From: Bryocella elongata
GTDB taxonomy: Bacteria > Acidobacteriota > Terriglobia > Terriglobales > Acidobacteriaceae
NCBI RefSeq assembly: GCF_900108185.1
Contig: NZ_FNVA01000002.1
Span: 558,001-622,000 of the forward strand
Direction of reading: 5' to 3'
Length of the DNA stretch: 64,000 nt
The notes under the pieces were generated by a model, which did no database searches, was not told where the DNA came from, and was given only the letters and a program-made list of their open reading frames with translations. Positions 1-64,000 of this stretch are shown here, in pieces. The stretch's first letter is position 1, and every line of letters starts with the position of its first letter. A program made the translations under genes and the position numbers.

Positions 1-1
1 G

Positions 2-916
2 CCCACGCCTGCGGCGGATCAGGTAGTGGTGAGGATTCTTGCGAGCGGGATCAACCCGCTGGATACGAAGATTCGTGCGGGCGAAGCCGGGCACGCGAAG
101 CAGCCGTTGCCTGCGGTGTTGGGGCTGGATATGGCTGGCGTTGTGGAGTCGGTGGGCGCGCATGTGACGGCGTTCCGGGCTGGCGACGAGGTGTACGGCA
201 TGGTGGGCGGCGTGGGCGGGCAGCAAGGGACGCTGGCGGAGTTTGTGGCGGCCGATGCGGCGCTGCTGGCGCACAAGCCTGCCAAGCTCACGATGCGGCA
301 GGCGGCTGCGTTGCCGCTGGTGACGATCACGGCGTGGGAAGGCCTTGTAGACCGGGCCAAGGTGCATGCCGGGCAGACGGTGCTGGTGCATGCAGGGGCT
401 GGCGGCGTGGGTTATGCCGCGGTGCAGATCGCGCTGGCTTATGGGGCGAAGGTGTTTGCGACGGTGTCGGAGGACAAGCGCGGGATCGTGGAGAGCCTGG
501 GGGCGGTTGCGATCGACCGGAACACGGCAGTGACGGATTATGTTGCCGAGCATACCGGTGGTGAAGGCTTCGACGTTGTGTATGACACGCTGGGTGGAGC
601 GGTGCTGGATGCGTCGTTCGTGGCGGTGAAGCGCTATACGGGGCACGTGGTGAGCTGCCTGGGCTGGGGCACGCATGCGTTGGCGCCGCTGTCGTTCCGA
701 GGGGCTACGTACTCGGGCGTGTTTACGCTGATGCCTTTGCTGACGGGCAAGTATCGCGCGCATCACGGGCACATTCTCGAGGAGGCGTCGAAGCTGGCGG
801 AGCAGGGGAAGCTGAAGCCGTTGCTTGCGGAGCAGGCGTTCGGACGCGACGAGATTGGGGCAGCTTATGACCAGGTTGCCAAGGGCAGCAAAGGCAAGGT
901 GGTCATTGAGCTTTGA
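2..916 (+). CDS. MDR-family NADPH:quinone oxidoreductase / zinc-type alcohol dehydrogenase homologue, 5' truncated
   Basis: Medium-chain dehydrogenase/reductase of the quinone oxidoreductase type. The reading frame is open from the left edge, and the codons before the GTG at 26 (T-P-A-A-D-Q-V-V) match the usual family N-terminus, so the true start is probably 20-30 codons outside the window. Visible features: the GroES-like N-terminal part (ASGINPLD), the Rossmann glycine motif AGAGGVG near nt 390-415, and a C-terminal part ending KGKVVIEL as is typical of the family. No structural-zinc cysteine cluster is seen, which fits the zinc-independent quinone reductase branch. Expected activity is NADPH-dependent reduction of quinones or enones; the substrate cannot be told. 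It is followed 124 nt later by a co-oriented alpha/beta hydrolase. Confidence 0.85.
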   Translation, partial: PTPAADQVVVRILASGINPLDTKIRAGEAGHAKQPLPAVLGLDMAGVVESVGAHVTAFRAGDEVYGMVGGVGGQQGTLAEFVAADAALLAHKPAKLTMRQAAALPLVTITAWEGLVDRAKVHAGQTVLVHAGAGGVGYAAVQIALAYGAKVFATVSEDKRGIVESLGAVAIDRNTAVTDYVAEHTGGEGFDVVYDTLGGAVLDASFVAVKRYTGHVVSCLGWGTHALAPLSFRGATYSGVFTLMPLLTGKYRAHHGHILEEASKLAEQGKLKPLLAEQAFGRDEIGAAYDQVAKGSKGKVVIEL

Positions 917-1040
917 TGGCGGGCCGGGCATGGATCGCAGACGGTTCCTGGGGGCCGTGTCATTTGCTGGTTTGCACACGATTATGGGGAAGGGTGAATC
1001 GCTCGACCCCATGAAACCATCCGATCCACGGAGGACGGCT

Positions 1041-1922
1041 ATGTCGAATGTTCCGAATATTCCGCTTACATCGCACCATTATGTTGAAGCGGACGGTGTG
1101 CGGGTGTTTTATCGCGAGGCTGGTCCGGTGGATGCGCCGGTGGTGCTGTTGTTGCATGGTTTTCCGACGTCGTCGTTTCAATATCGCGAGCTGATACCGC
1201 GGCTTGCGGACCGGTATCACGTGATCGCGCCGGACCTGCCGGGGTTCGGGTTTACGAAGGTTCCTAAGGAGCGTGGTTATGTGTACACGTTCGATTCGAT
1301 TGCGCACACAATCTTTGCATTCACGGAAGCTTTGAAGCTGAAGCGATATGCGATGTACGTGTTCGACTATGGCGCGCCGACGGGATTCCGGCTGGCAATG
1401 ATGGCGCCGGAGCGCGTCGCAGCGATTGTTTCGCAGAATGGCAATGCGTATGAAGAGGGGCTGGGCGATGCGTGGCAGCCGATTCAGCGCTACTGGCGCG
1501 AGCCGACGCTGGAGCATCGCAATGCCATCCGGGGAGCGTTGACTGCGGAGGGGATGCGTCATGAGTATGGCGTGGGCATACCTAACCCGGAGCTGATCAA
1601 GCCGGAGGGATATACGCTGGATGCCGCGCTGCTGGCTCGTCCGGGTAACGTGGATATCCAATTGGATTTGTTTCTCGACTATGCGAATAACGTGAAGCTG
1701 TATCCGAAGTTTCAGGAGTACTTCCGTAAGTCGCAGGTGCCGCTGCTGGCGGTGTGGGGTAAGTTCGATCCGTACTTTATCCCTGCGGGAGCGGAAGCGT
1801 TTCGGCGGGATCTGCCGCATGCGACGGTGGAGTTTCTGCCGACGGGGCACTTCGCGCTGGAGACGCACCTGTTGGAGGTGACGAGTGCGATGCGTGGGTT
1901 CTTAGCGGCGAACGGCGTTTGA
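1041..1922 (+). CDS. Alpha/beta hydrolase, haloalkane dehalogenase/epoxide hydrolase type
   Basis: 293 residues. An oxyanion-hole HGFP motif is at about residues 39-42. The nucleophile elbow reads VFDYGAP, giving an aspartate nucleophile (Asp109) rather than serine; Asp243 (WGKFDP) and His270 (TGHFALE) fit the rest of the triad. An Asp nucleophile is the hallmark of haloalkane dehalogenases and epoxide hydrolases, so it is probably a C-halogen or epoxide hydrolase, substrate unknown. The ATG at 1041 is chosen because GGAGGA lies 6-11 nt before it. An in-frame ATG at 930 would add a weak twin-arginine-like leader (RRRFLG), so an exported form is possible but less likely. It may be cotranscribed with the upstream oxidoreductase. 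Confidence 0.88.
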   Translation: MSNVPNIPLTSHHYVEADGVRVFYREAGPVDAPVVLLLHGFPTSSFQYRELIPRLADRYHVIAPDLPGFGFTKVPKERGYVYTFDSIAHTIFAFTEALKLKRYAMYVFDYGAPTGFRLAMMAPERVAAIVSQNGNAYEEGLGDAWQPIQRYWREPTLEHRNAIRGALTAEGMRHEYGVGIPNPELIKPEGYTLDAALLARPGNVDIQLDLFLDYANNVKLYPKFQEYFRKSQVPLLAVWGKFDPYFIPAGAEAFRRDLPHATVEFLPTGHFALETHLLEVTSAMRGFLAANGV

Positions 1923-1962
1923 GTTTGCGGCTCGCGTGAGGTCGGCTTTTCATCCAGCTTAT

Positions 1963-1992
1963 GGCGGGGCTAAAGTCCCGCCCCTACAAAGC
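1963..1992. repeat. REP-like palindrome, family A copy 1
   Basis: Core GGGGCTAAAGTCCCGCCCC followed by TACAAAGC. The same palindrome core followed by a short ACAAAGC tail recurs at 5561-5590 and 34405-34432, with degenerate copies near 15311 and 15372. It lies in the 129-nt gap between convergent genes and no protein-coding signal is seen there. Confidence 0.75.
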
Positions 1993-2051
1993 GGAGATAG
2001 ATTCGCATGCGGAGATACGTTCGCGAGACGCGGACGGGTGCTGAGGGTTCT

Positions 2052-2774
2052 CTAGCGGACGGCGGAGGTGCGGGCGAGGGCTTCGGCGTGGCGGCGCACT
2101 TCGCGGTAGTCGAGTGCGCCGCCGTGGCCGACGTGGAAGCGGTCGAAGCCAGCGTCGATGAGGCGAAGCAGCTCTCGCGACACGGCTCGAGGATCGTCTT
2201 CAAACGGGGGCCTGATGGCGTGGCCGGTGCGGATGAGACCACCGATGAAGATGCCCGAGGCGAGGAGGTCTCCGACCATGGCCTGATTGTGTTCGAGCTC
2301 CACGGAGACGGAGCCTTTGGTGTGGCCTGGCGTGTGCTTTACGGTGCCTGTGACGCCGTAGGGTGAGAGGTCGAGGGTGTCGTTGTTGGAGAGCAGGATG
2401 TCGGGCTCGAAGGCGGTGTAGGGCTCGTGGGGCAGAGGCGTCCGGAAGAAGACGCGTCCGGCCCAGCCGGTGGGGCAGAAGGTCATGGGGCGCTCGCGCT
2501 TGTAGTAAGGGAGGTCATCCTCGTGGGCGATGAGGGGAGCGCGCGACCGCTCGCGGAGTTCTGCTGCGCCGCCGGCGTGGTCGACGTGGGCGTGGGTGAT
2601 GACGATGGCGGTGAGGTCTTTGAAGGAGAGCCCATTCTTCGAGAGGGCCTTCTCGATCTTCGGCACGGTTCCTGGAAGTCCTGCGTCGATGAGGACGGCG
2701 CCTTTGCTGCCGAGGAGCAGGTGGGCGTTGGAGATTTTGAACGGCAGGATGGGGATGCGTACGATGCGGGACAT
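2052..2774 (-). CDS. MBL-fold metallo-hydrolase
   Basis: 240 residues of the metallo-beta-lactamase superfamily, probably a cytoplasmic di-zinc hydrolase of the glyoxalase II-like group. The metal motif THAHVDHAGG gives His61, His63, Asp65 and His66. A second ligand His is in TPGHTKG, a bridging Asp in MVGDLL, and a late His in VGHGG. No signal peptide is present. It is the last gene of a minus-strand run (alpha/beta hydrolases, TIGR03435 protein, this gene), 66 nt after the TIGR03435 gene, so it may be the tail of an operon. The substrate cannot be inferred; glyoxalase II, lactonase and sulfur-dioxygenase-like roles are all possible. Confidence 0.9.
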   Translation of the reverse strand: MSRIVRIPILPFKISNAHLLLGSKGAVLIDAGLPGTVPKIEKALSKNGLSFKDLTAIVITHAHVDHAGGAAELRERSRAPLIAHEDDLPYYKRERPMTFCPTGWAGRVFFRTPLPHEPYTAFEPDILLSNNDTLDLSPYGVTGTVKHTPGHTKGSVSVELEHNQAMVGDLLASGIFIGGLIRTGHAIRPPFEDDPRAVSRELLRLIDAGFDRFHVGHGGALDYREVRRHAEALARTSAVR

Positions 2775-2840
2775 TGCGGGTCTCCGTGTTGCAGAGTTCT
2801 TGCTGCGCCGGGCTGCGTGAGTGTGCGTGGCTCGCGGGTG

Positions 2841-3620
2841 TCAGTTGGGGGTGGGTTGACTGACAGAGGCGACGCGGAGCACTTCCGTTGCGGCGCGGGT
2901 GGGCTTGAGGCGGAGACCGAGCTGCTCCTGGATGGCGGTAAAGATGTTGGGGGCTTCGGGAGGGGTGTTGGTCTGCGAGGAGGCTTGGGCATCGTGCGGA
3001 GCATCCACGGGGGTGAAGTGCAGCTCGAAGTCGTAGTGGCCTTGTATGCCGGTCTGGTCGACGATGGGGCGATCAATCTCCGGCGGAGCGTATCGCTGGA
3101 GGAAGTGGGTGAAATCGGTGACGGTTCCGTGGCCGACGAAGAGGGAGCCGGGTGGCGTGAGGCCGCCTGAAAGGTATACGTCCGGGCTGTCATCCTTCTT
3201 CAGCTTCGGCTCCTTGCTGGTGCGTTGGAGAGCGAAGACGGGGATGAGCTGCTGCTCGTGCACGAGGACGAGCTGAAAGCGGTTGGCGAGCAGCTCGGCG
3301 ACCATCGCGCGGAGCTCTTCCGGCGAGGGACGCTTTTCGGTCTCGGGATCGGCCATGGTGTCGAACTTCTGGGTGTGGATCCACGCGGGGCCAGCGATGA
3401 TCTGCGTGGCGTGGACGCCATAGGCGAACTTGATGAGGTCTTCGAGGGTTGTTCCCTCGGACACGAATCGGCTGCCGCGGATCTGCGTGTGACGCTCGGC
3501 TTCGGGTGCGCTGGGCTTGACGGTGGATACCTGGTAGCGCTGCTGGGCGGTGGCTGCGAGGCAGAGGATGATGCCGAGGAGTGAGGCGCGGCGCGCAGAG
3601 CGAAGATAGGACGGGTTCAC
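2841..3620 (-). CDS. TIGR03435 family exported protein
   Basis: 259 residues. An N-terminal hydrophobic leader (ASLLGIILCLAAT, then AQQ) looks like a signal peptide. The body shows marks of the TIGR03435 family of soil Acidobacteria: the opening YQVSTVKPSAP, the central EELRAMVAELLANRFQ with a conserved arginine-phenylalanine, and the late VDQTGIQGHYDFELHF block. Members are highly expanded in Acidobacteriota, often near beta-lactamase-regulator or peptidase genes, and have no known function. The start is 4 nt after the stop of the alpha/beta hydrolase at 3625-4449, indicating cotranscription. This gene is the best taxonomic marker in the window. Confidence 0.88.
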   Translation of the reverse strand: MNPSYLRSARRASLLGIILCLAATAQQRYQVSTVKPSAPEAERHTQIRGSRFVSEGTTLEDLIKFAYGVHATQIIAGPAWIHTQKFDTMADPETEKRPSPEELRAMVAELLANRFQLVLVHEQQLIPVFALQRTSKEPKLKKDDSPDVYLSGGLTPPGSLFVGHGTVTDFTHFLQRYAPPEIDRPIVDQTGIQGHYDFELHFTPVDAPHDAQASSQTNTPPEAPNIFTAIQEQLGLRLKPTRAATEVLRVASVSQPTPN

Positions 3621-3624
3621 GCTG

Positions 3625-4449
3625 TTACCTCGGACCGGTGTGGCCGCTGCCGGATAGCGCGGGTGTGGCGTGGGTCAGCGAGTGACTCGTGAGAAAGCTG
3701 TCGATCTCGTGGGCCACGCGGATTGGCTCATCGATGGGCAGAAGATGGCCGCTGTGGGGAACGATCGCGAGAGTGGCGCCGGGGATTCTGGCGATGACTT
3801 CGCGGCGATGCTGCTCGACGGAGTCGAGGCGATCGACTTCACCGGCGAGGACGAGGGTGGGGACGCTGATCTTTGGGACCTCGGCGGAGATGTCTTCGAG
3901 GATCGCCGCGGAGGGCCATGCGAGCTTTGCTTCGGGTGTTCCGCTGAGGCTGTCTTCGATGATCTGCTCGACTGTTGCGGGATCGGGTGTGCGGGCGGTG
4001 AGGAAGGCGATCGTCTGCAGTACGGTCTCGCGATTGTCGTAGGCGTGAAGCTGCTGCTGGCGGGCTTCTTCTGGGAGGCGCGTGGGGGTGGGAGTTGCGG
4101 GGGCTACGAGGATCAAGCCGACGAGTCCTTGCGGTTGGCGGGAGGCGACGAGCTGCGCGACCTTGCCTCCCATGGAGTGGCCGACGAGGACATAGCGGGT
4201 GAGCTTGAGGTGGTGGATGAGGGCGAGGGCTTCGTCGGCCAGCGCGGCGATGGAGTAGTCGTCCGACGCAGCCGATTGTCCCCAGCCGCGTATGTCGTAG
4301 GTGACGAGCCGGCAGGCCGATTGAAGGTGAGCGACGACCTGGCGCCAGGTGCGATGTGTTCCTCCCCAGTAGTGCAGGAAGACGAGGGAGAGGTCGCCGG
4401 CGCCCTGCTCTTCGACCTCGAGGGATACGTTGCCGATGAGGAGTTTCAT
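3625..4449 (-). CDS. Alpha/beta fold hydrolase (serine type)
   Basis: 274 residues, cytoplasmic. The nucleophile elbow VGHSMGG gives Ser92, the acid is probably the Asp in AGEVDRLD, and the base the His in PHSGHLLP. The oxyanion-hole segment LHYWGG replaces the commoner HGxxG. It resembles the haloperoxidase/esterase-like group in which an aromatic residue follows His. Substrate unknown. It lies 73 nt after another hydrolase and 4 nt before the TIGR03435 gene on the same strand, so the four genes from 5290 down to 2052 are probably one transcription unit. Confidence 0.88.
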   Translation of the reverse strand: MKLLIGNVSLEVEEQGAGDLSLVFLHYWGGTHRTWRQVVAHLQSACRLVTYDIRGWGQSAASDDYSIAALADEALALIHHLKLTRYVLVGHSMGGKVAQLVASRQPQGLVGLILVAPATPTPTRLPEEARQQQLHAYDNRETVLQTIAFLTARTPDPATVEQIIEDSLSGTPEAKLAWPSAAILEDISAEVPKISVPTLVLAGEVDRLDSVEQHRREVIARIPGATLAIVPHSGHLLPIDEPIRVAHEIDSFLTSHSLTHATPALSGSGHTGPR

Positions 4450-4522
4450 GTTGTGCTCCGCTGAAAAGGTGAGGCGAGCGCGAGGCGTGGTGCCTGGCGC
4501 TCGCCTGGGTTGGATCGGGTGA

Positions 4523-5290
4523 CTACTTTGCGCTGGTGGCGGCGTCTTCGATGACCTTGGCGACCTCTGCGGGGTGCGACAACATGACGACGTGGCTGGA
4601 GGGCAGGGTTGTAGTGGTGGCCTTCATCTGCCTGGCCATGCTGGCTTCCTGCTCGGGAGCGATCATGTGGTCGTGGGAGGCGACGATGTACCAGTTTGGC
4701 TTAGTGTGCCATGCCGCCTGCGTGGGCTGCGCGCCGAAGATGGCGCCGGCGGTCTGCGGCTGGACGGCGGTGATGAGGGCCTTCTCTTCCTTGCTGAGGT
4801 CCTGCGCGAAGGCGGTTTCGATGCCGTCGGGCGAGAGCAGCAGGAAGCCGTCAGGCTGGGGAACGAGCTTGTCCATGCCGAGCGGCTTGGGGAAGCTCTT
4901 GCTGATGTCGACGATGGACTGGCCGGCGTCGGGAGCGAAGGCAGCGACGTAGACGAGGCCAACGACCTTGGGATCATTGCCGGCTTCGGTGATGACGACA
5001 CCGCCGTAAGAGTGGCCGACGAGGATGACGGGGCCATCCTGCACAGCGAGCGCGCGCCTGGTTGCGGCGACGTCTTCCTGGAAGGAGGTGAGTGGAATGG
5101 CAACGGAGGTGACGTGGTACCCCTTGGCCTGCAGCAGGGGAATGACCTTGGACCAGCTGGAGCCATCGGCGAAGGCGCCGTGGACGAGGACGATGTTCTT
5201 TACGGTGGGGGTCTGGGACATGAGGGTTCCTCCGGTGGTCAAGATGCAAAGGACAAGGAGCGAAAGGATTCGCTGCCACTTGTGGCGCAT
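4523..5290 (-). CDS. Exported alpha/beta hydrolase, EstC/hydroxynitrile-lyase-like
   Basis: 255 residues. An N-terminal signal peptide (MRHKWQRILSLLVLCILTTG) is followed by the short polar segment MSQTPTV. The fold starts with NIVLVHGAFADGSSW, the elbow VGHSYGG gives Ser94, and a late His lies in PSSHVVMLSHP. The HGAFADGSSW/GHSYGG combination is typical of EstC-like esterases of the hydroxynitrile lyase branch. Predicted location is the periplasm or outside. It is the first gene of the minus-strand run. Upstream lies a 436-nt gene-free stretch that should contain its promoter. Confidence 0.88.
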   Translation of the reverse strand: MRHKWQRILSLLVLCILTTGGTLMSQTPTVKNIVLVHGAFADGSSWSKVIPLLQAKGYHVTSVAIPLTSFQEDVAATRRALAVQDGPVILVGHSYGGVVITEAGNDPKVVGLVYVAAFAPDAGQSIVDISKSFPKPLGMDKLVPQPDGFLLLSPDGIETAFAQDLSKEEKALITAVQPQTAGAIFGAQPTQAAWHTKPNWYIVASHDHMIAPEQEASMARQMKATTTTLPSSHVVMLSHPAEVAKVIEDAATSAK

Positions 5291-5726
5291 AGGTTTTCTC
5301 CAAGAACGCGGGTGGGCTCGGAGCCGCTGAGGGGAAGACCCTCAGCGGCTGCCTTGCAGGACTTTGTTGCTGAGGCACAGATGGAGGAAGACAGCTCTGC
5401 AAGTCCGAACCTGGTGGCTGCGCTCATGCGTGATTCGATGTGGCGGTTTGAAGGGGCTGTTACCGAATCTTGCGGTGGGATGACGTTTGCTGCGGTTATG
5501 TGGGAGGTTTGATCACGCATTCCCTCAGCGGGTAAAGTCGCATGGCGAATGGGCCGGTACGGCGGGGCTGAAGCCCCGCCCCAACAAAGCGAGATCTTGC
5601 CGACGAAGCAAGAGGGAGCCTGACGAAGCCATAAGGCGTCTGAGGATGCGAGAGGTTGCCTCATGCGAGAGGTCGCTTGACGAAGCGAGATGCATCCTGG
5701 CAATGCGTGGCTTGCGCAGATGCTTC
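5291..5726. other. 436-nt gap: promoter region of the hydrolase run, family A repeat and degenerate direct repeats
   Basis: No coding frame here looks real. It holds the family A palindrome at 5561-5590. From about 5590 to 5715 short repeated words follow: GACGAAGC occurs three times and TGCGAGAGGT twice. The part next to 5290 should contain the promoter of the hydrolase run, but no convincing -35/-10 pair was found. Confidence 0.5.
5561..5590. repeat. REP-like palindrome, family A copy 2
   Basis: GGCGGGGCTGAAGCCCCGCC is a near-perfect hairpin followed by CCAACAAAGC, matching copies at 1963 and 34405. Confidence 0.8.
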
Positions 5727-6650
5727 CTAGAGGCTGCTTCGGAATGTGGACGGAGGCATGCCGACGGCGCGGCTGAAGGCTCGCGAGAAGTGGCTGGCGT
5801 GTTCGAAGCCGATGTGGATGGCTATCTCCGCGATGCTGAGCGTGCTGTTGATGAGCAGGCACCTGGCGCGTTCCATGCGGCGTTCGATGACGTACTGGCA
5901 TGGTGTGACTCCCACGCTTTGCTTGAAGGCACGAAGGAAGTGGAAGGAGCTCAGTCCGGCGGTCTCAGCTAAGTGAGCGAGTGTGATGGACCGCTGCAGA
6001 TGATCGTCGATGTAGGCCTGGACGGCGCGCAGTTGCCTTGGGGCGAGCCGTGCGCCGGACTTTGCGGCGGGCTGGGCGGCGATCGTTGTGGCCCTGGCGT
6101 GTTGGCTCAGCGCGAGCGCGATGGCGGTGGCGATGCACTCGAGGGCGAAGTGGTCTTCTGTGCTGGGCTCGAGGCTTTCATAGGCGAGGGCGCGCATGAG
6201 GTGTTCGATCCTGGGCGGGCTGGCGGCGAGCGACTGAACGATGGTGGTGGAGCAGGAGCCATCGGCGGACTGCACGAGGGTCTCGAAGCGGCCGGGGTCG
6301 AAGGCGAGCGCGACGCCTTCGACCCTGGTGTGTCCCTGGAAGCGAACGGAGTGGCGGCTGCCTTGGGGCATGACCCAGAAGTCACCGGGGCGAACCCAGC
6401 GCAGGCCTGTGAACTCAGGGCTCTTGATCTCGGCCTGCACGGCGGGGCCGGTGTGCAGGTAGAGGTTGTGCTGCTGGGGCTCGCGCTCGGGATACTCCGT
6501 GGGCTCGTTGGCATGATGCTCGACGTGCAGCCCTCTTGCGACGAGGCAGGGATGCCTGTGCACGACGTTGGAGACGATGGGAATGACCTGCGTACCCTGT
6601 CGCACCGAGATTGAATCGCTCAAGCCTGCCACCCCTTGATGGGCCATCAA
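5727..6650 (-). CDS. AraC-family transcriptional regulator
   Basis: 307 residues. The N-terminal half (about 1-190) is a cupin-like sensing domain with HLYT-type strands (LYLHTGPAV, WVMPQGSRHSVRF). The C-terminal 100 residues carry two helix-turn-helix motifs of the AraC/XylS type: LAHLAETAGLSSFHFLRAFK and IAEIAIHIGFEHASHFSRAF. It is cytoplasmic and binds DNA. It lies downstream of the hydrolase at 6876-7655 on the same strand and may control the hydrolase genes on either side. A small inverted repeat ACCCT-cttca-AGGGT lies just upstream of its start (about 6652-6666) and could be an autoregulatory operator. Confidence 0.92.
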   Translation of the reverse strand: MMAHQGVAGLSDSISVRQGTQVIPIVSNVVHRHPCLVARGLHVEHHANEPTEYPEREPQQHNLYLHTGPAVQAEIKSPEFTGLRWVRPGDFWVMPQGSRHSVRFQGHTRVEGVALAFDPGRFETLVQSADGSCSTTIVQSLAASPPRIEHLMRALAYESLEPSTEDHFALECIATAIALALSQHARATTIAAQPAAKSGARLAPRQLRAVQAYIDDHLQRSITLAHLAETAGLSSFHFLRAFKQSVGVTPCQYVIERRMERARCLLINSTLSIAEIAIHIGFEHASHFSRAFSRAVGMPPSTFRSSL

Positions 6651-6875
6651 AGACCCTCTTCAAGGGTTGAAGACTGCAGGCCTTGGCACAAGCGGAGATC
6701 GTGGTGAGTTTGTACCCTCCCTTTGAGCCTCCTTCCTATGTCGGGGCTTCCGAGAGGGGCGTGCTGTGGCGTTTTCATTGGGAAAAACGGCCATCACGAG
6801 CACCACCCGCGCACTCGCAGGGAAAATGCTTCAGCGGATGTGTCCGCCGAAGGAATCTAGACGGTTCAGACTCCT

Positions 6876-7655
6876 TCAGCCCTTTGTGTTCAGGCAAATC
6901 CACTTCAGGATGGCACCTGCTACCTCTTCCCAGCCGGGCTCGGCGATGAGCCAGTGGCTGCGATTGGCGAACTCAAGGATGTCGGTCTGGCTTGGTGCCT
7001 TGCAATGCTTGCGATACATAGCCCGCACCATGGAAGGTGTGCTGGTGCGGTCTTCCGCGGCGGCGGTCAGCAAGAGAGGCGGGCGCTTAGGGTTTTTGAA
7101 GTTGACGGCGTTTCCGAGACCCAGAGCCGCCTGGAAGTAGATTCTGCCGGGCGCAGGAACGATGTGCTCGGCGTAGGTGTCGCGTTGCTGTGAGGGGATA
7201 AGCGTGTTCGCGAAGGTGGTTGAAAAGCCCTTGAACGACATGGACAGAACGCGGGACCAACCACGCCATGCCAACAGTACGGGGAGTGCGGATTTGATGG
7301 CCGTAGGACTTGGGAGAACGCCGCGAGGCGGGCCTGCGTCGATGGCGACACCTGCAGCACCGAGGCCACGATCCAGCAGCATCTGCACGATGAGTCCGCC
7401 GAAGGAATGACCGATCAGGATGGGATCTTCGGGGAGCGATCGAATGTGGTTGTCGAAGTGGTCGACGAGATCCTTGATCGTGAGTTCTTCGACTCGTGGG
7501 TCGGGGAGGTTCCTCAGCGCATCAACGGGGCGATCCATGAATGGCCAGGCGGGGACGACGACCGTGTAGTTCTGAGCCTCAAAGAAGTCGCGGAACCCGT
7601 CCCAGCAATGGGTGGTCACCCAGGCCCCATGGATCAACATAATTGTCTTTGACAT
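6876..7655 (-). CDS. Alpha/beta hydrolase
   Basis: 259 residues, no signal peptide. It begins TIMLIHGAWVTTHCW, has the elbow IGHSFGG (Ser84) and ends with a His in FANRSHWLIAEPG. The HGAW/GHSFGG pattern and length match single-domain esterase/lipase-like hydrolases often found next to AraC regulators. Substrate unknown. It is transcribed divergently from the AraC gene at 7711 across a 55-nt gap, the classical arrangement of a regulator and its target. Confidence 0.88.
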   Translation of the reverse strand: MSKTIMLIHGAWVTTHCWDGFRDFFEAQNYTVVVPAWPFMDRPVDALRNLPDPRVEELTIKDLVDHFDNHIRSLPEDPILIGHSFGGLIVQMLLDRGLGAAGVAIDAGPPRGVLPSPTAIKSALPVLLAWRGWSRVLSMSFKGFSTTFANTLIPSQQRDTYAEHIVPAPGRIYFQAALGLGNAVNFKNPKRPPLLLTAAAEDRTSTPSMVRAMYRKHCKAPSQTDILEFANRSHWLIAEPGWEEVAGAILKWICLNTKG

Positions 7656-7710
7656 TTGGAATCTCCCTGTGATGATTTGTCCAGCGTAACAATGGGGGAA
7701 TGGATCACCA

Positions 7711-8733
7711 ATGATTCACGAGCCGGATTTTCATGCTGAAACGCCAGAGGCGCTGGATGATCTGCGCGATCCGTTTGCTTTGGAGCGCGATGCGATGTCG
7801 GACGTGCTGGAACTGATTCGGGTGCGTGGGAACACGGTGTTTACGTGTGCTGCGGAGGCTCCGTTCGGTATTCACTTCCCGGCAGGGAAGCATCGGCTGC
7901 ACATCATCCGCAGTGGTTCGGTCGTGATCTCTGTCGATGGACTGGACACTGTGTTCCAAGCGTCACAGGGGGATCTTGTGATGCTGATGCATGCCCACGG
8001 TCATACGATTTCAGACCAGGCTGGTTGCGAGGCCGTTTCGCTTCATGACCTGGCGTCACGTGAGTACGACCGGGAGCGCCTGGTGCTTGGCCGAGGAGAT
8101 ACGAACTGGCTCTGTGGAGACTTCGGATTCGACGGCATACTGGCGCAACGAGTTCTGGCGGTGTTACCCCCGGTGATTGTTTTGAAGGGGCTGCGAGACC
8201 GGCCCTTCGAATGGCTGGAACTCAGCTGCCACTTCATTCTTGACGAGGCCTTGCACCTTCGGGCGGGCGCTGCGGCGATGATCTCCCGGCTGCTCGATGT
8301 GATCTTCATGCAACTGCTGCGCACGTGGGCGTCGAATGGCGAGGTAGGGCGTGGGTGGCTCTCCGGTGCGATCGATCCAAGGGTCAACAAGGCGATATCG
8401 GCGATGCATGCGAGGCCGGGCCACGATTGGAACGTCGTCGAACTTGCGAAGTTATCGAACCTGTCGCGGTCGGCCTTCGCGGATCACTTTCAACGCATCG
8501 TGGGTCAAGCGCCTATGGCGTATCTGACGGCGTGGCGTCTTGATCGGTCGGCGGAGTTATTGCGCCATGGTCGCGCGCAGGTCTCAGAGATAGCGCGGCG
8601 CGTGGGCTATACGTCCGAGGCGGCATTTAGTCGCGCCTTCAAGAGCCGGTTCGCGATGTCGCCTCTTCACTGGCGACGAACGGACTGCCTCTTGATGGAG
8701 GCGCAGGATCGCGATGCGGCAGTGGATCTTTGA
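7711..8733 (+). CDS. AraC-family transcriptional regulator (cupin sensing domain)
   Basis: 340 residues. The N-terminal cupin (about 40-185) resembles the AraC_binding/cupin_6 type (FGIHFPAGKHRLHIIRSGS and LVMLMHAHGHTI). The C-terminal AraC domain has both HTH motifs: VVELAKLSNLSRSAFADHF and VSEIARRVGYTSEAAFSRAF. Cupin_6 regulators are commonly encoded next to oxidoreductases or hydrolases. It is divergent from the hydrolase ending its 5' side at 7655; the 55-nt shared gap must hold both promoters. GTGAT and ATCAC arms 31 nt apart in that gap are a possible but weak operator. Confidence 0.92.
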   Translation: MIHEPDFHAETPEALDDLRDPFALERDAMSDVLELIRVRGNTVFTCAAEAPFGIHFPAGKHRLHIIRSGSVVISVDGLDTVFQASQGDLVMLMHAHGHTISDQAGCEAVSLHDLASREYDRERLVLGRGDTNWLCGDFGFDGILAQRVLAVLPPVIVLKGLRDRPFEWLELSCHFILDEALHLRAGAAAMISRLLDVIFMQLLRTWASNGEVGRGWLSGAIDPRVNKAISAMHARPGHDWNVVELAKLSNLSRSAFADHFQRIVGQAPMAYLTAWRLDRSAELLRHGRAQVSEIARRVGYTSEAAFSRAFKSRFAMSPLHWRRTDCLLMEAQDRDAAVDL

Positions 8734-8822
8734 TCGCTAACTGTTGCGGAGGGCGGCTGCGCTCTTGAGGCGGGACACAGATTCCCTTCGGGGACGACGA
8801 GCAAGAGAGGTAACTGCAACAA

Positions 8823-8852
8823 CGAAGGCCACCTTGTGGGCGGCCTTCGTTT
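8823..8852. terminator. Intrinsic terminator, probably bidirectional
   Basis: Stem CGAAGGCC/GGCCTTCG around an 11-nt loop, followed by TTT on the plus strand. It serves the AraC gene (plus) and could also end mreB (minus), whose stop is at 8937; the heptamer repeat at 8876-8938 lies between. Confidence 0.7.
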
Positions 8853-8875
8853 GGTAGGAAGTTTGATCGAGTGAT

Positions 8876-8938
8876 GAGTTGGGAGCTGGGAGTTATGCGG
8901 TATCAGTTTTCCAGATGCCAGTTCTCCAGATGCCAGTT
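8876..8938. repeat. Heptanucleotide-type tandem repeat, touching the mreB stop codon
   Basis: Units of about 7 nt: GAGTTGG, GAGCTGG, GAGTTAT, CAGTTTT, CCAGATG, CCAGTTC, CCAGATG, CCAGTTA. The last unit runs into the mreB stop codon (TAA at 8939-8937 on the minus strand). The word CCAGATGCCAGTT occurs twice here and again near 31300. Confidence 0.8.
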
Positions 8939-9989
8939 AGTCGATGGAGATCTTGCGGAGGAGGCGGAAGTCGGAGAGCATCTTGCCGGTTCCGAGGACG
9001 ACGGAGGCGAGCGGATCGTCGGCGATGGAGACGGGGAGGCCGGTTTCTTCGCGGATGCGCTTGTCGAGGTTCTTGATGAGCGCTCCGCCGCCGGTGAGGA
9101 CGATGCCGCGGTCGGAGATGTCCGCGGAGAGCTCGGGCGGGGTGCGCTCGAGGGCGACGCGGATGGCGTTCATGATGGTGGCGATGCACTCGCCGAGGGC
9201 CTCGCGGATCTCGGAGTCCTCGATGGTGATGGTCTTGGGGACGCCTTCGATGAGGTTGCGGCCCTTGATCTCCATGGTGAGCGGCTTATCGAGGGGATAG
9301 GCGGAGCCTAACTCGATCTTGATCTGTTCCGCGGTGCGCTCGCCGACGAGGAGGTTGTACTTGCGCTTGAGGTAGGTCATCACGGCTTCGTCCATCTGGT
9401 TGCCTGCCATGCGGACGGAGCGTGAGTAGACGATGCCTGCGAGGGAGATGACGGCGATGTCGGTGGTGCCGCCGCCGATGTCGACGACCATGTTGCCGCC
9501 GGGCTCGGTGATGGGCAGGCCGGCGCCGATGGCGGCGACCATGGCCTGTTCGACGAGATGGACCTCGCTGGCTTTCGCGCGGTAGGCGCTGTCCATGACG
9601 GCGCGCTTTTCTACCTGCGTGATCTCCGAGGGCACGCCGATGACGATGCGGGGGTGCACCATCATCTTGCGGTTGTGTGCCTTCTGGATGAAGTAGTTCA
9701 ACATCTTTTCGGTCTGCTTGAAGTCGGCGATGACGCCATCCTTCATGGGCTTGATGGCGATGATGTTGCCGGGGGTTCGACCCAGCATGTCCTTGGCTTC
9801 CTTGCCGACGGCTTCGACTTCGCCGGTGACGCGATTGACCGCGATGATGGAGGGCTCATTGACGATGATGCCCTTGCCGAGCGCGTAGACGAGGGTGTTT
9901 GCCGTGCCCAGGTCGATGGCCAGGTCGCTGGAGAAGAGCGAGAAGATGCTGCGCATGCCGCCGCGCGAGGAGAAATTCTTCGATGACAT
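8937..9989 (-). CDS. mreB: Rod shape-determining protein MreB
   Basis: 350 residues, normal length for MreB. This actin-like ATPase polymerises along the inner membrane and guides lateral wall synthesis with MreC, MreD, RodA and PBP2. Visible motifs: phosphate-1 loop AIDLGTANTLVY (about residue 24), the NEPSIIAV strand, phosphate-2 loop VVDIGGGTTDIAV and the adenosine motif IVLTGGGALI. A slightly long N-terminus (MSSKNFSSRGGMRS) precedes the core. No mreC or mreD follows within the window on this strand, so it is encoded alone here. The gene ends inside a heptamer repeat. Confidence 0.97.
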   Translation of the reverse strand: MSSKNFSSRGGMRSIFSLFSSDLAIDLGTANTLVYALGKGIIVNEPSIIAVNRVTGEVEAVGKEAKDMLGRTPGNIIAIKPMKDGVIADFKQTEKMLNYFIQKAHNRKMMVHPRIVIGVPSEITQVEKRAVMDSAYRAKASEVHLVEQAMVAAIGAGLPITEPGGNMVVDIGGGTTDIAVISLAGIVYSRSVRMAGNQMDEAVMTYLKRKYNLLVGERTAEQIKIELGSAYPLDKPLTMEIKGRNLIEGVPKTITIEDSEIREALGECIATIMNAIRVALERTPPELSADISDRGIVLTGGGALIKNLDKRIREETGLPVSIADDPLASVVLGTGKMLSDFRLLRKISID

Positions 9990-10208
9990 TGTTTCTGGGG
10001 AATCCTCTGGTTCGGTGCCGGAATTCGGTCAATTTCTATTGTAGAGGCTTGGAGGGGCGCGGGCGCGAACCGGGGAGGTTGGGAAGCGAAGGGAATGTTG
10101 GCGTAGGAAATACGTTTGCAGCGAGAGTGGTGCATAGCGGCGGCGAGTGGTGAGGGGGTGGCCGGCTGGTATGGGGTGGCCTACAATCTCAGAGGAGAAA
10201 CTGAACCG

Positions 10209-11318
10209 ATGATTATTGGTGTACCGAAGGAAGTGAAGGACCACGAGAGCCGGGTAGGCATTACACCTGCCGGCGTGAAGGCATTGACCGAAGCCGGGCA
10301 CACGGTGCTGGTGGAGACAAATGCCGGCGCACTCTCGTCCTTTCCGGACGCGGAGTATGTGGCGGTAGGGGCCGAGATGAAGGCTACTGCAGCCGAGGTG
10401 TGGGCGGCCGATATGGTCGTGAAGGTGAAGGAGCCGGTGTCGAAGGAGTATGGCTACTTCCGCGAAGGGCTGGTGCTGTTTACGTACCTGCACCTGGCTC
10501 CGATCAAGGAGCTGACGGACGCGCTGCTGAACGCGAAGGTGACGGGCATCGCGTACGAGACGGTGAAGGACAAGGCTGGCACACTGCCACTGCTGACGCC
10601 GATGAGCGAGGTGGCGGGCCGTCTTAGCGTGCAGGTGGGCGCGGCGTACCTGGAGAAGGAGCATGGCGGACGCGGTGTGCTGCTGGGCGGCGTCCCGGGT
10701 GTGCCTCCGGCGAATGTGTGCGTGATTGGCGGCGGCATTGTGGGCACGAACGCCGCGAAGATCGCTGTGGGCATGGGCGCGAAGGTGACGCTGCTCGATC
10801 TGAGCCTGAACCGTCTCCGCGAGCTGGACGATATCTTCAACGGCAAGCTGTTCACGCTGTACTCCAATAGCTACAACGTGGAGCGCGCGGTGAGCGAGGC
10901 TGACCTGGTGATTGGCGGCGTGCTGATTCCGGGCGCGGCGGCGCCGAAGATCGTGACGAAGGCCATGGTCGCGAAGATGAAGAAGGGCGCGGTGATCGTG
11001 GATGTGGCGATCGACCAGGGCGGCTGCATCGAGACGGCGAAGCCGACGACGCACTCGGACCCGAGCTATGTGGTGGATGGCGTGGTGCATTACTGCGTGA
11101 CGAACATGCCCGCCGCGGTGCCGAACACGAGCACGCTGGCGCTGACGAATGCGACGTTCCCGTACGTGATGCAGCTGGCGAAGGTCGGGGCTCGTGCGGC
11201 GGTGAAGGCGAATGCCGGGCTGGCCGAGGGCGTGAATACGATCGACGGCAAGCTGACGTACAAGGCTGTGGCGGAAGCTCAGGGCCGGGAGTATACGGAG
11301 CTGGTTAGCGTGCTTTAG
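10209..11318 (+). CDS. ald: Alanine dehydrogenase
   Basis: 369 residues, matching the roughly 371 of known Ald. It catalyses NAD-dependent interconversion of L-alanine with pyruvate and ammonia in the cytoplasm. Landmarks: Arg15 in the pyruvate site, Lys74 (VKVKEP) and His95 (YLHLAP) as catalytic residues, and the nucleotide-binding [13 protein letters not shown]. The ATG at 10209 is chosen because the family starts MIIGVPKE and AGAGGAGA lies just upstream. It diverges from mreB across 219 nt. A TACAAT at 10182-10187 is a candidate -10 element without a clear -35. A heptamer repeat and a strong terminator follow the stop. Confidence 0.97.
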
Positions 11319-11342
11319 TTCGTTGTCCGTTATCAGTTGGAA
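11319..11342. repeat. Short heptamer repeat directly after the ald stop codon
   Basis: CGTTGTC, CGTTATC, AGTTGGA run directly from the stop codon to the terminator at 11348. Confidence 0.5.
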
Positions 11343-11347
11343 AGGCG

Positions 11348-11380
11348 AAGGCCGCGCGGTTGCGCGGCCTTTGTGTTTTT
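11348..11380 (+). terminator. Intrinsic terminator of ald
   Basis: Perfect 10-bp stem AAGGCCGCGC/GCGCGGCCTT with a GGTT loop, followed by TGTGTTTTT. Confidence 0.9.
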
Positions 11381-11492
11381 GGTGGCTGGTATGTGGCGTT
11401 CGTCAGCGGATGTTTGTTGAGCGACGAGGAGTTGAGCTGCGAGCTACGGGGAGGGGCGGCTGGTGTGACGCCGTGCATTAGGAGCGCTTGTT

Positions 11493-11550
11493 GTCTGTAG
11501 AGGGATGAGGGGAACAGGTTGCCCGCGTTGCGGGCTGGAGGCTTGAGGGA
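11493..11550. repeat. Dispersed repeat family C, copy 1
   Basis: Starts GTCTGTAGAGGGATGAGG, then AACAGGTTGCCCGC and the palindrome GCCCGCGTTGCGGGC, then TGGAGGCTTGAGG. Copies at 13039, 27505 and 42814. Confidence 0.8.
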
Positions 11551-11580
11551 GTCGGCTGGAGCGCGCTGGTTGCAAAGCAA

Positions 11581-11604
11581 CCCCGGGTCCCTTGAGGGAC
11601 CCGG
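11581..11604 (-). repeat. Family B hairpin element, copy 1
   Basis: CCCGGGTCCC/GGGACCCGG hairpin 92 nt behind the cytochrome stop codon, read on the minus strand. Unlike the other copies it lacks the flank GGCACCCGG. It sits 30 nt from family C copy 1, the same C-then-B order as at 13039-13163. Confidence 0.75.
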
Positions 11605-11654
11605 ATTGTGGGTGGGATTTGGGGGGATTGCTGGTGCGGTAGAGACCGACTGAT

Positions 11655-11696
11655 CGAGCTTCGGGTTGTGAGTTTCGAGTCTCGAGTTGCCAGTGG
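11655..11696. repeat. Heptamer repeat directly behind the cytochrome stop codon
   Basis: GAGCTTC, GGGTTGT, GAGTTTC, GAGTCTC, GAGTTGC, CAGTGGT: six units of 7 nt ending exactly at the minus-strand stop codon (11699-11697). Confidence 0.8.
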
Positions 11697-12830
11697 TTAC
11701 TCGGCGGCGGGTTTGCCGGTTTTGAGGAAGGCGATGAGGTCGTCGACCTGGGCGTCGGTGAGTTTTTCGGCGAAGGAGGGCATCATGGGCCGGGCGTCGG
11801 GCTTGCCTTCGTGGATGGTGGTGCGCACGTGGTCCTCGCCGGTGCGGGCGACGATGTTGAGGATGGCGGGGATCTTGGGGGGGCGGCCTTCGAGGGTGTC
11901 CTGGTGGCAGATGGAGCAGTTGTCGAGGTAGACCTGCTTGCCTGCGGCGGCGTTGGCTTTGGGTGGAGCGGGCGTCGCGGTGGGCTTGGTGGGGCCGGTT
12001 GAGGCTGTGGCTGCGGTCGGGCTGGGCTTCGGGGTTCCAGATGCCGGTTGTCCAGATGCCAGGGGGCCAGTTGTTGCGGTGGCCGCGGTGCTGGAGGGGA
12101 CGCCGGGTACGGGGCCGGGGTGGAGGGAGGCGACCTCGCCAGTGGTGTAGGTGGGGAGGTTGGCGACGCTGGAGGTCCAGTGGCGGGTGTTGGCCCACTC
12201 GGCGGGCTCGCCCTGGGTGGTGGCGATCTGGGTAAGCGGCTTGATGGCGGCCGGGGTGGGGGCGTCGGAGTCTTTGGCGTTCTGGCTGAGCTGGAGGGCT
12301 CGGATGTAGGCGGCGATGGCCCAGCGATCTTCGGGGGCGACCTGCGCACGGTACTCGGGCATGGCGCCGAAGCCATTGGTGATGACGGCGAAGAAGTGGC
12401 CGAGGGGAGCGTCGCGGAGGCGGGTGGAGTGGAGGTTGGCGGAGGCCTCGTAGCCTCGCTGGACGATCATGCCGTGGCCGTAGCCGGTGCGGGAGTGGCA
12501 GGGCGTGCAGTAGATGTTGTAGCGCTCCTGGCCGCGGGCGATGAGCTGGGGGGTGAGGGGCAGCGGGAGGCCGTCGCCTTCCTGGAGGCCGTGGGGGCCG
12601 TCGATCATGCCGGTGAGGAGGTAGCTGGTGGGGTCGCCCTGTTCGCGGGCGACGGTGCCGGCCTCCTGGGGGCGGACGGAGCGGCCGTCGGCGTAGAAGG
12701 TGGTGCCGCGCTGGGGGAAGAACTTGGGCTGGTCGTGCATGTCCTGGCGGCAGCCGGCGAGGGTTACGGAGGCCAGCAGGGCGATGGCGGCTGTGGCTCG
12801 CTGCGTCTTGGACGACTGGGTAAGGTTCAT
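11697..12830 (-). CDS. Exported diheme c-type cytochrome, ActE-like (alternative complex III) with a second cytochrome domain
   Basis: 377 residues. The N-terminus is a lipoprotein leader (ALLASVTLAGC). The first domain matches ActE of alternative complex III: RQDMHDQPKFFPQ, the FYADGRSVRP block, heme motif CTPCH, GMIVQRGY and DRWAIAAYIRALQLS. A Pro/Thr/Ala-rich linker of about 90 residues leads to a second cytochrome c domain with CSICH and a distal Met in PMMPSF. In ACIII, ActE passes electrons from the quinol-oxidising core towards a cytochrome oxidase. Here no actABCD neighbours are present; htpG lies upstream. The ATG at 12830 is chosen because it begins the leader. Heptamer repeat DNA lies inside the linker (12037-12074). 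Confidence 0.85.
   Translation of the reverse strand: MNLTQSSKTQRATAAIALLASVTLAGCRQDMHDQPKFFPQRGTTFYADGRSVRPQEAGTVAREQGDPTSYLLTGMIDGPHGLQEGDGLPLPLTPQLIARGQERYNIYCTPCHSRTGYGHGMIVQRGYEASANLHSTRLRDAPLGHFFAVITNGFGAMPEYRAQVAPEDRWAIAAYIRALQLSQNAKDSDAPTPAAIKPLTQIATTQGEPAEWANTRHWTSSVANLPTYTTGEVASLHPGPVPGVPSSTAATATTGPLASGQPASGTPKPSPTAATASTGPTKPTATPAPPKANAAAGKQVYLDNCSICHQDTLEGRPPKIPAILNIVARTGEDHVRTTIHEGKPDARPMMPSFAEKLTDAQVDDLIAFLKTGKPAAE
12037..12074. repeat. Heptamer-type repeat inside the ActE-like gene
   Basis: CCAGATG, CCGGTTG, TCCAGATG, CCAGGGG, GCCAGTTG. It matches the CCAGATGCCAGTT words at 8911-8938 and 31290-31305 but lies within the linker coding region without breaking the frame. Confidence 0.7.
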
Positions 12831-13038
12831 GCGCGACACGCCATGCTTTGAGGATCTCCGGGCGGCCAACGAATGGAGCTGCGAACTGGTCCGCGTGCGA
12901 GGCGGGCGGGCAGTTTCAGGGAGTCGTTGGGCGCGAACACCCACAGGATATATGGGGTGGGTGAGATGGCGAAGCGGGAAACGGTATCCGCGCGGATATC
13001 GGAGCCAGAATGGCGGATGTCGCTAGCGGATTCGTGTT

Positions 13039-13099
13039 TTCTGTAGAGCGATGAGCGGAACAGGTCGCCCGCGATGCGGGCTGGAGGCTTGAGGAAAGG
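13039..13099. repeat. Dispersed repeat family C, copy 2
   Basis: TTCTGTAGAGCGATGAG, AACAGGTCGCCCGC, palindrome GCCCGCGATGCGGGC, TGGAGGCTTGAGGAAAGG. Followed 32 nt later by family B copy 2, as at copy 1. Confidence 0.8.
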
Positions 13100-13131
13100 C
13101 CTCGTTTCGAGCGGGCATCGCGCAAAGCAAA

Positions 13132-13163
13132 CCCGGGTCCCTTAAGGGACCCGGGGCACCCGG
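13132..13163 (-). repeat. Family B hairpin element, copy 2, behind htpG
   Basis: Perfect hairpin CCCGGGTCCCTT/AAGGGACCCGGG with flank GCACCCGG. It lies 27 nt behind the htpG stop codon and on the minus strand reads as a GC stem followed by TTTGCTTTG, so it may act as terminator. Confidence 0.85.
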
Positions 13164-13190
13164 ATGGGAGCTAGAAGGTTTGGTTGAGGA

Positions 13191-15053
13191 CTACACCGTC
13201 TGGTTGAGGACTCTGTTGAGTCTTTGGACGAAGGCGGCGGGGTCGGGGAGGGCTACGCCTTCCATGAGGAGGGCCTGGTCGTACAGGAGCCAGGCGGCGT
13301 CGTCGGCGATTGCGTCGGTGAGGCGGCCGGAGAGCTTCTTGACGATCTCGTGGTCGGGGTTGATCTCGAGGGTGGGTTTGAGCTCGGGGAGCTTCTGGCC
13401 CATGGCCTTCATCATCTGCTGCATGCGGAGGGTGGGTTCGTCTTCGTCGGTGACGAGGACGGAGGGGCTGTCGGCGAGGCGCGAGGTGATGCGGACGTCC
13501 TTGACGCGGTCGCCGAGGATGGCCTTGAGCTTGTCGATGAGGGGCTGGGTCTGCTCGGACTTTTCGGGCTCGGTCTCGTCCTTGAGGTCGTCCGAGGTGG
13601 AGGACTTGTTGACGGACTTGAGCTCGGTTTCGCCGTAGGTGTCGATCTGCGAGAAGACGATCTCGTCGATGTCGTCATCGAGGATGAGGACTTCGTAGCC
13701 CTTCTTCTTGTAGATCTCGAGGAGCGGCGAGGTGCGGAGGAGGGATTCGGCACCGCCGGTGATGTAGTAGAGGGCGGTCTGGCCTTCCTTCATGCGCGAC
13801 TTGGCGTCGGCGAGGGAGGTGAGGCCTTCGACCGCGGTGGACTTGAAGCGGACGAGATCGAGGAGGGCTTCGCGGTTGGCGAAGTCGCCGTAGAGGCCTT
13901 CCTTGAGCAGGCGGTTGTACTGCTCGATGAAGAGGGCGTACTTGGCTGCATCGTTCTCGCTGAGGTTCTTGAGCTCGGAGAGGATCTTCTTTACCGAGGC
14001 GGTGCGGATGCTGTTAAGGATCTTGTTCTGTTGCAGGATCTCGCGGGAGACGTTGAGCGGAAGGTCTTCGGAGTCGATGATGCCGCGAACGAAGCGGAGG
14101 TACTGGGGGAGCAGCTCGCGTGAGTCGTCCATGATGAAGACGCGCTTGACGTAGAGCTTGACGCCGGCCTTGTAGTCCTGCTGATAGAGGTCGATCGGGG
14201 CCTTGGCGGGGATGAAGAAGAGGGTGATGTATTCGAGCGAGCCTTCCGCTTTGGTGTGGAACCAGACGAGCGGGTCTTCGAAGTCTCCGGTGAGGGACTT
14301 GTAGAGCTCCTTGTAGTCTTCGTCGGTGAGCTCGGACTTGGAGCGACGCCAGAGGGCCGAGGCGGAGTTGACCTGCTCGGTGGTGCGCTCGGTGACGGAC
14401 TTCTTCTCTTCCTCGTTCCAGTTGGACTTGTCGTAGGTGAGGAAGATGGGGAAGGCGATGTGGTTGGAGTACTTCTTGACGATGTCCTTGAGGCGCCAGG
14501 CGTTGGCGTAGGGTTCACCGTCGGCGTTGAAGTGGAGCAGGACGGTGGTGCCGGGGGTGGCGCGCTCGGCGGGCTCGATGTCGAAGCCGGTCTTGCCGTC
14601 GGAGGTCCACTTCCAGGCGGCGTCTTCGCCGGCCTTGCGGGAGATGACTTCGACCTTGTCGGCGACCATGAAGACGGAGTAGAAGCCGACGCCGAACTGC
14701 CCGATGAGGTTGGAGTCCTTCTTGGCGTCGCCGGACAGCTGGTTGAGGAAGTTCTTGGTGCCGGAGCGCGCGATGGTGCCGAGGTGCGCGATGAGGTCTT
14801 CCTGGTTCATGCCGATGCCGTTGTCGGCGAGGGAGAGGGTCTTGAGGGTCTCGTTGAGCTCGAGCTCGATGCGGGGATCGAAGGTGAAGCCCTTGAAACG
14901 CTCGTCGGTGAGGGTGAGGTAGCGGAGTTTATCGAGCGCGTCGGAGGAGTTGGAGATGAGTTCGCGGAGGAAGATCTCCGGGTGAGAGTAGAGCGAGTGG
15001 ATGATGAGCTGAAGGAGCTGGCTGACTTCTGTCTGGAACTCTTGTTTTGGCAT
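13191..15053 (-). CDS. htpG: Molecular chaperone HtpG (Hsp90)
   Basis: 620 residues, usual bacterial Hsp90 length. This ATP-dependent homodimeric chaperone acts in the cytoplasm. GHKL ATPase landmarks: ELISNSSDALDKLRY, ADNGIGMNQEDL and IGQFGVGFYSVFMV. The middle domain follows with the conserved FVRGIIDSEDLPLNVSREIL segment, then the C-terminal dimerisation domain. The ATG at 15053 gives the expected start MPKQEFQTEVSQLLQL, with GGGAAGA upstream. A TATACT is present at 15093-15088 (minus) with no good -35; a short CCCGCATTT stretch just before it is only weakly like a heat-shock sigma element. The family B hairpin follows the stop. Confidence 0.97.
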   Translation of the reverse strand: MPKQEFQTEVSQLLQLIIHSLYSHPEIFLRELISNSSDALDKLRYLTLTDERFKGFTFDPRIELELNETLKTLSLADNGIGMNQEDLIAHLGTIARSGTKNFLNQLSGDAKKDSNLIGQFGVGFYSVFMVADKVEVISRKAGEDAAWKWTSDGKTGFDIEPAERATPGTTVLLHFNADGEPYANAWRLKDIVKKYSNHIAFPIFLTYDKSNWNEEEKKSVTERTTEQVNSASALWRRSKSELTDEDYKELYKSLTGDFEDPLVWFHTKAEGSLEYITLFFIPAKAPIDLYQQDYKAGVKLYVKRVFIMDDSRELLPQYLRFVRGIIDSEDLPLNVSREILQQNKILNSIRTASVKKILSELKNLSENDAAKYALFIEQYNRLLKEGLYGDFANREALLDLVRFKSTAVEGLTSLADAKSRMKEGQTALYYITGGAESLLRTSPLLEIYKKKGYEVLILDDDIDEIVFSQIDTYGETELKSVNKSSTSDDLKDETEPEKSEQTQPLIDKLKAILGDRVKDVRITSRLADSPSVLVTDEDEPTLRMQQMMKAMGQKLPELKPTLEINPDHEIVKKLSGRLTDAIADDAAWLLYDQALLMEGVALPDPAAFVQRLNRVLNQTV

Positions 15054-15438
15054 AGATGTGGGTCTTCCCTGGGTCTTTCCAAAGATCAGTATAAAAAAAT
15101 GCGGGCGGGTTCGCCTGGGTGGGTCGGCGTTCCGGGAGAACAAGGTGGGAGCTGCGCAGAGGCTCCCAGGATTTGAAATTTGCGGAGGGCCAATATGTCG
15201 GGCTTTCAGCCCTCGGCCTATCGTTGGCACCTTACCTAGGCCTTCGGCCTAGGCTAGGATGTTGCGGGCCTTCGGCCCTGAGATGTCATCTACAGGGAGA
15301 CTGCTCTGAAGTCCCGTCCTGACAAAGCCGGGACGGTAGGCCCTGCTCTGACAAAGCCCGACCTGTGGAGAGGTTCCCTGAAGTCCCATCAACATAGCGG
15401 AGATTTGTGGGGGAGATGTGCGGGCGTAGATTACCCGG
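15054..15438. repeat. Composite palindrome array (repeat family G plus degenerate family A)
   Basis: A 385-nt gene-free stretch between htpG and the DedA gene. From 15195 it holds GGGCTTTCAGCCCT, the hairpin CCTAGGCCTTCGGCCTAGG (15235-15253), GGGCCTTCGGCCC (15265-15277) and then two degenerate family A units with CTGACAAAGC (about 15311 and 15330) and a third near 15372. The part next to 15053 is the htpG promoter region. Confidence 0.75.
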
Positions 15439-16473
15439 TTATCGCGACGGTGAAGGTGCCTTATGGTGGACCGGCTTGCGGTGGCGGAGGTCGTCCTGCG
15501 GGCCGGGGAACCGAATTCCGAGGCGTTCGGCGACTTCGTCGCGGGTGCTGAATTCGTGGGAGAGCGGAAGGTCGAGGGCCTGCCAGGCGGAGAGGCCGCC
15601 ATCGAGCACCCAGACGTTTTCGACGCCGATACGGGAGAGTGCGAGAGCGACGCGGGCGCTGACGATTTCGCGCTTTGAGGAGCAGCAGAGGACGAGCGAG
15701 ACGTCGTCGGGGACGATGACTGCTTGCGCGGCTCGGAGGCCGGCGGGATCGACGCGCACCGAGCCGGGGATGCCGAGCGGGAAGTCGTCGCCATCCTCGA
15801 AGTTGAGGAGGTCGAGGACGGCGATCTTCTCGTGGGCTTCGAGCTTGCGGTAGAGGAGAAGGGGGCTCATGCGGCGCAGCCGGAGTTGGCGGATCATACG
15901 GACGAGGGTGATGCCGCGCCAGAGGATGTAAGCGAGCAGAGGGATGCCGACGACAATAGCGACGAAGTGTCCGAACTGGTGCGCGACGCGGCCGACCGCC
16001 TGCAGCTGGTGGGCGAAGAGGTATCCCAGCAGCGTGTAGAAGCTGGACCAGAGGAGGCCGCCGAGAGCGTCGTGGGCGAGGAAGCTGAGGATGGGTGCAC
16101 CCTCGGCTCCGGCGAGGGGAGGGGTGACGCCGTCGAGGCCGGGGACGAACTTGGAGACGACGAGGACGCGCAGTCCCCACTGATCGAAGAGGCGGTGCGC
16201 CTTGAGACCCGCGGCGCGCGGATCACTGCTGAACCGGCAGATGACGCGGACGATCTTGCTGCCCCAGCGACGACCGAACCAGAACCAGACGCCATCTCCG
16301 CCCATGCAGCCGAGGACGCCCATCAAGAGCACGAGGCTGAGATGCAGGTGGCCTTCTGCTGCGAGTGTTCCCGCGGTCATGAGGAAGAGGATGGCCGGGA
16401 CGGGCAGGCAGAGCTGGCGCGCGAGTACAGCGAGGCACAAGCTCCAATAACTGACTTCCGAAAAGGCGCTCAT
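15439..16473 (-). CDS. DedA-family membrane protein fused to a C-terminal rhodanese domain
   Basis: 344 residues. Residues 1 to about 200 form the DedA/SNARE-associated domain: PVPAILFLMTAGTLAAEG, GDGVWFWFGRRWG, the re-entrant SKFVPGLDGVTPPLAGA and four to five membrane segments. After a basic hinge (RQLRLRRMSPLLLYRKL) a rhodanese-like domain (about 225-330) has LCCSSKREIVSARVAL, where a Cys sits in the active loop, and the closing VLDGGLSAWQ motif. DedA proteins include undecaprenyl-phosphate and phosphatidylethanolamine flippases; rhodaneses move sulfane sulfur. The start at 16473 is chosen because it gives MSAFSEVSYW directly before the first hydrophobic stretch. It is divergent from the gene at 16669. 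Confidence 0.85.
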   Translation of the reverse strand: MSAFSEVSYWSLCLAVLARQLCLPVPAILFLMTAGTLAAEGHLHLSLVLLMGVLGCMGGDGVWFWFGRRWGSKIVRVICRFSSDPRAAGLKAHRLFDQWGLRVLVVSKFVPGLDGVTPPLAGAEGAPILSFLAHDALGGLLWSSFYTLLGYLFAHQLQAVGRVAHQFGHFVAIVVGIPLLAYILWRGITLVRMIRQLRLRRMSPLLLYRKLEAHEKIAVLDLLNFEDGDDFPLGIPGSVRVDPAGLRAAQAVIVPDDVSLVLCCSSKREIVSARVALALSRIGVENVWVLDGGLSAWQALDLPLSHEFSTRDEVAERLGIRFPGPQDDLRHRKPVHHKAPSPSR

Positions 16474-16668
16474 CCGGGCTCGATTCCTGCCACGAGCTTG
16501 ACGCGCCGGTGTAGCGGCGGCCCAAAGATGGCATCCACGACCATCGTACAGTTTGTGGCGTGACCAAGTTGCGAGCTGGAAGGTGCACGTGGAGGCTCGC
16601 AGAGACAGGCGTCTCTGCCGCGCTTCGGTGCCGTTCGCGTTTTTCGGGTACGCTGTTCTCCAACTCCC

Positions 16669-17448
16669 ATGGCGAATACCAACAACAAGCCGACGATCAT
16701 CAGCATGGCTGTGCTGGCCATTGCGATCTCCTCCGTGCTGCATGAGGGGCTGGGGCACGGTGTGGTGGCCTTGCTGCGCGGGGATATTCCGACGGAGCTG
16801 ACGAGCAATCATCTGTCGGACCTGCGTCCCGATCGGCTCGTGGATGTGGGTGGAACCCTCGTCAACCTGGTTGCAGGAGGCCTTTGCCTGTTTGCCTCCC
16901 GAAGGCTGGGCGAGCGGGCCAATCTGCGCTACTTTCTGTGGCTGGTGGGGTGCTTCAATCTGCTGGATGGCGCAGGGTACTTTCTGTTCTCGGGAATCCT
17001 GGGGCTTGGGGATTGGGCGGCGGCGATTGAGGGGCTGCCGCATCCGTATGTTCTGCGTGTCGTGATGTCAGTGCTGGGCGCTGCGCTCTACCGCTTCGTG
17101 GTGTGGGCGATGGCGCGGAGCATCGAGCCGTTCTGTCCAGATCGAGGGAGCAACCGTGACCTGTACAACACGGTGGGGCGGCTGCCGTACTACGCTGCCT
17201 GCGGCTTCTACTGCGTGGCGGGCGCGTTCGATCCTCTGGGGCCGAAGCTGCTGTTCCTGTCGACGATCCCGGCGGCGTTTGGAGGGCTGTCCGGCATGAT
17301 GTGGGCGGATGTGTTTCTTCCGAAGGTTGCCGCGAATGCGCGCGAGCCGCTTGCGGTGGCCCGCCAGCCAGCGTGGTGGATTGCGGCCATCGTCGTTGGG
17401 CTGGCGTACATCGTGATCCTGGGGCGCGGCGTGACCTTTGCGCACTGA
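16669..17448 (+). CDS. Polytopic membrane protein with HExxxH motif
   Basis: 259 residues with about six hydrophobic segments. The first segment (about 10-24) runs into HEGLGHG (His25, Glu26, His30), and a later DLYNTVGRLPYYAACGFY block may face the membrane. The motif resembles site-2-protease-like zinc motifs but with one extra residue between Glu and the second His, so HExxH peptidase activity is not established. Such proteins are usually annotated as hypothetical or M50-like. No partner gene suggests a role. It is divergent from the DedA-rhodanese gene and convergent with the DUF885 gene, with a strong terminator between. Confidence 0.75.
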   Translation: MANTNNKPTIISMAVLAIAISSVLHEGLGHGVVALLRGDIPTELTSNHLSDLRPDRLVDVGGTLVNLVAGGLCLFASRRLGERANLRYFLWLVGCFNLLDGAGYFLFSGILGLGDWAAAIEGLPHPYVLRVVMSVLGAALYRFVVWAMARSIEPFCPDRGSNRDLYNTVGRLPYYAACGFYCVAGAFDPLGPKLLFLSTIPAAFGGLSGMMWADVFLPKVAANAREPLAVARQPAWWIAAIVVGLAYIVILGRGVTFAH

Positions 17449-17475
17449 GTCGCAGAAGTCAGCCTCTGCTTAAAT

Positions 17476-17508
17476 GCGAATGGGCACGCTATGGGCGTGC
17501 CCATTCGC
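17476..17508. terminator. Bidirectional terminator hairpin
   Basis: Perfect 14-bp stem GCGAATGGGCACGC/GCGTGCCCATTCGC with a 5-nt loop, between convergent genes ending at 17448 and 17524. The T-run is weak on the plus strand (GTTGTG), so it relies on stem strength. Confidence 0.75.
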
Positions 17509-17523
17509 GTTGTGCCGCTGGAG

Positions 17524-19425
17524 TTACTTTTCCATGTCGGGGTAGGGGCCGATGCCGCCGCCCTTGATCCACGCTTCGAGGTACTCGTGGAGCACAGGGA
17601 GCGGGACGCCGCCTGTGGCGAGGACGGCGTCGTGGAAGGCGCGGAGGTTGAACTTGCGGCCCAGCACCTGCTCGGCGTGGTGGCGCTCGTTCAAGAGCTC
17701 GGTCATGCCCATGTAGTAGCTGAGTGCCTGGCCGGGCCAGGAGATGTAGCGGTCGACCTCCTCTTCGATGTCGTGCTCGGAGAGGACGGTGTTTTCACGG
17801 AGGTACTGCTGGGCCTGCTCGCGGGTCCAGCCCATGGCGTGCATGCCGGTATCCACGACGAGGCGTGAGGCGCGCCAGGACTGGAAGCTCAACATGCCGA
17901 ACTTTTCGTAGGGCGTGTGGTACATGTCCATCTCGGTGCCGAGGCGTTCGCAGTAGAGCGCCCAGCCTTCGCCGAAGGCCGAACCGCCACCGCGGAAGCC
18001 GTCGGGATCGGCGTGCTCGCGCGCGATGAGGCCCGCCCACGAGTGCCCCGGAGCAGCCTCATGCAATGTCAGCGCGGGCATGCCGTAGAGCGGACGCGAC
18101 GGCAGGTCATAGAGGTTGATGGAGAAACCGCCGGGACCGCCGAAGCCCGCGGGCTGGTAGGGAGCGACCTCGTCCGGGACCGGGTGAACGCCGAAGCGTC
18201 CGCGGGGCATGTAGCCGAAGTAGCGGTCGGCCTTATCGTCGAACTCCTTCATCATGTACGACACCGCGCCGAGGAGTTCTTCCTTGGTCTTAGGGTAGAA
18301 CTGTGGATCGGTGCGGAGGAACTTGAGAAAGGCCGGGAAGTCGCCCTGGAACTTGGCCTCCACCATGGTGTCGAGCATCTCCTGGTGGATCTTCGCGACC
18401 TCGGTGAGGCCGAAGGCGTGGATGTCTTCGGCGGACATGTCGAGCGTGGTGTAACGCTTGATCTGGGCCTTGTAGTAGGCCTTGCCGTCGGGGAGATCCG
18501 TGGCCGCGATGGACTTGACGGTATTGGGGTAGTAGTCGTTGTTCCAGAAGAGAAGGAGCTTCTGGTAGGCGGGGATGACCTTGGCTTCGATGACCTGCTT
18601 GCCTTCGGCGCGCAGGCGGGCCTGCTCGGCGAGGTTGATGGTGGAGGGCATGTGCTGGAAGGCCTTCCAGTAGGGCGTGTCGTCTGCGCTCTTGGCGTTG
18701 GCGATGGGCGCGATGGTCTGGTCGCGGCCGAGGAGGGTGATCTTGGGCGGGGTGAAGCCGCGAGCCAGGCCAGACTTCATGTTGGCGGTGTTCTCGTCAA
18801 AGAAGCGCGGGAGATCGGAGAGCCACTCCATGTAGTTGAGGTAGTCCTGCTCGGTGCGGAAGCCGCGCTGGCCGGTGCCCTGGGCGCCTGTCCAGAAGGT
18901 TTCGAGCGAGTTGACGGGCTTCTCCCACTCCTTGAACTTCTGGGAGTCCAGCTGGGTGCCGATCTGATACTGGTAGATCTCGAGGTTGATGCGCTCGGGC
19001 TCGGTCATGCTGGCGATATCGAGCTTGTCGAGCTGGGCGGCGACGCTCTTGAGGTGCTCGTACTCGCTGGCCTGGGTGGCGGGATCGACGGAGCGGAACT
19101 CCTTGGGCTGGATGCGGCCGAAGCGGCGCGGATCGACGTATCCACGCTGGGTCTCACGCCACTTGCGGTCGGCGGTGTGGATCTCCCTGAGCTCGAGGCC
19201 AGCTTTGGTCGGCGGACCTTGCGGGAAGGGCGAGACCGGGGCCGGGCTGCCCTCGTCTCCTGCTGCGGCGGACGGCGCGTCGGTGGGAGCAGGCTTCGCG
19301 GAAGGGGTCGCGGCTGCTGGTGCTGCGGGCTTCGCTGCGGGAGCCTGAGCGGCTGCAAGGCCCGCTAACGACAAGATCGATACCGCGACCGTCGACACGG
19401 CTACGGAAACACGTGCTGCACGCAT
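17524..19425 (-). CDS. Exported DUF885 family protein (putative metallo-carboxypeptidase-like)
   Basis: 633 residues. A signal peptide (VSVAVSTVAVSILSLAGLAAAQA) is followed by an Ala/Pro-rich spacer of about 45 residues and then the DUF885 domain to the end. The domain has the motif LTLHEAAPGHSW, an HExxPGH form shared with zinc peptidases, the late FGEGWALYCERLG helix with a possible third ligand Glu, and the closing WPGQALSYYMG. DUF885 proteins are often secreted and clustered with S9/M28 peptidases. The role is probably periplasmic peptide cleavage; this is inferred. The start at 19425 is chosen because it begins the signal peptide. Confidence 0.88.
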   Translation of the reverse strand: MRAARVSVAVSTVAVSILSLAGLAAAQAPAAKPAAPAAATPSAKPAPTDAPSAAAGDEGSPAPVSPFPQGPPTKAGLELREIHTADRKWRETQRGYVDPRRFGRIQPKEFRSVDPATQASEYEHLKSVAAQLDKLDIASMTEPERINLEIYQYQIGTQLDSQKFKEWEKPVNSLETFWTGAQGTGQRGFRTEQDYLNYMEWLSDLPRFFDENTANMKSGLARGFTPPKITLLGRDQTIAPIANAKSADDTPYWKAFQHMPSTINLAEQARLRAEGKQVIEAKVIPAYQKLLLFWNNDYYPNTVKSIAATDLPDGKAYYKAQIKRYTTLDMSAEDIHAFGLTEVAKIHQEMLDTMVEAKFQGDFPAFLKFLRTDPQFYPKTKEELLGAVSYMMKEFDDKADRYFGYMPRGRFGVHPVPDEVAPYQPAGFGGPGGFSINLYDLPSRPLYGMPALTLHEAAPGHSWAGLIAREHADPDGFRGGGSAFGEGWALYCERLGTEMDMYHTPYEKFGMLSFQSWRASRLVVDTGMHAMGWTREQAQQYLRENTVLSEHDIEEEVDRYISWPGQALSYYMGMTELLNERHHAEQVLGRKFNLRAFHDAVLATGGVPLPVLHEYLEAWIKGGGIGPYPDMEK

Positions 19426-19668
19426 GTGATGTCCAGAAAGAAAGTGGATTTGGGTGCCTACGGTACTTATACGGGCTCGCGAGCGAAAGGACGCGGGGCA
19501 GCGGAGATTCGTCAACGGAGAGGCGATGCGATGTAGCCGTGAGGTACGGAAGTTCGAGTCTGAAGGCTTCCATCTGCCTTGGCTACCGAAGCCCTTTCGG
19601 GGTCCTTCGTCTTCGTGCTGCTGCGCAGCACTCCGCGCGGGATGACATCGGAGAGAGCGCCTTTCGCA
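19426..19668. other. Gap with a family D repeat variant
   Basis: 243 nt between two minus-strand genes. At about 19588-19652 it carries the words CCCTTTCGGGGTCCTTCG, GTGCTGCTGCGCAGCAC and GGGATGAC, a variant of the palindrome family D. Confidence 0.5.
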
Positions 19669-20247
19669 CTACGCGCGTTCGAAGTGGAAGAGGAGCCGCT
19701 GCTTGCTGGGGACGGGCTTGCCGGACTTGGTGGCGGGGTAGAAGGTCCAGGTCTGGAGGACAGCGAGCACTGCCTCGTCGACGCCGTGGCCGAGGCCCTG
19801 GTCGACCTGCGTGTCGACGACTTTGCCGTCTTGATCGATGACGATATCGATGACGATGTCGCCGCGCGTGCCGTGGGGAAGGGCGGCGAGGTCGGGCTTG
19901 GGATCGGGGAAGAAGCTGGCCATGGCGAGCTCGACGTCGGCATCACCGGTGGGATCGCCACCGCTGCTGGGCGGAGGCGGTGGTGGTGGCTCCTTCATGG
20001 CGAGCTTTGGCTCTTCTTTCGGGCGGATGATCTTCGGCTTGGGCGGGTGAACCACCGCGGTGTGGCCGGGAGCGTACGGCACCAGGATCCTGGCGTCGAT
20101 GTGGGGATGGGCTGGAAGCCTGGCGACGCCGCGGATCTGGTACGTGAGGGCGGCGATCACAAGGAGATGCAGCACCACGGACGCAGCCTTCTGAAAAGAC
20201 TTGCCACCGTGATCAGGGTGTGTCGCATTCAGGGAGACCAGTTCCAT
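19669..20247 (-). CDS. TonB-like energy transducer
   Basis: 192 residues. One membrane segment near residues 20-40 (AASVVLHLLVIAALTYQI) is followed by a periplasmic proline-rich stretch with EEPKL and EPPPPPPP. The C-terminal TonB domain has GDIVIDIVIDQDGKVVDTQV, VDEAVLAVLQTWTFYPATKSGKPV and the final FHFERA. TonB couples the proton motive force via ExbB/ExbD to outer-membrane receptors. No exbBD or receptor gene is nearby, so the partner is unknown; such orphan TonB-family proteins are common in Acidobacteria. Confidence 0.88.
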   Translation of the reverse strand: MELVSLNATHPDHGGKSFQKAASVVLHLLVIAALTYQIRGVARLPAHPHIDARILVPYAPGHTAVVHPPKPKIIRPKEEPKLAMKEPPPPPPPSSGGDPTGDADVELAMASFFPDPKPDLAALPHGTRGDIVIDIVIDQDGKVVDTQVDQGLGHGVDEAVLAVLQTWTFYPATKSGKPVPSKQRLLFHFERA

Positions 20248-20493
20248 ACGACATCATAGCCAGCACTTGCCGGACCGCAAGAAAAGAATTTCAGCGGAAG
20301 ATTGCAGAAGGCGGTGTGCTCCAGGGGGTGGCGCTGGGGGATAGTGGTCACGGTGGTTGGCATGTGACGGGAAGGTGAAGGGGCTCTGTCGGGGGCGCAA
20401 AAAGCGGGTCAGTGTGAAGAGAATTCTCGGGACGCGAGGGGGAGGGAATCCCAGGGCGAGAAGTGTGGCTATGCGACCACGGTTCCAGACGCA

Positions 20494-20519
20494 GAAAAAC
20501 CCCACGGCTTGGGTGGGGT
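20494..20519 (-). terminator. Intrinsic terminator of the initiator tRNA
   Basis: On the minus strand the stem ACCCCAC/GTGGGGT with a 7-nt loop is followed by TTTTT, starting 25 nt behind the tRNA 3' end. Confidence 0.9.
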
Positions 20520-20540
20520 CCAGGCTGGTACAAATCTTGT

Positions 20541-20620
<80 letters not shown>

Positions 20621-20625
20621 AAATC

Positions 20626-20654
20626 AGTATAGGACGGATCAATGCCGTGGGTCA
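20626..20654 (-). promoter_or_regulatory. Sigma-70-type promoter of the initiator tRNA
   Basis: On the minus strand TTGACC (20654-20649), a 17-nt spacer and TATACT (20631-20626). The -10 element ends only 5 nt before the tRNA 5' end, so transcription should start at or next to the mature first base. Confidence 0.7.
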
Positions 20655-20957
20655 AACGAGTGACTGTTTGGCGAAGATGCGTCGAAAGAATGGGCTTTGT
20701 GGGGTGATTCTGTGGGTTGGGATTGGGAGCGGAAGGTCCTATCGTGAGATAACGGAACTTTTTCCTCTGCCTCGCGTCTTTGCAAGTGGCTACTGACGCC
20801 GTTGCTTCGGTATGTTCCCGCATCCAATGGAGAGAGTGGACGGGCCGAGTGACGAGATGGCAGGTCTCGACCTGGGGTTGTGGTTCAGGGTCGAGACGGG
20901 GCCGGGTTTTTATGCCGTGCGGGCGCGAGTCGTCTGCATGTGCCAGGAGGAAGAACG
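20655..20957. other. Upstream region of the BON-domain gene
   Basis: About 300 nt between the tRNA promoter and the BON-domain gene. It should hold that gene's promoter, but no good -35/-10 pair was recognised. An AGGAGGAAG ribosome binding site ends 5 nt before the ATG at 20958. Confidence 0.45.
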
Positions 20958-22244
20958 ATGCGATCGCACAGGATGATGGGAGCTCACGGCGTGATGGTGC
21001 TTGCTGGAGGTCTCATGCTGGCAGCAGCGGCGGGTGCCCAGACGCAACCGACCACGCAGCTGACGGATGCCGAGATTGAGTCGAATGTGCTGCGTGCACT
21101 GGCCGGAGCTTCCGACCTGTCGACGCAGAACATCCAGACGTCGACGGTGTATGGCGTGGTGACCTTGTCCGGCAACGTGAACAACGAAGCGCAGCGGACG
21201 AAGGCGGAGAACCTGGCGGCGCGGACGAACGGTGTGAAGAAGGTGGTGGATGAGCTGACACTGGGCGATACGCCGGCGCAGCCACCGGCGGGATCGAGTT
21301 CAGCAGATCAGGCGCCGCCTCCGGGCTGGGTGCTGCAGTCGGATGGCACGTATGCACCTCCGGCGGGCGATCAGCCGACGGGGGGATCGCAGCCGGCGCA
21401 GGCTTCGGCGAGCCAGCCGCAGCCTTCCTACAGCCAGCAGCAGCCGGCGTACTCGCAGTCGCAGGCGCCGCAGGGCTATCCGCAGCAACAGGGTTATCCG
21501 CAGCAGCAGTATCCACCGCGTCAGCCGATGTATGCGGGACAGCAGGGGCCGTCGTATGTGCCGCCTCCGGGCGCCGCGGCGGGTCAGCGCGCGGGGATTC
21601 CGGCGACGGTGGTGCAGGGCTCGACGCTGCAGATCCGGATCAACAACGGGCTGGACTCGAAGCACACGCAGCCGGGCACGGCGTTCAGCGGCACGGTGTT
21701 GAATGACATTGTCGCGAACGGTGTGGTGGCGGTGCCGCGTGGGGCGCAGGTCTCGGGCGTGGTGGTGGATTCCAAGTCTGCCGGTGCGCTGAAGGGTCGT
21801 GGCGAGCTGGCGCTGCAGCTGAACAGCCTGACGATGGGCGGACAGTTGTATCCGCTGAACACGGATGTGTGGCAGCGTGAGGGCGCCGACAAGACGAACC
21901 GCACGGTAGGCAGCGCGGTGGGTCTGGGTGCTTTGGGAGCGCTGTTTGGTGCAGTAGCTGGCGGCGGCGCGGGCGCGGCGATCGGTGCGGGCGTGGGTGG
22001 AGCAGCCGGTGTGGCGAGCTCGGCGGCGTCCGGCGGCGGGCAGATTGTGGTTCCACCGGAGTCGGTGCTGACCTTCCATGTGGCGCAGCCGCTGCCGGTA
22101 CGCACGGTGTCGGAGCAGGAGATGGCCCGGCTGGCGTATGGCGCGGGGCCGGCACCGCAAGGTCCGCAGCCGATGCGCCGGTACTGCCGCCCTTACTATG
22201 GGTGCTATTGGGGACCGGCTCCTGTGCCGCCTCCGGGATACTAA
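20958..22244 (+). CDS. Exported BON-domain protein with Gln/Pro/Tyr-rich linker and glycine-zipper segment
   Basis: 428 residues. A signal peptide (GVMVLAGGLMLAAAAGAQ) is followed by a BON domain (about 36-100: DAEIESNVLRALAG, VVTLSGNVNNEAQRTKAENLA, VKKVVDEL). A long low-complexity linker follows, with PQQQGYPQQQ repeats. A second domain (about 215-320) has PATVVQGSTLQIRINNGLDS and AVPRGAQVSGVVVDSK. A glycine zipper (ALGALFGAVAGGGAGAAIGAG) and a CRPYYGCYW tail close the protein. BON domains bind phospholipid or peptidoglycan interfaces, so a cell-envelope role is likely. The ATG at 20958 is set by the strong AGGAGGAAG site. A long terminator stem follows. Confidence 0.85.
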   Translation: MRSHRMMGAHGVMVLAGGLMLAAAAGAQTQPTTQLTDAEIESNVLRALAGASDLSTQNIQTSTVYGVVTLSGNVNNEAQRTKAENLAARTNGVKKVVDELTLGDTPAQPPAGSSSADQAPPPGWVLQSDGTYAPPAGDQPTGGSQPAQASASQPQPSYSQQQPAYSQSQAPQGYPQQQGYPQQQYPPRQPMYAGQQGPSYVPPPGAAAGQRAGIPATVVQGSTLQIRINNGLDSKHTQPGTAFSGTVLNDIVANGVVAVPRGAQVSGVVVDSKSAGALKGRGELALQLNSLTMGGQLYPLNTDVWQREGADKTNRTVGSAVGLGALGALFGAVAGGGAGAAIGAGVGGAAGVASSAASGGGQIVVPPESVLTFHVAQPLPVRTVSEQEMARLAYGAGPAPQGPQPMRRYCRPYYGCYWGPAPVPPPGY

Positions 22245-22610
22245 AGCGTACGAAGAGATCGAACGCGGCTTCAGTCTTCGGGGACCGAATATCCCGGAGG
22301 CTGAGGCCGTTTTTGTTTCTGGGGGGCCTGATGACCCTGGGCGTTCTGGGCGGTGCGACGGAAAACAGGGGTTCCTCGGCTACGCTTCGGAATGGCGAGT
22401 GAAGGGGAGTGCGACCTCTGGCCAGGTGTCAATCGGGGCGGATCGGCGCAAAAGCGCGTCACTGCTGATTTATACTTCTCCCGAGCCCCTGCACGCAGGC
22501 GTGGCGCGTCCTGTGGAAGCAGGCGTTGGATGGCCGTGCGCAAAAACCCGGGCTGAGCTCGGTCTCGCGAGAGTGCGAGGCCGCCTCGATATGAAGGTCG
22601 TCAGCCAAGC
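22245..22610. other. Gap with terminator and a family D repeat
   Basis: 366 nt between the BON-domain gene and the PpiD-like gene. It holds the terminator at 22266-22314, a family D repeat at 22364-22398 (AGGGGTTCCTCGG, then CGGAATGGCGA) and about 200 nt of presumed promoter region. The open frames crossing it have no recognisable product. Confidence 0.5.
22266..22314 (+). terminator. Long-stem intrinsic terminator of the BON-domain gene
   Basis: A 17-bp stem including G-U pairs (CGGCTTCAGTCTTCGGG against CCCGGAGGCTGAGGCCG), a 10-nt loop, then TTTTTG. Confidence 0.88.
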
Positions 22611-24593
22611 ATGATTCGCATTCTGCAAAGAGACAACGCGTTCACCAAGGTAATTTTTGCGCTGATTATCGGCGCCACCATTGTGCTCATGGTGATCTTC
22701 CTCGTACCCGGCATCTTTGACAATGGCGCTGCCGGCGACGCGACGCTGTTTGCCACGGTGAAGGATCCGGGCTGGATGGGCCGGCTTTCGAGCGGCACCC
22801 CGGTGACGATGCAGGAGGTGCAGAACCTGGCTCGTCAGCAGGCTGCGCGCCAGCAGATTCCTCCGGCCTACGTGCAGCAGCTGATGCCGATGCTGATGAA
22901 CCGCGCGGGACAGATTGAAGTGGAGCGCCAGGTGCTGGTGCACGAGGCGGATCGCCTCGGCCTGCAGGTGAGCGATTCCGACCTGGCGACGTTCCTGCAG
23001 CATGGACCGTACGCGGATGCGCTGTTCCCCGAAGGCAAGTTCATCGGTCAGGACAAGTACATCAATTTCGTGGAACAGTTCGGGCTGTCGGTTACCGACT
23101 TCGAGACGCAGCTGAAGATCGACCTCGAGCTGCAGCGTCTTGAGTCGCTGATCACAGGCGGCGTGACGGTGTCTGACGCGGCGGTCCACACCGAAGCGCT
23201 GCAGGCCGGCACGAAGGTGAAGTTCGACTACGCGGTGCTCTCGGGCGACGATGTGAAGAAGAGCATCAACCCGAGCGATGCGGAGCTGGAGACGTTCTTC
23301 AAGCAGAACGCAGCTCGGTATGCCAATGCGGTGCCGGAGCAGCGCAAGATTTCGTTCTTTGCGTTCGACAACTCGCAGCTGCCGGGCGGCGCGCCTGCGG
23401 TGAGCGATGCGGACGTGCAGAGCTACTACAACGGCCACGTGGCGCAGTACAAGACGGAAGAAGAGGTCAAGACGCGTCACATCCTGATCACTGTCGCCAA
23501 GGGTGCGGACGCGAAGACCGACGCAGCGGCCAAGGCGAAGGCGCAGGATGTGCTGAACCAGCTGAAGGGCGGAGCGAGCTTTGCCGACCTGGCGAAGAAG
23601 TACTCGGAGGACCCGGGTTCGAAGGACACGGGCGGCGAGCTGCCGATGATCCCGACGAGCGGTCTGGATCCGGCGTATGCGCAGGCTGCGATGAAGCTGA
23701 ACCCCGGTCAGACCTCCGACCTGGTGCGCTCGAGCTTCGGATATCACATCATCCAGACGGAAGAGAAGCATGGCGCTGGCGCCAAGCCGCTGAGCGAGGT
23801 CAAGGACCAGATCAAGGCCCAGCTGGTGAGCACGAAGGCTGCAGCTGCGGCGCAGAACTATGCCGGTCAGCTGGTGGCTGAGGCTGGCAAGAACGGCCTG
23901 CAGAAGACTGCGGAAGCGCATCACCTGCAGGTGACGACGACGGGCTTCCTGAAGCCGACGGACGTGGTGCCGAGCCTTCCGGACTCGACGCAGCTGATGC
24001 AGAGCGCCTTCGTCGCAAAGAAGGATGCCGCGCCGCAGATGGCGTCGACCGGGGAAGGTTTTGCGATCTTCCAGGTGGCTGACATTCAGGCCGCGCATGC
24101 ACCGAACTTCGCGGACGCGAAGGCGCAGATCCTGGACAACTATCGCAGCCAGCAGGTTCCTGAGATTCTTCAGGCGCAGCTGATCAAGCTGTCGAACCGG
24201 GCGAAGGAGCTTCACGATCTGAAGAAGGCTGCGGCCGAGCTGAAGATTCCTGTGAAGTCGAGCGACCTGGTGGGCCGCGACGCGCAGGTGCCGGATCTCG
24301 GCTCGATGGGCGGCCCGGCTGCCGTGGTGTTCTCGCTGCCGCAGGGTGGCATCTCGGCTCCGATCAACACGGGCACGATCGGCACGGTGATCGAAGTGAA
24401 CGAGAAGCAGGAGCCGACCGCGGACGATCTCGCCAAGGCTGTCGCGCAGACGCACGACAAGATGCTGCAGGAGAAGCGGAACGAGGTGTTCGGCATCTTC
24501 GTGGGCACGCTGGTCGAGCGTTATGCGAAGAACGGCGGCATCGTCTACAGCAAGAAGCAGCAGGCAGCGCAGCAGAGCCCGTTGGGGCAGTAA
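22611..24593 (+). CDS. PpiD-like periplasmic peptidyl-prolyl isomerase/chaperone
   Basis: 660 residues, close to PpiD length. One N-terminal membrane anchor (about 13-35: KVIFALIIGATIVLMVIFLV) and a SurA_N/PpiD-type N domain come first. A parvulin domain (about 285-390) follows with VKTRHILITVAKGAD, LKGGASFADLAKKYSEDPGSKDTGGELPM and SSFGYHIIQ. A long C-terminal part has a second degenerate domain. PpiD is anchored in the inner membrane and works on proteins leaving the Sec translocon; this role is inferred by family. No operon partner. A heptamer repeat and a terminator follow the stop. Confidence 0.88.
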   Translation: MIRILQRDNAFTKVIFALIIGATIVLMVIFLVPGIFDNGAAGDATLFATVKDPGWMGRLSSGTPVTMQEVQNLARQQAARQQIPPAYVQQLMPMLMNRAGQIEVERQVLVHEADRLGLQVSDSDLATFLQHGPYADALFPEGKFIGQDKYINFVEQFGLSVTDFETQLKIDLELQRLESLITGGVTVSDAAVHTEALQAGTKVKFDYAVLSGDDVKKSINPSDAELETFFKQNAARYANAVPEQRKISFFAFDNSQLPGGAPAVSDADVQSYYNGHVAQYKTEEEVKTRHILITVAKGADAKTDAAAKAKAQDVLNQLKGGASFADLAKKYSEDPGSKDTGGELPMIPTSGLDPAYAQAAMKLNPGQTSDLVRSSFGYHIIQTEEKHGAGAKPLSEVKDQIKAQLVSTKAAAAAQNYAGQLVAEAGKNGLQKTAEAHHLQVTTTGFLKPTDVVPSLPDSTQLMQSAFVAKKDAAPQMASTGEGFAIFQVADIQAAHAPNFADAKAQILDNYRSQQVPEILQAQLIKLSNRAKELHDLKKAAAELKIPVKSSDLVGRDAQVPDLGSMGGPAAVVFSLPQGGISAPINTGTIGTVIEVNEKQEPTADDLAKAVAQTHDKMLQEKRNEVFGIFVGTLVERYAKNGGIVYSKKQQAAQQSPLGQ

Positions 24594-24602
24594 GGGCTGG
24601 AT

Positions 24603-24636
24603 GGTGGCTGCTAGCCGCTAGCTATTAGCTCTTAGG
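24603..24636. repeat. Heptamer repeat behind the PpiD-like gene
   Basis: GTGGCTG, CTAGCCG, CTAGCTA, TTAGCTC, TTAGG: period 7, lying between the stop codon and the terminator. Confidence 0.75.
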
Positions 24637-24643
24637 AAAAGCG

Positions 24644-24679
24644 AAGGGCGTCCGATGTTCCGGACGCCCTTTGTGTTTG
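24644..24679 (+). terminator. Intrinsic terminator of the PpiD-like gene
   Basis: Perfect 11-bp stem AAGGGCGTCCG/CGGACGCCCTT with a 6-nt loop, then TGTGTTTGT. Confidence 0.9.
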
Positions 24680-24969
24680 TGGGCAGGTGTAGCTGTTGAG
24701 CGTTGCGGGGACTTGCGAAGACATTTGTGGTCAGAAGCTCTCCGGCGGCCTTCGGCTACGAGGGATGTGGCAGGTTCTTTCGGCATCGCTCAGGATGACA
24801 ATTTCGGGTATCGGGTATCGGGTTGCCATGGGGCTGCTTCGCGGCGGATCGCACTTCATCGCGTATGTTGCATCTGTTGCGAAGTTTCGGTGGAATGAAT
24901 GCAGCATCTCCGCCGCCGGTCTGCGCGTCGAACGCAGGGTGAGCTTGTGGGGCTCACGAAGGAGGTCCT

Positions 24970-26484
24970 TTGGACCCTGAACGTCTGTCCGGCGTGCTGT
25001 TGCACGTTACTTCGCTGCCATCGTATGGCGGCATTGGCGACTTTGGCCCGGCGGCTTATGGCTTTGTCGACTTTCTTGCAGCGTCGAAGCAGAGGCTTTG
25101 GCAGGTGCTGCCGCTGAGCCCGACGGGGTATGGCAGCTCTCCGTATTCGGCGATCTCGGCGTTTGCGGGGAATCCGCTGCTGATCAGCCTGGAGCTGCTG
25201 GTTCGCGATGGCTGGCTTTCTGCGGAGCGCATTGCGGGGCTGGCCGGGCACGAAGGCGATGTGGACTTCGGGACGGTGTATGCGACGAAGCTTCCGCTGA
25301 TTGAAGAGGCGGCGGCGAACTTCCTGGATCGTGCGAGCGATGAACAGAAGGCGCGCTTCCAGACGTTCTGCAAGGACAACATCTCCTGGCTGACGGACTA
25401 TGCGTTTTACAGCGTGCTGCGGCGGCGGTTCAGCTATGCGAGCTGGATCACGTGGCCGGAGGCGTACGCGTTCCGGCAAAGCGATGCGTTGACGGCGCTG
25501 TTGAACGAGGCTGGGCGGGAGCTGGCGGTTGAGCAGGTGGTGCAGTTCTTCTTCACCGAGCAGTGGCAGGCGTTGCGAGCGTACTGCGCCGAGCGCAAGG
25601 TGAAGATCCTGGGCGATGTGGCGATCTTTGTGAGCTACGACTCGGCGGACGTGTGGACGCATCCGGAGATCTTCGAGCTGGACGAGCTGAGGAAGCCGAT
25701 CCGGGTATCGGGCGTACCGCCGGACTACTTCTCGGCGACGGGGCAGCTGTGGGGCAATCCGCTCTACAAGTGGTCGCTGCTGGAAGAGCGTGGGTTCGAC
25801 TGGTGGGTGGCGAGGATCCGGCGCTCGCTGGCGCTGTATGACGCGATCCGGCTGGACCACTTCCGGGGCTTTGAAGCGTACTGGTCGGTGGCGGCGACGG
25901 AGACGACTGCGATCAATGGGAGCTGGGTGAAGGCTCCGGGGCATGCGTTGTTTCAGCGGCTGCGTGAGGTCTTTGGGGAGCTTCCGTTTATCGCGGAGGA
26001 CCTGGGGATCATCACGCCGGAGGTGGATGAGCTTCGGGAGCACTTCGGGATGCCGGGGATGCGGATTCTGCAGTTCGGCTTTGGGGATCGCGGAGGGCAT
26101 GTGTACCTGCCGCACAAGTTTGTGCCGAACACGGTGGTGTACACGGGCACGCACGACAACAACACGACGCTGGGGTGGTGGGTCGACGACCTGCATGATG
26201 GTGAGAGGGCGAACGTGCAGGCATACCTGGGGCCGATCAATCCGGAGCACGAGATTGTGTGGTCGATGATCCGCTCGGCGGCGGCGTCGGTGGCGACGCT
26301 GTGCATCTTCCCGCTGCAGGACATCCTGGAGCTGGGGACGGCGGCGCGGATGAATCGCCCGGCGGCGGCGGAGGGGAACTGGGCGTGGCGGTACCCGATG
26401 GGTGCGCTGCGGCCGGATCATGCGTCGCGGCTGGCGGCGGTGATGGAGATGACGGACCGGGATGGCTGGGTGAAGGCGGAGTAG
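24970..26484 (+). CDS. malQ: 4-alpha-glucanotransferase (amylomaltase, GH77)
   Basis: 504 residues, normal for GH77. It transfers alpha-1,4-glucan chains between maltodextrins in cytoplasmic glycogen/maltose metabolism. Catalytic residues are in place: nucleophile Asp296 (RLDHFRGF), acid/base Glu343 (IAEDLG) and Asp396 (GTHDNNT). The N-terminus LSGVLLHVTSLPS matches the family, supporting a TTG start at 24970. A full AAGGAGGT site precedes it by only 3 nt, closer than usual, which may lower initiation. Two small genes follow on the same strand. Confidence 0.95.
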   Translation: MDPERLSGVLLHVTSLPSYGGIGDFGPAAYGFVDFLAASKQRLWQVLPLSPTGYGSSPYSAISAFAGNPLLISLELLVRDGWLSAERIAGLAGHEGDVDFGTVYATKLPLIEEAAANFLDRASDEQKARFQTFCKDNISWLTDYAFYSVLRRRFSYASWITWPEAYAFRQSDALTALLNEAGRELAVEQVVQFFFTEQWQALRAYCAERKVKILGDVAIFVSYDSADVWTHPEIFELDELRKPIRVSGVPPDYFSATGQLWGNPLYKWSLLEERGFDWWVARIRRSLALYDAIRLDHFRGFEAYWSVAATETTAINGSWVKAPGHALFQRLREVFGELPFIAEDLGIITPEVDELREHFGMPGMRILQFGFGDRGGHVYLPHKFVPNTVVYTGTHDNNTTLGWWVDDLHDGERANVQAYLGPINPEHEIVWSMIRSAAASVATLCIFPLQDILELGTAARMNRPAAAEGNWAWRYPMGALRPDHASRLAAVMEMTDRDGWVKAE

Positions 26485-26601
26485 CGCTTCGCGTTAGCCG
26501 CTGCGCGGGTAGCGGCTTCGCCGTTGGCGCTTCGCGTCAGCGGGGTGTTGCCGCACAGGCGGCTGCTCTACACTAGGGAGAAGAACAAGGAGATTCCCCC
26601 A

Positions 26602-26796
26602 GTGCCACTGTCCGGTGAAGCGATCCGCACGATGAACTACTTTGACGATATTTCGGTGACCCTGCGTCGCATTCTCACCGTGCTGCCTACGCTGACGGCG
26701 GAAGAGAAGCAGCGGGTGCTGGAGCATATCCAGAAGTCCGAGCCGAGCTACGAAGGCGTTGTGACTGCGTTTACTGCTGTTGCAGCGAAGGAGTAG
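26602..26796 (+). CDS. Small hypothetical protein (64 aa)
   Basis: GTG start at 26602 with AAGGAGA 9 nt before it; an ATG at 26632 is an alternative start. The protein is acidic to neutral with one likely amphipathic helix (DDISVTLRRILTVLPTLTAEEKQRVLEHIQ). No domain recognised and no signal peptide. It ends 8 nt before the next gene and lies 117 nt after malQ, so it is probably cotranscribed with the Rossmann-fold protein. Coding potential is supported by the ribosome binding site and the spacing, not by homology. Confidence 0.6.
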   Translation: MPLSGEAIRTMNYFDDISVTLRRILTVLPTLTAEEKQRVLEHIQKSEPSYEGVVTAFTAVAAKE

Positions 26797-26804
26797 CGCC
26801 CGCG

Positions 26805-27377
26805 ATGGGCGCGACGTCCGGCATCTCCGTAAAGACGATTGCTGTGATTGGCGCGGGCGACCAGGGCCGGGCCCTGGCCGCTGCTGCGGCTCGTGCGGGC
26901 TTTACGGTGTATCTCGAAGACGTGATGCCGGTGAAGCTGCGTCATGCGCAGGAGGCTCTGGGCGACCTGGCGGGCGTGCATTACGTGTCGACAGTCGAGG
27001 ACGCGGTACACGATGCGGACCTGGCGATCGACTTTGTGCCGGATGAGCTGGAGTCGAAGCTGGAGATCGTGTCGCTGCTGGACCGCATGGCTCCGCCGCG
27101 GACGCTGCTACTGATCCCGACGCGGGCGCTGAGCATCACGGACCTGGCGAGCTGCACGTATCGTGCGGCGCAGTGTGTGGGGGTGAAGCCGGGCGATCCT
27201 GATGCGCCTTACCGGACGAACCTGGTGTCGGCGCCGGTGGAGATTATTCGCAGCAAGTTTGTGACGGAGGCGGCGCTGCGTGCGGCGCAGGCGTTCTTTG
27301 CGGCGATGTCGATCTCTTCGGAGATTGTGGAGGATCGTTTGGAGCCGATGCTGGTCAAGAATCAGCAGAACAGCTGA
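26805..27377 (+). CDS. Single-domain NAD-binding protein of the 3-hydroxyacyl-CoA dehydrogenase N-terminal type
   Basis: 190 residues covering only the Rossmann domain (PF02737-like). The dinucleotide motif is VIGAGDQGRALAAAAARAG (about 13-31), followed by an acidic YLED that favours NAD over NADP, and TVEDAVHDADLAIDFVPDELESK as in FadB/HBD proteins. The usual second HCDH domain (about 100 residues, PF00725) is absent because the frame stops at 27377. It may be an NAD-dependent enzyme with a reduced fold or a regulatory binder; activity is unknown. Confidence 0.75.
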   Translation: MGATSGISVKTIAVIGAGDQGRALAAAAARAGFTVYLEDVMPVKLRHAQEALGDLAGVHYVSTVEDAVHDADLAIDFVPDELESKLEIVSLLDRMAPPRTLLLIPTRALSITDLASCTYRAAQCVGVKPGDPDAPYRTNLVSAPVEIIRSKFVTEAALRAAQAFFAAMSISSEIVEDRLEPMLVKNQQNS

Positions 27378-27398
27378 TTCGCAGAACAGCAGAACAGT
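27378..27398. repeat. Short repeat directly after the Rossmann-protein stop codon
   Basis: GCAGAACAGCAGAACAG (27381-27397) contains AGAACAG twice, and the word also occurs within the 3' coding end. It sits between the stop codon and the terminator, like the heptamer runs. Confidence 0.45.
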
Positions 27399-27402
27399 GA
27401 GT

Positions 27403-27430
27403 AAGGCGCGGCTTCGGCTGTGCCTTTTTT
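27403..27430 (+). terminator. Intrinsic terminator
   Basis: 10-bp stem AAGGCGCGGC/GCTGTGCCTT (two G-U pairs), TTCG loop, then TTTT. Confidence 0.85.
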
Positions 27431-27504
27431 GTTGGGTTTTGGGGTTTCAGCGGGTGACGTTGTGCGGGCGCTGGATCTTGTGGCGGGGTGGGATTCGGTG
27501 AGGT

Positions 27505-27550
27505 GTTCTGTAGAGGTATGAGGGGAATAGGTATGAGGTTTGAGGAAAGG
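27505..27550. repeat. Dispersed repeat family C, copy 3 (shortened)
   Basis: GTTCTGTAGAGGTATGAGG followed by GAATAGG and TTTGAGGAAAGG; the central GCCCGC palindrome is missing. Confidence 0.7.
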
Positions 27551-27624
27551 CGTTTCGGGCGGCAGGGGCACGTTTGTTGGGGCAGATCCTCCTGGAGGAT
27601 GATCGCAACGACAACAGCTGAGAG

Positions 27625-29613
27625 CTAGCTGCCGCTGGCCTCTTCGTCGCGCTTGAAGGGATGAGCCATGAGGGAGCGGGCTTCGTTGATGGCGCCCTGG
27701 GTGTTGTCATTGGTCTGGACGGCCAGACGGTACTCGTTGACGGCTCGTTCGCGCTGGCCGGTGATGTCGAAGATCTTGCCGAGGTTGATGTGGCACCAGA
27801 CCTCGGTCCACTTCGGTTCGCCATCGCCGCGGAGTGCGTCGCGGAAGCTGTTGGCGGCGGCCTGGTAGTTGTGCTGCATCATGAAGATCTCGGCGAGGCG
27901 GTAGTTGGCGAGGGAGCTGCCGCGGTCTTCGGCGAGGGCTTTCTGATATTCGGCGATGGCGCCGAGGAGGTCGCCCTGCGCGACGGACTGCTGGCCGCGA
28001 AGGACGGCTACCTTTACTGACAGATCGGGTGTGGTCTTGAGCAGCCAGTTGTCGGGGTCGAGGATGATGTGGCGTGGGCGGCCGAAGGTCTCGACGGTGT
28101 AGTGGGATTCGGTGCCGGCCAGGTCGACGCGGCGGTCCTCGGTCTTGCCTTCGGTCTCGATGCGGAGCTCGACGGGCATGGAGAAGAGGTCGAGGTCCTG
28201 CGTGACCGAGCCTACGGTGCGGAAGCCTTTGCCCTTGCCCAGGCGATAGACCTGGAAGTTATCGCCGAAGCTGGGGGCGCCGGTTCCTTCGACCCACTGC
28301 GAGAAGAAGGAGGTCAGGTCGAGCTTGGAGGCGGCTTCGGCGACCTGCTTGACGTTGGCGGTGCGGACGCTCTTGTCGGAATACTGGCTGAGAATCCCCC
28401 GTAAGAATGCGAGGAACTGGTCGTCGCCCATCTCCCAGCGGAGCATGTGGAAGACCATGGCGCCCTTGTCGAGGACCATGTTCTGGAACTGGGGCGAGAA
28501 GGGATCGGTGCGGCCGAGGGTGCTGAGCGGCTCGGTGTCGTAGGCGAGGGCAGCGGCTTCGGAGTCGTTGACGGCGTTCTGCATGGCCGTCTTGCCGCTC
28601 TGCTCTTCGATGTAGAGCAGCTCGGCGTAGCGATCCATGCCGAAGGTGATCCAGGCGTCGTTGAGGGTCGCGGGGGAGACCTGCGAGCCCCACCACTGGT
28701 GCGCTACGGTGTTGGCGAGGAGACGGGTGTTGGCGCGGTCGGGACGGATGGCGATGATCTCGGGCGCCCAGAAGGCGGAGACGGAGTCGGCGGGGAGCTC
28801 GACGATCTCGAGACGGCCGGACTGGGCCTGACCGAAGGCGGTGGTCATGAACTCGAACTCACGCGCGACGGTGACGGCCATGTCCTTGGCGCGGGTTTCG
28901 TTGGCCTTGGTGACGAAGGCGCGGATGTTGGGGATGCCGGGGGGCGTGATGGGGGCGAGAAACTTGCCGGCGACGATGGTGCCGGCGAAGCCGGGCTTGT
29001 CCCACTTGAAGTCGTACTCGGAGCGCTCACCGGGGAGCTTCTTCTCGCCGCCAACGCCGCCGCTGCCGACGACGCGCTCGCCAGTGGGGACGGTCACCTG
29101 AAGGTCCATCGTGAAGCGGTCGGTGAAGAGGCCGGGCATGGAGATGGGGAACCAGCGGCCGGGGTAGAGCAGGATGCTGACGGGGTCGGTGATCTGGAGG
29201 AACTTGATGCCATCGACGGGAGACGTGGTGACGGAGGGCGCGCCGGCGTAGGTGAAGTTCCAGGTCGCGGAGGAGCCCTTGGCGAGGATGGCAGAGGGCG
29301 TGACGCGGATGGTGGAGTCGGTGACGTTGCGCTCGCTGGTGAGGACGGCCCCGGTGGCATCGGTGATGGAGCTGACGGCTAGGCCGTTGTTGAGGCCGAA
29401 GACGGCGACGTTGAGATCGTCGAGCGCCGTGAAGGTGACGGCGGCGGTGGCGTTCATGCGGCCGGTGGCGGGATCGAGGTCGGTGTGGATCACGTAGCCG
29501 GTGACGTCGATCTGAGCGCGCACGGGAATGGCGGCGCGCAGTTGAGCCGCAGTGGCGCAGAGGCTCAACAGGGCGAGGACGCGGCCGGGTTTCGGCTTGA
29601 AGGGATTCAGCAT
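27625..29613 (-). CDS. Exported M1-aminopeptidase-like protein lacking the zinc site, with C-terminal TPR-like region
   Basis: 662 residues with a signal peptide (RVLALLSLCATAAQLRAA). The M1 scaffold is clear: TVAHQWWGSQV matches HExxHQWWG, and DKGAMVFHMLRWEMGDDQF matches the KGxxVL helix. But the first zinc His and catalytic Glu are Asn301 and Thr302 (NTVAH), the third ligand 19 residues after His305 is Phe324, the GxMEN exopeptidase motif reads SAFWAP, and the catalytic Tyr before DKG is Leu. Residues after about 510 look like two or three TPR units (AIAEYQKALAEDRGSSLANYR). Likely a secreted binding or scaffold pseudoenzyme. The start at 29613 is chosen because it begins the leader. Confidence 0.85.
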   Translation of the reverse strand: MLNPFKPKPGRVLALLSLCATAAQLRAAIPVRAQIDVTGYVIHTDLDPATGRMNATAAVTFTALDDLNVAVFGLNNGLAVSSITDATGAVLTSERNVTDSTIRVTPSAILAKGSSATWNFTYAGAPSVTTSPVDGIKFLQITDPVSILLYPGRWFPISMPGLFTDRFTMDLQVTVPTGERVVGSGGVGGEKKLPGERSEYDFKWDKPGFAGTIVAGKFLAPITPPGIPNIRAFVTKANETRAKDMAVTVAREFEFMTTAFGQAQSGRLEIVELPADSVSAFWAPEIIAIRPDRANTRLLANTVAHQWWGSQVSPATLNDAWITFGMDRYAELLYIEEQSGKTAMQNAVNDSEAAALAYDTEPLSTLGRTDPFSPQFQNMVLDKGAMVFHMLRWEMGDDQFLAFLRGILSQYSDKSVRTANVKQVAEAASKLDLTSFFSQWVEGTGAPSFGDNFQVYRLGKGKGFRTVGSVTQDLDLFSMPVELRIETEGKTEDRRVDLAGTESHYTVETFGRPRHIILDPDNWLLKTTPDLSVKVAVLRGQQSVAQGDLLGAIAEYQKALAEDRGSSLANYRLAEIFMMQHNYQAAANSFRDALRGDGEPKWTEVWCHINLGKIFDITGQRERAVNEYRLAVQTNDNTQGAINEARSLMAHPFKRDEEASGS

Positions 29614-29769
29614 GGGGTGGGTTTCCTTGGCCCGCGGGGCGCGTCGCGCCAGCCGAAACGACGCCGGGCGTGCCCCGTAAGACACCTACTTAGACGATGA
29701 TTGTACGGCTTCGGTTGAGGCGGTGGGTGAAGGAGATCTGCGTTGTAGCGGGGTGAATGCTCCTGGCAG

Positions 29770-29803
29770 ACCCACATCTCAAAATCGAGATGTGGGGCAC
29801 CCG
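29770..29803 (-). repeat. Family B element, copy 5, alternative stem
   Basis: CCCACATCTC/GAGATGTGGG hairpin with the flank GGGGCACCCGG, ending 8 nt behind the lpxB stop. The flank is identical to the other copies but the stem sequence differs. Confidence 0.8.
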
Positions 29804-29811
29804 GGGTGTTG

Positions 29812-31137
29812 CTAATTGAGGGCGGTGACGACGGCGTCGGCGAGGCGAGAGATGGCATCGGCCGGGGTGGGAGCGGCGAGCTGGGCGCGGACGGCAGCGA
29901 GGGCGGCGATCTGGGCTTCGCGCTCGGGGGAGTCGACGAGTAGCGGCGAGAGCGCGGAGGCGACGTTGGCGGCGCTGAAGTTGTCCTGGAGGAGCTCGGG
30001 GACGATGCGGCGTCCGGCGATGAGATTGACCATGGAGACGGGCAGCAGGCCGTCGCGGTCGCGGCGGAGCTTCATCTCTTCGGGGTACTCGACGAGCTTC
30101 TTCGCGAGCGCGAAGGTGAGCGGTGAGACTCGGTAGACGACGACGAAGGGATTGCCGACGATGGCGGCGAGGACCGTGGCGGTTCCGCTGGCGACGACGG
30201 AGGCGCGGGCGTGCTCGAGGGCCTGGCGTGCGGCGTCGGGGCCGGTGAGCAGGGTGAGGCGAATGCCTGCGGCCTCGGGGCCGAAGTACTTGAGGTGCCC
30301 GCGATTGAGCTCGGCGAGGAAGTCGGCGAGCTTGCGGGGATCGATGGTGGAGGCGACGGGCAGCAGGAACTCGAAGCGGGTGTGCGCGGCGGGGTTGACG
30401 GGCAGCTCGAGGTGGGTGCCGTTGGCGAAGGTATTATCGGCGGCGGCGTGGATGAGATCGCTCATGGCGAGCTCATGCATGGCCGGGAGGTTGGCGCGGA
30501 TCTCCTTCCAGCGGGAGCCGGGGAGCAGGGCGATCCAGGTCTTGTTGGGGTCGAGGTTGTGGGCGTCGGCGAAGCCTTCGCGGGTTTCGAGCACGGGATT
30601 GGCGAAGTGGCGGGCCTGCTCGACGGCCTCGAGGAGGGGGTGGCCGACGAACTCGGCGTCGACGCCACGCTCGCGGTAGAACTGCTCCTCGAAGGGGAAG
30701 ATGACGAGCATCTTGGAGACGCGCTCCTGCACCCAGCGGAGTCGGCCACGCTTCCAGGCCCAGAGCTGGGGTGAGACGAACCAGATGACGGGTACGCCGG
30801 CGCGGTTGAGGTGTTTGGCGAGGCGGAAGTTGACGTCGGGGAAGTCGATGAGGACAGCGACGCCGGGGCGGTCGCGCTTGATGGAGCGGACGAGGCGTCG
30901 ATAGCTGGCGTAGATCTTCGGGATGTGGCGAACGATCTCGGAGATGCCCATGACAGCGACGTCTTCGGCGCGGACGGTCTGCTGCTGGCCTTCGCGAGCC
31001 ATGGCGGAGCCTCCGAGGCCGGTGTAGGTGGCGGCGGGAATGCGTCGCTTGAGCTCTGCGATGAGGGTGGCGCCGTAGGCGTCGCCGGAGGCTTCCCCGG
31101 CGGAGAGGAAGATGCGCGGATTGGTCGGCGTGCTGAT
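29812..31137 (-). CDS. lpxB: Lipid-A-disaccharide synthase LpxB, no canonical start codon
   Basis: 441 residues if translation begins at the ATC at 31137. LpxB joins UDP-2,3-diacylglucosamine and lipid X in lipid A synthesis at the inner membrane. Motifs: RIFLSAGEASGDAYGA at the N-terminus, FPDVNFRLAKH, WFVSPQLWAWKRGR, EFVGHPLLE, LLPGSRWKEI and ASGTATVLAAI. The first ATG/GTG/TTG of the frame is at 31002, but 45 in-frame codons upstream encode the conserved GEASGD region, up to a TGA at 31143-31141. Only ATC and ACG codons are available as near-cognate starts. The protein is about 60 residues longer than E. coli LpxB because of an insertion near residues 200-260. Confidence 0.9.
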   Translation of the reverse strand: MSTPTNPRIFLSAGEASGDAYGATLIAELKRRIPAATYTGLGGSAMAREGQQQTVRAEDVAVMGISEIVRHIPKIYASYRRLVRSIKRDRPGVAVLIDFPDVNFRLAKHLNRAGVPVIWFVSPQLWAWKRGRLRWVQERVSKMLVIFPFEEQFYRERGVDAEFVGHPLLEAVEQARHFANPVLETREGFADAHNLDPNKTWIALLPGSRWKEIRANLPAMHELAMSDLIHAAADNTFANGTHLELPVNPAAHTRFEFLLPVASTIDPRKLADFLAELNRGHLKYFGPEAAGIRLTLLTGPDAARQALEHARASVVASGTATVLAAIVGNPFVVVYRVSPLTFALAKKLVEYPEEMKLRRDRDGLLPVSMVNLIAGRRIVPELLQDNFSAANVASALSPLLVDSPEREAQIAALAAVRAQLAAPTPADAISRLADAVVTALN

Positions 31138-31229
31138 GGTTCAAGTGTAGCTGGGAGGGGTGGTGGGAATTGTGTAGGGGGTCACGGCGGGTCGCGGCAG
31201 TTGGATGCGCTGGTGGGCTGGGGGAATAG

Positions 31230-31312
31230 GGATGATCGAGTTTTGAGTTTCGAGTTTCGGGTTGGGTTTCAGTTGCCAGGTTTTCAGATACCAGATGCCA
31301 GTTGGGTTGCGG
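31230..31312. repeat. Longest heptanucleotide repeat run of the window
   Basis: Units GAGTTTT, GAGTTTC, GAGTTTC, GGGTTGG, GTTTCAG, TTGCCAG, an 8-nt unit, ATACCAG, ATGCCAG, TTGGG. It lies in the 261-nt gap between lpxB and the first ferritin-like gene, next to the family B hairpin at 31332. Confidence 0.85.
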
Positions 31313-31331
31313 CTTGAGGGCACAAGAAAAG

Positions 31332-31363
31332 CCCGGGTCCCTTGAAGGGACCCGGGGCACCCG
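31332..31363 (-). repeat. Family B hairpin element, copy 3
   Basis: CCCGGGTCCCTT/AAGGGACCCGGG with flank GCACCCGG, 35 nt behind the stop of the ferritin-like gene. Read on the minus strand it is followed by CTTTTCTTG, so it is a fair terminator. Confidence 0.85.
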
Positions 31364-31398
31364 GGTGCGTGCCGGGATAAGCGGAACTGAATGCGGGC

Positions 31399-32424
31399 TT
31401 ACTTGACGTTGCCGTTGAGACCGGCGCGGAAGAAGCCCTGATTGCTGGTGGTGGTGCCTCCGGCGTAGACGATGCCGAGGACCTGGGCCGCGGTGCGAGC
31501 AAAGACCAGGGAGCCGGCGGTGCCGGTGGATCCGGCGGCGTTGATGGAGCCGGTGGTGGACGCGTCTACGAGGGTGGAGGCGGTGAAGCTGGAGCTGGTG
31601 TTGAGGGCGACCGTCTGCGTGCCGAGGCCGATGTCATCGCCCTGGGCGCGGGAGGAGGTGGTGGAGTTGGAGCCATCGGCCGAGGCGCGGACCTTGGAGA
31701 TGGCGGTGGCGACGGCGCGGGCGGTTCCGGCTGCGCCAAGCGTGGTAGCGGATTGGTCGAGGCCGTAGATGGTGGTGCGGACCATGCCCGCGTGGTATGC
31801 CTCAACGGCCTGGATTCCGGCGGCGGCGTCGAGGTTACCGCTGACCGTGAGCGCGGGGGCGGCTCCGGTGTAGGCGGTGACGCCGACGTCCTCGAAGATG
31901 TAGGAGCCGAGGAGGAAGTTGATGTCGTTGGCGAAGGGATCGAACGAGGTGAGTCCGAGGCCGAGGAGCGTGGAGAGGTAGTTGAAGCTGTTGACGAGAT
32001 CGATGGCAGGCTGAGCGACGGCGGCGGTGCCGAGAGCGCTGCGCAGGAAGGAGACGTGGTTGCGTTCTTCGAGGGCGATCTCTGTGGCGTAGCTTTGGAC
32101 GATGGTGTTGGCGAATGGAACCTTGCAGGCGGTGTAGCCGCCGGCCTTGACGGTGACGGTGCCCTGGGTGCCGGTGCCGGTGATGCCGAGGCCCATCTGG
32201 TCGATGGTCATGCCGGAGACGGCGAGGGTGTAGTACTGGGCTTCGAGGTACTCGAGGTTGAGCGCGAAGTTGAGATAGTCGGCGTCGGTGAGGGTGGTGG
32301 TCTGCGCGTCGGCGGCGATGGCTGACAGCGCGAGGCCGGCGATGGCTGCGCCGCCCATGGTGAGCATGCGGCGACGGCTGCTGGCGATGACTTCATCGAG
32401 TTGCTGTGTTTCTAGGGTAGGCAT
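31399..32424 (-). CDS. Exported ferritin-like domain protein (PF13668-like), copy 1
   Basis: 341 residues. A twin-arginine-type leader (SSRRRMLTMGGAAIAGLALSA) precedes the helical ferritin-like domain. Possible diiron ligands: Glu in LEYLEAQYY, ExxH in EERNHVSF, Glu in IFEDVGVTAY and ExxH in VEAYHAGMV, a complete four-helix set. The C-terminal 100 residues are Ser/Thr/Gly-rich and end GFFRAGLNGNVK, resembling the end of the next gene. Tandem with a 298-residue paralogue 23 nt upstream; both are probably exported by Tat with bound metal. Function unknown; such dessication-related-like proteins are common in Acidobacteria. Confidence 0.85.
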   Translation of the reverse strand: MPTLETQQLDEVIASSRRRMLTMGGAAIAGLALSAIAADAQTTTLTDADYLNFALNLEYLEAQYYTLAVSGMTIDQMGLGITGTGTQGTVTVKAGGYTACKVPFANTIVQSYATEIALEERNHVSFLRSALGTAAVAQPAIDLVNSFNYLSTLLGLGLTSFDPFANDINFLLGSYIFEDVGVTAYTGAAPALTVSGNLDAAAGIQAVEAYHAGMVRTTIYGLDQSATTLGAAGTARAVATAISKVRASADGSNSTTSSRAQGDDIGLGTQTVALNTSSSFTASTLVDASTTGSINAAGSTGTAGSLVFARTAAQVLGIVYAGGTTTSNQGFFRAGLNGNVK

Positions 32425-32447
32425 GATGTTCTCCGGTTCTCCTGGCG

Positions 32448-33344
32448 TTAGGCCGCGGTGACGCTGATGTTTCCGTTGAGTCCGGAGGGGAAGAAGACTC
32501 CACCCTTGACTCCTGCACCGCCGCCGGTGCCGTAGACGATGTGCAGCACCTGGTCGGTGGTGCGGTCGAAGGCAATGGAGGTGGTGGCGCTGGCGGCGAC
32601 GACGCTGGTGGCGCTGAGCGTGGTCTCGTTGCCTCCACCGAGCGAGGAGCGCACGCCGGAGACCGCGTTGGCGGTAGAGATGAGCGACGAGCCGGAGGCT
32701 ACGATCTGCGAGCGGATGGAGCCGGCGTGGTAGGCCTCGACGGCCATGATCTCGGCTGCAGCGGTGAGGTTGGTCTTGCTGGTGAGGAGCTTGGCTGCGC
32801 CGTGATAGGCGGTGACGCCTACGTCCTCAAAGATGAAGGCGCCGATGAGGAAGTTGGAGAAGTTCAGGAAGGGATTGAAGCTTGCACCGAGGCCCGCGGC
32901 TGAGGCGAGGGTGTTGAAGCTCGCGGTGAGCTCGATGGTAGGGGCTGCGACTGCGGAAGAGCCAAGGGCAGAGCGGAGGAAGCGTACGTGGTCGAGCTCG
33001 TTCTGCGCGATCTCGTAGATGTACTGCGACTGCACGGAGGTAAGTCCGGAGACCGCAGCGCCGCCGGTGGTCTTGCTGGTGCTGTTGCCGGTGTCCGCTG
33101 CAGCGAGGCCGCTGCCTGTAGCGGCGCGGAGGTAGAACTCGGCCTCGAGGTACTCGAGATTGAGAGCGAAGTTGAGGTAGTCGGCGTCGGTGAGTGCGGT
33201 GGGTGTGGTCGGTGTGCTGGTTACGGGTGTGGAGTTGTCACCGCAACCGGCGAGGACGGTTCCCGCTGCTACTGCACTCACGCCGGTGAGGAAGCTCCGG
33301 CGCGAAAGGGCCTTGTCGATCAGGCTGCTGATTTTAGGTTGCAA
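32448..33344 (-). CDS. Exported ferritin-like domain lipoprotein, copy 2
   Basis: 298 residues. Twin-arginine leader SRRSFLTGVSAVAAGTVLAG with a lipobox Cys (LAGC), so a Tat-exported lipoprotein is likely. Ferritin-like ligands: Glu in LEYLEAEFY, ExxH in NELDHVRF, Glu in IFEDVGVTAYHG and ExxH in VEAYHAGSI. It ends VFFPSGLNGNISV, a C-terminal motif shared with copy 1. A TTG start at 33344 is chosen because GGGAG lies 8 nt before it and it gives MQPKISSLIDKALSRR; the next in-frame ATG is deep inside the domain. Cotranscribed with copy 1 (23-nt gap). Confidence 0.85.
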   Translation of the reverse strand: MQPKISSLIDKALSRRSFLTGVSAVAAGTVLAGCGDNSTPVTSTPTTPTALTDADYLNFALNLEYLEAEFYLRAATGSGLAAADTGNSTSKTTGGAAVSGLTSVQSQYIYEIAQNELDHVRFLRSALGSSAVAAPTIELTASFNTLASAAGLGASFNPFLNFSNFLIGAFIFEDVGVTAYHGAAKLLTSKTNLTAAAEIMAVEAYHAGSIRSQIVASGSSLISTANAVSGVRSSLGGGNETTLSATSVVAASATTSIAFDRTTDQVLHIVYGTGGGAGVKGGVFFPSGLNGNISVTAA

Positions 33345-33509
33345 GGTACACACTCCCGTTTCGATGAATCGCGGACTTTGAGGATTGGCCTGGGTGGTGA
33401 TCGTCAAAGTCAGCTCGATTGCGTTCGTTGGGGAAACGGTGCTCGAGGTGGATTGGATTGGAAGATTGCGAAAGATTTCTTGCCGAGGCGGAGATAAGAT
33501 TGCTGGTCT

Positions 33510-34325
33510 ATGGCGCTGACGAAGAAGGCTGTGAAGAAGAGCGCGGCGCGGACAACGGCGCAGAAGAAGTCCGCATCGAAGCGCGCGGGCGTGGCGGCGC
33601 AGATGGCGGGGGAGTCCACGTCTTATGAAGCGCGGGAGTTTGAGGCAGCGCTGGAACGAGCGCCGGGTTACCTGGGATGGACGATCGCGCGGGTGCCCTT
33701 CGATGTGCACAAGGCGTTCTCGACGATGCTGCGCCTGCGGGTGAAGGGGACGATTCGGTCTCGCCATGCCAAGGGGGAAGGGACGGCCTTTCGGACGTCG
33801 CTGTTTCCGGTGCGCAGTCTGAGCGAACGAGAGACTCCGGATGGGGCGGGGGCGTTTTTTCTGCTCGTGAACAAGGCGATGCAGCGGGGTGCAGGAGTGA
33901 GCGCGGGGGATATGGCGCACTTCGTGCTGGAGGCTGATCTTGGGGAGCGGCCGGCGGAGCTGCCGGATGCCCTGGCGGCGTTGCTGGACGAGGAGCCGGG
34001 CCTGCGGGCGTTCTACGACGAGCTGTCGGAGTCGTGGCGGCGGGAGATCGGCAAGTGGATTCACGGAGTGAAGAGCGAAGAGGCACAGCTGGGCCGGTGC
34101 GAGCAGATGGCGGAGCGGCTGCTCAACACCATGGAGGCCGAGGTGGAGCTGCCTCCGCTGATCGATAAGGCCTTCCGGTTGCGACCGAAGGCACGCGCCG
34201 GATGGGCGAAGATGACGCCGACGCAGCGGCGGCAGGGGCTGCTGGCGGTGTTCTACTACCGCACACCGGAGGCCCAGCAGCGACGGCTGGACAAGCTTTG
34301 CGGGGAAGCGGAGGAGCGGGCGTAG
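33510..34325 (+). CDS. DUF1905/YdeI (OmpD-associated) family protein
   Basis: 271 residues, cytoplasmic. A Lys/Ala-rich N-terminal tail (about 1-30) precedes a DUF1905 domain (GWTIARVPFDVHKAFSTMLRLRVKGTI, FRTSLFPV). The C-terminal half is the YdeI/OmdA type (ALAALLDEEPGLRAFYDELSESWRREIGKWIHGVKS, ERLLNTM). YdeI proteins are linked to bacteriocin and polymyxin resistance in enterics, but the biochemical role is unknown. It is divergent from the ferritin-like pair, with 165 nt between. Confidence 0.85.
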   Translation: MALTKKAVKKSAARTTAQKKSASKRAGVAAQMAGESTSYEAREFEAALERAPGYLGWTIARVPFDVHKAFSTMLRLRVKGTIRSRHAKGEGTAFRTSLFPVRSLSERETPDGAGAFFLLVNKAMQRGAGVSAGDMAHFVLEADLGERPAELPDALAALLDEEPGLRAFYDELSESWRREIGKWIHGVKSEEAQLGRCEQMAERLLNTMEAEVELPPLIDKAFRLRPKARAGWAKMTPTQRRQGLLAVFYYRTPEAQQRRLDKLCGEAEERA

Positions 34326-34642
34326 TGCAGCTCTGCACGGGAATCAGTTGGTCGAGGAACGTGGGCCTCAGGGGCTGAAGCCCTTGATTGTGGGGCGTTT
34401 ATGTAGGGGCTGAAGCCCCGCCCTGACAAAGCTCCGCCAGGAGAGCGTGGCTCTTCCGGAGGTTCGATCATCCAGGGGAGTGCCACCCGAGCGCTCTGAA
34501 GGGTCGCTTCGACCCCCCTCGAAAAGGATGGATGGATTCTGCAATATTCTCCCCGGCGCCTCGTTAACGATAGGGAAGACGCACAAAGGAGCCGCGGCTG
34601 AGCTGGACGGACCTCCTCGCTTTCATGGTGCGGGAGGGTGAA
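34326..34642. other. Gap with family A repeats upstream of the sigma-factor gene
   Basis: 317 nt. It contains a degenerate AGGGGCTGAAGCCC unit (34370-34383), a full family A copy (34405-34432) and the hairpin GGGTCG-CTT-CGACCC (34501-34515). The rest is presumed promoter region; no clear gene. Confidence 0.55.
34405..34432. repeat. REP-like palindrome, family A copy 3
   Basis: AGGGGCTGAAGCCCCGCCC then TGACAAAGC; preceded by a partial unit at 34370. Confidence 0.8.
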
Positions 34643-35257
34643 GTGGCTTCGGTCGTGGCAGAGGCTCAATTCGGAATGGCTGGATCGGAGTGGACGCTCG
34701 CCGAGCAGGACCATGCGGTGGCCGAGGCGGTCGCCCGCGACGAGCCGCGCCTGCGCCGGTTTATCCGCAGCCGCGTGATGGATACGGGCGATGCCGAAGA
34801 TGTATTGCAGGATGTGCTGTACGAGCTGGTGTCCACGTATCGGCTGATGAAGCCTGTGGAGCAGGTGACGGCGTGGATGTATCGCGTGGCGCGGAACAGG
34901 ATTACGGACCTGTTCCGGAAGCAGAAGGCGGTATCGCTGGATGAGCCGGCGGGGCTGGAGGCCGATGCGCCGTCGCTGGCGGAGCTGCTGCCGAGCGCGG
35001 ATGCGGGACCAGAGGCGGCGTATGCGCGCAAGGTGATGGTGGAGGCGATCGAAGAGGCGCTGGCGGAGCTGCCGCGGGCGCAGCGCGAGGTGTTCGTGGC
35101 GCACGAGATTGAGGGCCGCAGCTTCAAGGATCTGGCGGCCGAGACGGGTGTCAACCAGAACACGCTGCTGGCACGGAAGAGATACGCTGTGCTCCATTTG
35201 CGCAAGCGCCTGGAGCAGATGCGGAAGGACTTTGGGATTGTGAAGGAAGAGAGGTAG
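34643..35257 (+). CDS. ECF-type RNA polymerase sigma factor
   Basis: 204 residues from a GTG at 34643 with GGGAGG 5 nt before it; an in-frame ATG at 34625 gives 210 residues and is an alternative. Sigma region 2 spans about 30-100 (LRRFIRSRVMDTGDAEDVLQDVLYELV, VTAWMYRVARNRITDLFRK). Region 4 spans about 135-190 (ALAELPRAQREVFVAHEIEGRSFKDLA, TGVNQNTLLARKRYAVLHLRKRL). It probably drives an envelope or stress regulon. Two small genes follow with 4-nt and overlapping junctions, so one may encode its anti-sigma factor. Confidence 0.9.
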   Translation: MASVVAEAQFGMAGSEWTLAEQDHAVAEAVARDEPRLRRFIRSRVMDTGDAEDVLQDVLYELVSTYRLMKPVEQVTAWMYRVARNRITDLFRKQKAVSLDEPAGLEADAPSLAELLPSADAGPEAAYARKVMVEAIEEALAELPRAQREVFVAHEIEGRSFKDLAAETGVNQNTLLARKRYAVLHLRKRLEQMRKDFGIVKEER

Positions 35258-35261
35258 GTAC

Positions 35262-35660
35262 ATGCGATTTCTGCGTGGACTAAAGATTTGTGTGATGGTC
35301 GTGGCGATTCTTGCGCTGGTCTCCCTGGTGGTGGAACACCTGTGGAACTGGCTGATGCCATCGATCTTCCACCTGCGGCTGATTACGTACTGGGAGGCGA
35401 TGGGCCTGCTGGTGCTGTCGAAGCTGCTGCTGGGCGGGTTCCACAAGCACGCTCCGGGTGGGAACAGGTGGAACGAGCGCCGCGAGTGGAAGCGCCGCAT
35501 GAAGGCGCGCTGGGCCGGGATGACCCCGGAGGAGCGCGAGCGCTTCAAGGCGGGGATGGATCAGTTCAAGTACGACGTGAAGTCGCGTTGGGGATGCCAT
35601 ATACCGCGCGAACAGGGCCCGAACCAGGAGGCGCCGGCTGGCGCGAGAGGAGAGGCGTAA
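35262..35660 (+). CDS. Small membrane protein linked to the sigma factor
   Basis: 132 residues starting 4 nt after the sigma-factor stop. Two hydrophobic segments (about 8-28 and 42-60: AMGLLVLSKLLLGGF) are followed by a basic cytoplasmic or periplasmic tail with KRRMKARWAGMTPEERERFKAGM. Related small proteins with the MTPEERERFK tail occur behind ECF sigma genes in other phyla; I infer but cannot prove an anti-sigma or sensing role. No zinc-binding HxxxCxxC anti-sigma motif is present. Confidence 0.75.
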   Translation: MRFLRGLKICVMVVAILALVSLVVEHLWNWLMPSIFHLRLITYWEAMGLLVLSKLLLGGFHKHAPGGNRWNERREWKRRMKARWAGMTPEERERFKAGMDQFKYDVKSRWGCHIPREQGPNQEAPAGARGEA

Positions 35661-35872
35661 TGAGCGCGATGAGTTTGGCATTTGGACCTGGCTTCGGTCC
35701 TGCGACGCGGGAGACGGAGCTTACGCAGTCACATCGCGGGGCGGCAGTGGCCGCTTTGCCCAGCGTGCAGCAGGAGACCAAGGTGAAGAGAAGGATTGAA
35801 GATCTGGCATTGAACGAGCTGCTGTACCACGCGCTGTATGGCGATTTGTCGCAGTTCAGCATTGACGTGTAG
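35660..35872 (+). CDS. Small hypothetical protein (70 aa) coupled to the membrane gene
   Basis: The ATG overlaps the preceding stop (TAATG at 35658-35662), indicating translational coupling; GGAGAGG lies just before. It is a 70-residue soluble protein with a Gly/Ala-rich N-terminal half and a helical C-terminal half (VKRRIEDLALNELLYHALYGDLSQF). No domain recognised. As the third gene of the sigma-factor operon it may be a regulator or an effector of that system. A good terminator follows. Confidence 0.6.
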   Translation: MSAMSLAFGPGFGPATRETELTQSHRGAAVAALPSVQQETKVKRRIEDLALNELLYHALYGDLSQFSIDV

Positions 35873-35901
35873 CGGGGACGGTATCGTTGTCCCGAAGATA
35901 T

Positions 35902-35940
35902 GGCCCGGGTCCGGAAGTTTCGGAACCGGGCCTTGTGTTT
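35902..35940 (+). terminator. Intrinsic terminator of the sigma-factor operon
   Basis: 12-bp stem GGCCCGGGTCCG/CGGAACCGGGCC with one mismatch, then TTGTGTTT. Confidence 0.85.
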
Positions 35941-35987
35941 TTGGGAATGGAATGCGGCTGCTCACCTCGGGCATCTGTGGCAGATTA

Positions 35988-36019
35988 GCCCGGTCCCTTG
36001 AGGGACCCGGGGCACCCGG
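35988..36019 (-). repeat. Family B hairpin element, copy 4
   Basis: AGCCCGGTCCCTT/AGGGACCCGG with flank GGCACCCGG, ending 9 nt behind the MHS transporter stop codon. Confidence 0.85.
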
Positions 36020-36028
36020 CTTTGGTGG

Positions 36029-37321
36029 TTAGTCAATTGGCGCGGCTACGGAGAGGTCGAGGTTCTTTGTTTCGGGGATCATGAACAGGCCGATGAGCGT
36101 GAGCAGGGCTGCTGCGGTGAGGTAGTAGCCGACCCAGGGCAGGCCTTTGTGTCCGGCGAGATACTGCGCGGCGTAGGGCGTGGCCGAAGCTCCGATGACG
36201 CCGCCGATGGAGAAGGCGAGCGAGCTTCCGGTGTAGCGGACCGCAGTGGGGAAGAGCTCGGAGACGAGTGTTCCCAATGGCCCATACGTAAGCCCCATGA
36301 GGAACAGCCCGATGGCGAGCATGGCCATGGTGGAGTGGGTGTCGGTGGTGAAGAGGCGCGGCATGACGAAGCCGAAGGCCGCGATGGCGATGGTGATGGC
36401 GATCATGAGGCGCTTGCGGCCTTTTTCGGCGGCGAGCGCGGAGATGGGGATTCCGATCGCGAAGAAGAGCATGGAGATGAGCTGCAGGATGAGGAACTGG
36501 TTGCGCGAGAAGTGCAGCGCGGTGGTTCCCCAGGAGAGACAGAAGACGGTGGTGAGGTAGAAGAGCGCGAAGGTGGCGACGCAGGCGAGGACGCCGGCGA
36601 CGACGGTGCGGGCGTGGCGGGAGAAGACGACGCCCAGGGGGACGGCGACGTGCTCGTTGCGGGCCTGCGCGGCCTGGAAGGTTGGGGTCTCGGTGATGGT
36701 GAGGCGGACGTAGAGGCCGAGCAGAACGAGCACGGCGCTGGCGAGGAACGGGAGACGCCAGCCGAAGCTCAGGAACTGGGCGTTGGAGAGCACGCGCGAG
36801 AGCAGAAGGAAGATGCCGCCGGAGCAGAGGAAGCCGATGGGGGCTCCGAGCTGCGGGAACATGCCGTAGAGCGCACGGCGGTTGGGTGGGGCGTTCTCGA
36901 CAGCGAGCAGGACGGCGCCGCCCCACTCGCCGCCAAGGCCGATGCCCTGGAAGAAGCGGCAGAGCGCGAGCAGCAGAGGAGCGGCGAGGCCGATGGTCTT
37001 GTAGCCGGGCAGCACGCCGATGATGAACGTCGAGAGGCCCATGGTGGAGAGCGCGAGGACGAGAGTGCGCTTGCGGCCGATGCGGTCGCCGAAGTGGCCG
37101 AAGACGGCGGAGCCGATGGGGCGCGCGAAGAAGGCGACGCCGACCGTGGCGAGCGAGAGCAGCATCGCGGCGGCTGGGTTCGAGGCCGGGAAGAACTGCT
37201 TCGGGAAGACGAGCGCGGCGGCGGTGGAGAAGATGTAGAAGTCGAAGAACTCGACCGTGGTGCCGACGAGGGAAGCGAAGAGAACCTGGCGGGGGGAGTT
37301 GAGGGTCTTGATTTTCGACAT
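36029..37321 (-). CDS. MFS transporter, metabolite:H+ symporter (MHS) type
   Basis: 430 residues with 12 predicted membrane segments. Family marks: SLVGTTVEFFDFYIF in helix 1, the loop 2-3 motif GHFGDRIGRKRTL and FFQGIGLGGEWGGAVLL in helix 4, all typical of MHS symporters (ShiA, ProP, KgtP). Likely substrate is a dicarboxylate, shikimate-like or osmolyte compound; this cannot be resolved. The start at 37321 gives MSKIKTLNSPRQ. It is divergent from the fucosidase gene, 82 nt away. Confidence 0.9.
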   Translation of the reverse strand: MSKIKTLNSPRQVLFASLVGTTVEFFDFYIFSTAAALVFPKQFFPASNPAAAMLLSLATVGVAFFARPIGSAVFGHFGDRIGRKRTLVLALSTMGLSTFIIGVLPGYKTIGLAAPLLLALCRFFQGIGLGGEWGGAVLLAVENAPPNRRALYGMFPQLGAPIGFLCSGGIFLLLSRVLSNAQFLSFGWRLPFLASAVLVLLGLYVRLTITETPTFQAAQARNEHVAVPLGVVFSRHARTVVAGVLACVATFALFYLTTVFCLSWGTTALHFSRNQFLILQLISMLFFAIGIPISALAAEKGRKRLMIAITIAIAAFGFVMPRLFTTDTHSTMAMLAIGLFLMGLTYGPLGTLVSELFPTAVRYTGSSLAFSIGGVIGASATPYAAQYLAGHKGLPWVGYYLTAAALLTLIGLFMIPETKNLDLSVAAPID

Positions 37322-37403
37322 GGGACTAGCGGATAGCCTACCGCGAAGAGCGGGCATCGTACAGCGCGGCGGGGATTTGAAGGGTGCGGGGTATCCTTGC
37401 AGG

Positions 37404-39140
37404 ATGTCCCGCTCTGTCCGCTCCCTGATCGTGTTTTCGCTCGCTGCGTGCTGCGTTCCAATGGTTCAGGGACAGACCCTACCCGCGCCAGCGCCGATGC
37501 CGGAGGTTCGCGCGACGCAGCCCGAGAACTCGATCACGATGCAGGATCCCGCGACCTTCGCGGAGGTCAAGATGGACTTTCCCATCGCGGCGGGGCCGTT
37601 TGAGCCGACGTGGGAGTCGATTGCGAAGAACTATCCCGGCACACCGGCCTGGCTGCGTGAAGCGAAGTTCGGCATCTGGGTACACTTTGGGCCGCAGGCG
37701 GAAGGGCGCAGCGGGGACTGGTATGCGCGCAAGATCTATCAGCCGGGCACGACGGCCTATGCAAATCATGTTCGCGACTTCGGGCCACCGTCGCAGACCG
37801 GCTACATGGATGTGCTCCATGCGTGGAACCCGACGAAGCTTGATCCTGCGGGGCTAGTTAAGTTGTATGACGAGGCGGGAGCGAAGTTCCTGATCGTGCA
37901 GGGTGTGCATCACGATAACTTCGACAACTGGAACTCGAAGTATCAGCCGTGGAACTCGGTCAACGTCGGGCCGCATCGGGACTTGCTAGGAGAGTGGTCG
38001 AAGGCCGCGCATGGAGCGCACATGCGGTTCGGCGTGGCTTTCCATCACGAGTACACGTGGTGGTGGTATCAGCCGGCGTTTGGCAGCGATACGACCGGGC
38101 CCGACGCGGGCAAGCCGTACGATGCTGCGCGGCTTACGCTGGCAGACGGCAAGGGCAAGTGGTGGGAGGGGCTCGATCCGCGCCTGCTCTACGGCATCGA
38201 TCTCCGCGCGTACAAGGATGTGGCCAACGTGCAGTACCGCCCGGAGAAGGGCATCTTCCAGGATCATCTCGACTATGCGCACTGGTACACCACGCGGTGG
38301 TCGCTGCGCATCATGGACGTGATCCACAAGTACGACCCTGACTTTATCTATACCGATGGCGACTCTTCGGGGCCGTTCAGCGGCGACAAGACGGGGACCG
38401 GCTACAAGTGCGATTGCGTGCAACGGGTGATCGCAGACTTCTACAACCACACGCTGGCGACGCGTGGGAAGGTCGATACGTTCTCGATCATCAAGTTTCA
38501 TCATGCGGCCAACGGCATCGTGAGCACGGTGGAGAGCAAGTATCCGAAGGACATCAAGACCGATCAAGACTGGATTGGGGAGAACGCTGCGGGAGACTGG
38601 TTCTATAAACCGGACATTGTCTATAGCTCGCGTGCTCTGGAGCTCTATCTGCTGGAAGAGGTGTCGCGCGATGGCTCGTATGCGGTGAATATTCCGATCA
38701 GCCCCGAGGGTGCGATTGATCCCGGCGCAGCCACGATGCTGCGGGAGATGGGCGTATGGATGCGGATCAATGGTGAGGCGATCTATGGCAGCCATGCGTG
38801 GAAGAGGTTCGGCGAAGGTCCGCTGGATGCGAATGGCAAGCAACGGCTGCTGCCTACGGGAGCGCTGAACAAGCCGCAGGCCGAGTATCACTTCACGACG
38901 AGCGACTTCCGGTTCACGGTGGGCAAGGATGGCAGCCTGTATGCCTTCGTGCTGGAGAAGCCGAAGCCGGGCGAGATCCTGAAGATCACGTCGCTGGCGA
39001 GTCCGGATAAGCCGATCACGTCGGTCAAGCTGCTGGGCAGCAGCGCGACGGTGGCGTTCAAGCTCGCTGCTGATGGCCTGGAGATCATCATGCCGCAGCA
39101 TCTTCCAGAGCAGGATGTGCTGGGGTTCAGGATTCAGTAG
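37404..39140 (+). CDS. Exported alpha-L-fucosidase (GH29)
   Basis: 578 residues with a signal peptide (SLIVFSLAACCVPMVQGQ). The GH29 catalytic domain has KFGIWVHFGPQA, HHDNFDNWNSKYQPWNS with GPHRDLLGEW, and the nucleophile segment DFIYTDGDSSG, where Asp replaces the usual WxDG context. A C-terminal beta domain (about 470-578) ends with the family. GH29 enzymes release L-fucose from glycans with retention. It is probably periplasmic or secreted. It is convergent with the ABC transporter 4 nt away and has no fucose-pathway neighbours. Confidence 0.88.
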   Translation: MSRSVRSLIVFSLAACCVPMVQGQTLPAPAPMPEVRATQPENSITMQDPATFAEVKMDFPIAAGPFEPTWESIAKNYPGTPAWLREAKFGIWVHFGPQAEGRSGDWYARKIYQPGTTAYANHVRDFGPPSQTGYMDVLHAWNPTKLDPAGLVKLYDEAGAKFLIVQGVHHDNFDNWNSKYQPWNSVNVGPHRDLLGEWSKAAHGAHMRFGVAFHHEYTWWWYQPAFGSDTTGPDAGKPYDAARLTLADGKGKWWEGLDPRLLYGIDLRAYKDVANVQYRPEKGIFQDHLDYAHWYTTRWSLRIMDVIHKYDPDFIYTDGDSSGPFSGDKTGTGYKCDCVQRVIADFYNHTLATRGKVDTFSIIKFHHAANGIVSTVESKYPKDIKTDQDWIGENAAGDWFYKPDIVYSSRALELYLLEEVSRDGSYAVNIPISPEGAIDPGAATMLREMGVWMRINGEAIYGSHAWKRFGEGPLDANGKQRLLPTGALNKPQAEYHFTTSDFRFTVGKDGSLYAFVLEKPKPGEILKITSLASPDKPITSVKLLGSSATVAFKLAADGLEIIMPQHLPEQDVLGFRIQ

Positions 39141-39144
39141 GACC

Positions 39145-41355
39145 TTAGGCGGTGGCGGGTGAGCCTGTTGCCGTGAGAGCGGCCAGCTCCTGGTCCTTGT
39201 ATTGCAGCTGGTAGAGCTTGTAGTAGAGACCGCGGTGGGCGAGGAGCTGCTGGTGGGAGCCTTGTTCGCGGAGCTGGCCTTTGTGCATGACGAGGATGGT
39301 GTCGGCGCGCTGGACGGTGCTGAGGCGGTGCGCGATGAGGACGCTGGTGCGGCCGGTGATCATGCGGGCGAGGGCAGACTCGACGCGGAGCTCGGTTTCG
39401 GTGTCGACGGAGCTGGTGGCCTCGTCGAGGATGAGGATTCCGGGGCGATGTGCCAGTGCGCGGGCGAAGCTGATGAGCTGCTTCTGGCCTGTCGAGAGCG
39501 TCGCGCCGCGTTCGATGACGGGCGTGTTGAAGCCTTCGGGGAGTGAGCGGATGTAGTCGGCGACGTTGACTTCTTCTGCCGCGCGCTCGACCTGCTCGTC
39601 GGTGATGGACTCGGTGCCGAGGCGGATGTTCTTCGCGATGGTTCCGGTGAAGAGGAAGGAGTCCTGCAGCACGATGCCGAAGCGGAGGCGCAGTGCGTGC
39701 ACGTCCTGCTCGCGGACATCGACGCCATCGACGAGGACGGTTCCGGATTGCACATCGTAGAAGCGCATCATGAGCGCGGTGATGGTGGTCTTGCCGGCTC
39801 CGGTGTGGCCGACGATGGCTGCGGTGTGGTCGGGCTCGATGGTGAAGGAGACGCCGCGGAGGATCCACTCGATGTCGCGGAGGAGGGGGTGGTCGGCGGG
39901 GGAGTTGTTGGTTGTTGGTTGTTGGGTGTTGGGGTTCGAGGTGGAAAGGGTTTGAGCGGTTGAGGTGAGATGGGCGGCTTCGGGGTTCTTCGACTCCGCT
40001 GCGCTGCGCTCAGAATGACGGATTTGTGATGAGGCGTTCTCGCGACGGATTTGTTGCAGGGCGGCTTCTTGGTCGGTGGTGAGTTGCTGGTAGGTGAACC
40101 AGACGTTGCGGAACTCGATGCGGCCGGAGTGGTCGCCTGGGATGATCTTCGCGGGGGCGGGGATGTCGGGGACGGTGTCGATGAGCTTGAAGATGCGTTC
40201 GGCTGCGGCCATGGCGGCCTGCAGGATGTTGAACTTGTCGCTGAGATCCTGGATGGGATAGAAGAATCGCTGCGCGTAGCGGATGAACGCGATGAGCGTG
40301 CCGAGCGTGACGATGTTGCCGAAGAGGCTGTAGGCCGAAGCTCCGCTGGCTGTGACGTAGAGATGGTGCGAGAGCCAGGTGTGTTGCGTGGCCCCGAGCA
40401 CGGCGATGCCGCCGCGCCAGATGACGAGGGCGATGGCGATGGAGGCGAGGAACTCGACGACCGGGTAGTAGAGCGCATAGGCGAAGATCGCGTCGGTCCA
40501 GGCTTCTTTGTTCTCGAGATTGACGGCGGAGAAGTCACGGAAGGCGCGCTTCTCTCGGTTGAAGAGCTGCACCACGCTCATGCCGCTGACGTACTCCTGG
40601 GTGAAGGAGTTGATCTTCGCGGTGGCGGCGCGCTGGCGGCGATAGCTGTCGCGGACGTGCTTGCGGAAGAGGTGCGTGGCGTAGGCGATGCCGGGGATGA
40701 CGGAGATGGTGAGCAGCGCGAGCGGCCAACTCATGGAGAGCATGACGACGATGATGAACGAGAGGGAACAGATGTCCTCAAAGATGGCGAGGACACCGGA
40801 GGTGAACATGTCGTTGAGCGCGTCGACGTCGGAGGTGACGCGGGTGACGAGGCGGCCCACGGGATTGCGGTCGAAGAAGGCGATGTGCATGCGCTGGATG
40901 TGGCGGAAGATCTGCGAGCGCAGGTCGAACATGATCTTCTGGCCGGTCCACTGCATGAGGTAGGTCTGCACGAACTCGAGGCCGAAGGTGATGGAGAGCG
41001 CGGCGAGGTAAAGGAGCGCGATCTCGGTGACGCCGGTGAGCGGGGTTCTGCTGAGAAAGTGCGTGAGCCAGTGCTGCTTGCCGGCCTCGGGCGCGAGGTA
41101 GGTGTCGATGGTGACGGCGAGCAGGAACGGGCCGGCGATGTCGGTGAAGGCCTTGAGGAGGATGGCGGCGGCGGAGACGCCGGTCTGGAGCTTGTAGGGC
41201 GCGAGATAGCCGGCGAGGCGGCGCATGATGCGGCCGTCGTAGGCCTTGCCGACGACATCGTCGTCGGGCTTGGTGGTGGCCGGTTTGGGAGGCGCGGCCT
41301 TCTTGTCGCCCTTGGTGGGAGCGTGATCGGGCTGCGGGCTGGCGGTCTCGGGCAT
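39145..41355 (-). CDS. ABC exporter (MDR/lipid type, TMD-NBD half transporter) with a repeat-derived insertion
   Basis: 736 residues, about 150 more than usual. The transmembrane domain spans about 45-360 (KLQTGVSAAAILLKAFTDIAGPFLL, SDVDALNDMF, TQEYVSGMSVVQLF). The NBD has the A-loop Tyr (FTYQQ), Walker A GHTGAGKTT, Q-loop LQDSFLF, a signature LSTGQKQ (Thr for Gly) and Walker B ILILDEATSSVD. Between the A-loop and the next strand (WILRGVSF) about 75 extra residues are coded by a family D palindrome (39976-40020) and heptamers (39903-39940); in most NBDs this loop is only a few residues. The Lys/Pro-rich N-terminus starts MPETASP. Probably a heterodimer or homodimer exporter. Confidence 0.92.
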   Translation of the reverse strand: MPETASPQPDHAPTKGDKKAAPPKPATTKPDDDVVGKAYDGRIMRRLAGYLAPYKLQTGVSAAAILLKAFTDIAGPFLLAVTIDTYLAPEAGKQHWLTHFLSRTPLTGVTEIALLYLAALSITFGLEFVQTYLMQWTGQKIMFDLRSQIFRHIQRMHIAFFDRNPVGRLVTRVTSDVDALNDMFTSGVLAIFEDICSLSFIIVVMLSMSWPLALLTISVIPGIAYATHLFRKHVRDSYRRQRAATAKINSFTQEYVSGMSVVQLFNREKRAFRDFSAVNLENKEAWTDAIFAYALYYPVVEFLASIAIALVIWRGGIAVLGATQHTWLSHHLYVTASGASAYSLFGNIVTLGTLIAFIRYAQRFFYPIQDLSDKFNILQAAMAAAERIFKLIDTVPDIPAPAKIIPGDHSGRIEFRNVWFTYQQLTTDQEAALQQIRRENASSQIRHSERSAAESKNPEAAHLTSTAQTLSTSNPNTQQPTTNNSPADHPLLRDIEWILRGVSFTIEPDHTAAIVGHTGAGKTTITALMMRFYDVQSGTVLVDGVDVREQDVHALRLRFGIVLQDSFLFTGTIAKNIRLGTESITDEQVERAAEEVNVADYIRSLPEGFNTPVIERGATLSTGQKQLISFARALAHRPGILILDEATSSVDTETELRVESALARMITGRTSVLIAHRLSTVQRADTILVMHKGQLREQGSHQQLLAHRGLYYKLYQLQYKDQELAALTATGSPATA
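39903..39940. repeat. Heptamer repeat in the ABC transporter gene
   Basis: GTTGTTG, GTTGTTG, GTTGTTG, GGTGTTG, GGGTTCG on the plus strand, coding an Asn/Thr/Gln-rich stretch on the minus strand. Confidence 0.85.
39976..40020. repeat. Family D palindrome inside the ABC transporter gene
   Basis: Words GGGTTCTTCGACTCCGC, GCTGCGCT and CAGAATGAC. On the minus strand it codes RHSERSAAESKNPEA, the recognisable product of this repeat family. Confidence 0.85.
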
Positions 41356-41454
41356 TGGTTTGATTTTAGTGGGTCGCGGCGAGATGTCCGGAAGGAAGTG
41401 GGGAGGGAGGGCGGTGGTGGTGTTGCCTGGAACGTCGTGGCTCGGAGAGAGCCG

Positions 41455-41490
41455 CAAATACAGGGGTTCCTCGCTCTGCTCGGAATGACG
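41455..41490. repeat. Family D palindrome between the ABC and hemW genes
   Basis: CAGGGGTTCCTCGCTCTGC then CTCGGAATGACG, 31 nt before the hemW start. Translated on the minus strand it gives RHSEQSEEPL, the same family as 39976-40020. Confidence 0.85.
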
Positions 41491-41520
41491 ATCTTCGAAG
41501 GCCGCGTGAAAGAATGGGAT

Positions 41521-42753
41521 ATGGCTGATTTGCGCCCGGAATTCGCGGAGAACGGTGCTTTGGGCGTGTATGTGTCGGTGCCGTTCTGCCGGGCGAAGTG
41601 CAGCTTCTGCAACTTTGCTTCGGGTGTTGGGACGCCGGTTGCGATTGAGCGGTATGTCGAGTCGTTGTGCGCTGAGATTGGATCGGTGGGGAAACGTGCT
41701 GAGTCGCTTGGGGCGATGCTTCCTCGCAAGGCCGACACGGTGTACTTCGGTGGCGGCACGCCGAGTCTGCTGGAGCCCGCGCAGCTGAATCGGATTCTTG
41801 CGGCGATTCGCGGGCAGTTTGATGTGGCGGCCGATGCGGAGATCACGATGGAGGCGGCTCCGGGGCAGATTTCGGACGAACTGCTGAAGGCGGCGCTGCG
41901 GCTGGGCGTGAATCGCGTGAGCCTGGGCGTGCAGAGTTTTATCGACCGCGAGGCGGCCTCGGTGGGGCGATCGCACACGGGTGAGAGCTGCGTGGCGGAG
42001 ATTGCGCGGCTGCGGCGCGCGGGTGTGGGTAAGGTCGCGGCGGATCTCATCGCAGGGCTACCGCACCAGACGGACGCGAGCTGGCAGCGGTCGCTGGACG
42101 CGGCGGTGGCGAGCGAGTTGGATCACCTGAGCGTGTACCTGTTCGAGGTGGATGAGGGCTCGCGGCTGGGGGCGGAGGTGCTGGGCGGCGGCGCGCGGTT
42201 TTATGCGCCCGAGGTGCCGAACGAGGAGCGGGCGTCGGCGATGTATGAGCGCGCTTGTGCGTTCCTTCCGGAGCATGGGTTTGGGCAGTACGAGATCTCG
42301 AACTTTGCGCGGGCAGGGTTTCAGGCGAAGCACAACCGCAAGTACTGGGAGCGGGCGCCGTATGTCGGCTTCGGGCTGGATGCGCACTCGATGCTGAAGA
42401 TCGAGGGTCCAGGGCTCGGGGCTCAGGGGCCAGAGTGCGCGGTGCGGTTTGCGAATGCGGATGAGCTGGCGCGGTACGATGGTCGTGAGCCTGCAGAGAT
42501 TACAAGAGTGGATGCGCGGGGAGCCTTTGAAGAGGCGCTGTTCCTGGGGCTGCGGCTGGTGGAAGGTGTGAGCGTCGCGGCGTTGCGGCAGCGGTTCGAT
42601 GCAGGCTGGGTGGATGAGGCTGCGGGGATCGCGCGGGAGCTGGCTGCGGGCGGTTTGATGGTGGTGGATGGCGAGCGTTGGGCGCTTACGTCGCACGGGC
42701 GGTTGGTGTCGAACGATGTGTTTGGGCGGTTGCTGGAGAGTGTTGCGGTTTAG
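41521..42753 (+). CDS. hemW: HemW-like radical SAM protein (heme chaperone)
   Basis: 410 residues. The radical-SAM cluster motif CRAKCSFC is at about residues 23-30, followed by the HemN/HemW signature VYFGGGTPSLL, NRVSLGVQSF and the HemN C-terminal domain. HemW is believed to insert heme into respiratory enzymes; it lacks the second cysteine set needed for coproporphyrinogen dehydrogenase activity. The ATG at 41521 gives MADLRPEFAENGALGVYVSVPFC. It is divergent from the ABC transporter. A short GP/GL insertion (IEGPGLGAQGPE) corresponds to heptamer DNA at 42405-42434. Confidence 0.93.
   Translation: MADLRPEFAENGALGVYVSVPFCRAKCSFCNFASGVGTPVAIERYVESLCAEIGSVGKRAESLGAMLPRKADTVYFGGGTPSLLEPAQLNRILAAIRGQFDVAADAEITMEAAPGQISDELLKAALRLGVNRVSLGVQSFIDREAASVGRSHTGESCVAEIARLRRAGVGKVAADLIAGLPHQTDASWQRSLDAAVASELDHLSVYLFEVDEGSRLGAEVLGGGARFYAPEVPNEERASAMYERACAFLPEHGFGQYEISNFARAGFQAKHNRKYWERAPYVGFGLDAHSMLKIEGPGLGAQGPECAVRFANADELARYDGREPAEITRVDARGAFEEALFLGLRLVEGVSVAALRQRFDAGWVDEAAGIARELAAGGLMVVDGERWALTSHGRLVSNDVFGRLLESVAV
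42405..42434. repeat. Heptamer repeat inside hemW
   Basis: GGGTCCA, GGGCTCG, GGGCTCA, GGGGCCA: four units of 7 nt inserted without changing the frame, coding a Gly/Pro/Leu loop. Confidence 0.7.
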
Positions 42754-42918
42754 AGGAACGTTGGGTTTTGTCGCAGGCCAAGGTCTGCACCGCTTGGGCC
42801 GAGCGAATGCGGATTTCTGTAGAGGTATGAGGGTTTCAGGTTGCCCGCGTTGCGGGCTTGAGCGATGAGGAGGGGGATGCCCCCGTCATCGAAGCGACTT
42901 GCGATAGGGAGAAGTGGA
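42754..42918. other. Gap with family C copy 4
   Basis: 165 nt between hemW and the threonine aldolase gene. The middle 42814-42870 is the family C repeat (TTCTGTAGAGGTATGAGG, TTGCCCGCGTTGCGGGC), here without a family B partner but followed by GGGGGATGCCCCC. Confidence 0.65.
42814..42870. repeat. Dispersed repeat family C, copy 4
   Basis: TTCTGTAGAGGTATGAGG, AGGTTGCCCGC, palindrome GCCCGCGTTGCGGGC, then TTGAGCGATGAGG. No family B hairpin follows. Confidence 0.8.
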
Positions 42919-43968
42919 ATGAGTACAGTGATCGATTTGCGCAGTGACACCGTGACGAAGCCTACAGCCGCGATGCGGCAGGCGATGGCCGAGGCCGAGG
43001 TGGGCGATGACGTCTATGGCGAAGACCCGACGATCAACAAGCTGGAGCAGCGTGCGGCGGAGGTCTTTGGGCGTGAGGCGGCGATCTTTGTGCCGACTGG
43101 CTCGATGGGCAACCAGATTGCGATCAAGCTGCATACGCACCACGGGCAGGAGGTGATCTGCGAGTCGCGGGCGCACATCCTGGACTGGGAGATGGCGACG
43201 ATGACGAGCTTCTCCGGCGTGATGCCGCGGACGGTCCCGGGCGATCGAGGCGTGCTGCGGTGGGCCGACATTGAGCGCGCGATTGCGCCGAAGATCTACT
43301 ACCGTGCGCAGACCGGCCTGATCGAGATGGAGAACACGCACAACATGGCGGGCGGCACGTGCACGCCGCTGCCGGTGCTGGAGGAGATCTGGGCTGGCGC
43401 GAAGAGTGTGGGGCTGCCGACGCATCTCGATGGAGCGCGGGTGTTCAACGCGGCAACGCACCTGGGTGTGAGCGTGGCAGAGCTGACGCGGGGTTTCGAT
43501 TCGGTGATGTTCTGCCTGTCGAAGGGGCTGGGAGCGCCGGTGGGTTCGATGCTGGTGGGCTCGCGGGAGTTCATCGACCGGGCCCGCGCGATGCGCAAGG
43601 TGATGGGCGGAGCGATGCGGCAGGCAGGTGTGCTGGCGGCGGCGGGACTGATCGCTCTGGAAGAAGGCCCGGGGCTGCTGGCGGCGGATCATGCCAATGC
43701 GCGGATGCTGGCCGAGACGGTCGCGGCGTGCGAGGACGCGGAGATCGACTTGTCTGCTGTGCAGACGAACATCGTGATCTTCACCCTGAAGGCGAAGGGC
43801 ACGGCGCCTGCTGTGGTTGCCGCCTTGAAGGCGGAGGGGATTATCGCGAGTGCGATCAACCCGGATGCTGTGCGTCTGGTGACGCACCGCGATGTCTCGC
43901 GTGGGGATTGTGAGCAGGCGGCGGAGGTGCTGACACGCCTGTTGCATGGCGCCGGGGTGGCGGCCTAA
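42919..43968 (+). CDS. ltaE: Low-specificity L-threonine aldolase
   Basis: 349 residues. This PLP enzyme cleaves L-threonine/allo-threonine to glycine and acetaldehyde. The PLP lysine is in [25 protein letters not shown] at the N-terminus, the active-site [11 protein letters not shown] and the [13 protein letters not shown]-like segment ([13 protein letters not shown]) match the family. The ATG at 42919 is chosen because AGGGAGA lies just upstream. It ends 2 nt before the convergent histidine kinase stop, so the two 3' ends abut. Confidence 0.94.
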
Positions 43969-43970
43969 GG

Positions 43971-45761
43971 CTAGATCCCGGAGCCATGTTCCGAGGGAAG
44001 GACGGCGGCGCCGAAGGGGAGGAAGACGGCGATGGTGGTCCCGTGATGCTCGGTGGTGACGTTGGTGTCGATGTGGATGGAGCCGCCGTGCTTGTGCACG
44101 ATGCCCTGGCTGACCCACAGTCCGAGCCCGGTTCCCTGCTCTCCCTTGGTGGTGAAGAAGGGCTGGAAGAGCTGTGCCATGTCTTCCAGCGTGATGCCGG
44201 TGCCCTGGTCTTTGACGGTGACCTCGAAACCAGCGGGCCCCCCGCGCAGGCTGTAGGGCCTGGTCCGGACATCGATGACACTTCCTGTTGCCGAGACGTC
44301 GAGTGCGTTGGTGAGCAGGTTGGTGAAGACCTGGCGCAGTTCGGCGGGGAAGCCGGTGACGACAGAGCCAGGAGCGTAAGTGACGTTGACTGTGACCTGC
44401 TGGTCGGAGATGCGTCGCTCCAACAGCAGGAGGACACTGGAGAGCACCTCTTCCAGGTCGACGGCGACGGGTGTGCGGGACTCGCGGTACATGCCGAGCA
44501 TGGCGCGGCTGATCTGGGTGACGCGGTCGAGCTCGGAGGCTGCCATCTCCAGGAACTGAGCGGCCTCCTCCGGAGTGGAGCCCTGGCGGAGGAGATAGAT
44601 GATGTTGACGACGGCATCGAGCGGGTTGTGGATCTCGTGCGCGATGGTGGCGGCGAGGCGGCCGGCGACGGCGAGCTTCTCGCTGGCGAGCAGGGCCGCC
44701 TGGGTGCGGCGTTGCTCGCTGACGTTGCGGAAGACCAGGACGATGCCCGCGAGGTCGCCGTTGAGGTCATAGATGGGAGCGCCGCTGGTATCGACGTGGA
44801 GCTCGGTGCCATCGTGGCGGACGAGCAGAGCGTGTGATGACGGCCCGATGAGGCGGCGCTGATCACGGACCTGCTCGAAGGGCGTTGGGATGGGATCGTG
44901 GGTGTTCTCGTCGAGGAGACGGAAGACGTCGCCGACGTTGCGGCCGGTGGCGGACTCCTGGTTGAGGCCGCAGAGATCCTGCGCGACGGGATTGACGAGT
45001 TCGATGGAGCCGCGCGGGTCGCAGACGATGACGGCGTCTCCGATAGCGGCGAGGATGGCACGCAGACGCTGCTCGTTCTCGAAGGTGGACTGCGCGTTGT
45101 TGCGCAGCTTGATGAGCGAGTCCTGAAAGGCTCCGGAGACGGCATGGAGGCGGCTGCGAGCGAACAGGCCGATGAGCAGGCCTGTGAGCAGAGCGAAGAC
45201 GACGATGCCGATGAGCGTATCGCGGAGCTGCTGTTGCCAGTGATCGACGAAGAGGGTGCGCTGGTACTTCTGACTGGCGACGATGGAGGCGAGCGCACCG
45301 CGCACGTTGTCCATGTAGGCCTTGCCACGAAGGTTGAGTCCGGGATCGCGTGTGTCGGCGCCACTGCGGACCATCACGATCATGGGTTCGGCGATGGTGT
45401 TGACCCAGCGGCGATGTGCGGCCATCAACGAGTCGAGCTGGGAGGTATCGCCATGTTGCGCGGCGATGCCTTCGTGGAGTCGAGCAAAGCTGCCCTGGAT
45501 GGGAGCGACGGCGAAGTCGTAGGGCTGGAGGAAGATTTCGTTGGCGGTGTTCTGATAGCCGCGGATGCCGGCTTCCTGATCGGCGATGAGGGCGGAGAGG
45601 TAGTTCGCGGTGGCGATGTTGTTGTCAGCGAGCTGGATCTGCGCGACGGTCGCCTTTGCGCTGAGGATCTGCCATACGAGCACGCCGGAGACGACCATCA
45701 GCGCTACTACCGGAAGGAGCAGGGTCTGGAGCAGAATCCGGTTGAGTTTGCTCAGGTTCAA
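43971..45761 (-). CDS. Sensor histidine kinase: CHASE3-PAS-HisKA-HATPase
   Basis: 596 residues. TM1 about 10-32, a periplasmic CHASE3-like domain about 38-178 (NYLSALIADQEAGIRGYQNTAN), TM2 about 183-201, then PAS (about 232-345, RAILAAIGDAVIVCDPRG). The HisKA phosphoacceptor is His375 (TIAHEIHNPLDA), and the HATPase boxes are NLLTNALDV (N), DQGTGI (G1) and GTGLGL (G2). It senses an unknown extracytoplasmic signal and phosphorylates a regulator, most likely the single-domain protein encoded 8 nt upstream. Confidence 0.95.
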   Translation of the reverse strand: MNLSKLNRILLQTLLLPVVALMVVSGVLVWQILSAKATVAQIQLADNNIATANYLSALIADQEAGIRGYQNTANEIFLQPYDFAVAPIQGSFARLHEGIAAQHGDTSQLDSLMAAHRRWVNTIAEPMIVMVRSGADTRDPGLNLRGKAYMDNVRGALASIVASQKYQRTLFVDHWQQQLRDTLIGIVVFALLTGLLIGLFARSRLHAVSGAFQDSLIKLRNNAQSTFENEQRLRAILAAIGDAVIVCDPRGSIELVNPVAQDLCGLNQESATGRNVGDVFRLLDENTHDPIPTPFEQVRDQRRLIGPSSHALLVRHDGTELHVDTSGAPIYDLNGDLAGIVLVFRNVSEQRRTQAALLASEKLAVAGRLAATIAHEIHNPLDAVVNIIYLLRQGSTPEEAAQFLEMAASELDRVTQISRAMLGMYRESRTPVAVDLEEVLSSVLLLLERRISDQQVTVNVTYAPGSVVTGFPAELRQVFTNLLTNALDVSATGSVIDVRTRPYSLRGGPAGFEVTVKDQGTGITLEDMAQLFQPFFTTKGEQGTGLGLWVSQGIVHKHGGSIHIDTNVTTEHHGTTIAVFLPFGAAVLPSEHGSGI

Positions 45762-45769
45762 GGGCTATC

Positions 45770-46147
45770 TCAGGCGGTCGATTTCGAATCGGGGAACATG
45801 CTGGAGAGCTTGTCGAGCAGAGCGGGTGCGCCTTCACCCTTGGTCATGTAAACGTTCACGAGCTGAGTGATCTCAGGCGGAAGACCGAGGTAGGCGGAGA
45901 GGAGCAGGATGGGGACCTCGGGCTTAATCTGCCGCATCATCGCGGCGACCTCGCCGCCGTGCATGCCGGGCATGGCGTAGTCGAGGACGACAGCTTCGAC
46001 GGGATTGTCTTCGAATACCTTGAGGCCGGTGGGACCGTCGGGTGCGGTCAAAACTCTATAGCCTGAGCGCTCGAGGAGAAGGCGCCGGACCTGCAGGCCC
46101 ACCTTCTCGTCGTCCACGCACAGTATCAAGTGTCCCGAAACAGACAT
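45770..46147 (-). CDS. Single-domain response regulator
   Basis: 125 residues: receiver domain only. Acidic pair DD at 12-13, phospho-Asp56 (VLDYAMPG), Ser84 in LLLSAY and Lys103 in YMTKGEG. There is no output domain, so it probably acts in a phosphorelay or on a protein target, and it is the likely partner of the downstream kinase (8-nt spacing, same operon). Confidence 0.95.
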   Translation of the reverse strand: MSVSGHLILCVDDEKVGLQVRRLLLERSGYRVLTAPDGPTGLKVFEDNPVEAVVLDYAMPGMHGGEVAAMMRQIKPEVPILLLSAYLGLPPEITQLVNVYMTKGEGAPALLDKLSSMFPDSKSTA

Positions 46148-46341
46148 GCGAATCCTTCTTGTTGATGGTCATGGACATAGACACGATTCGCGTGCCGATG
46201 TTGCTATTATCCGGCTCGAGACAAACGCTAGGCAAGCGATGTTGGCCAAGGTGGAGTTTGTTGCTGTGACCAAAGATTGTCGGGATGAGGCGAACATTTT
46301 TTTTGTGCGGATAGCCCGCAATCTTCGCGCCCGAAGCAAGG

Positions 46342-49300
46342 TCATGCAGTCTTGGACGCAGATGGGTTGGAAGCGTGCCACCAGAAAAGCTTCTTCGCCT
46401 CTGGATAGTAAAGAGCCAAAAGGATGGGCTGCGGCGTGGTGTTGAGCGCGGTGAGGGACGCCGCGTAGAACTCGAGCTGGGTGCTGTAGCGAGCGCGCTG
46501 CTGCTGCTCGAAGAGCGCGTCTGTGCGTGATCCCTGCTCGGCGGTCTTGAAGTCGATGATCCAGGTGGCTGGGTTGGATGTTTCGAATGCCGCCTCGAGT
46601 CCGGGTGGGGGTGTGCTGGTGACAAAGATGCGGTCGGCGCGCAGGTTGCGGACGGCAGCATGCTCGCCAGCGAGCATGAGTTCGTGCTCGCTGGAGGACT
46701 GTGTATGCGGCGAGAGGATCCAGCGGCCGATGGGGTCGCCGAGGGCGCTGGCGAGGACGGCTCTGGCGCGTGCTGCCTCGCGCTGGGCCTGGGCGAGGGT
46801 GAGACCTTCACCGCGCAGGCTGGCGAGAAGACGGGGCTCCCACGATGCGATGTCCTGTGCCATCGCATCGAGATCGGAACCAGCGTCGAGTTGCTCGGCG
46901 ATGCGTTGCAGGTAGCGATGGACGACGTTGCCATAGGCACGCACAGCGAAGGAGCCTTCAGGGCGGTCGAAGGCGGGAGCAGATGGCAATGCAGCTGCTG
47001 ATGCGTAGGGAAGGCGATGCTCCTCTGCTTGCTGGAAGGGAGCGTTGAAGTCGAGCGAGGCGGGTAGCCGCTCGAGGATGAGTGGAGCCTGCGTCTCGGA
47101 GGCGGAAGCTGCGAGGGCGAGGCCATGTTCTTGTTCGTGCTCCCACGGATCGCGAGCAGTCACTTCGAACTCCTGCGCGGGTTCGAGCGATGGCACAGGC
47201 CGCTGGGCTTGTTCCTCGAAGACGGTATGCGCGAAGGGCCAGCAGGCCTGCAGCAGGCTACCGTGCGTGGGCTTACCGATGGCTCCATCCTGCTTGCGAC
47301 GGACGGCGCCGAAGAGATGAAGCTCTTCGCGGGCGCGGGTGCAGGCGACGTAGAAGACGCGGCGGCGCTCTGCGGCCTCGCGGCGGGCGCGTGCGGCCTT
47401 GAGCCAATCGTTGAGTCGGGAGTTGTCTTCGCCGGCGCCCGAGATGGGAGCGAGCAGCACGCTGGAGCTGTCCGCGCCGTCCTGCTCGAGCTCGATCCAG
47501 TTGAGCAGCGGCTCGCGATCGCCGCCGGGCTTGCGATCGAGCGAAGGCACGAGCACGACGTCCCACTCGAGGCCCTTGGCCTTGTGCATGGTCATCAGTT
47601 CGACTGCGTTGTCGGCGGGCGCGGGCTCGGCGTAGAGCTTGGCGAGACGCGTTTCGAGCAGGCTGAGGTCGATGGAGGGATTGTCGGCGGTGAGCTCGGA
47701 GAGCAGCGCGAAGAAACGGCGGACGTTATCACGCGCCGCGGCATCGAGCGGGAGATTGCCGCCGAGGGAGCGCCAGGTGCGCTCGATGTGAATGGCGAGC
47801 GGCGTTGCGCCGAGGGTACTTGCGGCTGTGGCGAGCACGGGCCAGGCGCGCTGCAGCAGGTGCTGGCCTTCGATGCTGAGCAGTTCGGCGCGATGCGCGA
47901 CGAGCCAGGGGATGGTGGCTTCGGCTAACGCGTGGGAGTTGGGATCGACGCCTTCGCCGGTGAGCGCGAGGAGGTCGGCCATGGTGAGGCCGCACCATGG
48001 AGCGCGCAGGACGGCGAGCCAAGCTACTCGGTCGGCGGGATGCAGCAGAGCGCGGGTGAGCGCGAGGACGTCGAGGACTTCGGGGCGCAGGCCGAGGGGA
48101 TCGATCTCGACGGCGCGATAGGGGATCGTGCCGTGGCCGCGATCGAGTTTGAACTCGGCGATGACGGGCTGGAGCTGCGTGCGCGAGCTGCCGAGGACAG
48201 CGATGCTCCAGGGCTTGGTGCGGCCTTCGGGAAGCGGTTGTAAACGCCATTTTTCGATGACGGAGCGCAGCTCAAGAGCTTGCTGGGCGCGGGTGTCGGG
48301 GATGTCGTCTTCGGTGCTCGCGTCGGCGTCACCGGGGCCGCTGCGTGCGGGGGCGGGGAGCACGGTGGGATGCCAGACCATAGCTTCGGCGAAGTCGGAG
48401 GGCTTGCGAACGGGTGTTGCGGAGACGAAGGCGATCTCGCCGCTGGGGGGTGTTGTGCCTTCGTCGAGGCTGGCGAAGAGGGGCTGGAAGGCGGTGTTGA
48501 AGTCGTCGACGAGCTGCGCCTGGGAGCGGAAGTTGGAGGTGAGGCGAAGGACGTCGAGGTCGATCTCGCCGAGGCGGCCAGCTTCGAGGGTGTGCAGGAA
48601 GCGTTCCACGCGGGCCTGGCGGAAGAGGTAGATGGACTGCTTGGGATCGCCGACGAGGAAGAGCGTCTGGCTGTGGCCGTCGAAGGAGCGTGTGAGCAGG
48701 GTGATGAGTTCGTATTGGCCAGCGCTGGTGTCCTGCATCTCGTCGACGAGGAGATGGCGGAGACGGCCACCGTAGGCGAGCGCGAGGTCGGGCGCGGCCA
48801 AGTCGGTGCGGAGGGCCTGGCGGGCGTTGAGGGCGAGTTCGCTGAAGTCGCACTGGCCGCGTTCGGCGAAGAGCAGGCGGAGCTCGGCGAGGGCGTGGCG
48901 GAGGACGTGGAAGAGCGCGCGGGCGACGGCCCATTGCTCGTCGGGATAGCGCGCGGGCGGGAGCTCGCGCACGGCGGCGAGAGCCTCGCGCAGGGCGTCG
49001 GTGGCGATGCCGGGAACGAGGTCCTTGAGGCGCTGCTGGGAGAGCTTGTCGATCTCGACCTTGAGATCGTTCTTCTGGAAGCGGGCGCGCCAATCGTTGT
49101 CGCTGGGCTTGAGGACGAGGGAGATGAGCGCTACCCAATGGTCGAGATGGCTGGCGATGGCCTCGGGCGGTTCGTTCTTGTTGGCACAGTGAGCAAAGGG
49201 CGATGCGCCTGCCGTGCCGGGAGCATCGCCTAGCGCGGCGGCGATCTGCGTGAGCTCGTGAAGGACACCGGAGGGCAGCAGGCGGGCGGCGTGGGCGAGG

Positions 49301-50061
49301 CCGTCGCAGACGATGGTCTCGAGCAGGCGCTCGAGCTTCGGCCGCACGGTGCGGTCCAGCTCGGCGTCGTCGAGCTCGCCGGGGGTGAGGGGGACGAGCT
49401 CGCCCCATTGCTCGCGTTTGGCGAGCATGTCGGCGAGCAGGCGCTCGCAGTCGCGGAGGTTGGCGTCGCGATGCAGGAGCACGAGGCGCAGAGCGTCGTT
49501 GAGCGCGGAGTCGGTGCCGCCGAGTTGCTGCAGGGTGCGGTGCGCGGCGGCGTGATAGAGCGGCTGGGGATCGGTCGCCGGGGTTCGTGGAGCGCCCGCG
49601 CCGGAGACCAGCGGTAGCGAGTTGGCGATCTCGGCGGAGAGAGAGTCGATGGTCCGCAAGTTCAGGCGCTGCGGGCGGTCGAGGAGGTTCCAGCCAAGGA
49701 TGGCGTCGCGGGCGAGGACCTGTTCGGCGAAGAGGCGTGTCTGCTGCTGGAAGGCGTCATCGGTGAGGGGCTTGGCGTCACGGGCGGCGTGGAGCTGTGC
49801 ATTTCTCGCGAAGTGCAACTGCTCTAGGACGCGCTCGCGCATCTCGGCGGCGGCCTTGTTGGTGAAGGTGACGGCGAGGATCTCTTCGGGCTCGGTGACG
49901 GCTTCGTCGGTAAGGAGCTTGAGGAAGCGCTGCATGAGCAGTCCGGTCTTGCCGGAGCCCGCGGGAGCTTCGACGATGGCGGAGCGATGGGTGTCGAGCG
50001 CGAGGCGGCGGGCCTCGGCGTCGGCGAGTGGCAGCGGTTGCAGATCGAAGAGGTCAGGCAT
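46342..50061 (-). CDS. AddA-like UvrD/RecB-type helicase with RecB-like nuclease domain
   Basis: 1239 residues. This SF1 helicase of the AddA/RecB type processes DNA ends for recombination. Walker A is APAGSGKTGLL (about 34-44), motif Ia AVTFTNKAAAEMRER, Walker B-like LLVDEMQDTSAGQ, motif III VGDPKQSIYLFRQA, motif VI YVACTRAREELHLFG. The C-terminal PD-(D/E)XK nuclease has ATWIIDFKTAEQ with the YSTQLEFYAASL helix. Its start overlaps the partner gene stop by 8 nt, so the helicase is translated together with the AddB-like nuclease; order is partner then helicase. Confidence 0.92.
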   Translation of the reverse strand: MPDLFDLQPLPLADAEARRLALDTHRSAIVEAPAGSGKTGLLMQRFLKLLTDEAVTEPEEILAVTFTNKAAAEMRERVLEQLHFARNAQLHAARDAKPLTDDAFQQQTRLFAEQVLARDAILGWNLLDRPQRLNLRTIDSLSAEIANSLPLVSGAGAPRTPATDPQPLYHAAAHRTLQQLGGTDSALNDALRLVLLHRDANLRDCERLLADMLAKREQWGELVPLTPGELDDAELDRTVRPKLERLLETIVCDGLAHAARLLPSGVLHELTQIAAALGDAPGTAGASPFAHCANKNEPPEAIASHLDHWVALISLVLKPSDNDWRARFQKNDLKVEIDKLSQQRLKDLVPGIATDALREALAAVRELPPARYPDEQWAVARALFHVLRHALAELRLLFAERGQCDFSELALNARQALRTDLAAPDLALAYGGRLRHLLVDEMQDTSAGQYELITLLTRSFDGHSQTLFLVGDPKQSIYLFRQARVERFLHTLEAGRLGEIDLDVLRLTSNFRSQAQLVDDFNTAFQPLFASLDEGTTPPSGEIAFVSATPVRKPSDFAEAMVWHPTVLPAPARSGPGDADASTEDDIPDTRAQQALELRSVIEKWRLQPLPEGRTKPWSIAVLGSSRTQLQPVIAEFKLDRGHGTIPYRAVEIDPLGLRPEVLDVLALTRALLHPADRVAWLAVLRAPWCGLTMADLLALTGEGVDPNSHALAEATIPWLVAHRAELLSIEGQHLLQRAWPVLATAASTLGATPLAIHIERTWRSLGGNLPLDAAARDNVRRFFALLSELTADNPSIDLSLLETRLAKLYAEPAPADNAVELMTMHKAKGLEWDVVLVPSLDRKPGGDREPLLNWIELEQDGADSSSVLLAPISGAGEDNSRLNDWLKAARARREAAERRRVFYVACTRAREELHLFGAVRRKQDGAIGKPTHGSLLQACWPFAHTVFEEQAQRPVPSLEPAQEFEVTARDPWEHEQEHGLALAASASETQAPLILERLPASLDFNAPFQQAEEHRLPYASAAALPSAPAFDRPEGSFAVRAYGNVVHRYLQRIAEQLDAGSDLDAMAQDIASWEPRLLASLRGEGLTLAQAQREAARARAVLASALGDPIGRWILSPHTQSSSEHELMLAGEHAAVRNLRADRIFVTSTPPPGLEAAFETSNPATWIIDFKTAEQGSRTDALFEQQQRARYSTQLEFYAASLTALNTTPQPILLALYYPEAKKLFWWHASNPSASKTA

Positions 50062-52900
50062 TCATCCCTCCTTCGAAGTCGCCGTCCATGTCGCCGTCGT
50101 TGTCGAAGAGGCCGTTGTCGTCAGAAGCTCGAAGGGCCGCGGCGTCGCGGCGGCAGAGGAGACGCTGGGCGCAGCGGGCGCAGTTGATGTTCACGGCCTT
50201 GGGATCGACGTGGGCGCGACCGGCGTGGAAGTCCTCGGCGAGATGGGTAAGGACGTCGCGCCACTCTTCGGTGCGGGTCGCGAGGTCGGCGACTCTTTTG
50301 CGCTTCATGGGGAAGATGTCTTCCTCGGTTTGGAGGCCGCTCCAGGCGGCGTCCTTGCCGGCGCGGACGTTGGCGTAGAGCAGGGCGCGGAGCTTGCCGG
50401 GCTCGGCGAGGAGAGCGTAGAGCGGGAGCTGGGGCTCGTCGGGGCGGTCGCCGTCCCAGGCCTTGGCGTCGGCTTTGCCGGTCTTGTAGTCGACGTAGGC
50501 GATGCCGCCCTCGGGCAGGGCTTCGATGCGATCCATACGGACGTTGAGCTTGAGCGGGCCTAGCTGTAGCTCGCGCTGGGTCTCGATCTCGAGGACGGTG
50601 AAGGGGCCGCGCTTGAGCTCGTGCTCGAGCCAGGCCTCGAGCACGCGGAGGGTGCGGGCGCGGACGAGATCGACGTAGGCTTCGCTCCAGCCGGATTCGG
50701 TGGAGAGGTGCTTGAGCTCGTCGTCGATGAGGGTTTCGAGAATGCCGGTGCGCTCGGCGGGGCTGAAGGCTTCGAGGGCGTCGCGGGTCTGGACCTCGCG
50801 CCAGAAGGCTTCGAGGACATGGTGCATGAGGTTGCCGCGCTCGCGGGGATCGAGGCCGGCCTCGCGGGTCTCTGGAGCGGCGGCGCCGAGGCGAAGCTCG
50901 GCGAAGGCGAGGAAGCCGCAGGCGGCCTGGAGCTTGAGAAGGTGCGAGCCGCCGCGCAGGGTCGCGTCGGGCAGCGCGGGAAGCTCCATGGCGTCGATGG
51001 TGTCGAGCAATGGAATGGGAGCGATTGGGGCTGCGGGCGCGATGAGGTCTGTTAGCTCGTGCTCGGGCAGGTGGAAGGAGGTGAGCAGCGGCGACGGGCG
51101 AAGGTGTCCGTCGGCGTTCTCCTTGGCGCAGGTGAAGAGGACGTGGGGGGTGTGGGCGAGGAGAGCGGCCATCGTCGCGCGGGCTTTGGCGAGAGCGAAG
51201 TCGGGGGTCGCGCCGGGCATGGCGGCCTCGCGCTGCAGCGTGCGGGACAACAACGGATGAGGGCGGGTGGCGGCGGGCCAGTTGGCGTCCGTGGCGTGGA
51301 GGAAGATGACGGCGTCGAAGGCGCGGCCTTCGAGCTCGTTGGGAGTGAGGACCTCGACCAGCGCGTTGCTGGCGACGGGCTGCTGCTGGGTGCGGCGCAG
51401 CTGGCGTTCCAGCGTGTGCAGCGCAGTGGCGAAGGAGACGCGCTTGGTGCGGTCGCCGGAGATGGCGGCAACCGCGTCCAGGGTGGCGATGGAGTCGAGC
51501 GCAGCGTCGAGGGCGCGAGTGGCGGCGAACTCGGTGGCGGTCAGAACGCGGTCGCCGGGCCAGCCTGCAGCGTGTGCGATGGCGCGGACGACCTCCATCC
51601 ACTCGGCGTAGGTGCGGGGGCGCAGGCGATCGTGCTGCAGGAGGTCGAAGAGCTGGGGCTCGCGGCGCAGGGCATCGTGCAGGGCGTTGACCCAGGAAGG
51701 CAGCGCGGCGTGCGTGGTGCGGGGTGGGGTGTGTTTCTGCAGCTTGCGCTCGGCGCTGCGTGCGAGTTCGAGGAGGTTGTGGAGGGTGAGCTCGGGTTCG
51801 AGGAGCTGGGCGGAGCGTAGGACCTCGAAGTCGAAGACGGCCGCGGCGTCGCGCTCGGCGGTGAGGCCGAGGTAGGGCGAGAGCAGCAGGCTGCCGATGC
51901 TGGCGACGGGCAGCGCGCCGAGCGTCCAGCGGGCGAGGTCGAGGACGCAGCTGATGAGCGGAAGCGAGGCGAGGGGCGCGCCGGTCGAGAAGCTCCACGG
52001 GGTGGAGGAGAGATCGGCGGCGATGGCGTTCAGCTCGGGCGCGAGCGTGGAGCGGAGGACGGCTTCGAGGGCGACGCGCTCGGTGTCGAGCGAAGGGACG
52101 ATGAGGGCGGCGGTGGGGGAACGTCCATCGCGGGCGGCGGATTCAAGGAAGTCGCGCAGCCAGCGGGCGGCCAGGTCGAGCTCGTCGCGCTCCGAGGGGC
52201 AGACGGTCCAGGCCTGGAGTTGGGGCTCGGCGGCGGTGGGGTTGTGGTGATGGAGGGTGATGCCTAGCTGGGTGAGGGCGTCGAGGAGGAGCTGCTGCGA
52301 GGGGCTGGGGTTGGCGAGGTCGAAGAGGTGAAGTGTGCCGGGGAGCTGAGGGTGGTTCTTCAGTGCGCCCGCTTGCGCATGCTCGGCGAGGGCGCGGTTG
52401 AGCAGGGCGGCGGGCAGGTAGGCTCGGCGGGTGCAGCCGCGGCGGAAGAGCTCGGCCCAGCGGGCGAAGGAGCGCTCGTCGCGGCTAGTGGCCGATGGGC
52501 GAATCTGATCGAGGACACCGTGGTCGGCGGCGAGGGCGAAGGCGGACTGGGCCAGCTCGGCGAGGTCGGCGATGGAGTCGGTGGAGAGCGCAAGGTTGGA
52601 GGCCTCCTCGTCGGCGGAGATGACCTCGGTCCAGAGAGCGAGCTCCTGCGGGCGGCTGAGGGGCAGGCGGTCTTCGGCGCCGGCGACGACGAGTTCCGAG
52701 AGGAGGGCAGCGGTCCACTGCGGCCAGGCCAGGACGCGGGCGGGCTCCCAGGCGCGGAGTCCGGCTGCGCGCTGGCGCTCGTCGAAGGCACGGCGGAGGG
52801 CCTGCGCGGAGCGCGCGGAGGGAGTGATCACCAGCTCACGGGCGTCCAGCAGGTTCAGGATTTCGTGGAGCGAGCTGTCCCGGAGATGCACTTCCGCCAT
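50054..52900 (-). CDS. AddB-like PD-(D/E)XK nuclease/inactivated helicase partner
   Basis: 948 residues. The N-terminal region (ITPSARSAQALRRAF) resembles the TIGR03623 probable DNA repair proteins, a relative of AddB, with a UvrD-like fold lacking a clear Walker A. The C-terminal RecB-like nuclease has MDRIEALP, VDYKTGKAD and QLPLYALL. Cysteines in LQAACGFLAFAE and INCARCAQRLLC form the CxxC-x5-C plus distant Cys arrangement of AddB/Cas4 Fe-S staples. It functions with the downstream AddA-like helicase. The start at 52900 gives MAEVHLRDSSLH. Confidence 0.9.
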   Translation of the reverse strand: MAEVHLRDSSLHEILNLLDARELVITPSARSAQALRRAFDERQRAAGLRAWEPARVLAWPQWTAALLSELVVAGAEDRLPLSRPQELALWTEVISADEEASNLALSTDSIADLAELAQSAFALAADHGVLDQIRPSATSRDERSFARWAELFRRGCTRRAYLPAALLNRALAEHAQAGALKNHPQLPGTLHLFDLANPSPSQQLLLDALTQLGITLHHHNPTAAEPQLQAWTVCPSERDELDLAARWLRDFLESAARDGRSPTAALIVPSLDTERVALEAVLRSTLAPELNAIAADLSSTPWSFSTGAPLASLPLISCVLDLARWTLGALPVASIGSLLLSPYLGLTAERDAAAVFDFEVLRSAQLLEPELTLHNLLELARSAERKLQKHTPPRTTHAALPSWVNALHDALRREPQLFDLLQHDRLRPRTYAEWMEVVRAIAHAAGWPGDRVLTATEFAATRALDAALDSIATLDAVAAISGDRTKRVSFATALHTLERQLRRTQQQPVASNALVEVLTPNELEGRAFDAVIFLHATDANWPAATRPHPLLSRTLQREAAMPGATPDFALAKARATMAALLAHTPHVLFTCAKENADGHLRPSPLLTSFHLPEHELTDLIAPAAPIAPIPLLDTIDAMELPALPDATLRGGSHLLKLQAACGFLAFAELRLGAAAPETREAGLDPRERGNLMHHVLEAFWREVQTRDALEAFSPAERTGILETLIDDELKHLSTESGWSEAYVDLVRARTLRVLEAWLEHELKRGPFTVLEIETQRELQLGPLKLNVRMDRIEALPEGGIAYVDYKTGKADAKAWDGDRPDEPQLPLYALLAEPGKLRALLYANVRAGKDAAWSGLQTEEDIFPMKRKRVADLATRTEEWRDVLTHLAEDFHAGRAHVDPKAVNINCARCAQRLLCRRDAAALRASDDNGLFDNDGDMDGDFEGGMNA

Positions 52901-52950
52901 AGGACTTTTATACGCCCGGTCTTCGATGAAATTTCGCCTTGCTGTGGTCG

Positions 52951-54168
52951 TCAGGCGGGGCCGGCTGTGGATGATCGGGCGCGGACGATTAGGAGGCTGA
53001 GCAGGAGCAGTCCGAGGGCTAGTCCGAGGGGGACGATCATCGCGTTGCGCAGCGAGCCGGTGTGGGTGGAGACGAGGCCCATCAGCCAGGGGAAGAGCGC
53101 TGCGCCGAGGCCGGAGACTGCCAGGATGATGCCCGCCGTGCGGGCTGAAGGGCGGCGGCGGAGCAGGATCGCGAAGGTCGTGGGGAAGAACGGGGCGAGG
53201 CTGAAGCCGAGGAGCAGGCAGAGTGCGGAGATCATGGCGCCCTGATGCGCGACGGCGAGCAGAGCGATGAACACGGCGGAGAGCACGAGCGCGATACGTT
53301 GCAGTGTGGCTTCGCTGATCCAGCGCAGGAGCGCGGAGGTGAGCAGGCGGCCTGCGGTGAGCGCGGCCCAGAGGAGCACGAGCGCGGACTGGCCGCCGAG
53401 GAGTTTGGTATCGGAGAAGCGGAGGGTGAAGGTGGTGAGCCAGCCCGTCATGCAGGTCTCGAGGCCGCCGTAGAGGAAGAGGCAGAGGCCGAAGAGGACG
53501 AAGAGGTCTCGCGGGAGGGGTGACTCCTGGGCGTTTGATGCGGCGGTGGCTCCGGGGCTGTAGCCGCGGCCGGAGGACATTACGAAGCCGCCGAGGCCGG
53601 TGACGAGGAAGATCGCGGCGAAGATCAGCAGCGGGCTTCTGAGGCCAAAGCGGGGCATTACGGCCGCAGCGACGACGCCGGTGATGATGGCTCCGAAGCT
53701 GAAGAAGAAGTTCAGCGTGGAGAGCGCGGAGCCCGTGCCTTCGGGATAACGGCGGCCGGCGAGGATGTTGCTGGAGGCGATGATCTGGCCGAGGCCGAGG
53801 CCTCCGACGAAGAGTGTGGCGCAGCCAGGGATGAGCCCCTGGTTGAGGCTGGTGATGAGTGCGAAGGCTCCGAAGCCCGCGCAGCTGAGGACCATGCCGC
53901 CGAGGATGCCGAAGCGTAGGCGGCGGGGGACGGTCATGCCGCCGAGAAAGGAGCCGATGAACTTGGCCTGGAAGAGCCAGCCGCTCTGCTCGTCGGTGAG
54001 ACGCCACTGGTGGGCGAGCGAGGGCAGCACGGGGCCGAGCATGACGGTGCCGAGACCGGCGAGGAGGAAGCCGAAGGCGAGCCAGAGGACGGCGGGGCCG
54101 AAGGCGCTGTCGTCTGCGGTGGAGGCTGGTTGATTGGGGGCGACGGAGGTCGATTCGCTGACTGTCAT
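52951..54168 (-). CDS. MFS transporter (sugar/FHS-like)
   Basis: 405 residues with 12 predicted membrane segments: LWLAFGFLLAGLGTVMLGPVLPSLA, the GSFLGGMTVPRRLRFG loop 2-3, and IIASSNILAGRRYPEG. It resembles FHS-type sugar-proton symporters (FucP-like) rather than drug efflux. Substrate unknown. It starts at 54168 (MTVSESTSV) and precedes the AddB-like gene by 50 nt on the same strand, but a functional link is unlikely. It is divergent from the CusF-SCO1 gene. Confidence 0.88.
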   Translation of the reverse strand: MTVSESTSVAPNQPASTADDSAFGPAVLWLAFGFLLAGLGTVMLGPVLPSLAHQWRLTDEQSGWLFQAKFIGSFLGGMTVPRRLRFGILGGMVLSCAGFGAFALITSLNQGLIPGCATLFVGGLGLGQIIASSNILAGRRYPEGTGSALSTLNFFFSFGAIITGVVAAAVMPRFGLRSPLLIFAAIFLVTGLGGFVMSSGRGYSPGATAASNAQESPLPRDLFVLFGLCLFLYGGLETCMTGWLTTFTLRFSDTKLLGGQSALVLLWAALTAGRLLTSALLRWISEATLQRIALVLSAVFIALLAVAHQGAMISALCLLLGFSLAPFFPTTFAILLRRRPSARTAGIILAVSGLGAALFPWLMGLVSTHTGSLRNAMIVPLGLALGLLLLSLLIVRARSSTAGPA

Positions 54169-54268
54169 TTTGCTGTGGTTTACGGAACGCAAAGGCGCGG
54201 AGAGGGCGCGTGGCGGAAGGGGTGCGTTCCTGACGGGCCCGCGAGCAAGGTAGCCGCCGCACCGGGTC

Positions 54269-54302
54269 GACTCCAAAGGGCCACTGACTCCAAAGGGCCA
54301 CT
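54269..54302. repeat. Perfect 17-bp tandem repeat
   Basis: GACTCCAAAGGGCCACT occurs twice in a row without spacer in the 272-nt gap between divergent genes. It could be an operator of two sites. Confidence 0.85.
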
Positions 54303-54440
54303 GACGAGAGTGATGCTAGCACGCAGGCGAGAGCGGGACCGTGGATGGCGGTGACTATGATGGAGTGAGAGGCCGCGCCCGGAGACGGAGCAGCGCAGCA
54401 GGTGCGTTGCGATGAACGGCGGTCGGCCCGGGAGCCTATC

Positions 54441-55430
54441 TTGCAGAGACCGATTCGCCGCGCCGTCCGCGTGGCTGCGCTGGCCATGACGTTCGCGCTG
54501 GCCGTGCCTTTTGCCGCTCTTCTGAGCGGATGCAACAGCAAGCCTTCGAGCACGGCGGGGCCGGTGACCAAGTCGTATCCGGTGCGGGGATTTGTCGTGC
54601 GGGTGAATCCGAATCAGCAGACGATGCTGCTGAATCACGAGAATATTCCCGGGCTGATGGAAGCGATGGCGATGGAGTACAAGGTCGCCGATCCCGCGGT
54701 GATGACCGAGGTGCATCCCGGCGACCGGATTACGGCGACGATGCTGGCAGACGACAGTCCGGACGGTCCGGTGCATCTGCGGCTGAAGGATGTGGTGGTG
54801 ATTCAGCAGGCGAAGCCGGACTACAAGCCGGCGACGCAGTACCACGTGCCGGCGGCAGGGGACGATGTTCCTGACATCGCGATGCGCAACCAGTCGGACA
54901 AGATGATCCACCTGGGGCAGTTCAAGGGCAAGGTGCTGCTGATGACGTTCGTGTACACGCGTTGCGCACTGGCGGACTACTGCCCGCGGATGAGCCATAA
55001 CTTCGCGCAGATCGACAAGGATCTGGCAATGGAACCGAAGCTGTATGCGAAGACGCATCTGCTGAGCGTGAGTTTCGATCCTGCGTATGACACGCCAGCG
55101 GTGCTGAGAAGCTATGGCGGAGCGTACACGGGCCAGTACACGAAGGAGAACTTTGCGCACTGGGACTTTGCGGCTCCCCGGGAGAATGACCTGAAAGCTA
55201 TGGAGGAATGGTTCGATCTGGGCATTACTCCTGCTCCGGGGAATACACTTGCACACTCACTGGCGACAGTGGTTGTAGGGCAAGATGGGAAAGTAATCGC
55301 TTTCTATCCGAATAATGACTGGAAGGTTGCGGACGTGGAGGCGCAGGTGCGCCAGGCTGCCGGCGCCGGGATGATCCCTGCTGGCAACGCCGCGGCGCGA
55401 AGCTCCTCGAAGGCTCAGATCGTCAAGTAG
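54441..55430 (+). CDS. CusF-like copper-binding domain plus SCO1/SenC protein
   Basis: 329 residues from a TTG at 54441 (GGGAG 7 nt before); a GTG at 54402 is an alternative. A lipoprotein leader (LAVPFAALLSGC) precedes a CusF-like domain (about 50-115, HENIPGLMEAMAMEY with metal-binding Met residues). The SCO1/SenC domain (about 140-310) has FVYTRCALADYCPRM and the His in LAHSLATVVV. The cysteines are separated by five residues, not three, as in a subgroup of bacterial SCO proteins. Role: copper delivery to cytochrome c oxidase. The gene is divergent from the MFS gene. Confidence 0.88.
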   Translation: MQRPIRRAVRVAALAMTFALAVPFAALLSGCNSKPSSTAGPVTKSYPVRGFVVRVNPNQQTMLLNHENIPGLMEAMAMEYKVADPAVMTEVHPGDRITATMLADDSPDGPVHLRLKDVVVIQQAKPDYKPATQYHVPAAGDDVPDIAMRNQSDKMIHLGQFKGKVLLMTFVYTRCALADYCPRMSHNFAQIDKDLAMEPKLYAKTHLLSVSFDPAYDTPAVLRSYGGAYTGQYTKENFAHWDFAAPRENDLKAMEEWFDLGITPAPGNTLAHSLATVVVGQDGKVIAFYPNNDWKVADVEAQVRQAAGAGMIPAGNAAARSSSKAQIVK

Positions 55431-55520
55431 AGAGTCGCTGCAGCTCGAATTGGTTTCAGGATCCGGAAACGTACCAAAATCTTGTACGCGCAGCGGACCT
55501 GCGCACCGAAGGAGACGATG

Positions 55521-55901
55521 ATGGCGAAGATCACGATGATGGTGGGTTTTGTGCTGGTGGCGCTTGGGTTCGCCTACTGGGGTCTTGCGGGGCGCACGGC
55601 TCCCACGGCACTGATTCCGGCTTACTTTGGGATCGCGCTGATGATCTGCGGCGCGCGTTCGCGGACCGAAAACAACAAGACGCGCATGCTGTTCATGCAT
55701 GTTGCGGTGACGATTGGCCTGCTGGGCTTCCTGTTTCCGGGGATCCGGGCGATCATGACGATGATGAAGGGCGCAACGCTCTCGTCGCTGGCGGTGCAGG
55801 AGCAGCTGGTGATGTCGGTCGTGTGCCTGGTATTCACGGGGATGTGCGTGCGTTCGTTCATCGCGGCGCGGCGGACTCCTCCGGCGGAAGCTGCTGTCTA
55901 G
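55521..55901 (+). CDS. Small polytopic membrane protein
   Basis: 126 residues. The ATG at 55521 lies 6 nt after AAGGAG; the ATG at 55518 would be too close. Three or four hydrophobic segments (about 2-18, 26-44, 55-72, 90-110), for example MMVGFVLVALGFAYWGLA and VVCLVFTGMCVRSFI. No domain recognised. It follows the CusF-SCO1 gene by 90 nt and may be cotranscribed. A strong terminator follows. Confidence 0.75.
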   Translation: MAKITMMVGFVLVALGFAYWGLAGRTAPTALIPAYFGIALMICGARSRTENNKTRMLFMHVAVTIGLLGFLFPGIRAIMTMMKGATLSSLAVQEQLVMSVVCLVFTGMCVRSFIAARRTPPAEAAV

Positions 55902-55921
55902 GTTTTGTGGATCTTGTATGG

Positions 55922-55955
55922 AAAAGGGCGCGATCTGCAGAGATCGCGCCCTTTT
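55922..55955. terminator. Intrinsic terminator
   Basis: Perfect 15-bp stem AAAAGGGCGCGATCT/AGATCGCGCCCTTTT with a GCAG loop. Confidence 0.93.
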
Positions 55956-56044
55956 GCGTGCGTAGACGGATGAATCTGCCTGCAGGGCGTCGCATCGAAG
56001 ATAGAGCGAATATTGGGCAAAAGCTGCTCTAGACTGGATGAACG

Positions 56045-57952
56045 ATGGGTGGATTTTCACGTGGTATGGGCGGCGGGATGGGGGCGGCTGACCGTCCCGG
56101 GCGGCACGGCGGCGGCGCGAGTCGCGCAGCCAGTGCGGATCTGACGAAGAAGCGGCCCAAACCCAAGTTTCGCGATATCTGGCCCGAGATCCGGGCGCTG
56201 ATTCTGCCGCGCCGCTGGCTGCTGGCGGCAAGCTTCTGCCTGATGATCGTGAACCGGGCCTGCTCGCTGGTTCTTCCGATGTCGTTCAAGCCTCTGGTCG
56301 ACACGGTGTTCATCAAGCACCAGATGCAGGTGTTGCCGATCGTGGTGGGTGCGGTGATGCTGGCGACGCTGGTGCAGGGTCTTACCTCGTACACGCTGAC
56401 GCAGCTGCTTTCGAAGTCGGGGCAGAAGCTGATTGCGGAGCTGCGCGTGCAGGTGCAGAAGCACGTGGGGCATCTGCCGGTCGCGTTCTATGACGAGAAC
56501 CGTACGGGCACGCTGGTGGCGCGGATCATGTCCGACGTGGAAGGTGTGCGCAACATCATCGGCACGGGCGTGGTGGACTTTGTGGGCGGTGTGCTCACGG
56601 CGATCTTCGCGTTCGTGTACCTGATGAAGCAGAGCATCCCGATGACGCTGGTCACATTCACGATCATGATCGCGTTCGCGGGTGTGATCCAGAAGGCGTT
56701 CAAGGTGATCCGGCCGATCTTCCGCGAGCGCGCGAAGATCAACGCCGAGGTCACTGGAAGGCTGACGGAGTCGCTGGGCGGTGTGCGCGTGGTCAAGGGC
56801 TATCACGCGGAGTCGAGCGAAGCGAATGTTTTTGCGGGCGGTGTGGAGCGGCTGCTGGCGAACGTGGTGAGCTCGCTGACGGCGCAGTCGATCATGACGC
56901 TGTCGTCGACGGTGATCCTGGGCGTGGTGGGCGGCGTGGTGATGTACATGGGCGCGCGCTTGAACTACGCAGGCAAGATGACGCCGGGCGGGTACTTCTC
57001 GTACGTGATGATCCTGGCGTTCATGACGGCGCCGATCGTGCAGCTGGTGAACATCGGTACGCAGCTGACCGAAGCGATGGCCGGACTGGATCGCACGCGC
57101 GAGATCATGGGCGAGATGGAAGAGGACGCCGATCCGGCGCGGAGCTTCGAGATTGGGCCGATCGAAGGCAATGTGCGCTTCGTGGATGTGGGGTTCTCTT
57201 ATGTGCCGGACAAGCCGGTGCTGCACAACATCAACTTTGAGGCGAAGCCGGGGACGGTGACGGCGCTGGTGGGATCGAGCGGCTCGGGCAAGTCGACGGT
57301 GATCAGCCTGGTGTGCGGCTTCCACACCGCGCAGTCGGGCGCGGTGCTGGTGGATGGCCATGACCTGGCGAACGTGAAGCTCTCGAGCTTCCGCTCGCAG
57401 CTGGGCGTGGTGCTGCAGGAGACCTTCCTGTTCGATGGAACGATTCGCGAGAACGTGTTGTTCTCGCGGCCGGATGCGAGCGACGAGGACTTTCAGCGAG
57501 CGTGTTCGATTGCGCGCGTGGATGAGTTTGCAACTCGCTTCCCGGAAGGTTACGAGACGATCGTGGGCGAGCGGGGTGTGAAGCTTTCGGGCGGGCAGCG
57601 GCAGCGGTTGTCGATTGCGCGAGCGATCCTTGCGGACCCGCGCATCCTGATTCTCGATGAAGCGACGAGCTCGCTGGACAGCGAGAGCGAAGCGATGATT
57701 CAGCATGGCCTCAGCTTCCTGATGCAGGGGCGCACGACCTTCGTGATCGCGCACAGGCTCTCGACGATTCGCCGTGCGGACCAGATTCTGGTGGTCGAGC
57801 AGGGACGCATCGTGGAGCGGGGCACGCATGATGAGCTGTATGTGCTGCACGGGCGCTATCGCGAGCTGTACGACCGGCAGCATGGGCTGGAGGAGAATCT
57901 GTTCCTCGCGCCTGGCGAGGGGGATGTGGTGGTGGAGGAATCGAAGGCGTAG
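56045..57952 (+). CDS. ABC exporter (MsbA/lipid-type half transporter)
   Basis: 635 residues. A Gly-rich N-terminus (MGGFSRGMGGGMG) precedes the transmembrane domain (about 50-350, SVLPMSFKPLVDTVF-like start and DENRTGTLVARIMSDVEGVR coupling region). The NBD is canonical: Walker A GSSGSGKST, Q-loop LQETFLF, signature LSGGQRQR, Walker B ILILDEATSSLD, H-loop VIAHRLST. MsbA-type exporters flip lipids such as lipid A core; with lpxB in the window a lipid role is possible but not shown. vapB starts 1 nt after its stop. Confidence 0.95.
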   Translation: MGGFSRGMGGGMGAADRPGRHGGGASRAASADLTKKRPKPKFRDIWPEIRALILPRRWLLAASFCLMIVNRACSLVLPMSFKPLVDTVFIKHQMQVLPIVVGAVMLATLVQGLTSYTLTQLLSKSGQKLIAELRVQVQKHVGHLPVAFYDENRTGTLVARIMSDVEGVRNIIGTGVVDFVGGVLTAIFAFVYLMKQSIPMTLVTFTIMIAFAGVIQKAFKVIRPIFRERAKINAEVTGRLTESLGGVRVVKGYHAESSEANVFAGGVERLLANVVSSLTAQSIMTLSSTVILGVVGGVVMYMGARLNYAGKMTPGGYFSYVMILAFMTAPIVQLVNIGTQLTEAMAGLDRTREIMGEMEEDADPARSFEIGPIEGNVRFVDVGFSYVPDKPVLHNINFEAKPGTVTALVGSSGSGKSTVISLVCGFHTAQSGAVLVDGHDLANVKLSSFRSQLGVVLQETFLFDGTIRENVLFSRPDASDEDFQRACSIARVDEFATRFPEGYETIVGERGVKLSGGQRQRLSIARAILADPRILILDEATSSLDSESEAMIQHGLSFLMQGRTTFVIAHRLSTIRRADQILVVEQGRIVERGTHDELYVLHGRYRELYDRQHGLEENLFLAPGEGDVVVEESKA

Positions 57953-57953
57953 A

Positions 57954-58223
57954 ATGCCGCCTATGATCGTTGAGATCACAGACCGAGAAGCTGTTGCAGA
58001 GATCGAGCGGCGTGCGGCCCAGACGGGTAGATCTGTTGCCGAGGTGGTGGTCGAGGCGGTCAGGCCTCCCCTGAAGCCCGTTCGGAAGAGACGGCATTCG
58101 ATCGAAGAGATGCTCGCCGCTGCGGAAGATCTGCAGCAGTGGTATGCGGCGCATCATGATCCGAAGGACCTCCGTACTCCCGATGAGATTGTCGGGTATA
58201 ACGAGCACGGTCATTTCGACTGA
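57954..58223 (+). CDS. vapB: VapB-type antitoxin (Rv0623/PSK-like)
   Basis: 89 residues from the ATG at 57954, or 86 from 57963. The sequence IVEITDREAVAEIERRAAQTGRSVAEVVVEA fits a ribbon-helix-helix DNA-binding domain of the PSK/Rv0623 family, and the C-terminal acidic helix (SIEEMLAAAEDLQQWY) would cover the toxin active site. The stop overlaps the toxin start by 1 nt (TGATG), typical of VapBC. The start is also only 1 nt after the ABC stop, so the operon may be cotranscribed with the transporter. Confidence 0.85.
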   Translation: MPPMIVEITDREAVAEIERRAAQTGRSVAEVVVEAVRPPLKPVRKRRHSIEEMLAAAEDLQQWYAAHHDPKDLRTPDEIVGYNEHGHFD

Positions 58224-58609
58224 TGGTTATCGACACCCCGGTACTGATCGCCATCATGCGTAGGGAGGATGAGGCACAAGCCTTCCTGCGGATGATCGCC
58301 GATGCGAGTCCCGTGTCGCTTTCCGCCGCGAGCTACTTTGAGGCTTGCATGGTGATTGCTGGTTCGAAGGATGACGGCGCGTTGCAACGTCTCGATGTCC
58401 TCATCGAGACCTCTGACATTGAGATTCAACCCGTGACGCGCGAGGACGCCGAGCTGGCGCGAGATGCGTTTTTGCGCTTCGGCAAAGGCCGTCATCCGGC
58501 GGGGCTCAACTTCGGCGATTGCTTCTCGTATGCGCTTGCGAAGCGGCTCAATGAGCCGCTTCTGTTCAAGGGCGACGATTTTTCGAAGACAGACGTTCAA
58601 CCTACCTAA
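58223..58609 (+). CDS. vapC: VapC-type PIN-domain toxin ribonuclease
   Basis: 128 residues. PIN-domain acidic residues are complete: Asp4 (VIDTPVL), Glu40 (SYFEACMV), Asp99 (NFGDCFSYALA) and Asp118 (FKGDDF). VapC toxins cleave tRNA or rRNA and are blocked by VapB. The 3' end overlaps the convergent oligopeptidase gene by 4 nt (58606-58609), leaving no room for a terminator. Confidence 0.92.
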   Translation: MVIDTPVLIAIMRREDEAQAFLRMIADASPVSLSAASYFEACMVIAGSKDDGALQRLDVLIETSDIEIQPVTREDAELARDAFLRFGKGRHPAGLNFGDCFSYALAKRLNEPLLFKGDDFSKTDVQPT

Positions 58610-60738
58610 TCTGAAATCGTCTCCGCCACTCGCAGCTCGGTGAGCAGGAAGGCGTGGTCGAAGGCGATCTCCTTCAGGTAGTCGTAGCGGCCGGAGGCTC
58701 CGCCGTGTCCAGCGTCCATGTTGATCTCGAGCAGCAGGGGAGCGGCATCGGTCTTCAGCGTCCGCAGTTTGGCCACGTACTTTGCGGGCTCCCAGTACAT
58801 GACCTGTGAGTCGTTCAGGCTGGTCTTGACGAGGATGGCGGGCAGCGGCTTGCCGGCGAGTGACTCGAGGTTGTCATAGGGCGAGTAGCTGCGCATGTAG
58901 GCGAAGGCTTCGGGCTCGTAGGGGTTGCCCCACTCTTCATATTCGGCGACGGTGAGCGGCAGGCTGGCGTCGAGCATGGTGTTGATCACGTCGACGAAGG
59001 GCACGTGCGAGAGCACGACTCGGAAGATCTCCGGCTTCATGTTGAGCACGGCGCCCATGAGCAGGCCTCCGGCGCTTCCGCCTTCGATGGCGACGCGCTT
59101 CGGGTCGCCGTAGCCTTCGCTGGTGAGGTGCTCGACGGTCTCGATGAAGTCGGTGAAGGTGTTGCGCTTGACCATCATCTTGCCGGCATCGTGCCAGGGG
59201 TCGCCGAGCTCGCCACCGCCGCGGATGTGCGCGTAGGCGACGACGAGGCCGCGATCGAGCAACGAGAGGCGGGCGACGCTGAAGCCCAGCGGCAGAGCGT
59301 ATCCATACGAGCCATAGCCGTAGACGTAGAGCGGGCGCGAGCCGTTCCGTTCGAAGGCGGGCAGGCCCTCGCCGCTGATGCGGTACATCAGCGTGACGGG
59401 GACTTCGGTGCCATCGTGTGCGCTGAACCAGAGGCGCTCGGCGCGATAGTTGGAGGCATCGAAGCCGCCGGGGACCTCCTGCTGCTTGAGCAGGGTGCTC
59501 TCGCCGGTGGCGACGTTGTATTCGAAGATGGAGCCGGGCCGCACGGGCGATTGATAGGCGTAGCGATAGACGGTGGTGTTGAAGTCGCGATTGACATCGC
59601 CATCGGCCTCATAGGCGGGATCAGGGAAGCTGATGTCGCGTGGCTGGATGGGAAGGCCTGCGGCATCGAGATCGAAGACGCGCAGCACGGGCAGGCCGCG
59701 CTCGCGATAGGTCGTGACCATGAAGCCGGCGAAGAGATCGAAGTCCTCGAGCGGAGCGTCGGGCTGCTCGGGAAGGATTTCCTGCCAGTTGTCGCGCGAG
59801 GTTGCGTTGACGGGCGTGCGCACGAGCTTGAAGCGATCGGCGCCGCGGTTGGTCTGAATGTAGAAGAAGCCTTCGCGATGATCTACGGCGTACTCTTCGT
59901 CGTCGACTCGTTCGGCGAACAACGTGAAGAAACCTTCAGGTTGTGCAGCGTCGAGGAACCAGGCCTCGCTGGTGGTGTGGCTGCTGGCGTCGAGGAGGAG
60001 GTACTTGCGATCGCGGGTGCGGCCGAGGCCTACGTTGAAGCGCTCGTCTTCTTCGTGAAAGATCTCGGCATCGTCTGACTGCGGGGAGCCAACGACGTGG
60101 CGAAAGACGCGGTCCTGACGCTTGGTCTGTTCGTCTTCGGTGGAGTAGAGAAGGGTCTTCGAGTCATTGGCCCAGACGATGGAGCCGACGCGGTGGGCGG
60201 TGTCGGCGAGGGTCGCGCCGGTCTCGAGGTTCTTGATTGCCAGCGTGTACTGACGGAAGCCGGTGTTGTCGGTGGAGTAGGCGAGGAGCTTGCCGTCAGG
60301 GCTCATGGCGAGGCCGCCGATGGCCATGAAGGGCTGGCCTTCGGCGAGCTGGTTGACGTCGAGGATGATGGCTTCTTCCTCGGGCTTGCCGGCGGGATAG
60401 CGGCTGAAGCGCGCGTACTGCTTGCCCTTCTCGGTGCGGGTGATGTACTCCCACGCACCGTCGCGATAGGGGTAGGAGACGTCGTCTTCCTTGATGTGCG
60501 AGAGCATCTCGTCGTAGAGGCGCTGCTGGAGCGGCTTCGTCGGAGCCATGACGGAGGCGGTGTGGGCGTTCTCGGCCTCTAGATAGGCGGTGACGCGGGG
60601 CGAGCCCTTGTCGCGGAGCCAGGCGTAGTCGTCGTGCAGCTCGGTGTCGTGGATCGGAATTGCCTTGGGCTCGCGTTCGGCGACGGGGGGCTGCAGGGAC
60701 TCGGCTGTGACGGTGCGCTCTAACATTGTTGGCTGCAT
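58606..60738 (-). CDS. Oligopeptidase B / S9A prolyl-oligopeptidase family serine peptidase
   Basis: 710 residues, normal length. The beta-propeller N-terminal domain (about 80-420) is followed by the peptidase domain. Ser555 lies in EGGSAGG, the acid in KTSLNDSQV and the base in MDAGHGGASGRY. It cleaves short peptides, in OpdB type after basic residues, in the cytoplasm or periplasm. No signal peptide. The start at 60738 has GGAG 6 nt upstream. Its stop overlaps vapC. Confidence 0.92.
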   Translation of the reverse strand: MQPTMLERTVTAESLQPPVAEREPKAIPIHDTELHDDYAWLRDKGSPRVTAYLEAENAHTASVMAPTKPLQQRLYDEMLSHIKEDDVSYPYRDGAWEYITRTEKGKQYARFSRYPAGKPEEEAIILDVNQLAEGQPFMAIGGLAMSPDGKLLAYSTDNTGFRQYTLAIKNLETGATLADTAHRVGSIVWANDSKTLLYSTEDEQTKRQDRVFRHVVGSPQSDDAEIFHEEDERFNVGLGRTRDRKYLLLDASSHTTSEAWFLDAAQPEGFFTLFAERVDDEEYAVDHREGFFYIQTNRGADRFKLVRTPVNATSRDNWQEILPEQPDAPLEDFDLFAGFMVTTYRERGLPVLRVFDLDAAGLPIQPRDISFPDPAYEADGDVNRDFNTTVYRYAYQSPVRPGSIFEYNVATGESTLLKQQEVPGGFDASNYRAERLWFSAHDGTEVPVTLMYRISGEGLPAFERNGSRPLYVYGYGSYGYALPLGFSVARLSLLDRGLVVAYAHIRGGGELGDPWHDAGKMMVKRNTFTDFIETVEHLTSEGYGDPKRVAIEGGSAGGLLMGAVLNMKPEIFRVVLSHVPFVDVINTMLDASLPLTVAEYEEWGNPYEPEAFAYMRSYSPYDNLESLAGKPLPAILVKTSLNDSQVMYWEPAKYVAKLRTLKTDAAPLLLEINMDAGHGGASGRYDYLKEIAFDHAFLLTELRVAETISD

Positions 60739-60890
60739 GAAAACTCCAAGGAACAGGATACGCACTTCGTACGGCTGCTGTGCAACGCTGCAGGTCGTTG
60801 AGGACTCATACGTTGTCGAGAGCAGGGAAGCGCGGGTCCGCTGCACGGTAACGAACTGCGGCTGACGCGCTCCACTCCGGAGGATTGATC

Positions 60891-61403
60891 ATGAAGAACA
60901 TTTGGAAGTTGATCGCACTTAGCTCTGTTGCTGCCGCTGCGATGCTGCTGCCGGCCTGTTCCCACGCGCAGGCGACGGACGACGACAAGACGTTTCTCGC
61001 GAACGTGTCGCAGGCCGGCGTGAACGAGATCAAGCTGAGCCAGCTGGCGGAGGAGAAGGCGTCGGACCCGAAGGTGAAGGAGTTCGCGCACAAGATGGTT
61101 GTGGAGCATACAGCGCTGGGCAAGTCGCTCCAGCCCTATGCGGATTCGTGGGGTGTGGCTCCGGCGACGGACCTCGACGACTCGCACAAGGACGATTACA
61201 AGAAGTTGAGCGGGCTCAGCGGCAAGGACTTCGACAAGGAGTACATCGCGGACATGGTGAGCGACCATAACAAGGCGGAGAGCCTGTTCAAGAGCGAGAT
61301 CAAGGACACCAAGGACATGAAGTTCCGCAAGACGGTGGAGTCGGGGTACTCGCACGTTGTTGCGCACGACAACATGGCGAAGTCGTTGAAGAAGCAGATG
61401 TAG
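60891..61403 (+). CDS. Exported DUF4142 family protein
   Basis: 170 residues from the ATG at 60891 (GGAGG 7 nt before). Leader ending AMLLPACSHAQA with a Cys that could be lipidated. The DUF4142 four-helix ferritin-like domain (about 30-170) has FLANVSQAGVNEIKLSQLAEEKA and VKEFAHKMVVEHTALG. The family is often linked to stress and lacks clear metal-binding residues here, so a diiron site is doubtful. A terminator follows. Confidence 0.85.
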   Translation: MKNIWKLIALSSVAAAAMLLPACSHAQATDDDKTFLANVSQAGVNEIKLSQLAEEKASDPKVKEFAHKMVVEHTALGKSLQPYADSWGVAPATDLDDSHKDDYKKLSGLSGKDFDKEYIADMVSDHNKAESLFKSEIKDTKDMKFRKTVESGYSHVVAHDNMAKSLKKQM

Positions 61404-61440
61404 CTGAGGCAGTCGAAACGCAGGCCTCCCGATTCATCGC

Positions 61441-61470
61441 AAACCCTCCCGTACCAACGGGAGGGTTTTG
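61441..61470 (+). terminator. Intrinsic terminator of the DUF4142 gene
   Basis: 12-bp stem AAACCCTCCCGT/ACGGGAGGGTTT with a 4-nt loop, followed by TG. Confidence 0.85.
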
Positions 61471-61530
61471 CTTTGGGGAACCTGGTGATGGAAACGTGCG
61501 TATGCTTGAGTGGTGTACTGCGCTTCTTCC

Positions 61531-62367
61531 ATGCCGGTTCGGATTTTGAGGTCCAGGCGAGCCTGGCTGTTGCTCCTTGCTTTTGTCTTTTGTGTCTCGG
61601 GGCGTGCGGAAGATCCAGACAAGCTGCCAGCTCCCAACGGCAACTATGTTTCGGACTTTGCGGGCGTGATTGATGCCGGCACCAAGCCGGAGATCGAGGC
61701 GCTGAGCCGCGAGGTGTACGAGAAGGCTCACGCGACGATCGTCGTGGTGACGGTGAATTCGCTCGATGGCGACACGATCGAGGACTTCACGACCAAGCTC
61801 GAAGACAAGTGGAAGGTCGGGCCGAAGAACACCGATCGCGGCGTGGTGATGATCTTTGCGATCAACGACCACAAGCGTCGCATCGAGGTGGGCTACGGGC
61901 TTGAGGGCATCCTGAACGATGCCAAGGTGGGCGACATTGGCCGCTCCATGGTGCCGCAGCTGCAGCAGGGAGATTACGGTGCTGCGATCCTGGGCGGCGA
62001 GCGGCAGATCGCGCAGGTGATTGCGGACGACTCGCATGTCACGCTGGATACGACGGTCAAACTGCCCGCGCAGCATACGTATCACTACGAGACCACGCAC
62101 CATCGCTCGAGCGGCGGCGGGTGGGTGGGGATCATCATCTTCATCGTCATCATCCTGCTGATCTCGCGTGGTGGACGCGGCGGCGGTGGTGGCGGGTGGA
62201 TGTGGTTCCTGCTGGGCAACCTGCTTGGCGGCGGTGGGCGTGGTGGTGGATTTGGCGGCGGTGGCGGGCTCGGCGGAGGCGACTCTGGCGGCGGCGGTGG
62301 CGGTGGGGACTTCGGTGGTGGATTTGGCGGCGGCTCCGGCGGTGGTGGAGCGAGTGGCGACTGGTAG
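61531..62367 (+). CDS. Exported TPM-domain protein (YgcG-like) with Gly-rich tail
   Basis: 278 residues. Signal peptide (RAWLLLLAFVFCVSGRA) then a TPM domain (about 38-155: VSDFAGVIDAGTKPEIEAL, VVVTVNSLDGDTIEDF, RIEVGYGLEGILND). A single membrane segment (about 197-215, GWVGIIIFIVIILLISRGG) is followed by a Gly/Ser-rich tail. The GTG at 61510 is an alternative start but the ATG at 61531 suits the signal peptide. It is followed 56 nt later by lemA, a common neighbour pair; they are thought to act on membrane protein assembly. Confidence 0.9.
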   Translation: MPVRILRSRRAWLLLLAFVFCVSGRAEDPDKLPAPNGNYVSDFAGVIDAGTKPEIEALSREVYEKAHATIVVVTVNSLDGDTIEDFTTKLEDKWKVGPKNTDRGVVMIFAINDHKRRIEVGYGLEGILNDAKVGDIGRSMVPQLQQGDYGAAILGGERQIAQVIADDSHVTLDTTVKLPAQHTYHYETTHHRSSGGGWVGIIIFIVIILLISRGGRGGGGGGWMWFLLGNLLGGGGRGGGFGGGGGLGGGDSGGGGGGGDFGGGFGGGSGGGGASGDW

Positions 62368-62423
62368 TGAAGGGCTTGCCGTAGGATGAGAACGACCTGT
62401 AGGAACGAACGAAAGGAATAACG

Positions 62424-63008
62424 ATGCGTGGAATGATCGCAGTGCTGGGCGTGGTGGGTGTTCTGGTCGTGCTGGTGCTGATTGGTGGCTACAGCTACGT
62501 GAGCACGAAGAACAACCTGGTTGGGCTGAACGAGGCTGTGAACCAGTCGTACTCGCAGGTGGATGTCGAGCAGCAGCGGCGGCTCGACCTGATTCCGAAC
62601 CTTGTGGCCAGCGTGAAGGGCTACGTGAAGGAAGAAGAGGTCGTGCTGACGAACATCGCGAACGCTCGTGCGGCGGTGGTTGCGGCTTCGAGCGACCGGG
62701 CGAGCTCGATCGACGCGAACAAGCGGCTCGATGTGGCGATCAGCCCGTTGCTGCGGCTGCAGGAGACTTATCCGGAGCTGAAGGGCAACGATCAGTTCAT
62801 GCGGCTGGAGGATGAGCTGGCGGGGACGGAGAACCGCATCCAGGTTTCGCGCATGCGCTACAACAAGGCGCTGGAGACGTACAACGTCGCGGTGCAGCAG
62901 TTCCCGGCCAGCATCTGGGCGAACATGGCGGGCTTCAAGTATCGCGACCAGTACTTCAAGGGCAATCCGGAGAACAAGGTTGCGCCTACGGTGGACTTCT
63001 CGAAGTAG
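62424..63008 (+). CDS. lemA: LemA family protein
   Basis: 194 residues. One N-terminal membrane segment (about 5-25) is followed by a LemA helical domain with VGLNEAVNQSYSQVDVEQQRR, RLDLIPNLVASVKGYVKEE and RYNKALETYNVAVQQFP. LemA proteins are membrane-anchored helical proteins of unclear role, genetically linked to TPM-domain genes. AAAGGA lies before the start. A heptamer repeat follows the stop. Confidence 0.93.
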   Translation: MRGMIAVLGVVGVLVVLVLIGGYSYVSTKNNLVGLNEAVNQSYSQVDVEQQRRLDLIPNLVASVKGYVKEEEVVLTNIANARAAVVAASSDRASSIDANKRLDVAISPLLRLQETYPELKGNDQFMRLEDELAGTENRIQVSRMRYNKALETYNVAVQQFPASIWANMAGFKYRDQYFKGNPENKVAPTVDFSK

Positions 63009-63011
63009 GGG

Positions 63012-63034
63012 AATGCAGTGAGTAGTGAGTAGAG
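63012..63034. repeat. Heptamer repeat directly behind lemA
   Basis: GCAGTGA, GTAGTGA, GTAGAGA: period 7, between the lemA stop and the terminator at 63040. Confidence 0.7.
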
Positions 63035-63039
63035 ATGTG

Positions 63040-63074
63040 GCGGTCGCGCTTGTTTGCGCGGCCGCTTTCATTTT
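63040..63074. terminator. Terminator between lemA and udk
   Basis: 10-bp stem GCGGTCGCGC/GCGCGGCCGC with one mismatch or wobble, 6-nt loop, then TTTCATTTT. Confidence 0.85.
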
Positions 63075-63769
63075 GCGGGTAGTGGGTCCAGGAGGCCGCG
63101 GGATTTCATGGTCTTGAAGATGAGCTCGATGGACCAGTCGAGGGCTTCGGTGCCCTGGACGACGATGGAGGCGCGCTCCTGTGATGGGACAACGTAGAGC
63201 TCCGCCATGGGGCGTGCGGTGGCTTCGAACTGTGCGATGACGGACTCCTCGGTGCGGCCGCGTTCGCGCATGTCGCGATAGATGCGGCGACGCAGGCAGA
63301 TGGCGTTGGGTGCATCGACATAGATGGAGAAGTCGTAGAGCGGGAGCAGCTCTTCGTAGTGCAGGCCTAGAATGCCTTCGACCACGAGATAACGCTGCGG
63401 ATGTACGGGCTCGAACCTGCCGGGAACGCGCGAGTGGATGCTGAAATCGTAGACGGGCCGCTGGATGGATTGGCCCTGCTTGAGGGTGCGGATGTGCTCG
63501 ATGAAGAGCTCGCTTTCGAGCGAGTCGGGGTGGTCGAAGTTCTGCTTGTCGCGCTGCTCGAAGGGGAAGTGCGAAAGGTCGCGGTAGTAGAGGTCGAGCG
63601 GAAAGACGGTCGCATCGAGCTGGCGGGCGAGCTCGTGGGCGAGGGTGGTTTTGCCGGAGCCGGAGCAGCCGGCAATCCCAATGACTACGGGGCCGATGAC
63701 TGCGGGGCGGACCGGGGCAGGTGCGGATGAGGCGTCGGGCGGAAGTTCCACAGAGAAAGCGTAATGCAT
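63068..63769 (-). CDS. udk: Uridine kinase
   Basis: 233 residues, close to bacterial Udk. It phosphorylates uridine and cytidine with ATP or GTP in salvage. Walker A is GCSGSGKTT (34-42), the acceptor Asp-rich LDLYYRDLSHF fits the nucleoside site, and NFDHPDSLESELF and RRRIYRDMRERGR follow the family. The ATG at 63769 gives MHYAFSVELPP; an upstream ATG at 63820 would add 17 residues and overlap the divergent gene, so it is less likely. Confidence 0.93.
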   Translation of the reverse strand: MHYAFSVELPPDASSAPAPVRPAVIGPVVIGIAGCSGSGKTTLAHELARQLDATVFPLDLYYRDLSHFPFEQRDKQNFDHPDSLESELFIEHIRTLKQGQSIQRPVYDFSIHSRVPGRFEPVHPQRYLVVEGILGLHYEELLPLYDFSIYVDAPNAICLRRRIYRDMRERGRTEESVIAQFEATARPMAELYVVPSQERASIVVQGTEALDWSIELIFKTMKSRGLLDPLPAK

Positions 63770-63818
63770 CGCGCGGAGGTTTGTGCTGCGGCCTGCGCGC
63801 CGTGCTAGTTTTGGGAGC

Positions 63819-64000
63819 ATGACCCCCGTTCGTGTGTGCCTTCCCTGGCTGCTTGCTGCAGCTTCCGTTGCTGGCGTGTCTCCGGCCGTGTCCACGATGC
63901 TTGCGCAGGCTCCCGCGACGACCGCGCAGACCGCTGCTGTGGCGAAGGCGTATGCGTCGCCCAGGCACGAGGAGCTGACGAAGCAGTTTGAGGAACTGCT
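63819..64000 (+). CDS. Exported protein, cut by the right edge
   Basis: 60 codons open to the window end. The N-terminus MTPVRVCLPWLLAAASVAGV looks like a signal peptide and is followed by an Ala/Thr-rich segment and ASPRHEELTKQFEEL. A GGGAG site overlaps the start region closely. Too little is visible to name a family. It is divergent from udk across 49 nt. Confidence 0.65.
   Translation, partial: MTPVRVCLPWLLAAASVAGVSPAVSTMLAQAPATTAQTAAVAKAYASPRHEELTKQFEEL

Follow-up and report, generated by a model that had tools for sequence, protein, structure and literature searches.

Heptamer arrays in the Bryocella elongata genome: evidence for small dispersed elements of seven-letter units

Why should bacterial DNA carry short tandem arrays with a seven-letter step at many separate places, and with different units? 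The question is raised by locus 31230–31312 of the window, the 64,000-nt stretch of the Bryocella elongata genome analyzed here. The original prediction listed about eleven such loci and compared them with the cyanobacterial STRR sequences, heptanucleotide tandem units that are dispersed over the genome. It favored a process specific for 7-nt units. On balance, the heptamer arrays appear instead to be mainly the bodies of small dispersed elements that have been copied to new places, not independent products of 7-nt slippage. The elements are probably small, dispersed, heptameric and mobile, with a secondary change of unit number. If many heptamer repeats are inserted, copied elements, the question moves from polymerase mechanics to mobile DNA, and strain comparison can decide. 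Copied elements with definite ends would offer a testable answer to the commonness of seven-letter repeats in bacteria.

The seven-letter period is not a product of chance. Self-matching segments were scored at each lag in the window and in 864 kb of G000, the 5.67-Mb genome that holds the window (G002, G007, G016 and G023 are related genomes); other lags and Markov sequence, of order 3 for the window and order 4 for the genome, served as controls. MreB of G000 is 97% identical to that of Granulicella mallensis. The enrichment first claimed for the window is borne out, with seven lag-7 segments scoring at least 12 against 0.5 expected from order-3 Markov sequence. Lags 5, 8, 10 and 11 give none, and lags 6 and 9 give seven and nine, as codon multiples would. 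The scan of the wider genome, proposed at the outset as the check, gives 28 lag-7 segments in 864 kb and none in order-4 Markov sequence. Lag 14 gives 22, lag 8 gives 11 (octamer arrays), lags 6, 9 and 12 give 4–6, explicable by coding periodicity, and lags 5, 10, 11 and 13 give 0–1. Sampling of G000 was nonrandom: seven of 40 listed stretches (C4:430001, C4:620001, C6:400001, C7:340001, C10:260001, C14:60001 and C15:240001) and the run C4:1-200000 contain places already matched in the own-genome DNA search, mostly through a hairpin and at three (C4:430001, C7:340001, C10:260001) through arrays, and the density and skew figures for G000 are therefore biased upward.

The same period is found elsewhere. 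In 400 kb of G007 there are 12 lag-7 segments against one in Markov sequence. The best 80 mreB matches in named genome records (1.34 Mb; the mreB set) hold 28 against none, with 27 at lag 15 and 11–18 at lags 6, 9, 12 and 18. The class set, 20 genomes that represent 14 families of the class (341 kb), holds 16, with at most two at lags 8–11 and six at lag 12; at a lower threshold, 11/20 stretches have at least one segment, among them L277, which was selected for its array (the genome carries an mreB array). The G002 sample has only three lag-7 segments, not above its lag 6 (seven) or lag 8 (three), and 200 kb of E. coli K-12 has none. Chance or base composition is rejected by the Markov sequences, the other lags and E. 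coli, and a real 7-nt periodicity with many unit sequences exists in G000 and in other genomes of the class. That the period is constant is nearly right, the exceptions being the octamer arrays (11 lag-8 segments per 864 kb) and arrays of mixed 7/8 step. The arrays are dispersed over many, mainly intergenic loci (26/43 in G000, 4/5 in G002, 12/16 in G007 and 49/54 in the mreB set), these fractions being approximate since gene calls came from simple ORF scoring, which overcalls coding in places. A 7-nt tandem unit above chance and such dispersal are the two marks of heptanucleotide tandem repeats of the Xanthomonas, Nostoc and STRR type, and both were found.

The eleven loci of the window are of unequal strength (Table 1). 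Four are clear by themselves, with at most 0.2 such segments expected per 64 kb (24603–24636, 24804–24829, 31230–31312 and 39903–39940). Two are borderline at 0.5 expected (11655–11696 and 42405–42434), two marginal at 2.4 (8876–8938 and 63012–63034) and one weak at 13.6 (11319–11342). The locus at 12037–12074 has no lag-7 signal and a period of 15, that is 7+8, and that at 27358–27397 has period 8. A stop codon is at most 10 nt away from five of them (8938, 11319, 11696, 24603 and 63012; mreB occupies 8937–9989 on the minus strand), and three are inside genes for a cytochrome c, an ABC transporter and a HemN-like protein. Long arrays of a distinct octamer family, RGAACAGC, are present in G000 (L014:14384, L014:17078 and L015:9241), and the 27378 locus is a member of that family. 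The hairpin CCCGGGTCCCTTGAAGGGACCCGGG or close variants also occur at 11582–11604; it recurs across the genome and here adjoins arrays. Copies of a GTCATYCYGAGCG-type repeat adjoin heptamer arrays at 39980–40010 and 24780–24799, and within the ABC transporter gene this repeat translates as RHSERSAAESKNPE.

Table 1. Repeat features of the window, with positions counted from its first letter.
Feature	Position	Strand	Basis
Degenerate TGATC element copy	8864..8900	+	In profile and found by profile, E 5e-16; marginal by lag-7 test
CCAGATG/CCAGTTNN array, period 15, touches mreB stop codon	8903..8938	+	TRF
Weak heptad run immediately 3' of alanine dehydrogenase stop codon	11319..11342	+	Sequence; 13.6 expected by chance
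TGATC element and short CCAG tail, ends at stop codon of minus-strand cytochrome gene	11651..11696	+	Profile, pattern; borderline lag-7
CCAG-type array within cytochrome c gene, between two domains	12026..12072	+	Profile E 2e-4; Pfam; period 15
Heptad array 4 nt 3' of stop codon, then terminator-like hairpin	24598..24636	+	Sequence, lag-7 test
TCGGGTA array adjoining GATGAC-type repeat	24804..24829	+	Sequence, lag-7 test
Period-8 array (AGAACAGC), separate octamer family	27358..27397	+	Lag test
38-bp TGATC-heptad element copy, main locus	31233..31270	+	Profile match E 1.4e-13 (copy used to build profile) and pattern match
CCAG-type 7/8-nt array immediately 3' of TGATC element	31270..31304	+	Sequence
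Hairpin CCCGGGTCCCTTGAAGGGACCCGGG adjoining array	31332..31356	.	Own-genome DNA search; similar at ~18 other genome places
GTTGTTG array in ABC transporter gene, linker longer than in most orthologs	39904..39940	+	Pfam, ortholog comparison
Short array in loop of HemN-like gene	42405..42434	+	Sequence, Pfam, relatives
AGTGAGT array 3 nt 3' of LemA family gene stop codon	63012..63034	+	Sequence, Pfam; marginal statistically

Differing units had been taken to exclude the copying of one element. This does not hold, since copies of a single family are present at both 31230 and 11655 and a second family, AGGG, recurs at unlinked sites; unit sequence differs between families and is repeated within them. 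The first family is a 38-bp element made of TGATC and 4.7 heptads. Its pattern has 44 matches in G000 (33 forward, 11 reverse) and a genus-wide distribution, with 0–4 matches in each of 27 relatives (35 in total), against 0–2 each (16 in total) for the reversed pattern. Searched with a profile built on 11 copies, the G000 sample yields 25 places at E<0.001, the 11 among them, and the remaining loci yield three weak matches (E 1.5e-4 to 4e-4). The ends recur. TGATY or NGATC begins 9 of the 11 copies, which were chosen for their arrays, and in 34 pattern matches conservation extends as far as +36 and vanishes from +38; the left end is partly a matter of selection because the 34 were picked on their first 17 letters, and therefore rests on the 11 profile copies. 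Coding sequence seems to have contributed at least two of the 34 by chance (window 41324 and L352). Upstream of the TGATC start, the matches tend to have a run of A at a distance of 3–8 nt. GRG is conserved every 7 nt, and [GC][AG]G motifs at 7-nt steps number five in 18 of the 34 matches, six in seven, four in four, and two, three or seven in five. Clusters in the G000 sample that contain two unit types have a defined order: the GAGTTTC-type precedes the CCAG-type in 7/7 unmixed clusters, and three more are mixed, Markov sequence giving two clusters as control. The cluster at 31270–31304 was scored as mixed, with the GAGTTTC-type first on average. A further word, CCAGATGCCAGT, has 20 matches at 16 sites in G000, 19 of them on the plus strand of the contigs, and 0–3 in relatives.

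The AGGG family is likewise spread over the genus, its pattern being present in 18 of 28 genomes at 0 to 92 overlapping matches per genome, a count for which the reversed control is uninformative as it nearly equals the pattern. Twenty loci, four orthologous pairs included, were examined in full, and 10 are paired and 10 single; the same short repeat thus stands alone or in inverted pairs, as in REPIN. GC stands immediately before the first AGGG at 15 of the 20 loci, and CCCT followed directly by GC closes the right end of 6/10 paired forms. Halves in G000, G002 and G023 mostly end in ATTAG and some G007 arrays in GTAG; the GTAG or CGTC tag on a palindromic unit, which marks the REP class, is therefore not conserved. 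Opposite-strand pairs within 200 nt are head-to-head in 8/8 cases among the matches listed. Five unlinked loci of G002 have the unit order ATT-AAC-ATT-ATT, in a left or a right arm, an informal argument since ATT is the commonest triplet. Three orthologous single halves of G002 and G023 have kept their unit number, and in one orthologous pair an arm has altered its units. In both families, the two for which ends were worked out, the ends recur and unit number varies between copies. Long, nearly pure arrays are also present, as at C4:873721, where 8 of 10 units are AGGGATT.

Arrays can also be net insertions within genes. Those at L016 8151–8371 sit in a single ORF that Pfam identifies as PriA, and an intergenic reading of them was dropped. 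About 300 bp of array and filler lies between two conserved blocks. The interval measures 242–325 nt here and 2–202 nt in relatives, shorter in 16/16 of those with both flanks comparable (20 were fetched). Short array-like peptides stand at the same place in the linker of several relatives, and part of the insertion therefore predates this species. The zinc-ribbon region of PriA contains another stretch derived from an array. The ABC-transporter linker with the 39903 array has 83 aa, against 34–40 aa in 21 of 25 orthologs, 58–61 in three and 91 in one. In the HemN-like loop, two readable relatives have ~9 aa fewer, and a third has ~5 aa more and a different sequence.

These results bear on replication slippage favoring a 7-nt step, a proposal of Mrazek and colleagues according to the accessible text of PMC4692102 and PMC4679880. 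Slippage would build each array in place, and shared units would reflect a shared sequence preference. It would account for the way period 7 stands out across many unit sequences, for some long, nearly pure arrays, and for arms that share units with no detectable common order of units. Identity in lag-7-picked arrays drops from 0.79 at lag 7 to 0.65 at lag 28, also in favor of slippage, in a selection that favors lag 7; no steady decay is seen when arrays are chosen by lag 14. Nevertheless, slippage in place is rather unlikely as the main origin. It does not explain the recurring ends and modal five heptad motifs of the TGATC family, the recurring unit order at unlinked loci, the order of the two unit types or the composite insert in PriA, and pure 7-nt slippage further fails on the families shared between places and the constant unit number at three G002/G023 sites. 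Uniform mutation over unit columns is rejected (193 of 343 columns in 49 arrays are without deviation, 141 expected), an excess that shared ancestry of variants can explain.

The arrays are placed nonrandomly with respect to genes. Among 3′ gene ends flanking an array, those at most 15 nt away make up 36% in G000 (n=28), 50% in G002 (n=4), 73% in G007 (n=11) and 45% in the mreB set (n=44), and random placement gives 6–9%. The 5′ ends are enriched also, with 21% vs 7% in G000 and 41% vs 8% in the mreB set, the latter largely from mreB-mreC. Free of any threshold, the 45 nt 3′ of stop codons have a lag-7 excess in G000 (0.298 vs 0.263), G002, G007 and L204–L256. L177–L203 has no post-stop excess, and little or no excess is seen at 5′ ends or in gap middles; mreB-mreC was excluded. 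Read in gene sense, 39/48 arrays at most 12 nt from a stop are G-richer, and 23/31 of those before start codons are C-richer.

Some arrays have an inverted partner, defined by a score of at least 28 within 400 nt, such that both arms of one pair can be counted. The fractions are 10/43 in G000 (control 7/214), 5/5 in G002 (0/16), 7/28 in the mreB set outside mreB-mreC (1/133), 9/20 in the class set (1/88) and 0/16 in G007 (6/78). Partners exceed the control in four of five sets, and the rank test is significant in G002 and the class set only (p 0.08 in G000, 0.18 in the mreB set). Unit order was colinear between the two arms in 1/34 pairs at p<0.05 (combined p 0.17). Exact fold-back copying of one arm is thus unsupported by a test that is weak where units are alike. 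A general head-to-head polarity was rejected too; it holds for the listed AGGG pairs and mreB-mreC, and other inverted pairs divide 13 vs 10.

Inverted arms can be followed across species in the gap between mreB and mreC. A rough motif placed the mreC start within 520 nt at 49 of 80 loci, and 38 of the gaps are at least 75 nt long. Lag-7 self-match is 0.46–0.47 at both gap edges vs 0.20–0.32 at the other lags from 3 to 13. The units vary between species; the architecture persists and the two arms of a gap match, a left arm's own right arm being among the best five of 38 in 28/38 gaps. Clear arms were seen in 19 of the 49 gaps, with a best period of 7 in 16 and 8 in three. In the printed gaps the arrays lie at the outer edges with a spacer between.

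Such gaps invite a reading as selected RNA or DNA signals, that is terminators, mreB-mreC attenuators or tandem sites of a global regulator, as proposed for the heptad elements of Geobacter. Hairpins are predicted in the gaps, and more T precedes the mreC start where arms are present (4.1 vs 2.3 of 9, p 4e-4). The post-stop position, the modal five heptads and the GRG conserved every 7 nt agree with a signal, and inverted repeats 50–80 bp after stop codons are common in bacteria according to the part of PMC13155455 available. We consider this origin improbable all the same, since units vary between species at one gap and insertions occur within coding genes. The arms of 36 tandem gaps from all sets contain 1022 Watson-Crick pairs, 55 G.U, 54 A.C and 107 other mismatches. 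The near equality of G.U and A.C gives no sign of selection on RNA pairing, and such selection is unsupported as the origin of the arms.

Alternatively, template-directed or self-priming synthesis could extend the 3′ ends of DNA breaks by G-rich heptamers, with head-to-head pairs arising where two such ends are joined. The polarity of the listed AGGG pairs, a left arm that is G-rich in 14/17 non-tied pairs of mreB-mreC, and two arms with the same unit and no detectable common order agree with it. It is very unlikely, however, given the lack of polarity in the other inverted pairs, arrays at the outer gap edges with a spacer between, and several unit types per genome; the search for a candidate enzyme covered Y1 transposases only. 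An identical 31-nt array is present at mreB-mreC of L220 and L256, with mreB third-position identity of 0.57 and unrelated spacers; a closer pair (0.74) has different units there. That one array served as a widely dispersed template was rejected, the L220/L256 word (at most one mismatch) being found in 1/299 class genomes, at the mreB gap itself. Comparison of lpxB neighbors found a ferritin neighbor in 1/25 loci, that of G000.

GC skew is uneven along these chromosomes, with 20-kb blocks at 0.2–0.29 in some regions (the window, L014–L017 and several G007 blocks) and about zero elsewhere. In G000, array number per 20-kb block rises with absolute skew (rho 0.56, p 9e-5 over 43 blocks at the middle one of three thresholds). 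The correlation in G007 is significant at the middle threshold (rho 0.45, p 0.04) and not at the other two, and in G002 at the highest only. Orientation follows the sign of local skew in 55 of 64 arrays of G000, G002 and G007, and in 13/26 of the mreB set. Conservation across the genus is seen for one skewed block rich in arrays and is mostly lacking for one block free of them; DNA age, judged from this single pair, may therefore explain part of the link between skew and arrays.

Copied elements would bring these observations together as follows. One genome would carry several families; in TGATC and AGGG the element is mostly 4–5 heptads long with recurring ends, occurring singly or, in AGGG, as an inverted pair. 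A DNA-level process would copy it to new places, and copies would survive where insertion is harmless, just after stop codons, in operon gaps, or in frame in protein loops and linkers. Unit-number change and point mutation would modify the copies later. In the strongly GC-skewed DNA of G000 and G007, the G-rich strand of the copies lies mostly on the G-rich strand of the chromosome. The copying may be performed by a trans-acting enzyme that acts on single-stranded or hairpin DNA. Two places are already suited to a test, the PriA linker and the mreB-mreC gap, the latter read in 49 genomes.

Several results stand against copied elements. No target-site duplication was seen by eye at the 20 AGGG loci, arm order was not detectably colinear, and G007 has no inverted partners. 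Some arrays are as long and pure as slippage would give (C4:873721). One orthologous G002/G023 pair has an altered arm. None of 13 Y1-transposase loci in G000, G002, G007 and G016 has an array, and ~1.5 kb on each side of 30 Y1 loci of the genus contains six arrays in 93 kb, near background. REPINs are short repeats present as singles and inverted pairs, with a Y1 transposase, the RAYT. A RAYT flanked by the repeat was not found at the 13 loci, and the neighborhood of the Y1 (tyrosine) transposase gave a negative result at the loci covered. The arrays differ from REP and REPIN in this respect and in that their halves consist of tandem heptads and not of one palindrome. They share with REP, REPIN and TIR families (PMC3733652; PMC3116915) the form of short extragenic elements that stand singly and in inverted pairs, such elements being reported within replication and repair genes too. 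Many Y1 loci of the genus (L404–L416) have other, longer inverted repeats on both sides, which recall the tyrosine-transposase TIR families reported in Acidobacteria (PMC3733652, in part); those families appear to be a different repeat from the heptamer arrays.

Heptameric repeats are on record in distant bacteria, and the comparisons here extend to the accessible portions of each paper. No paper title on heptamer arrays in Acidobacteria was found in short listings of the open-licence literature. The GGGAATC repeats of Xanthomonas (PMC4692102) are mostly intergenic, at a mean of 28 nt from the 5′ neighboring ORF, with a modal four units, many close opposite-strand pairs and few intragenic copies. 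The present arrays resemble them as dispersed, mainly intergenic heptads near genes with opposite-strand pairs. They differ in having many units instead of one and an orientation that follows GC skew in G000 and G007, where Xanthomonas is described as without leading/lagging strand preference; the portions compared contain no analysis of ends or of copying. The GGGGA(C/T)T repeats of Nostoc (PMC4692102) are also dispersed heptanucleotide tandem units, with few inverted pairs reported and other unit sequences. Marine Beggiatoaceae carry TAACTGA direct repeats in 2–6 copies (PMC4679880), which are like the present arrays in being intergenic heptamers, some over stop codons and some in ORFs; they lie mostly just upstream of start codons and have essentially one unit, whereas here the arrays are enriched downstream of stop codons and have many units. 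Geobacter metallireducens has 49 copies of a four-heptad (GGACCGG) and 15 of a five-heptad (MTYCTGA) element (PMC2700814). The small set number of heptads, and the location of the four-heptad ones between and within genes, are shared with the present elements; the unit sequences differ, and those of Geobacter were interpreted as regulatory sites.

A broader speculation, which we hold to be quite doubtful, is that dedicated machinery writes or moves heptad-structured DNA in many phyla. It would take a 7–8 nt step on DNA ends or single strands, and joined ends would yield head-to-head G-rich arrays. If true, it would explain the heptamer repeats of Xanthomonas, Nostoc, Beggiatoaceae, Geobacter and Terriglobia at once.

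Finally, in two species a small ORF lies between the inverted heptamer arms of the mreB-mreC gap (L237:3836-4256 and L239:3971-4399), and by eye it resembles a small membrane protein.
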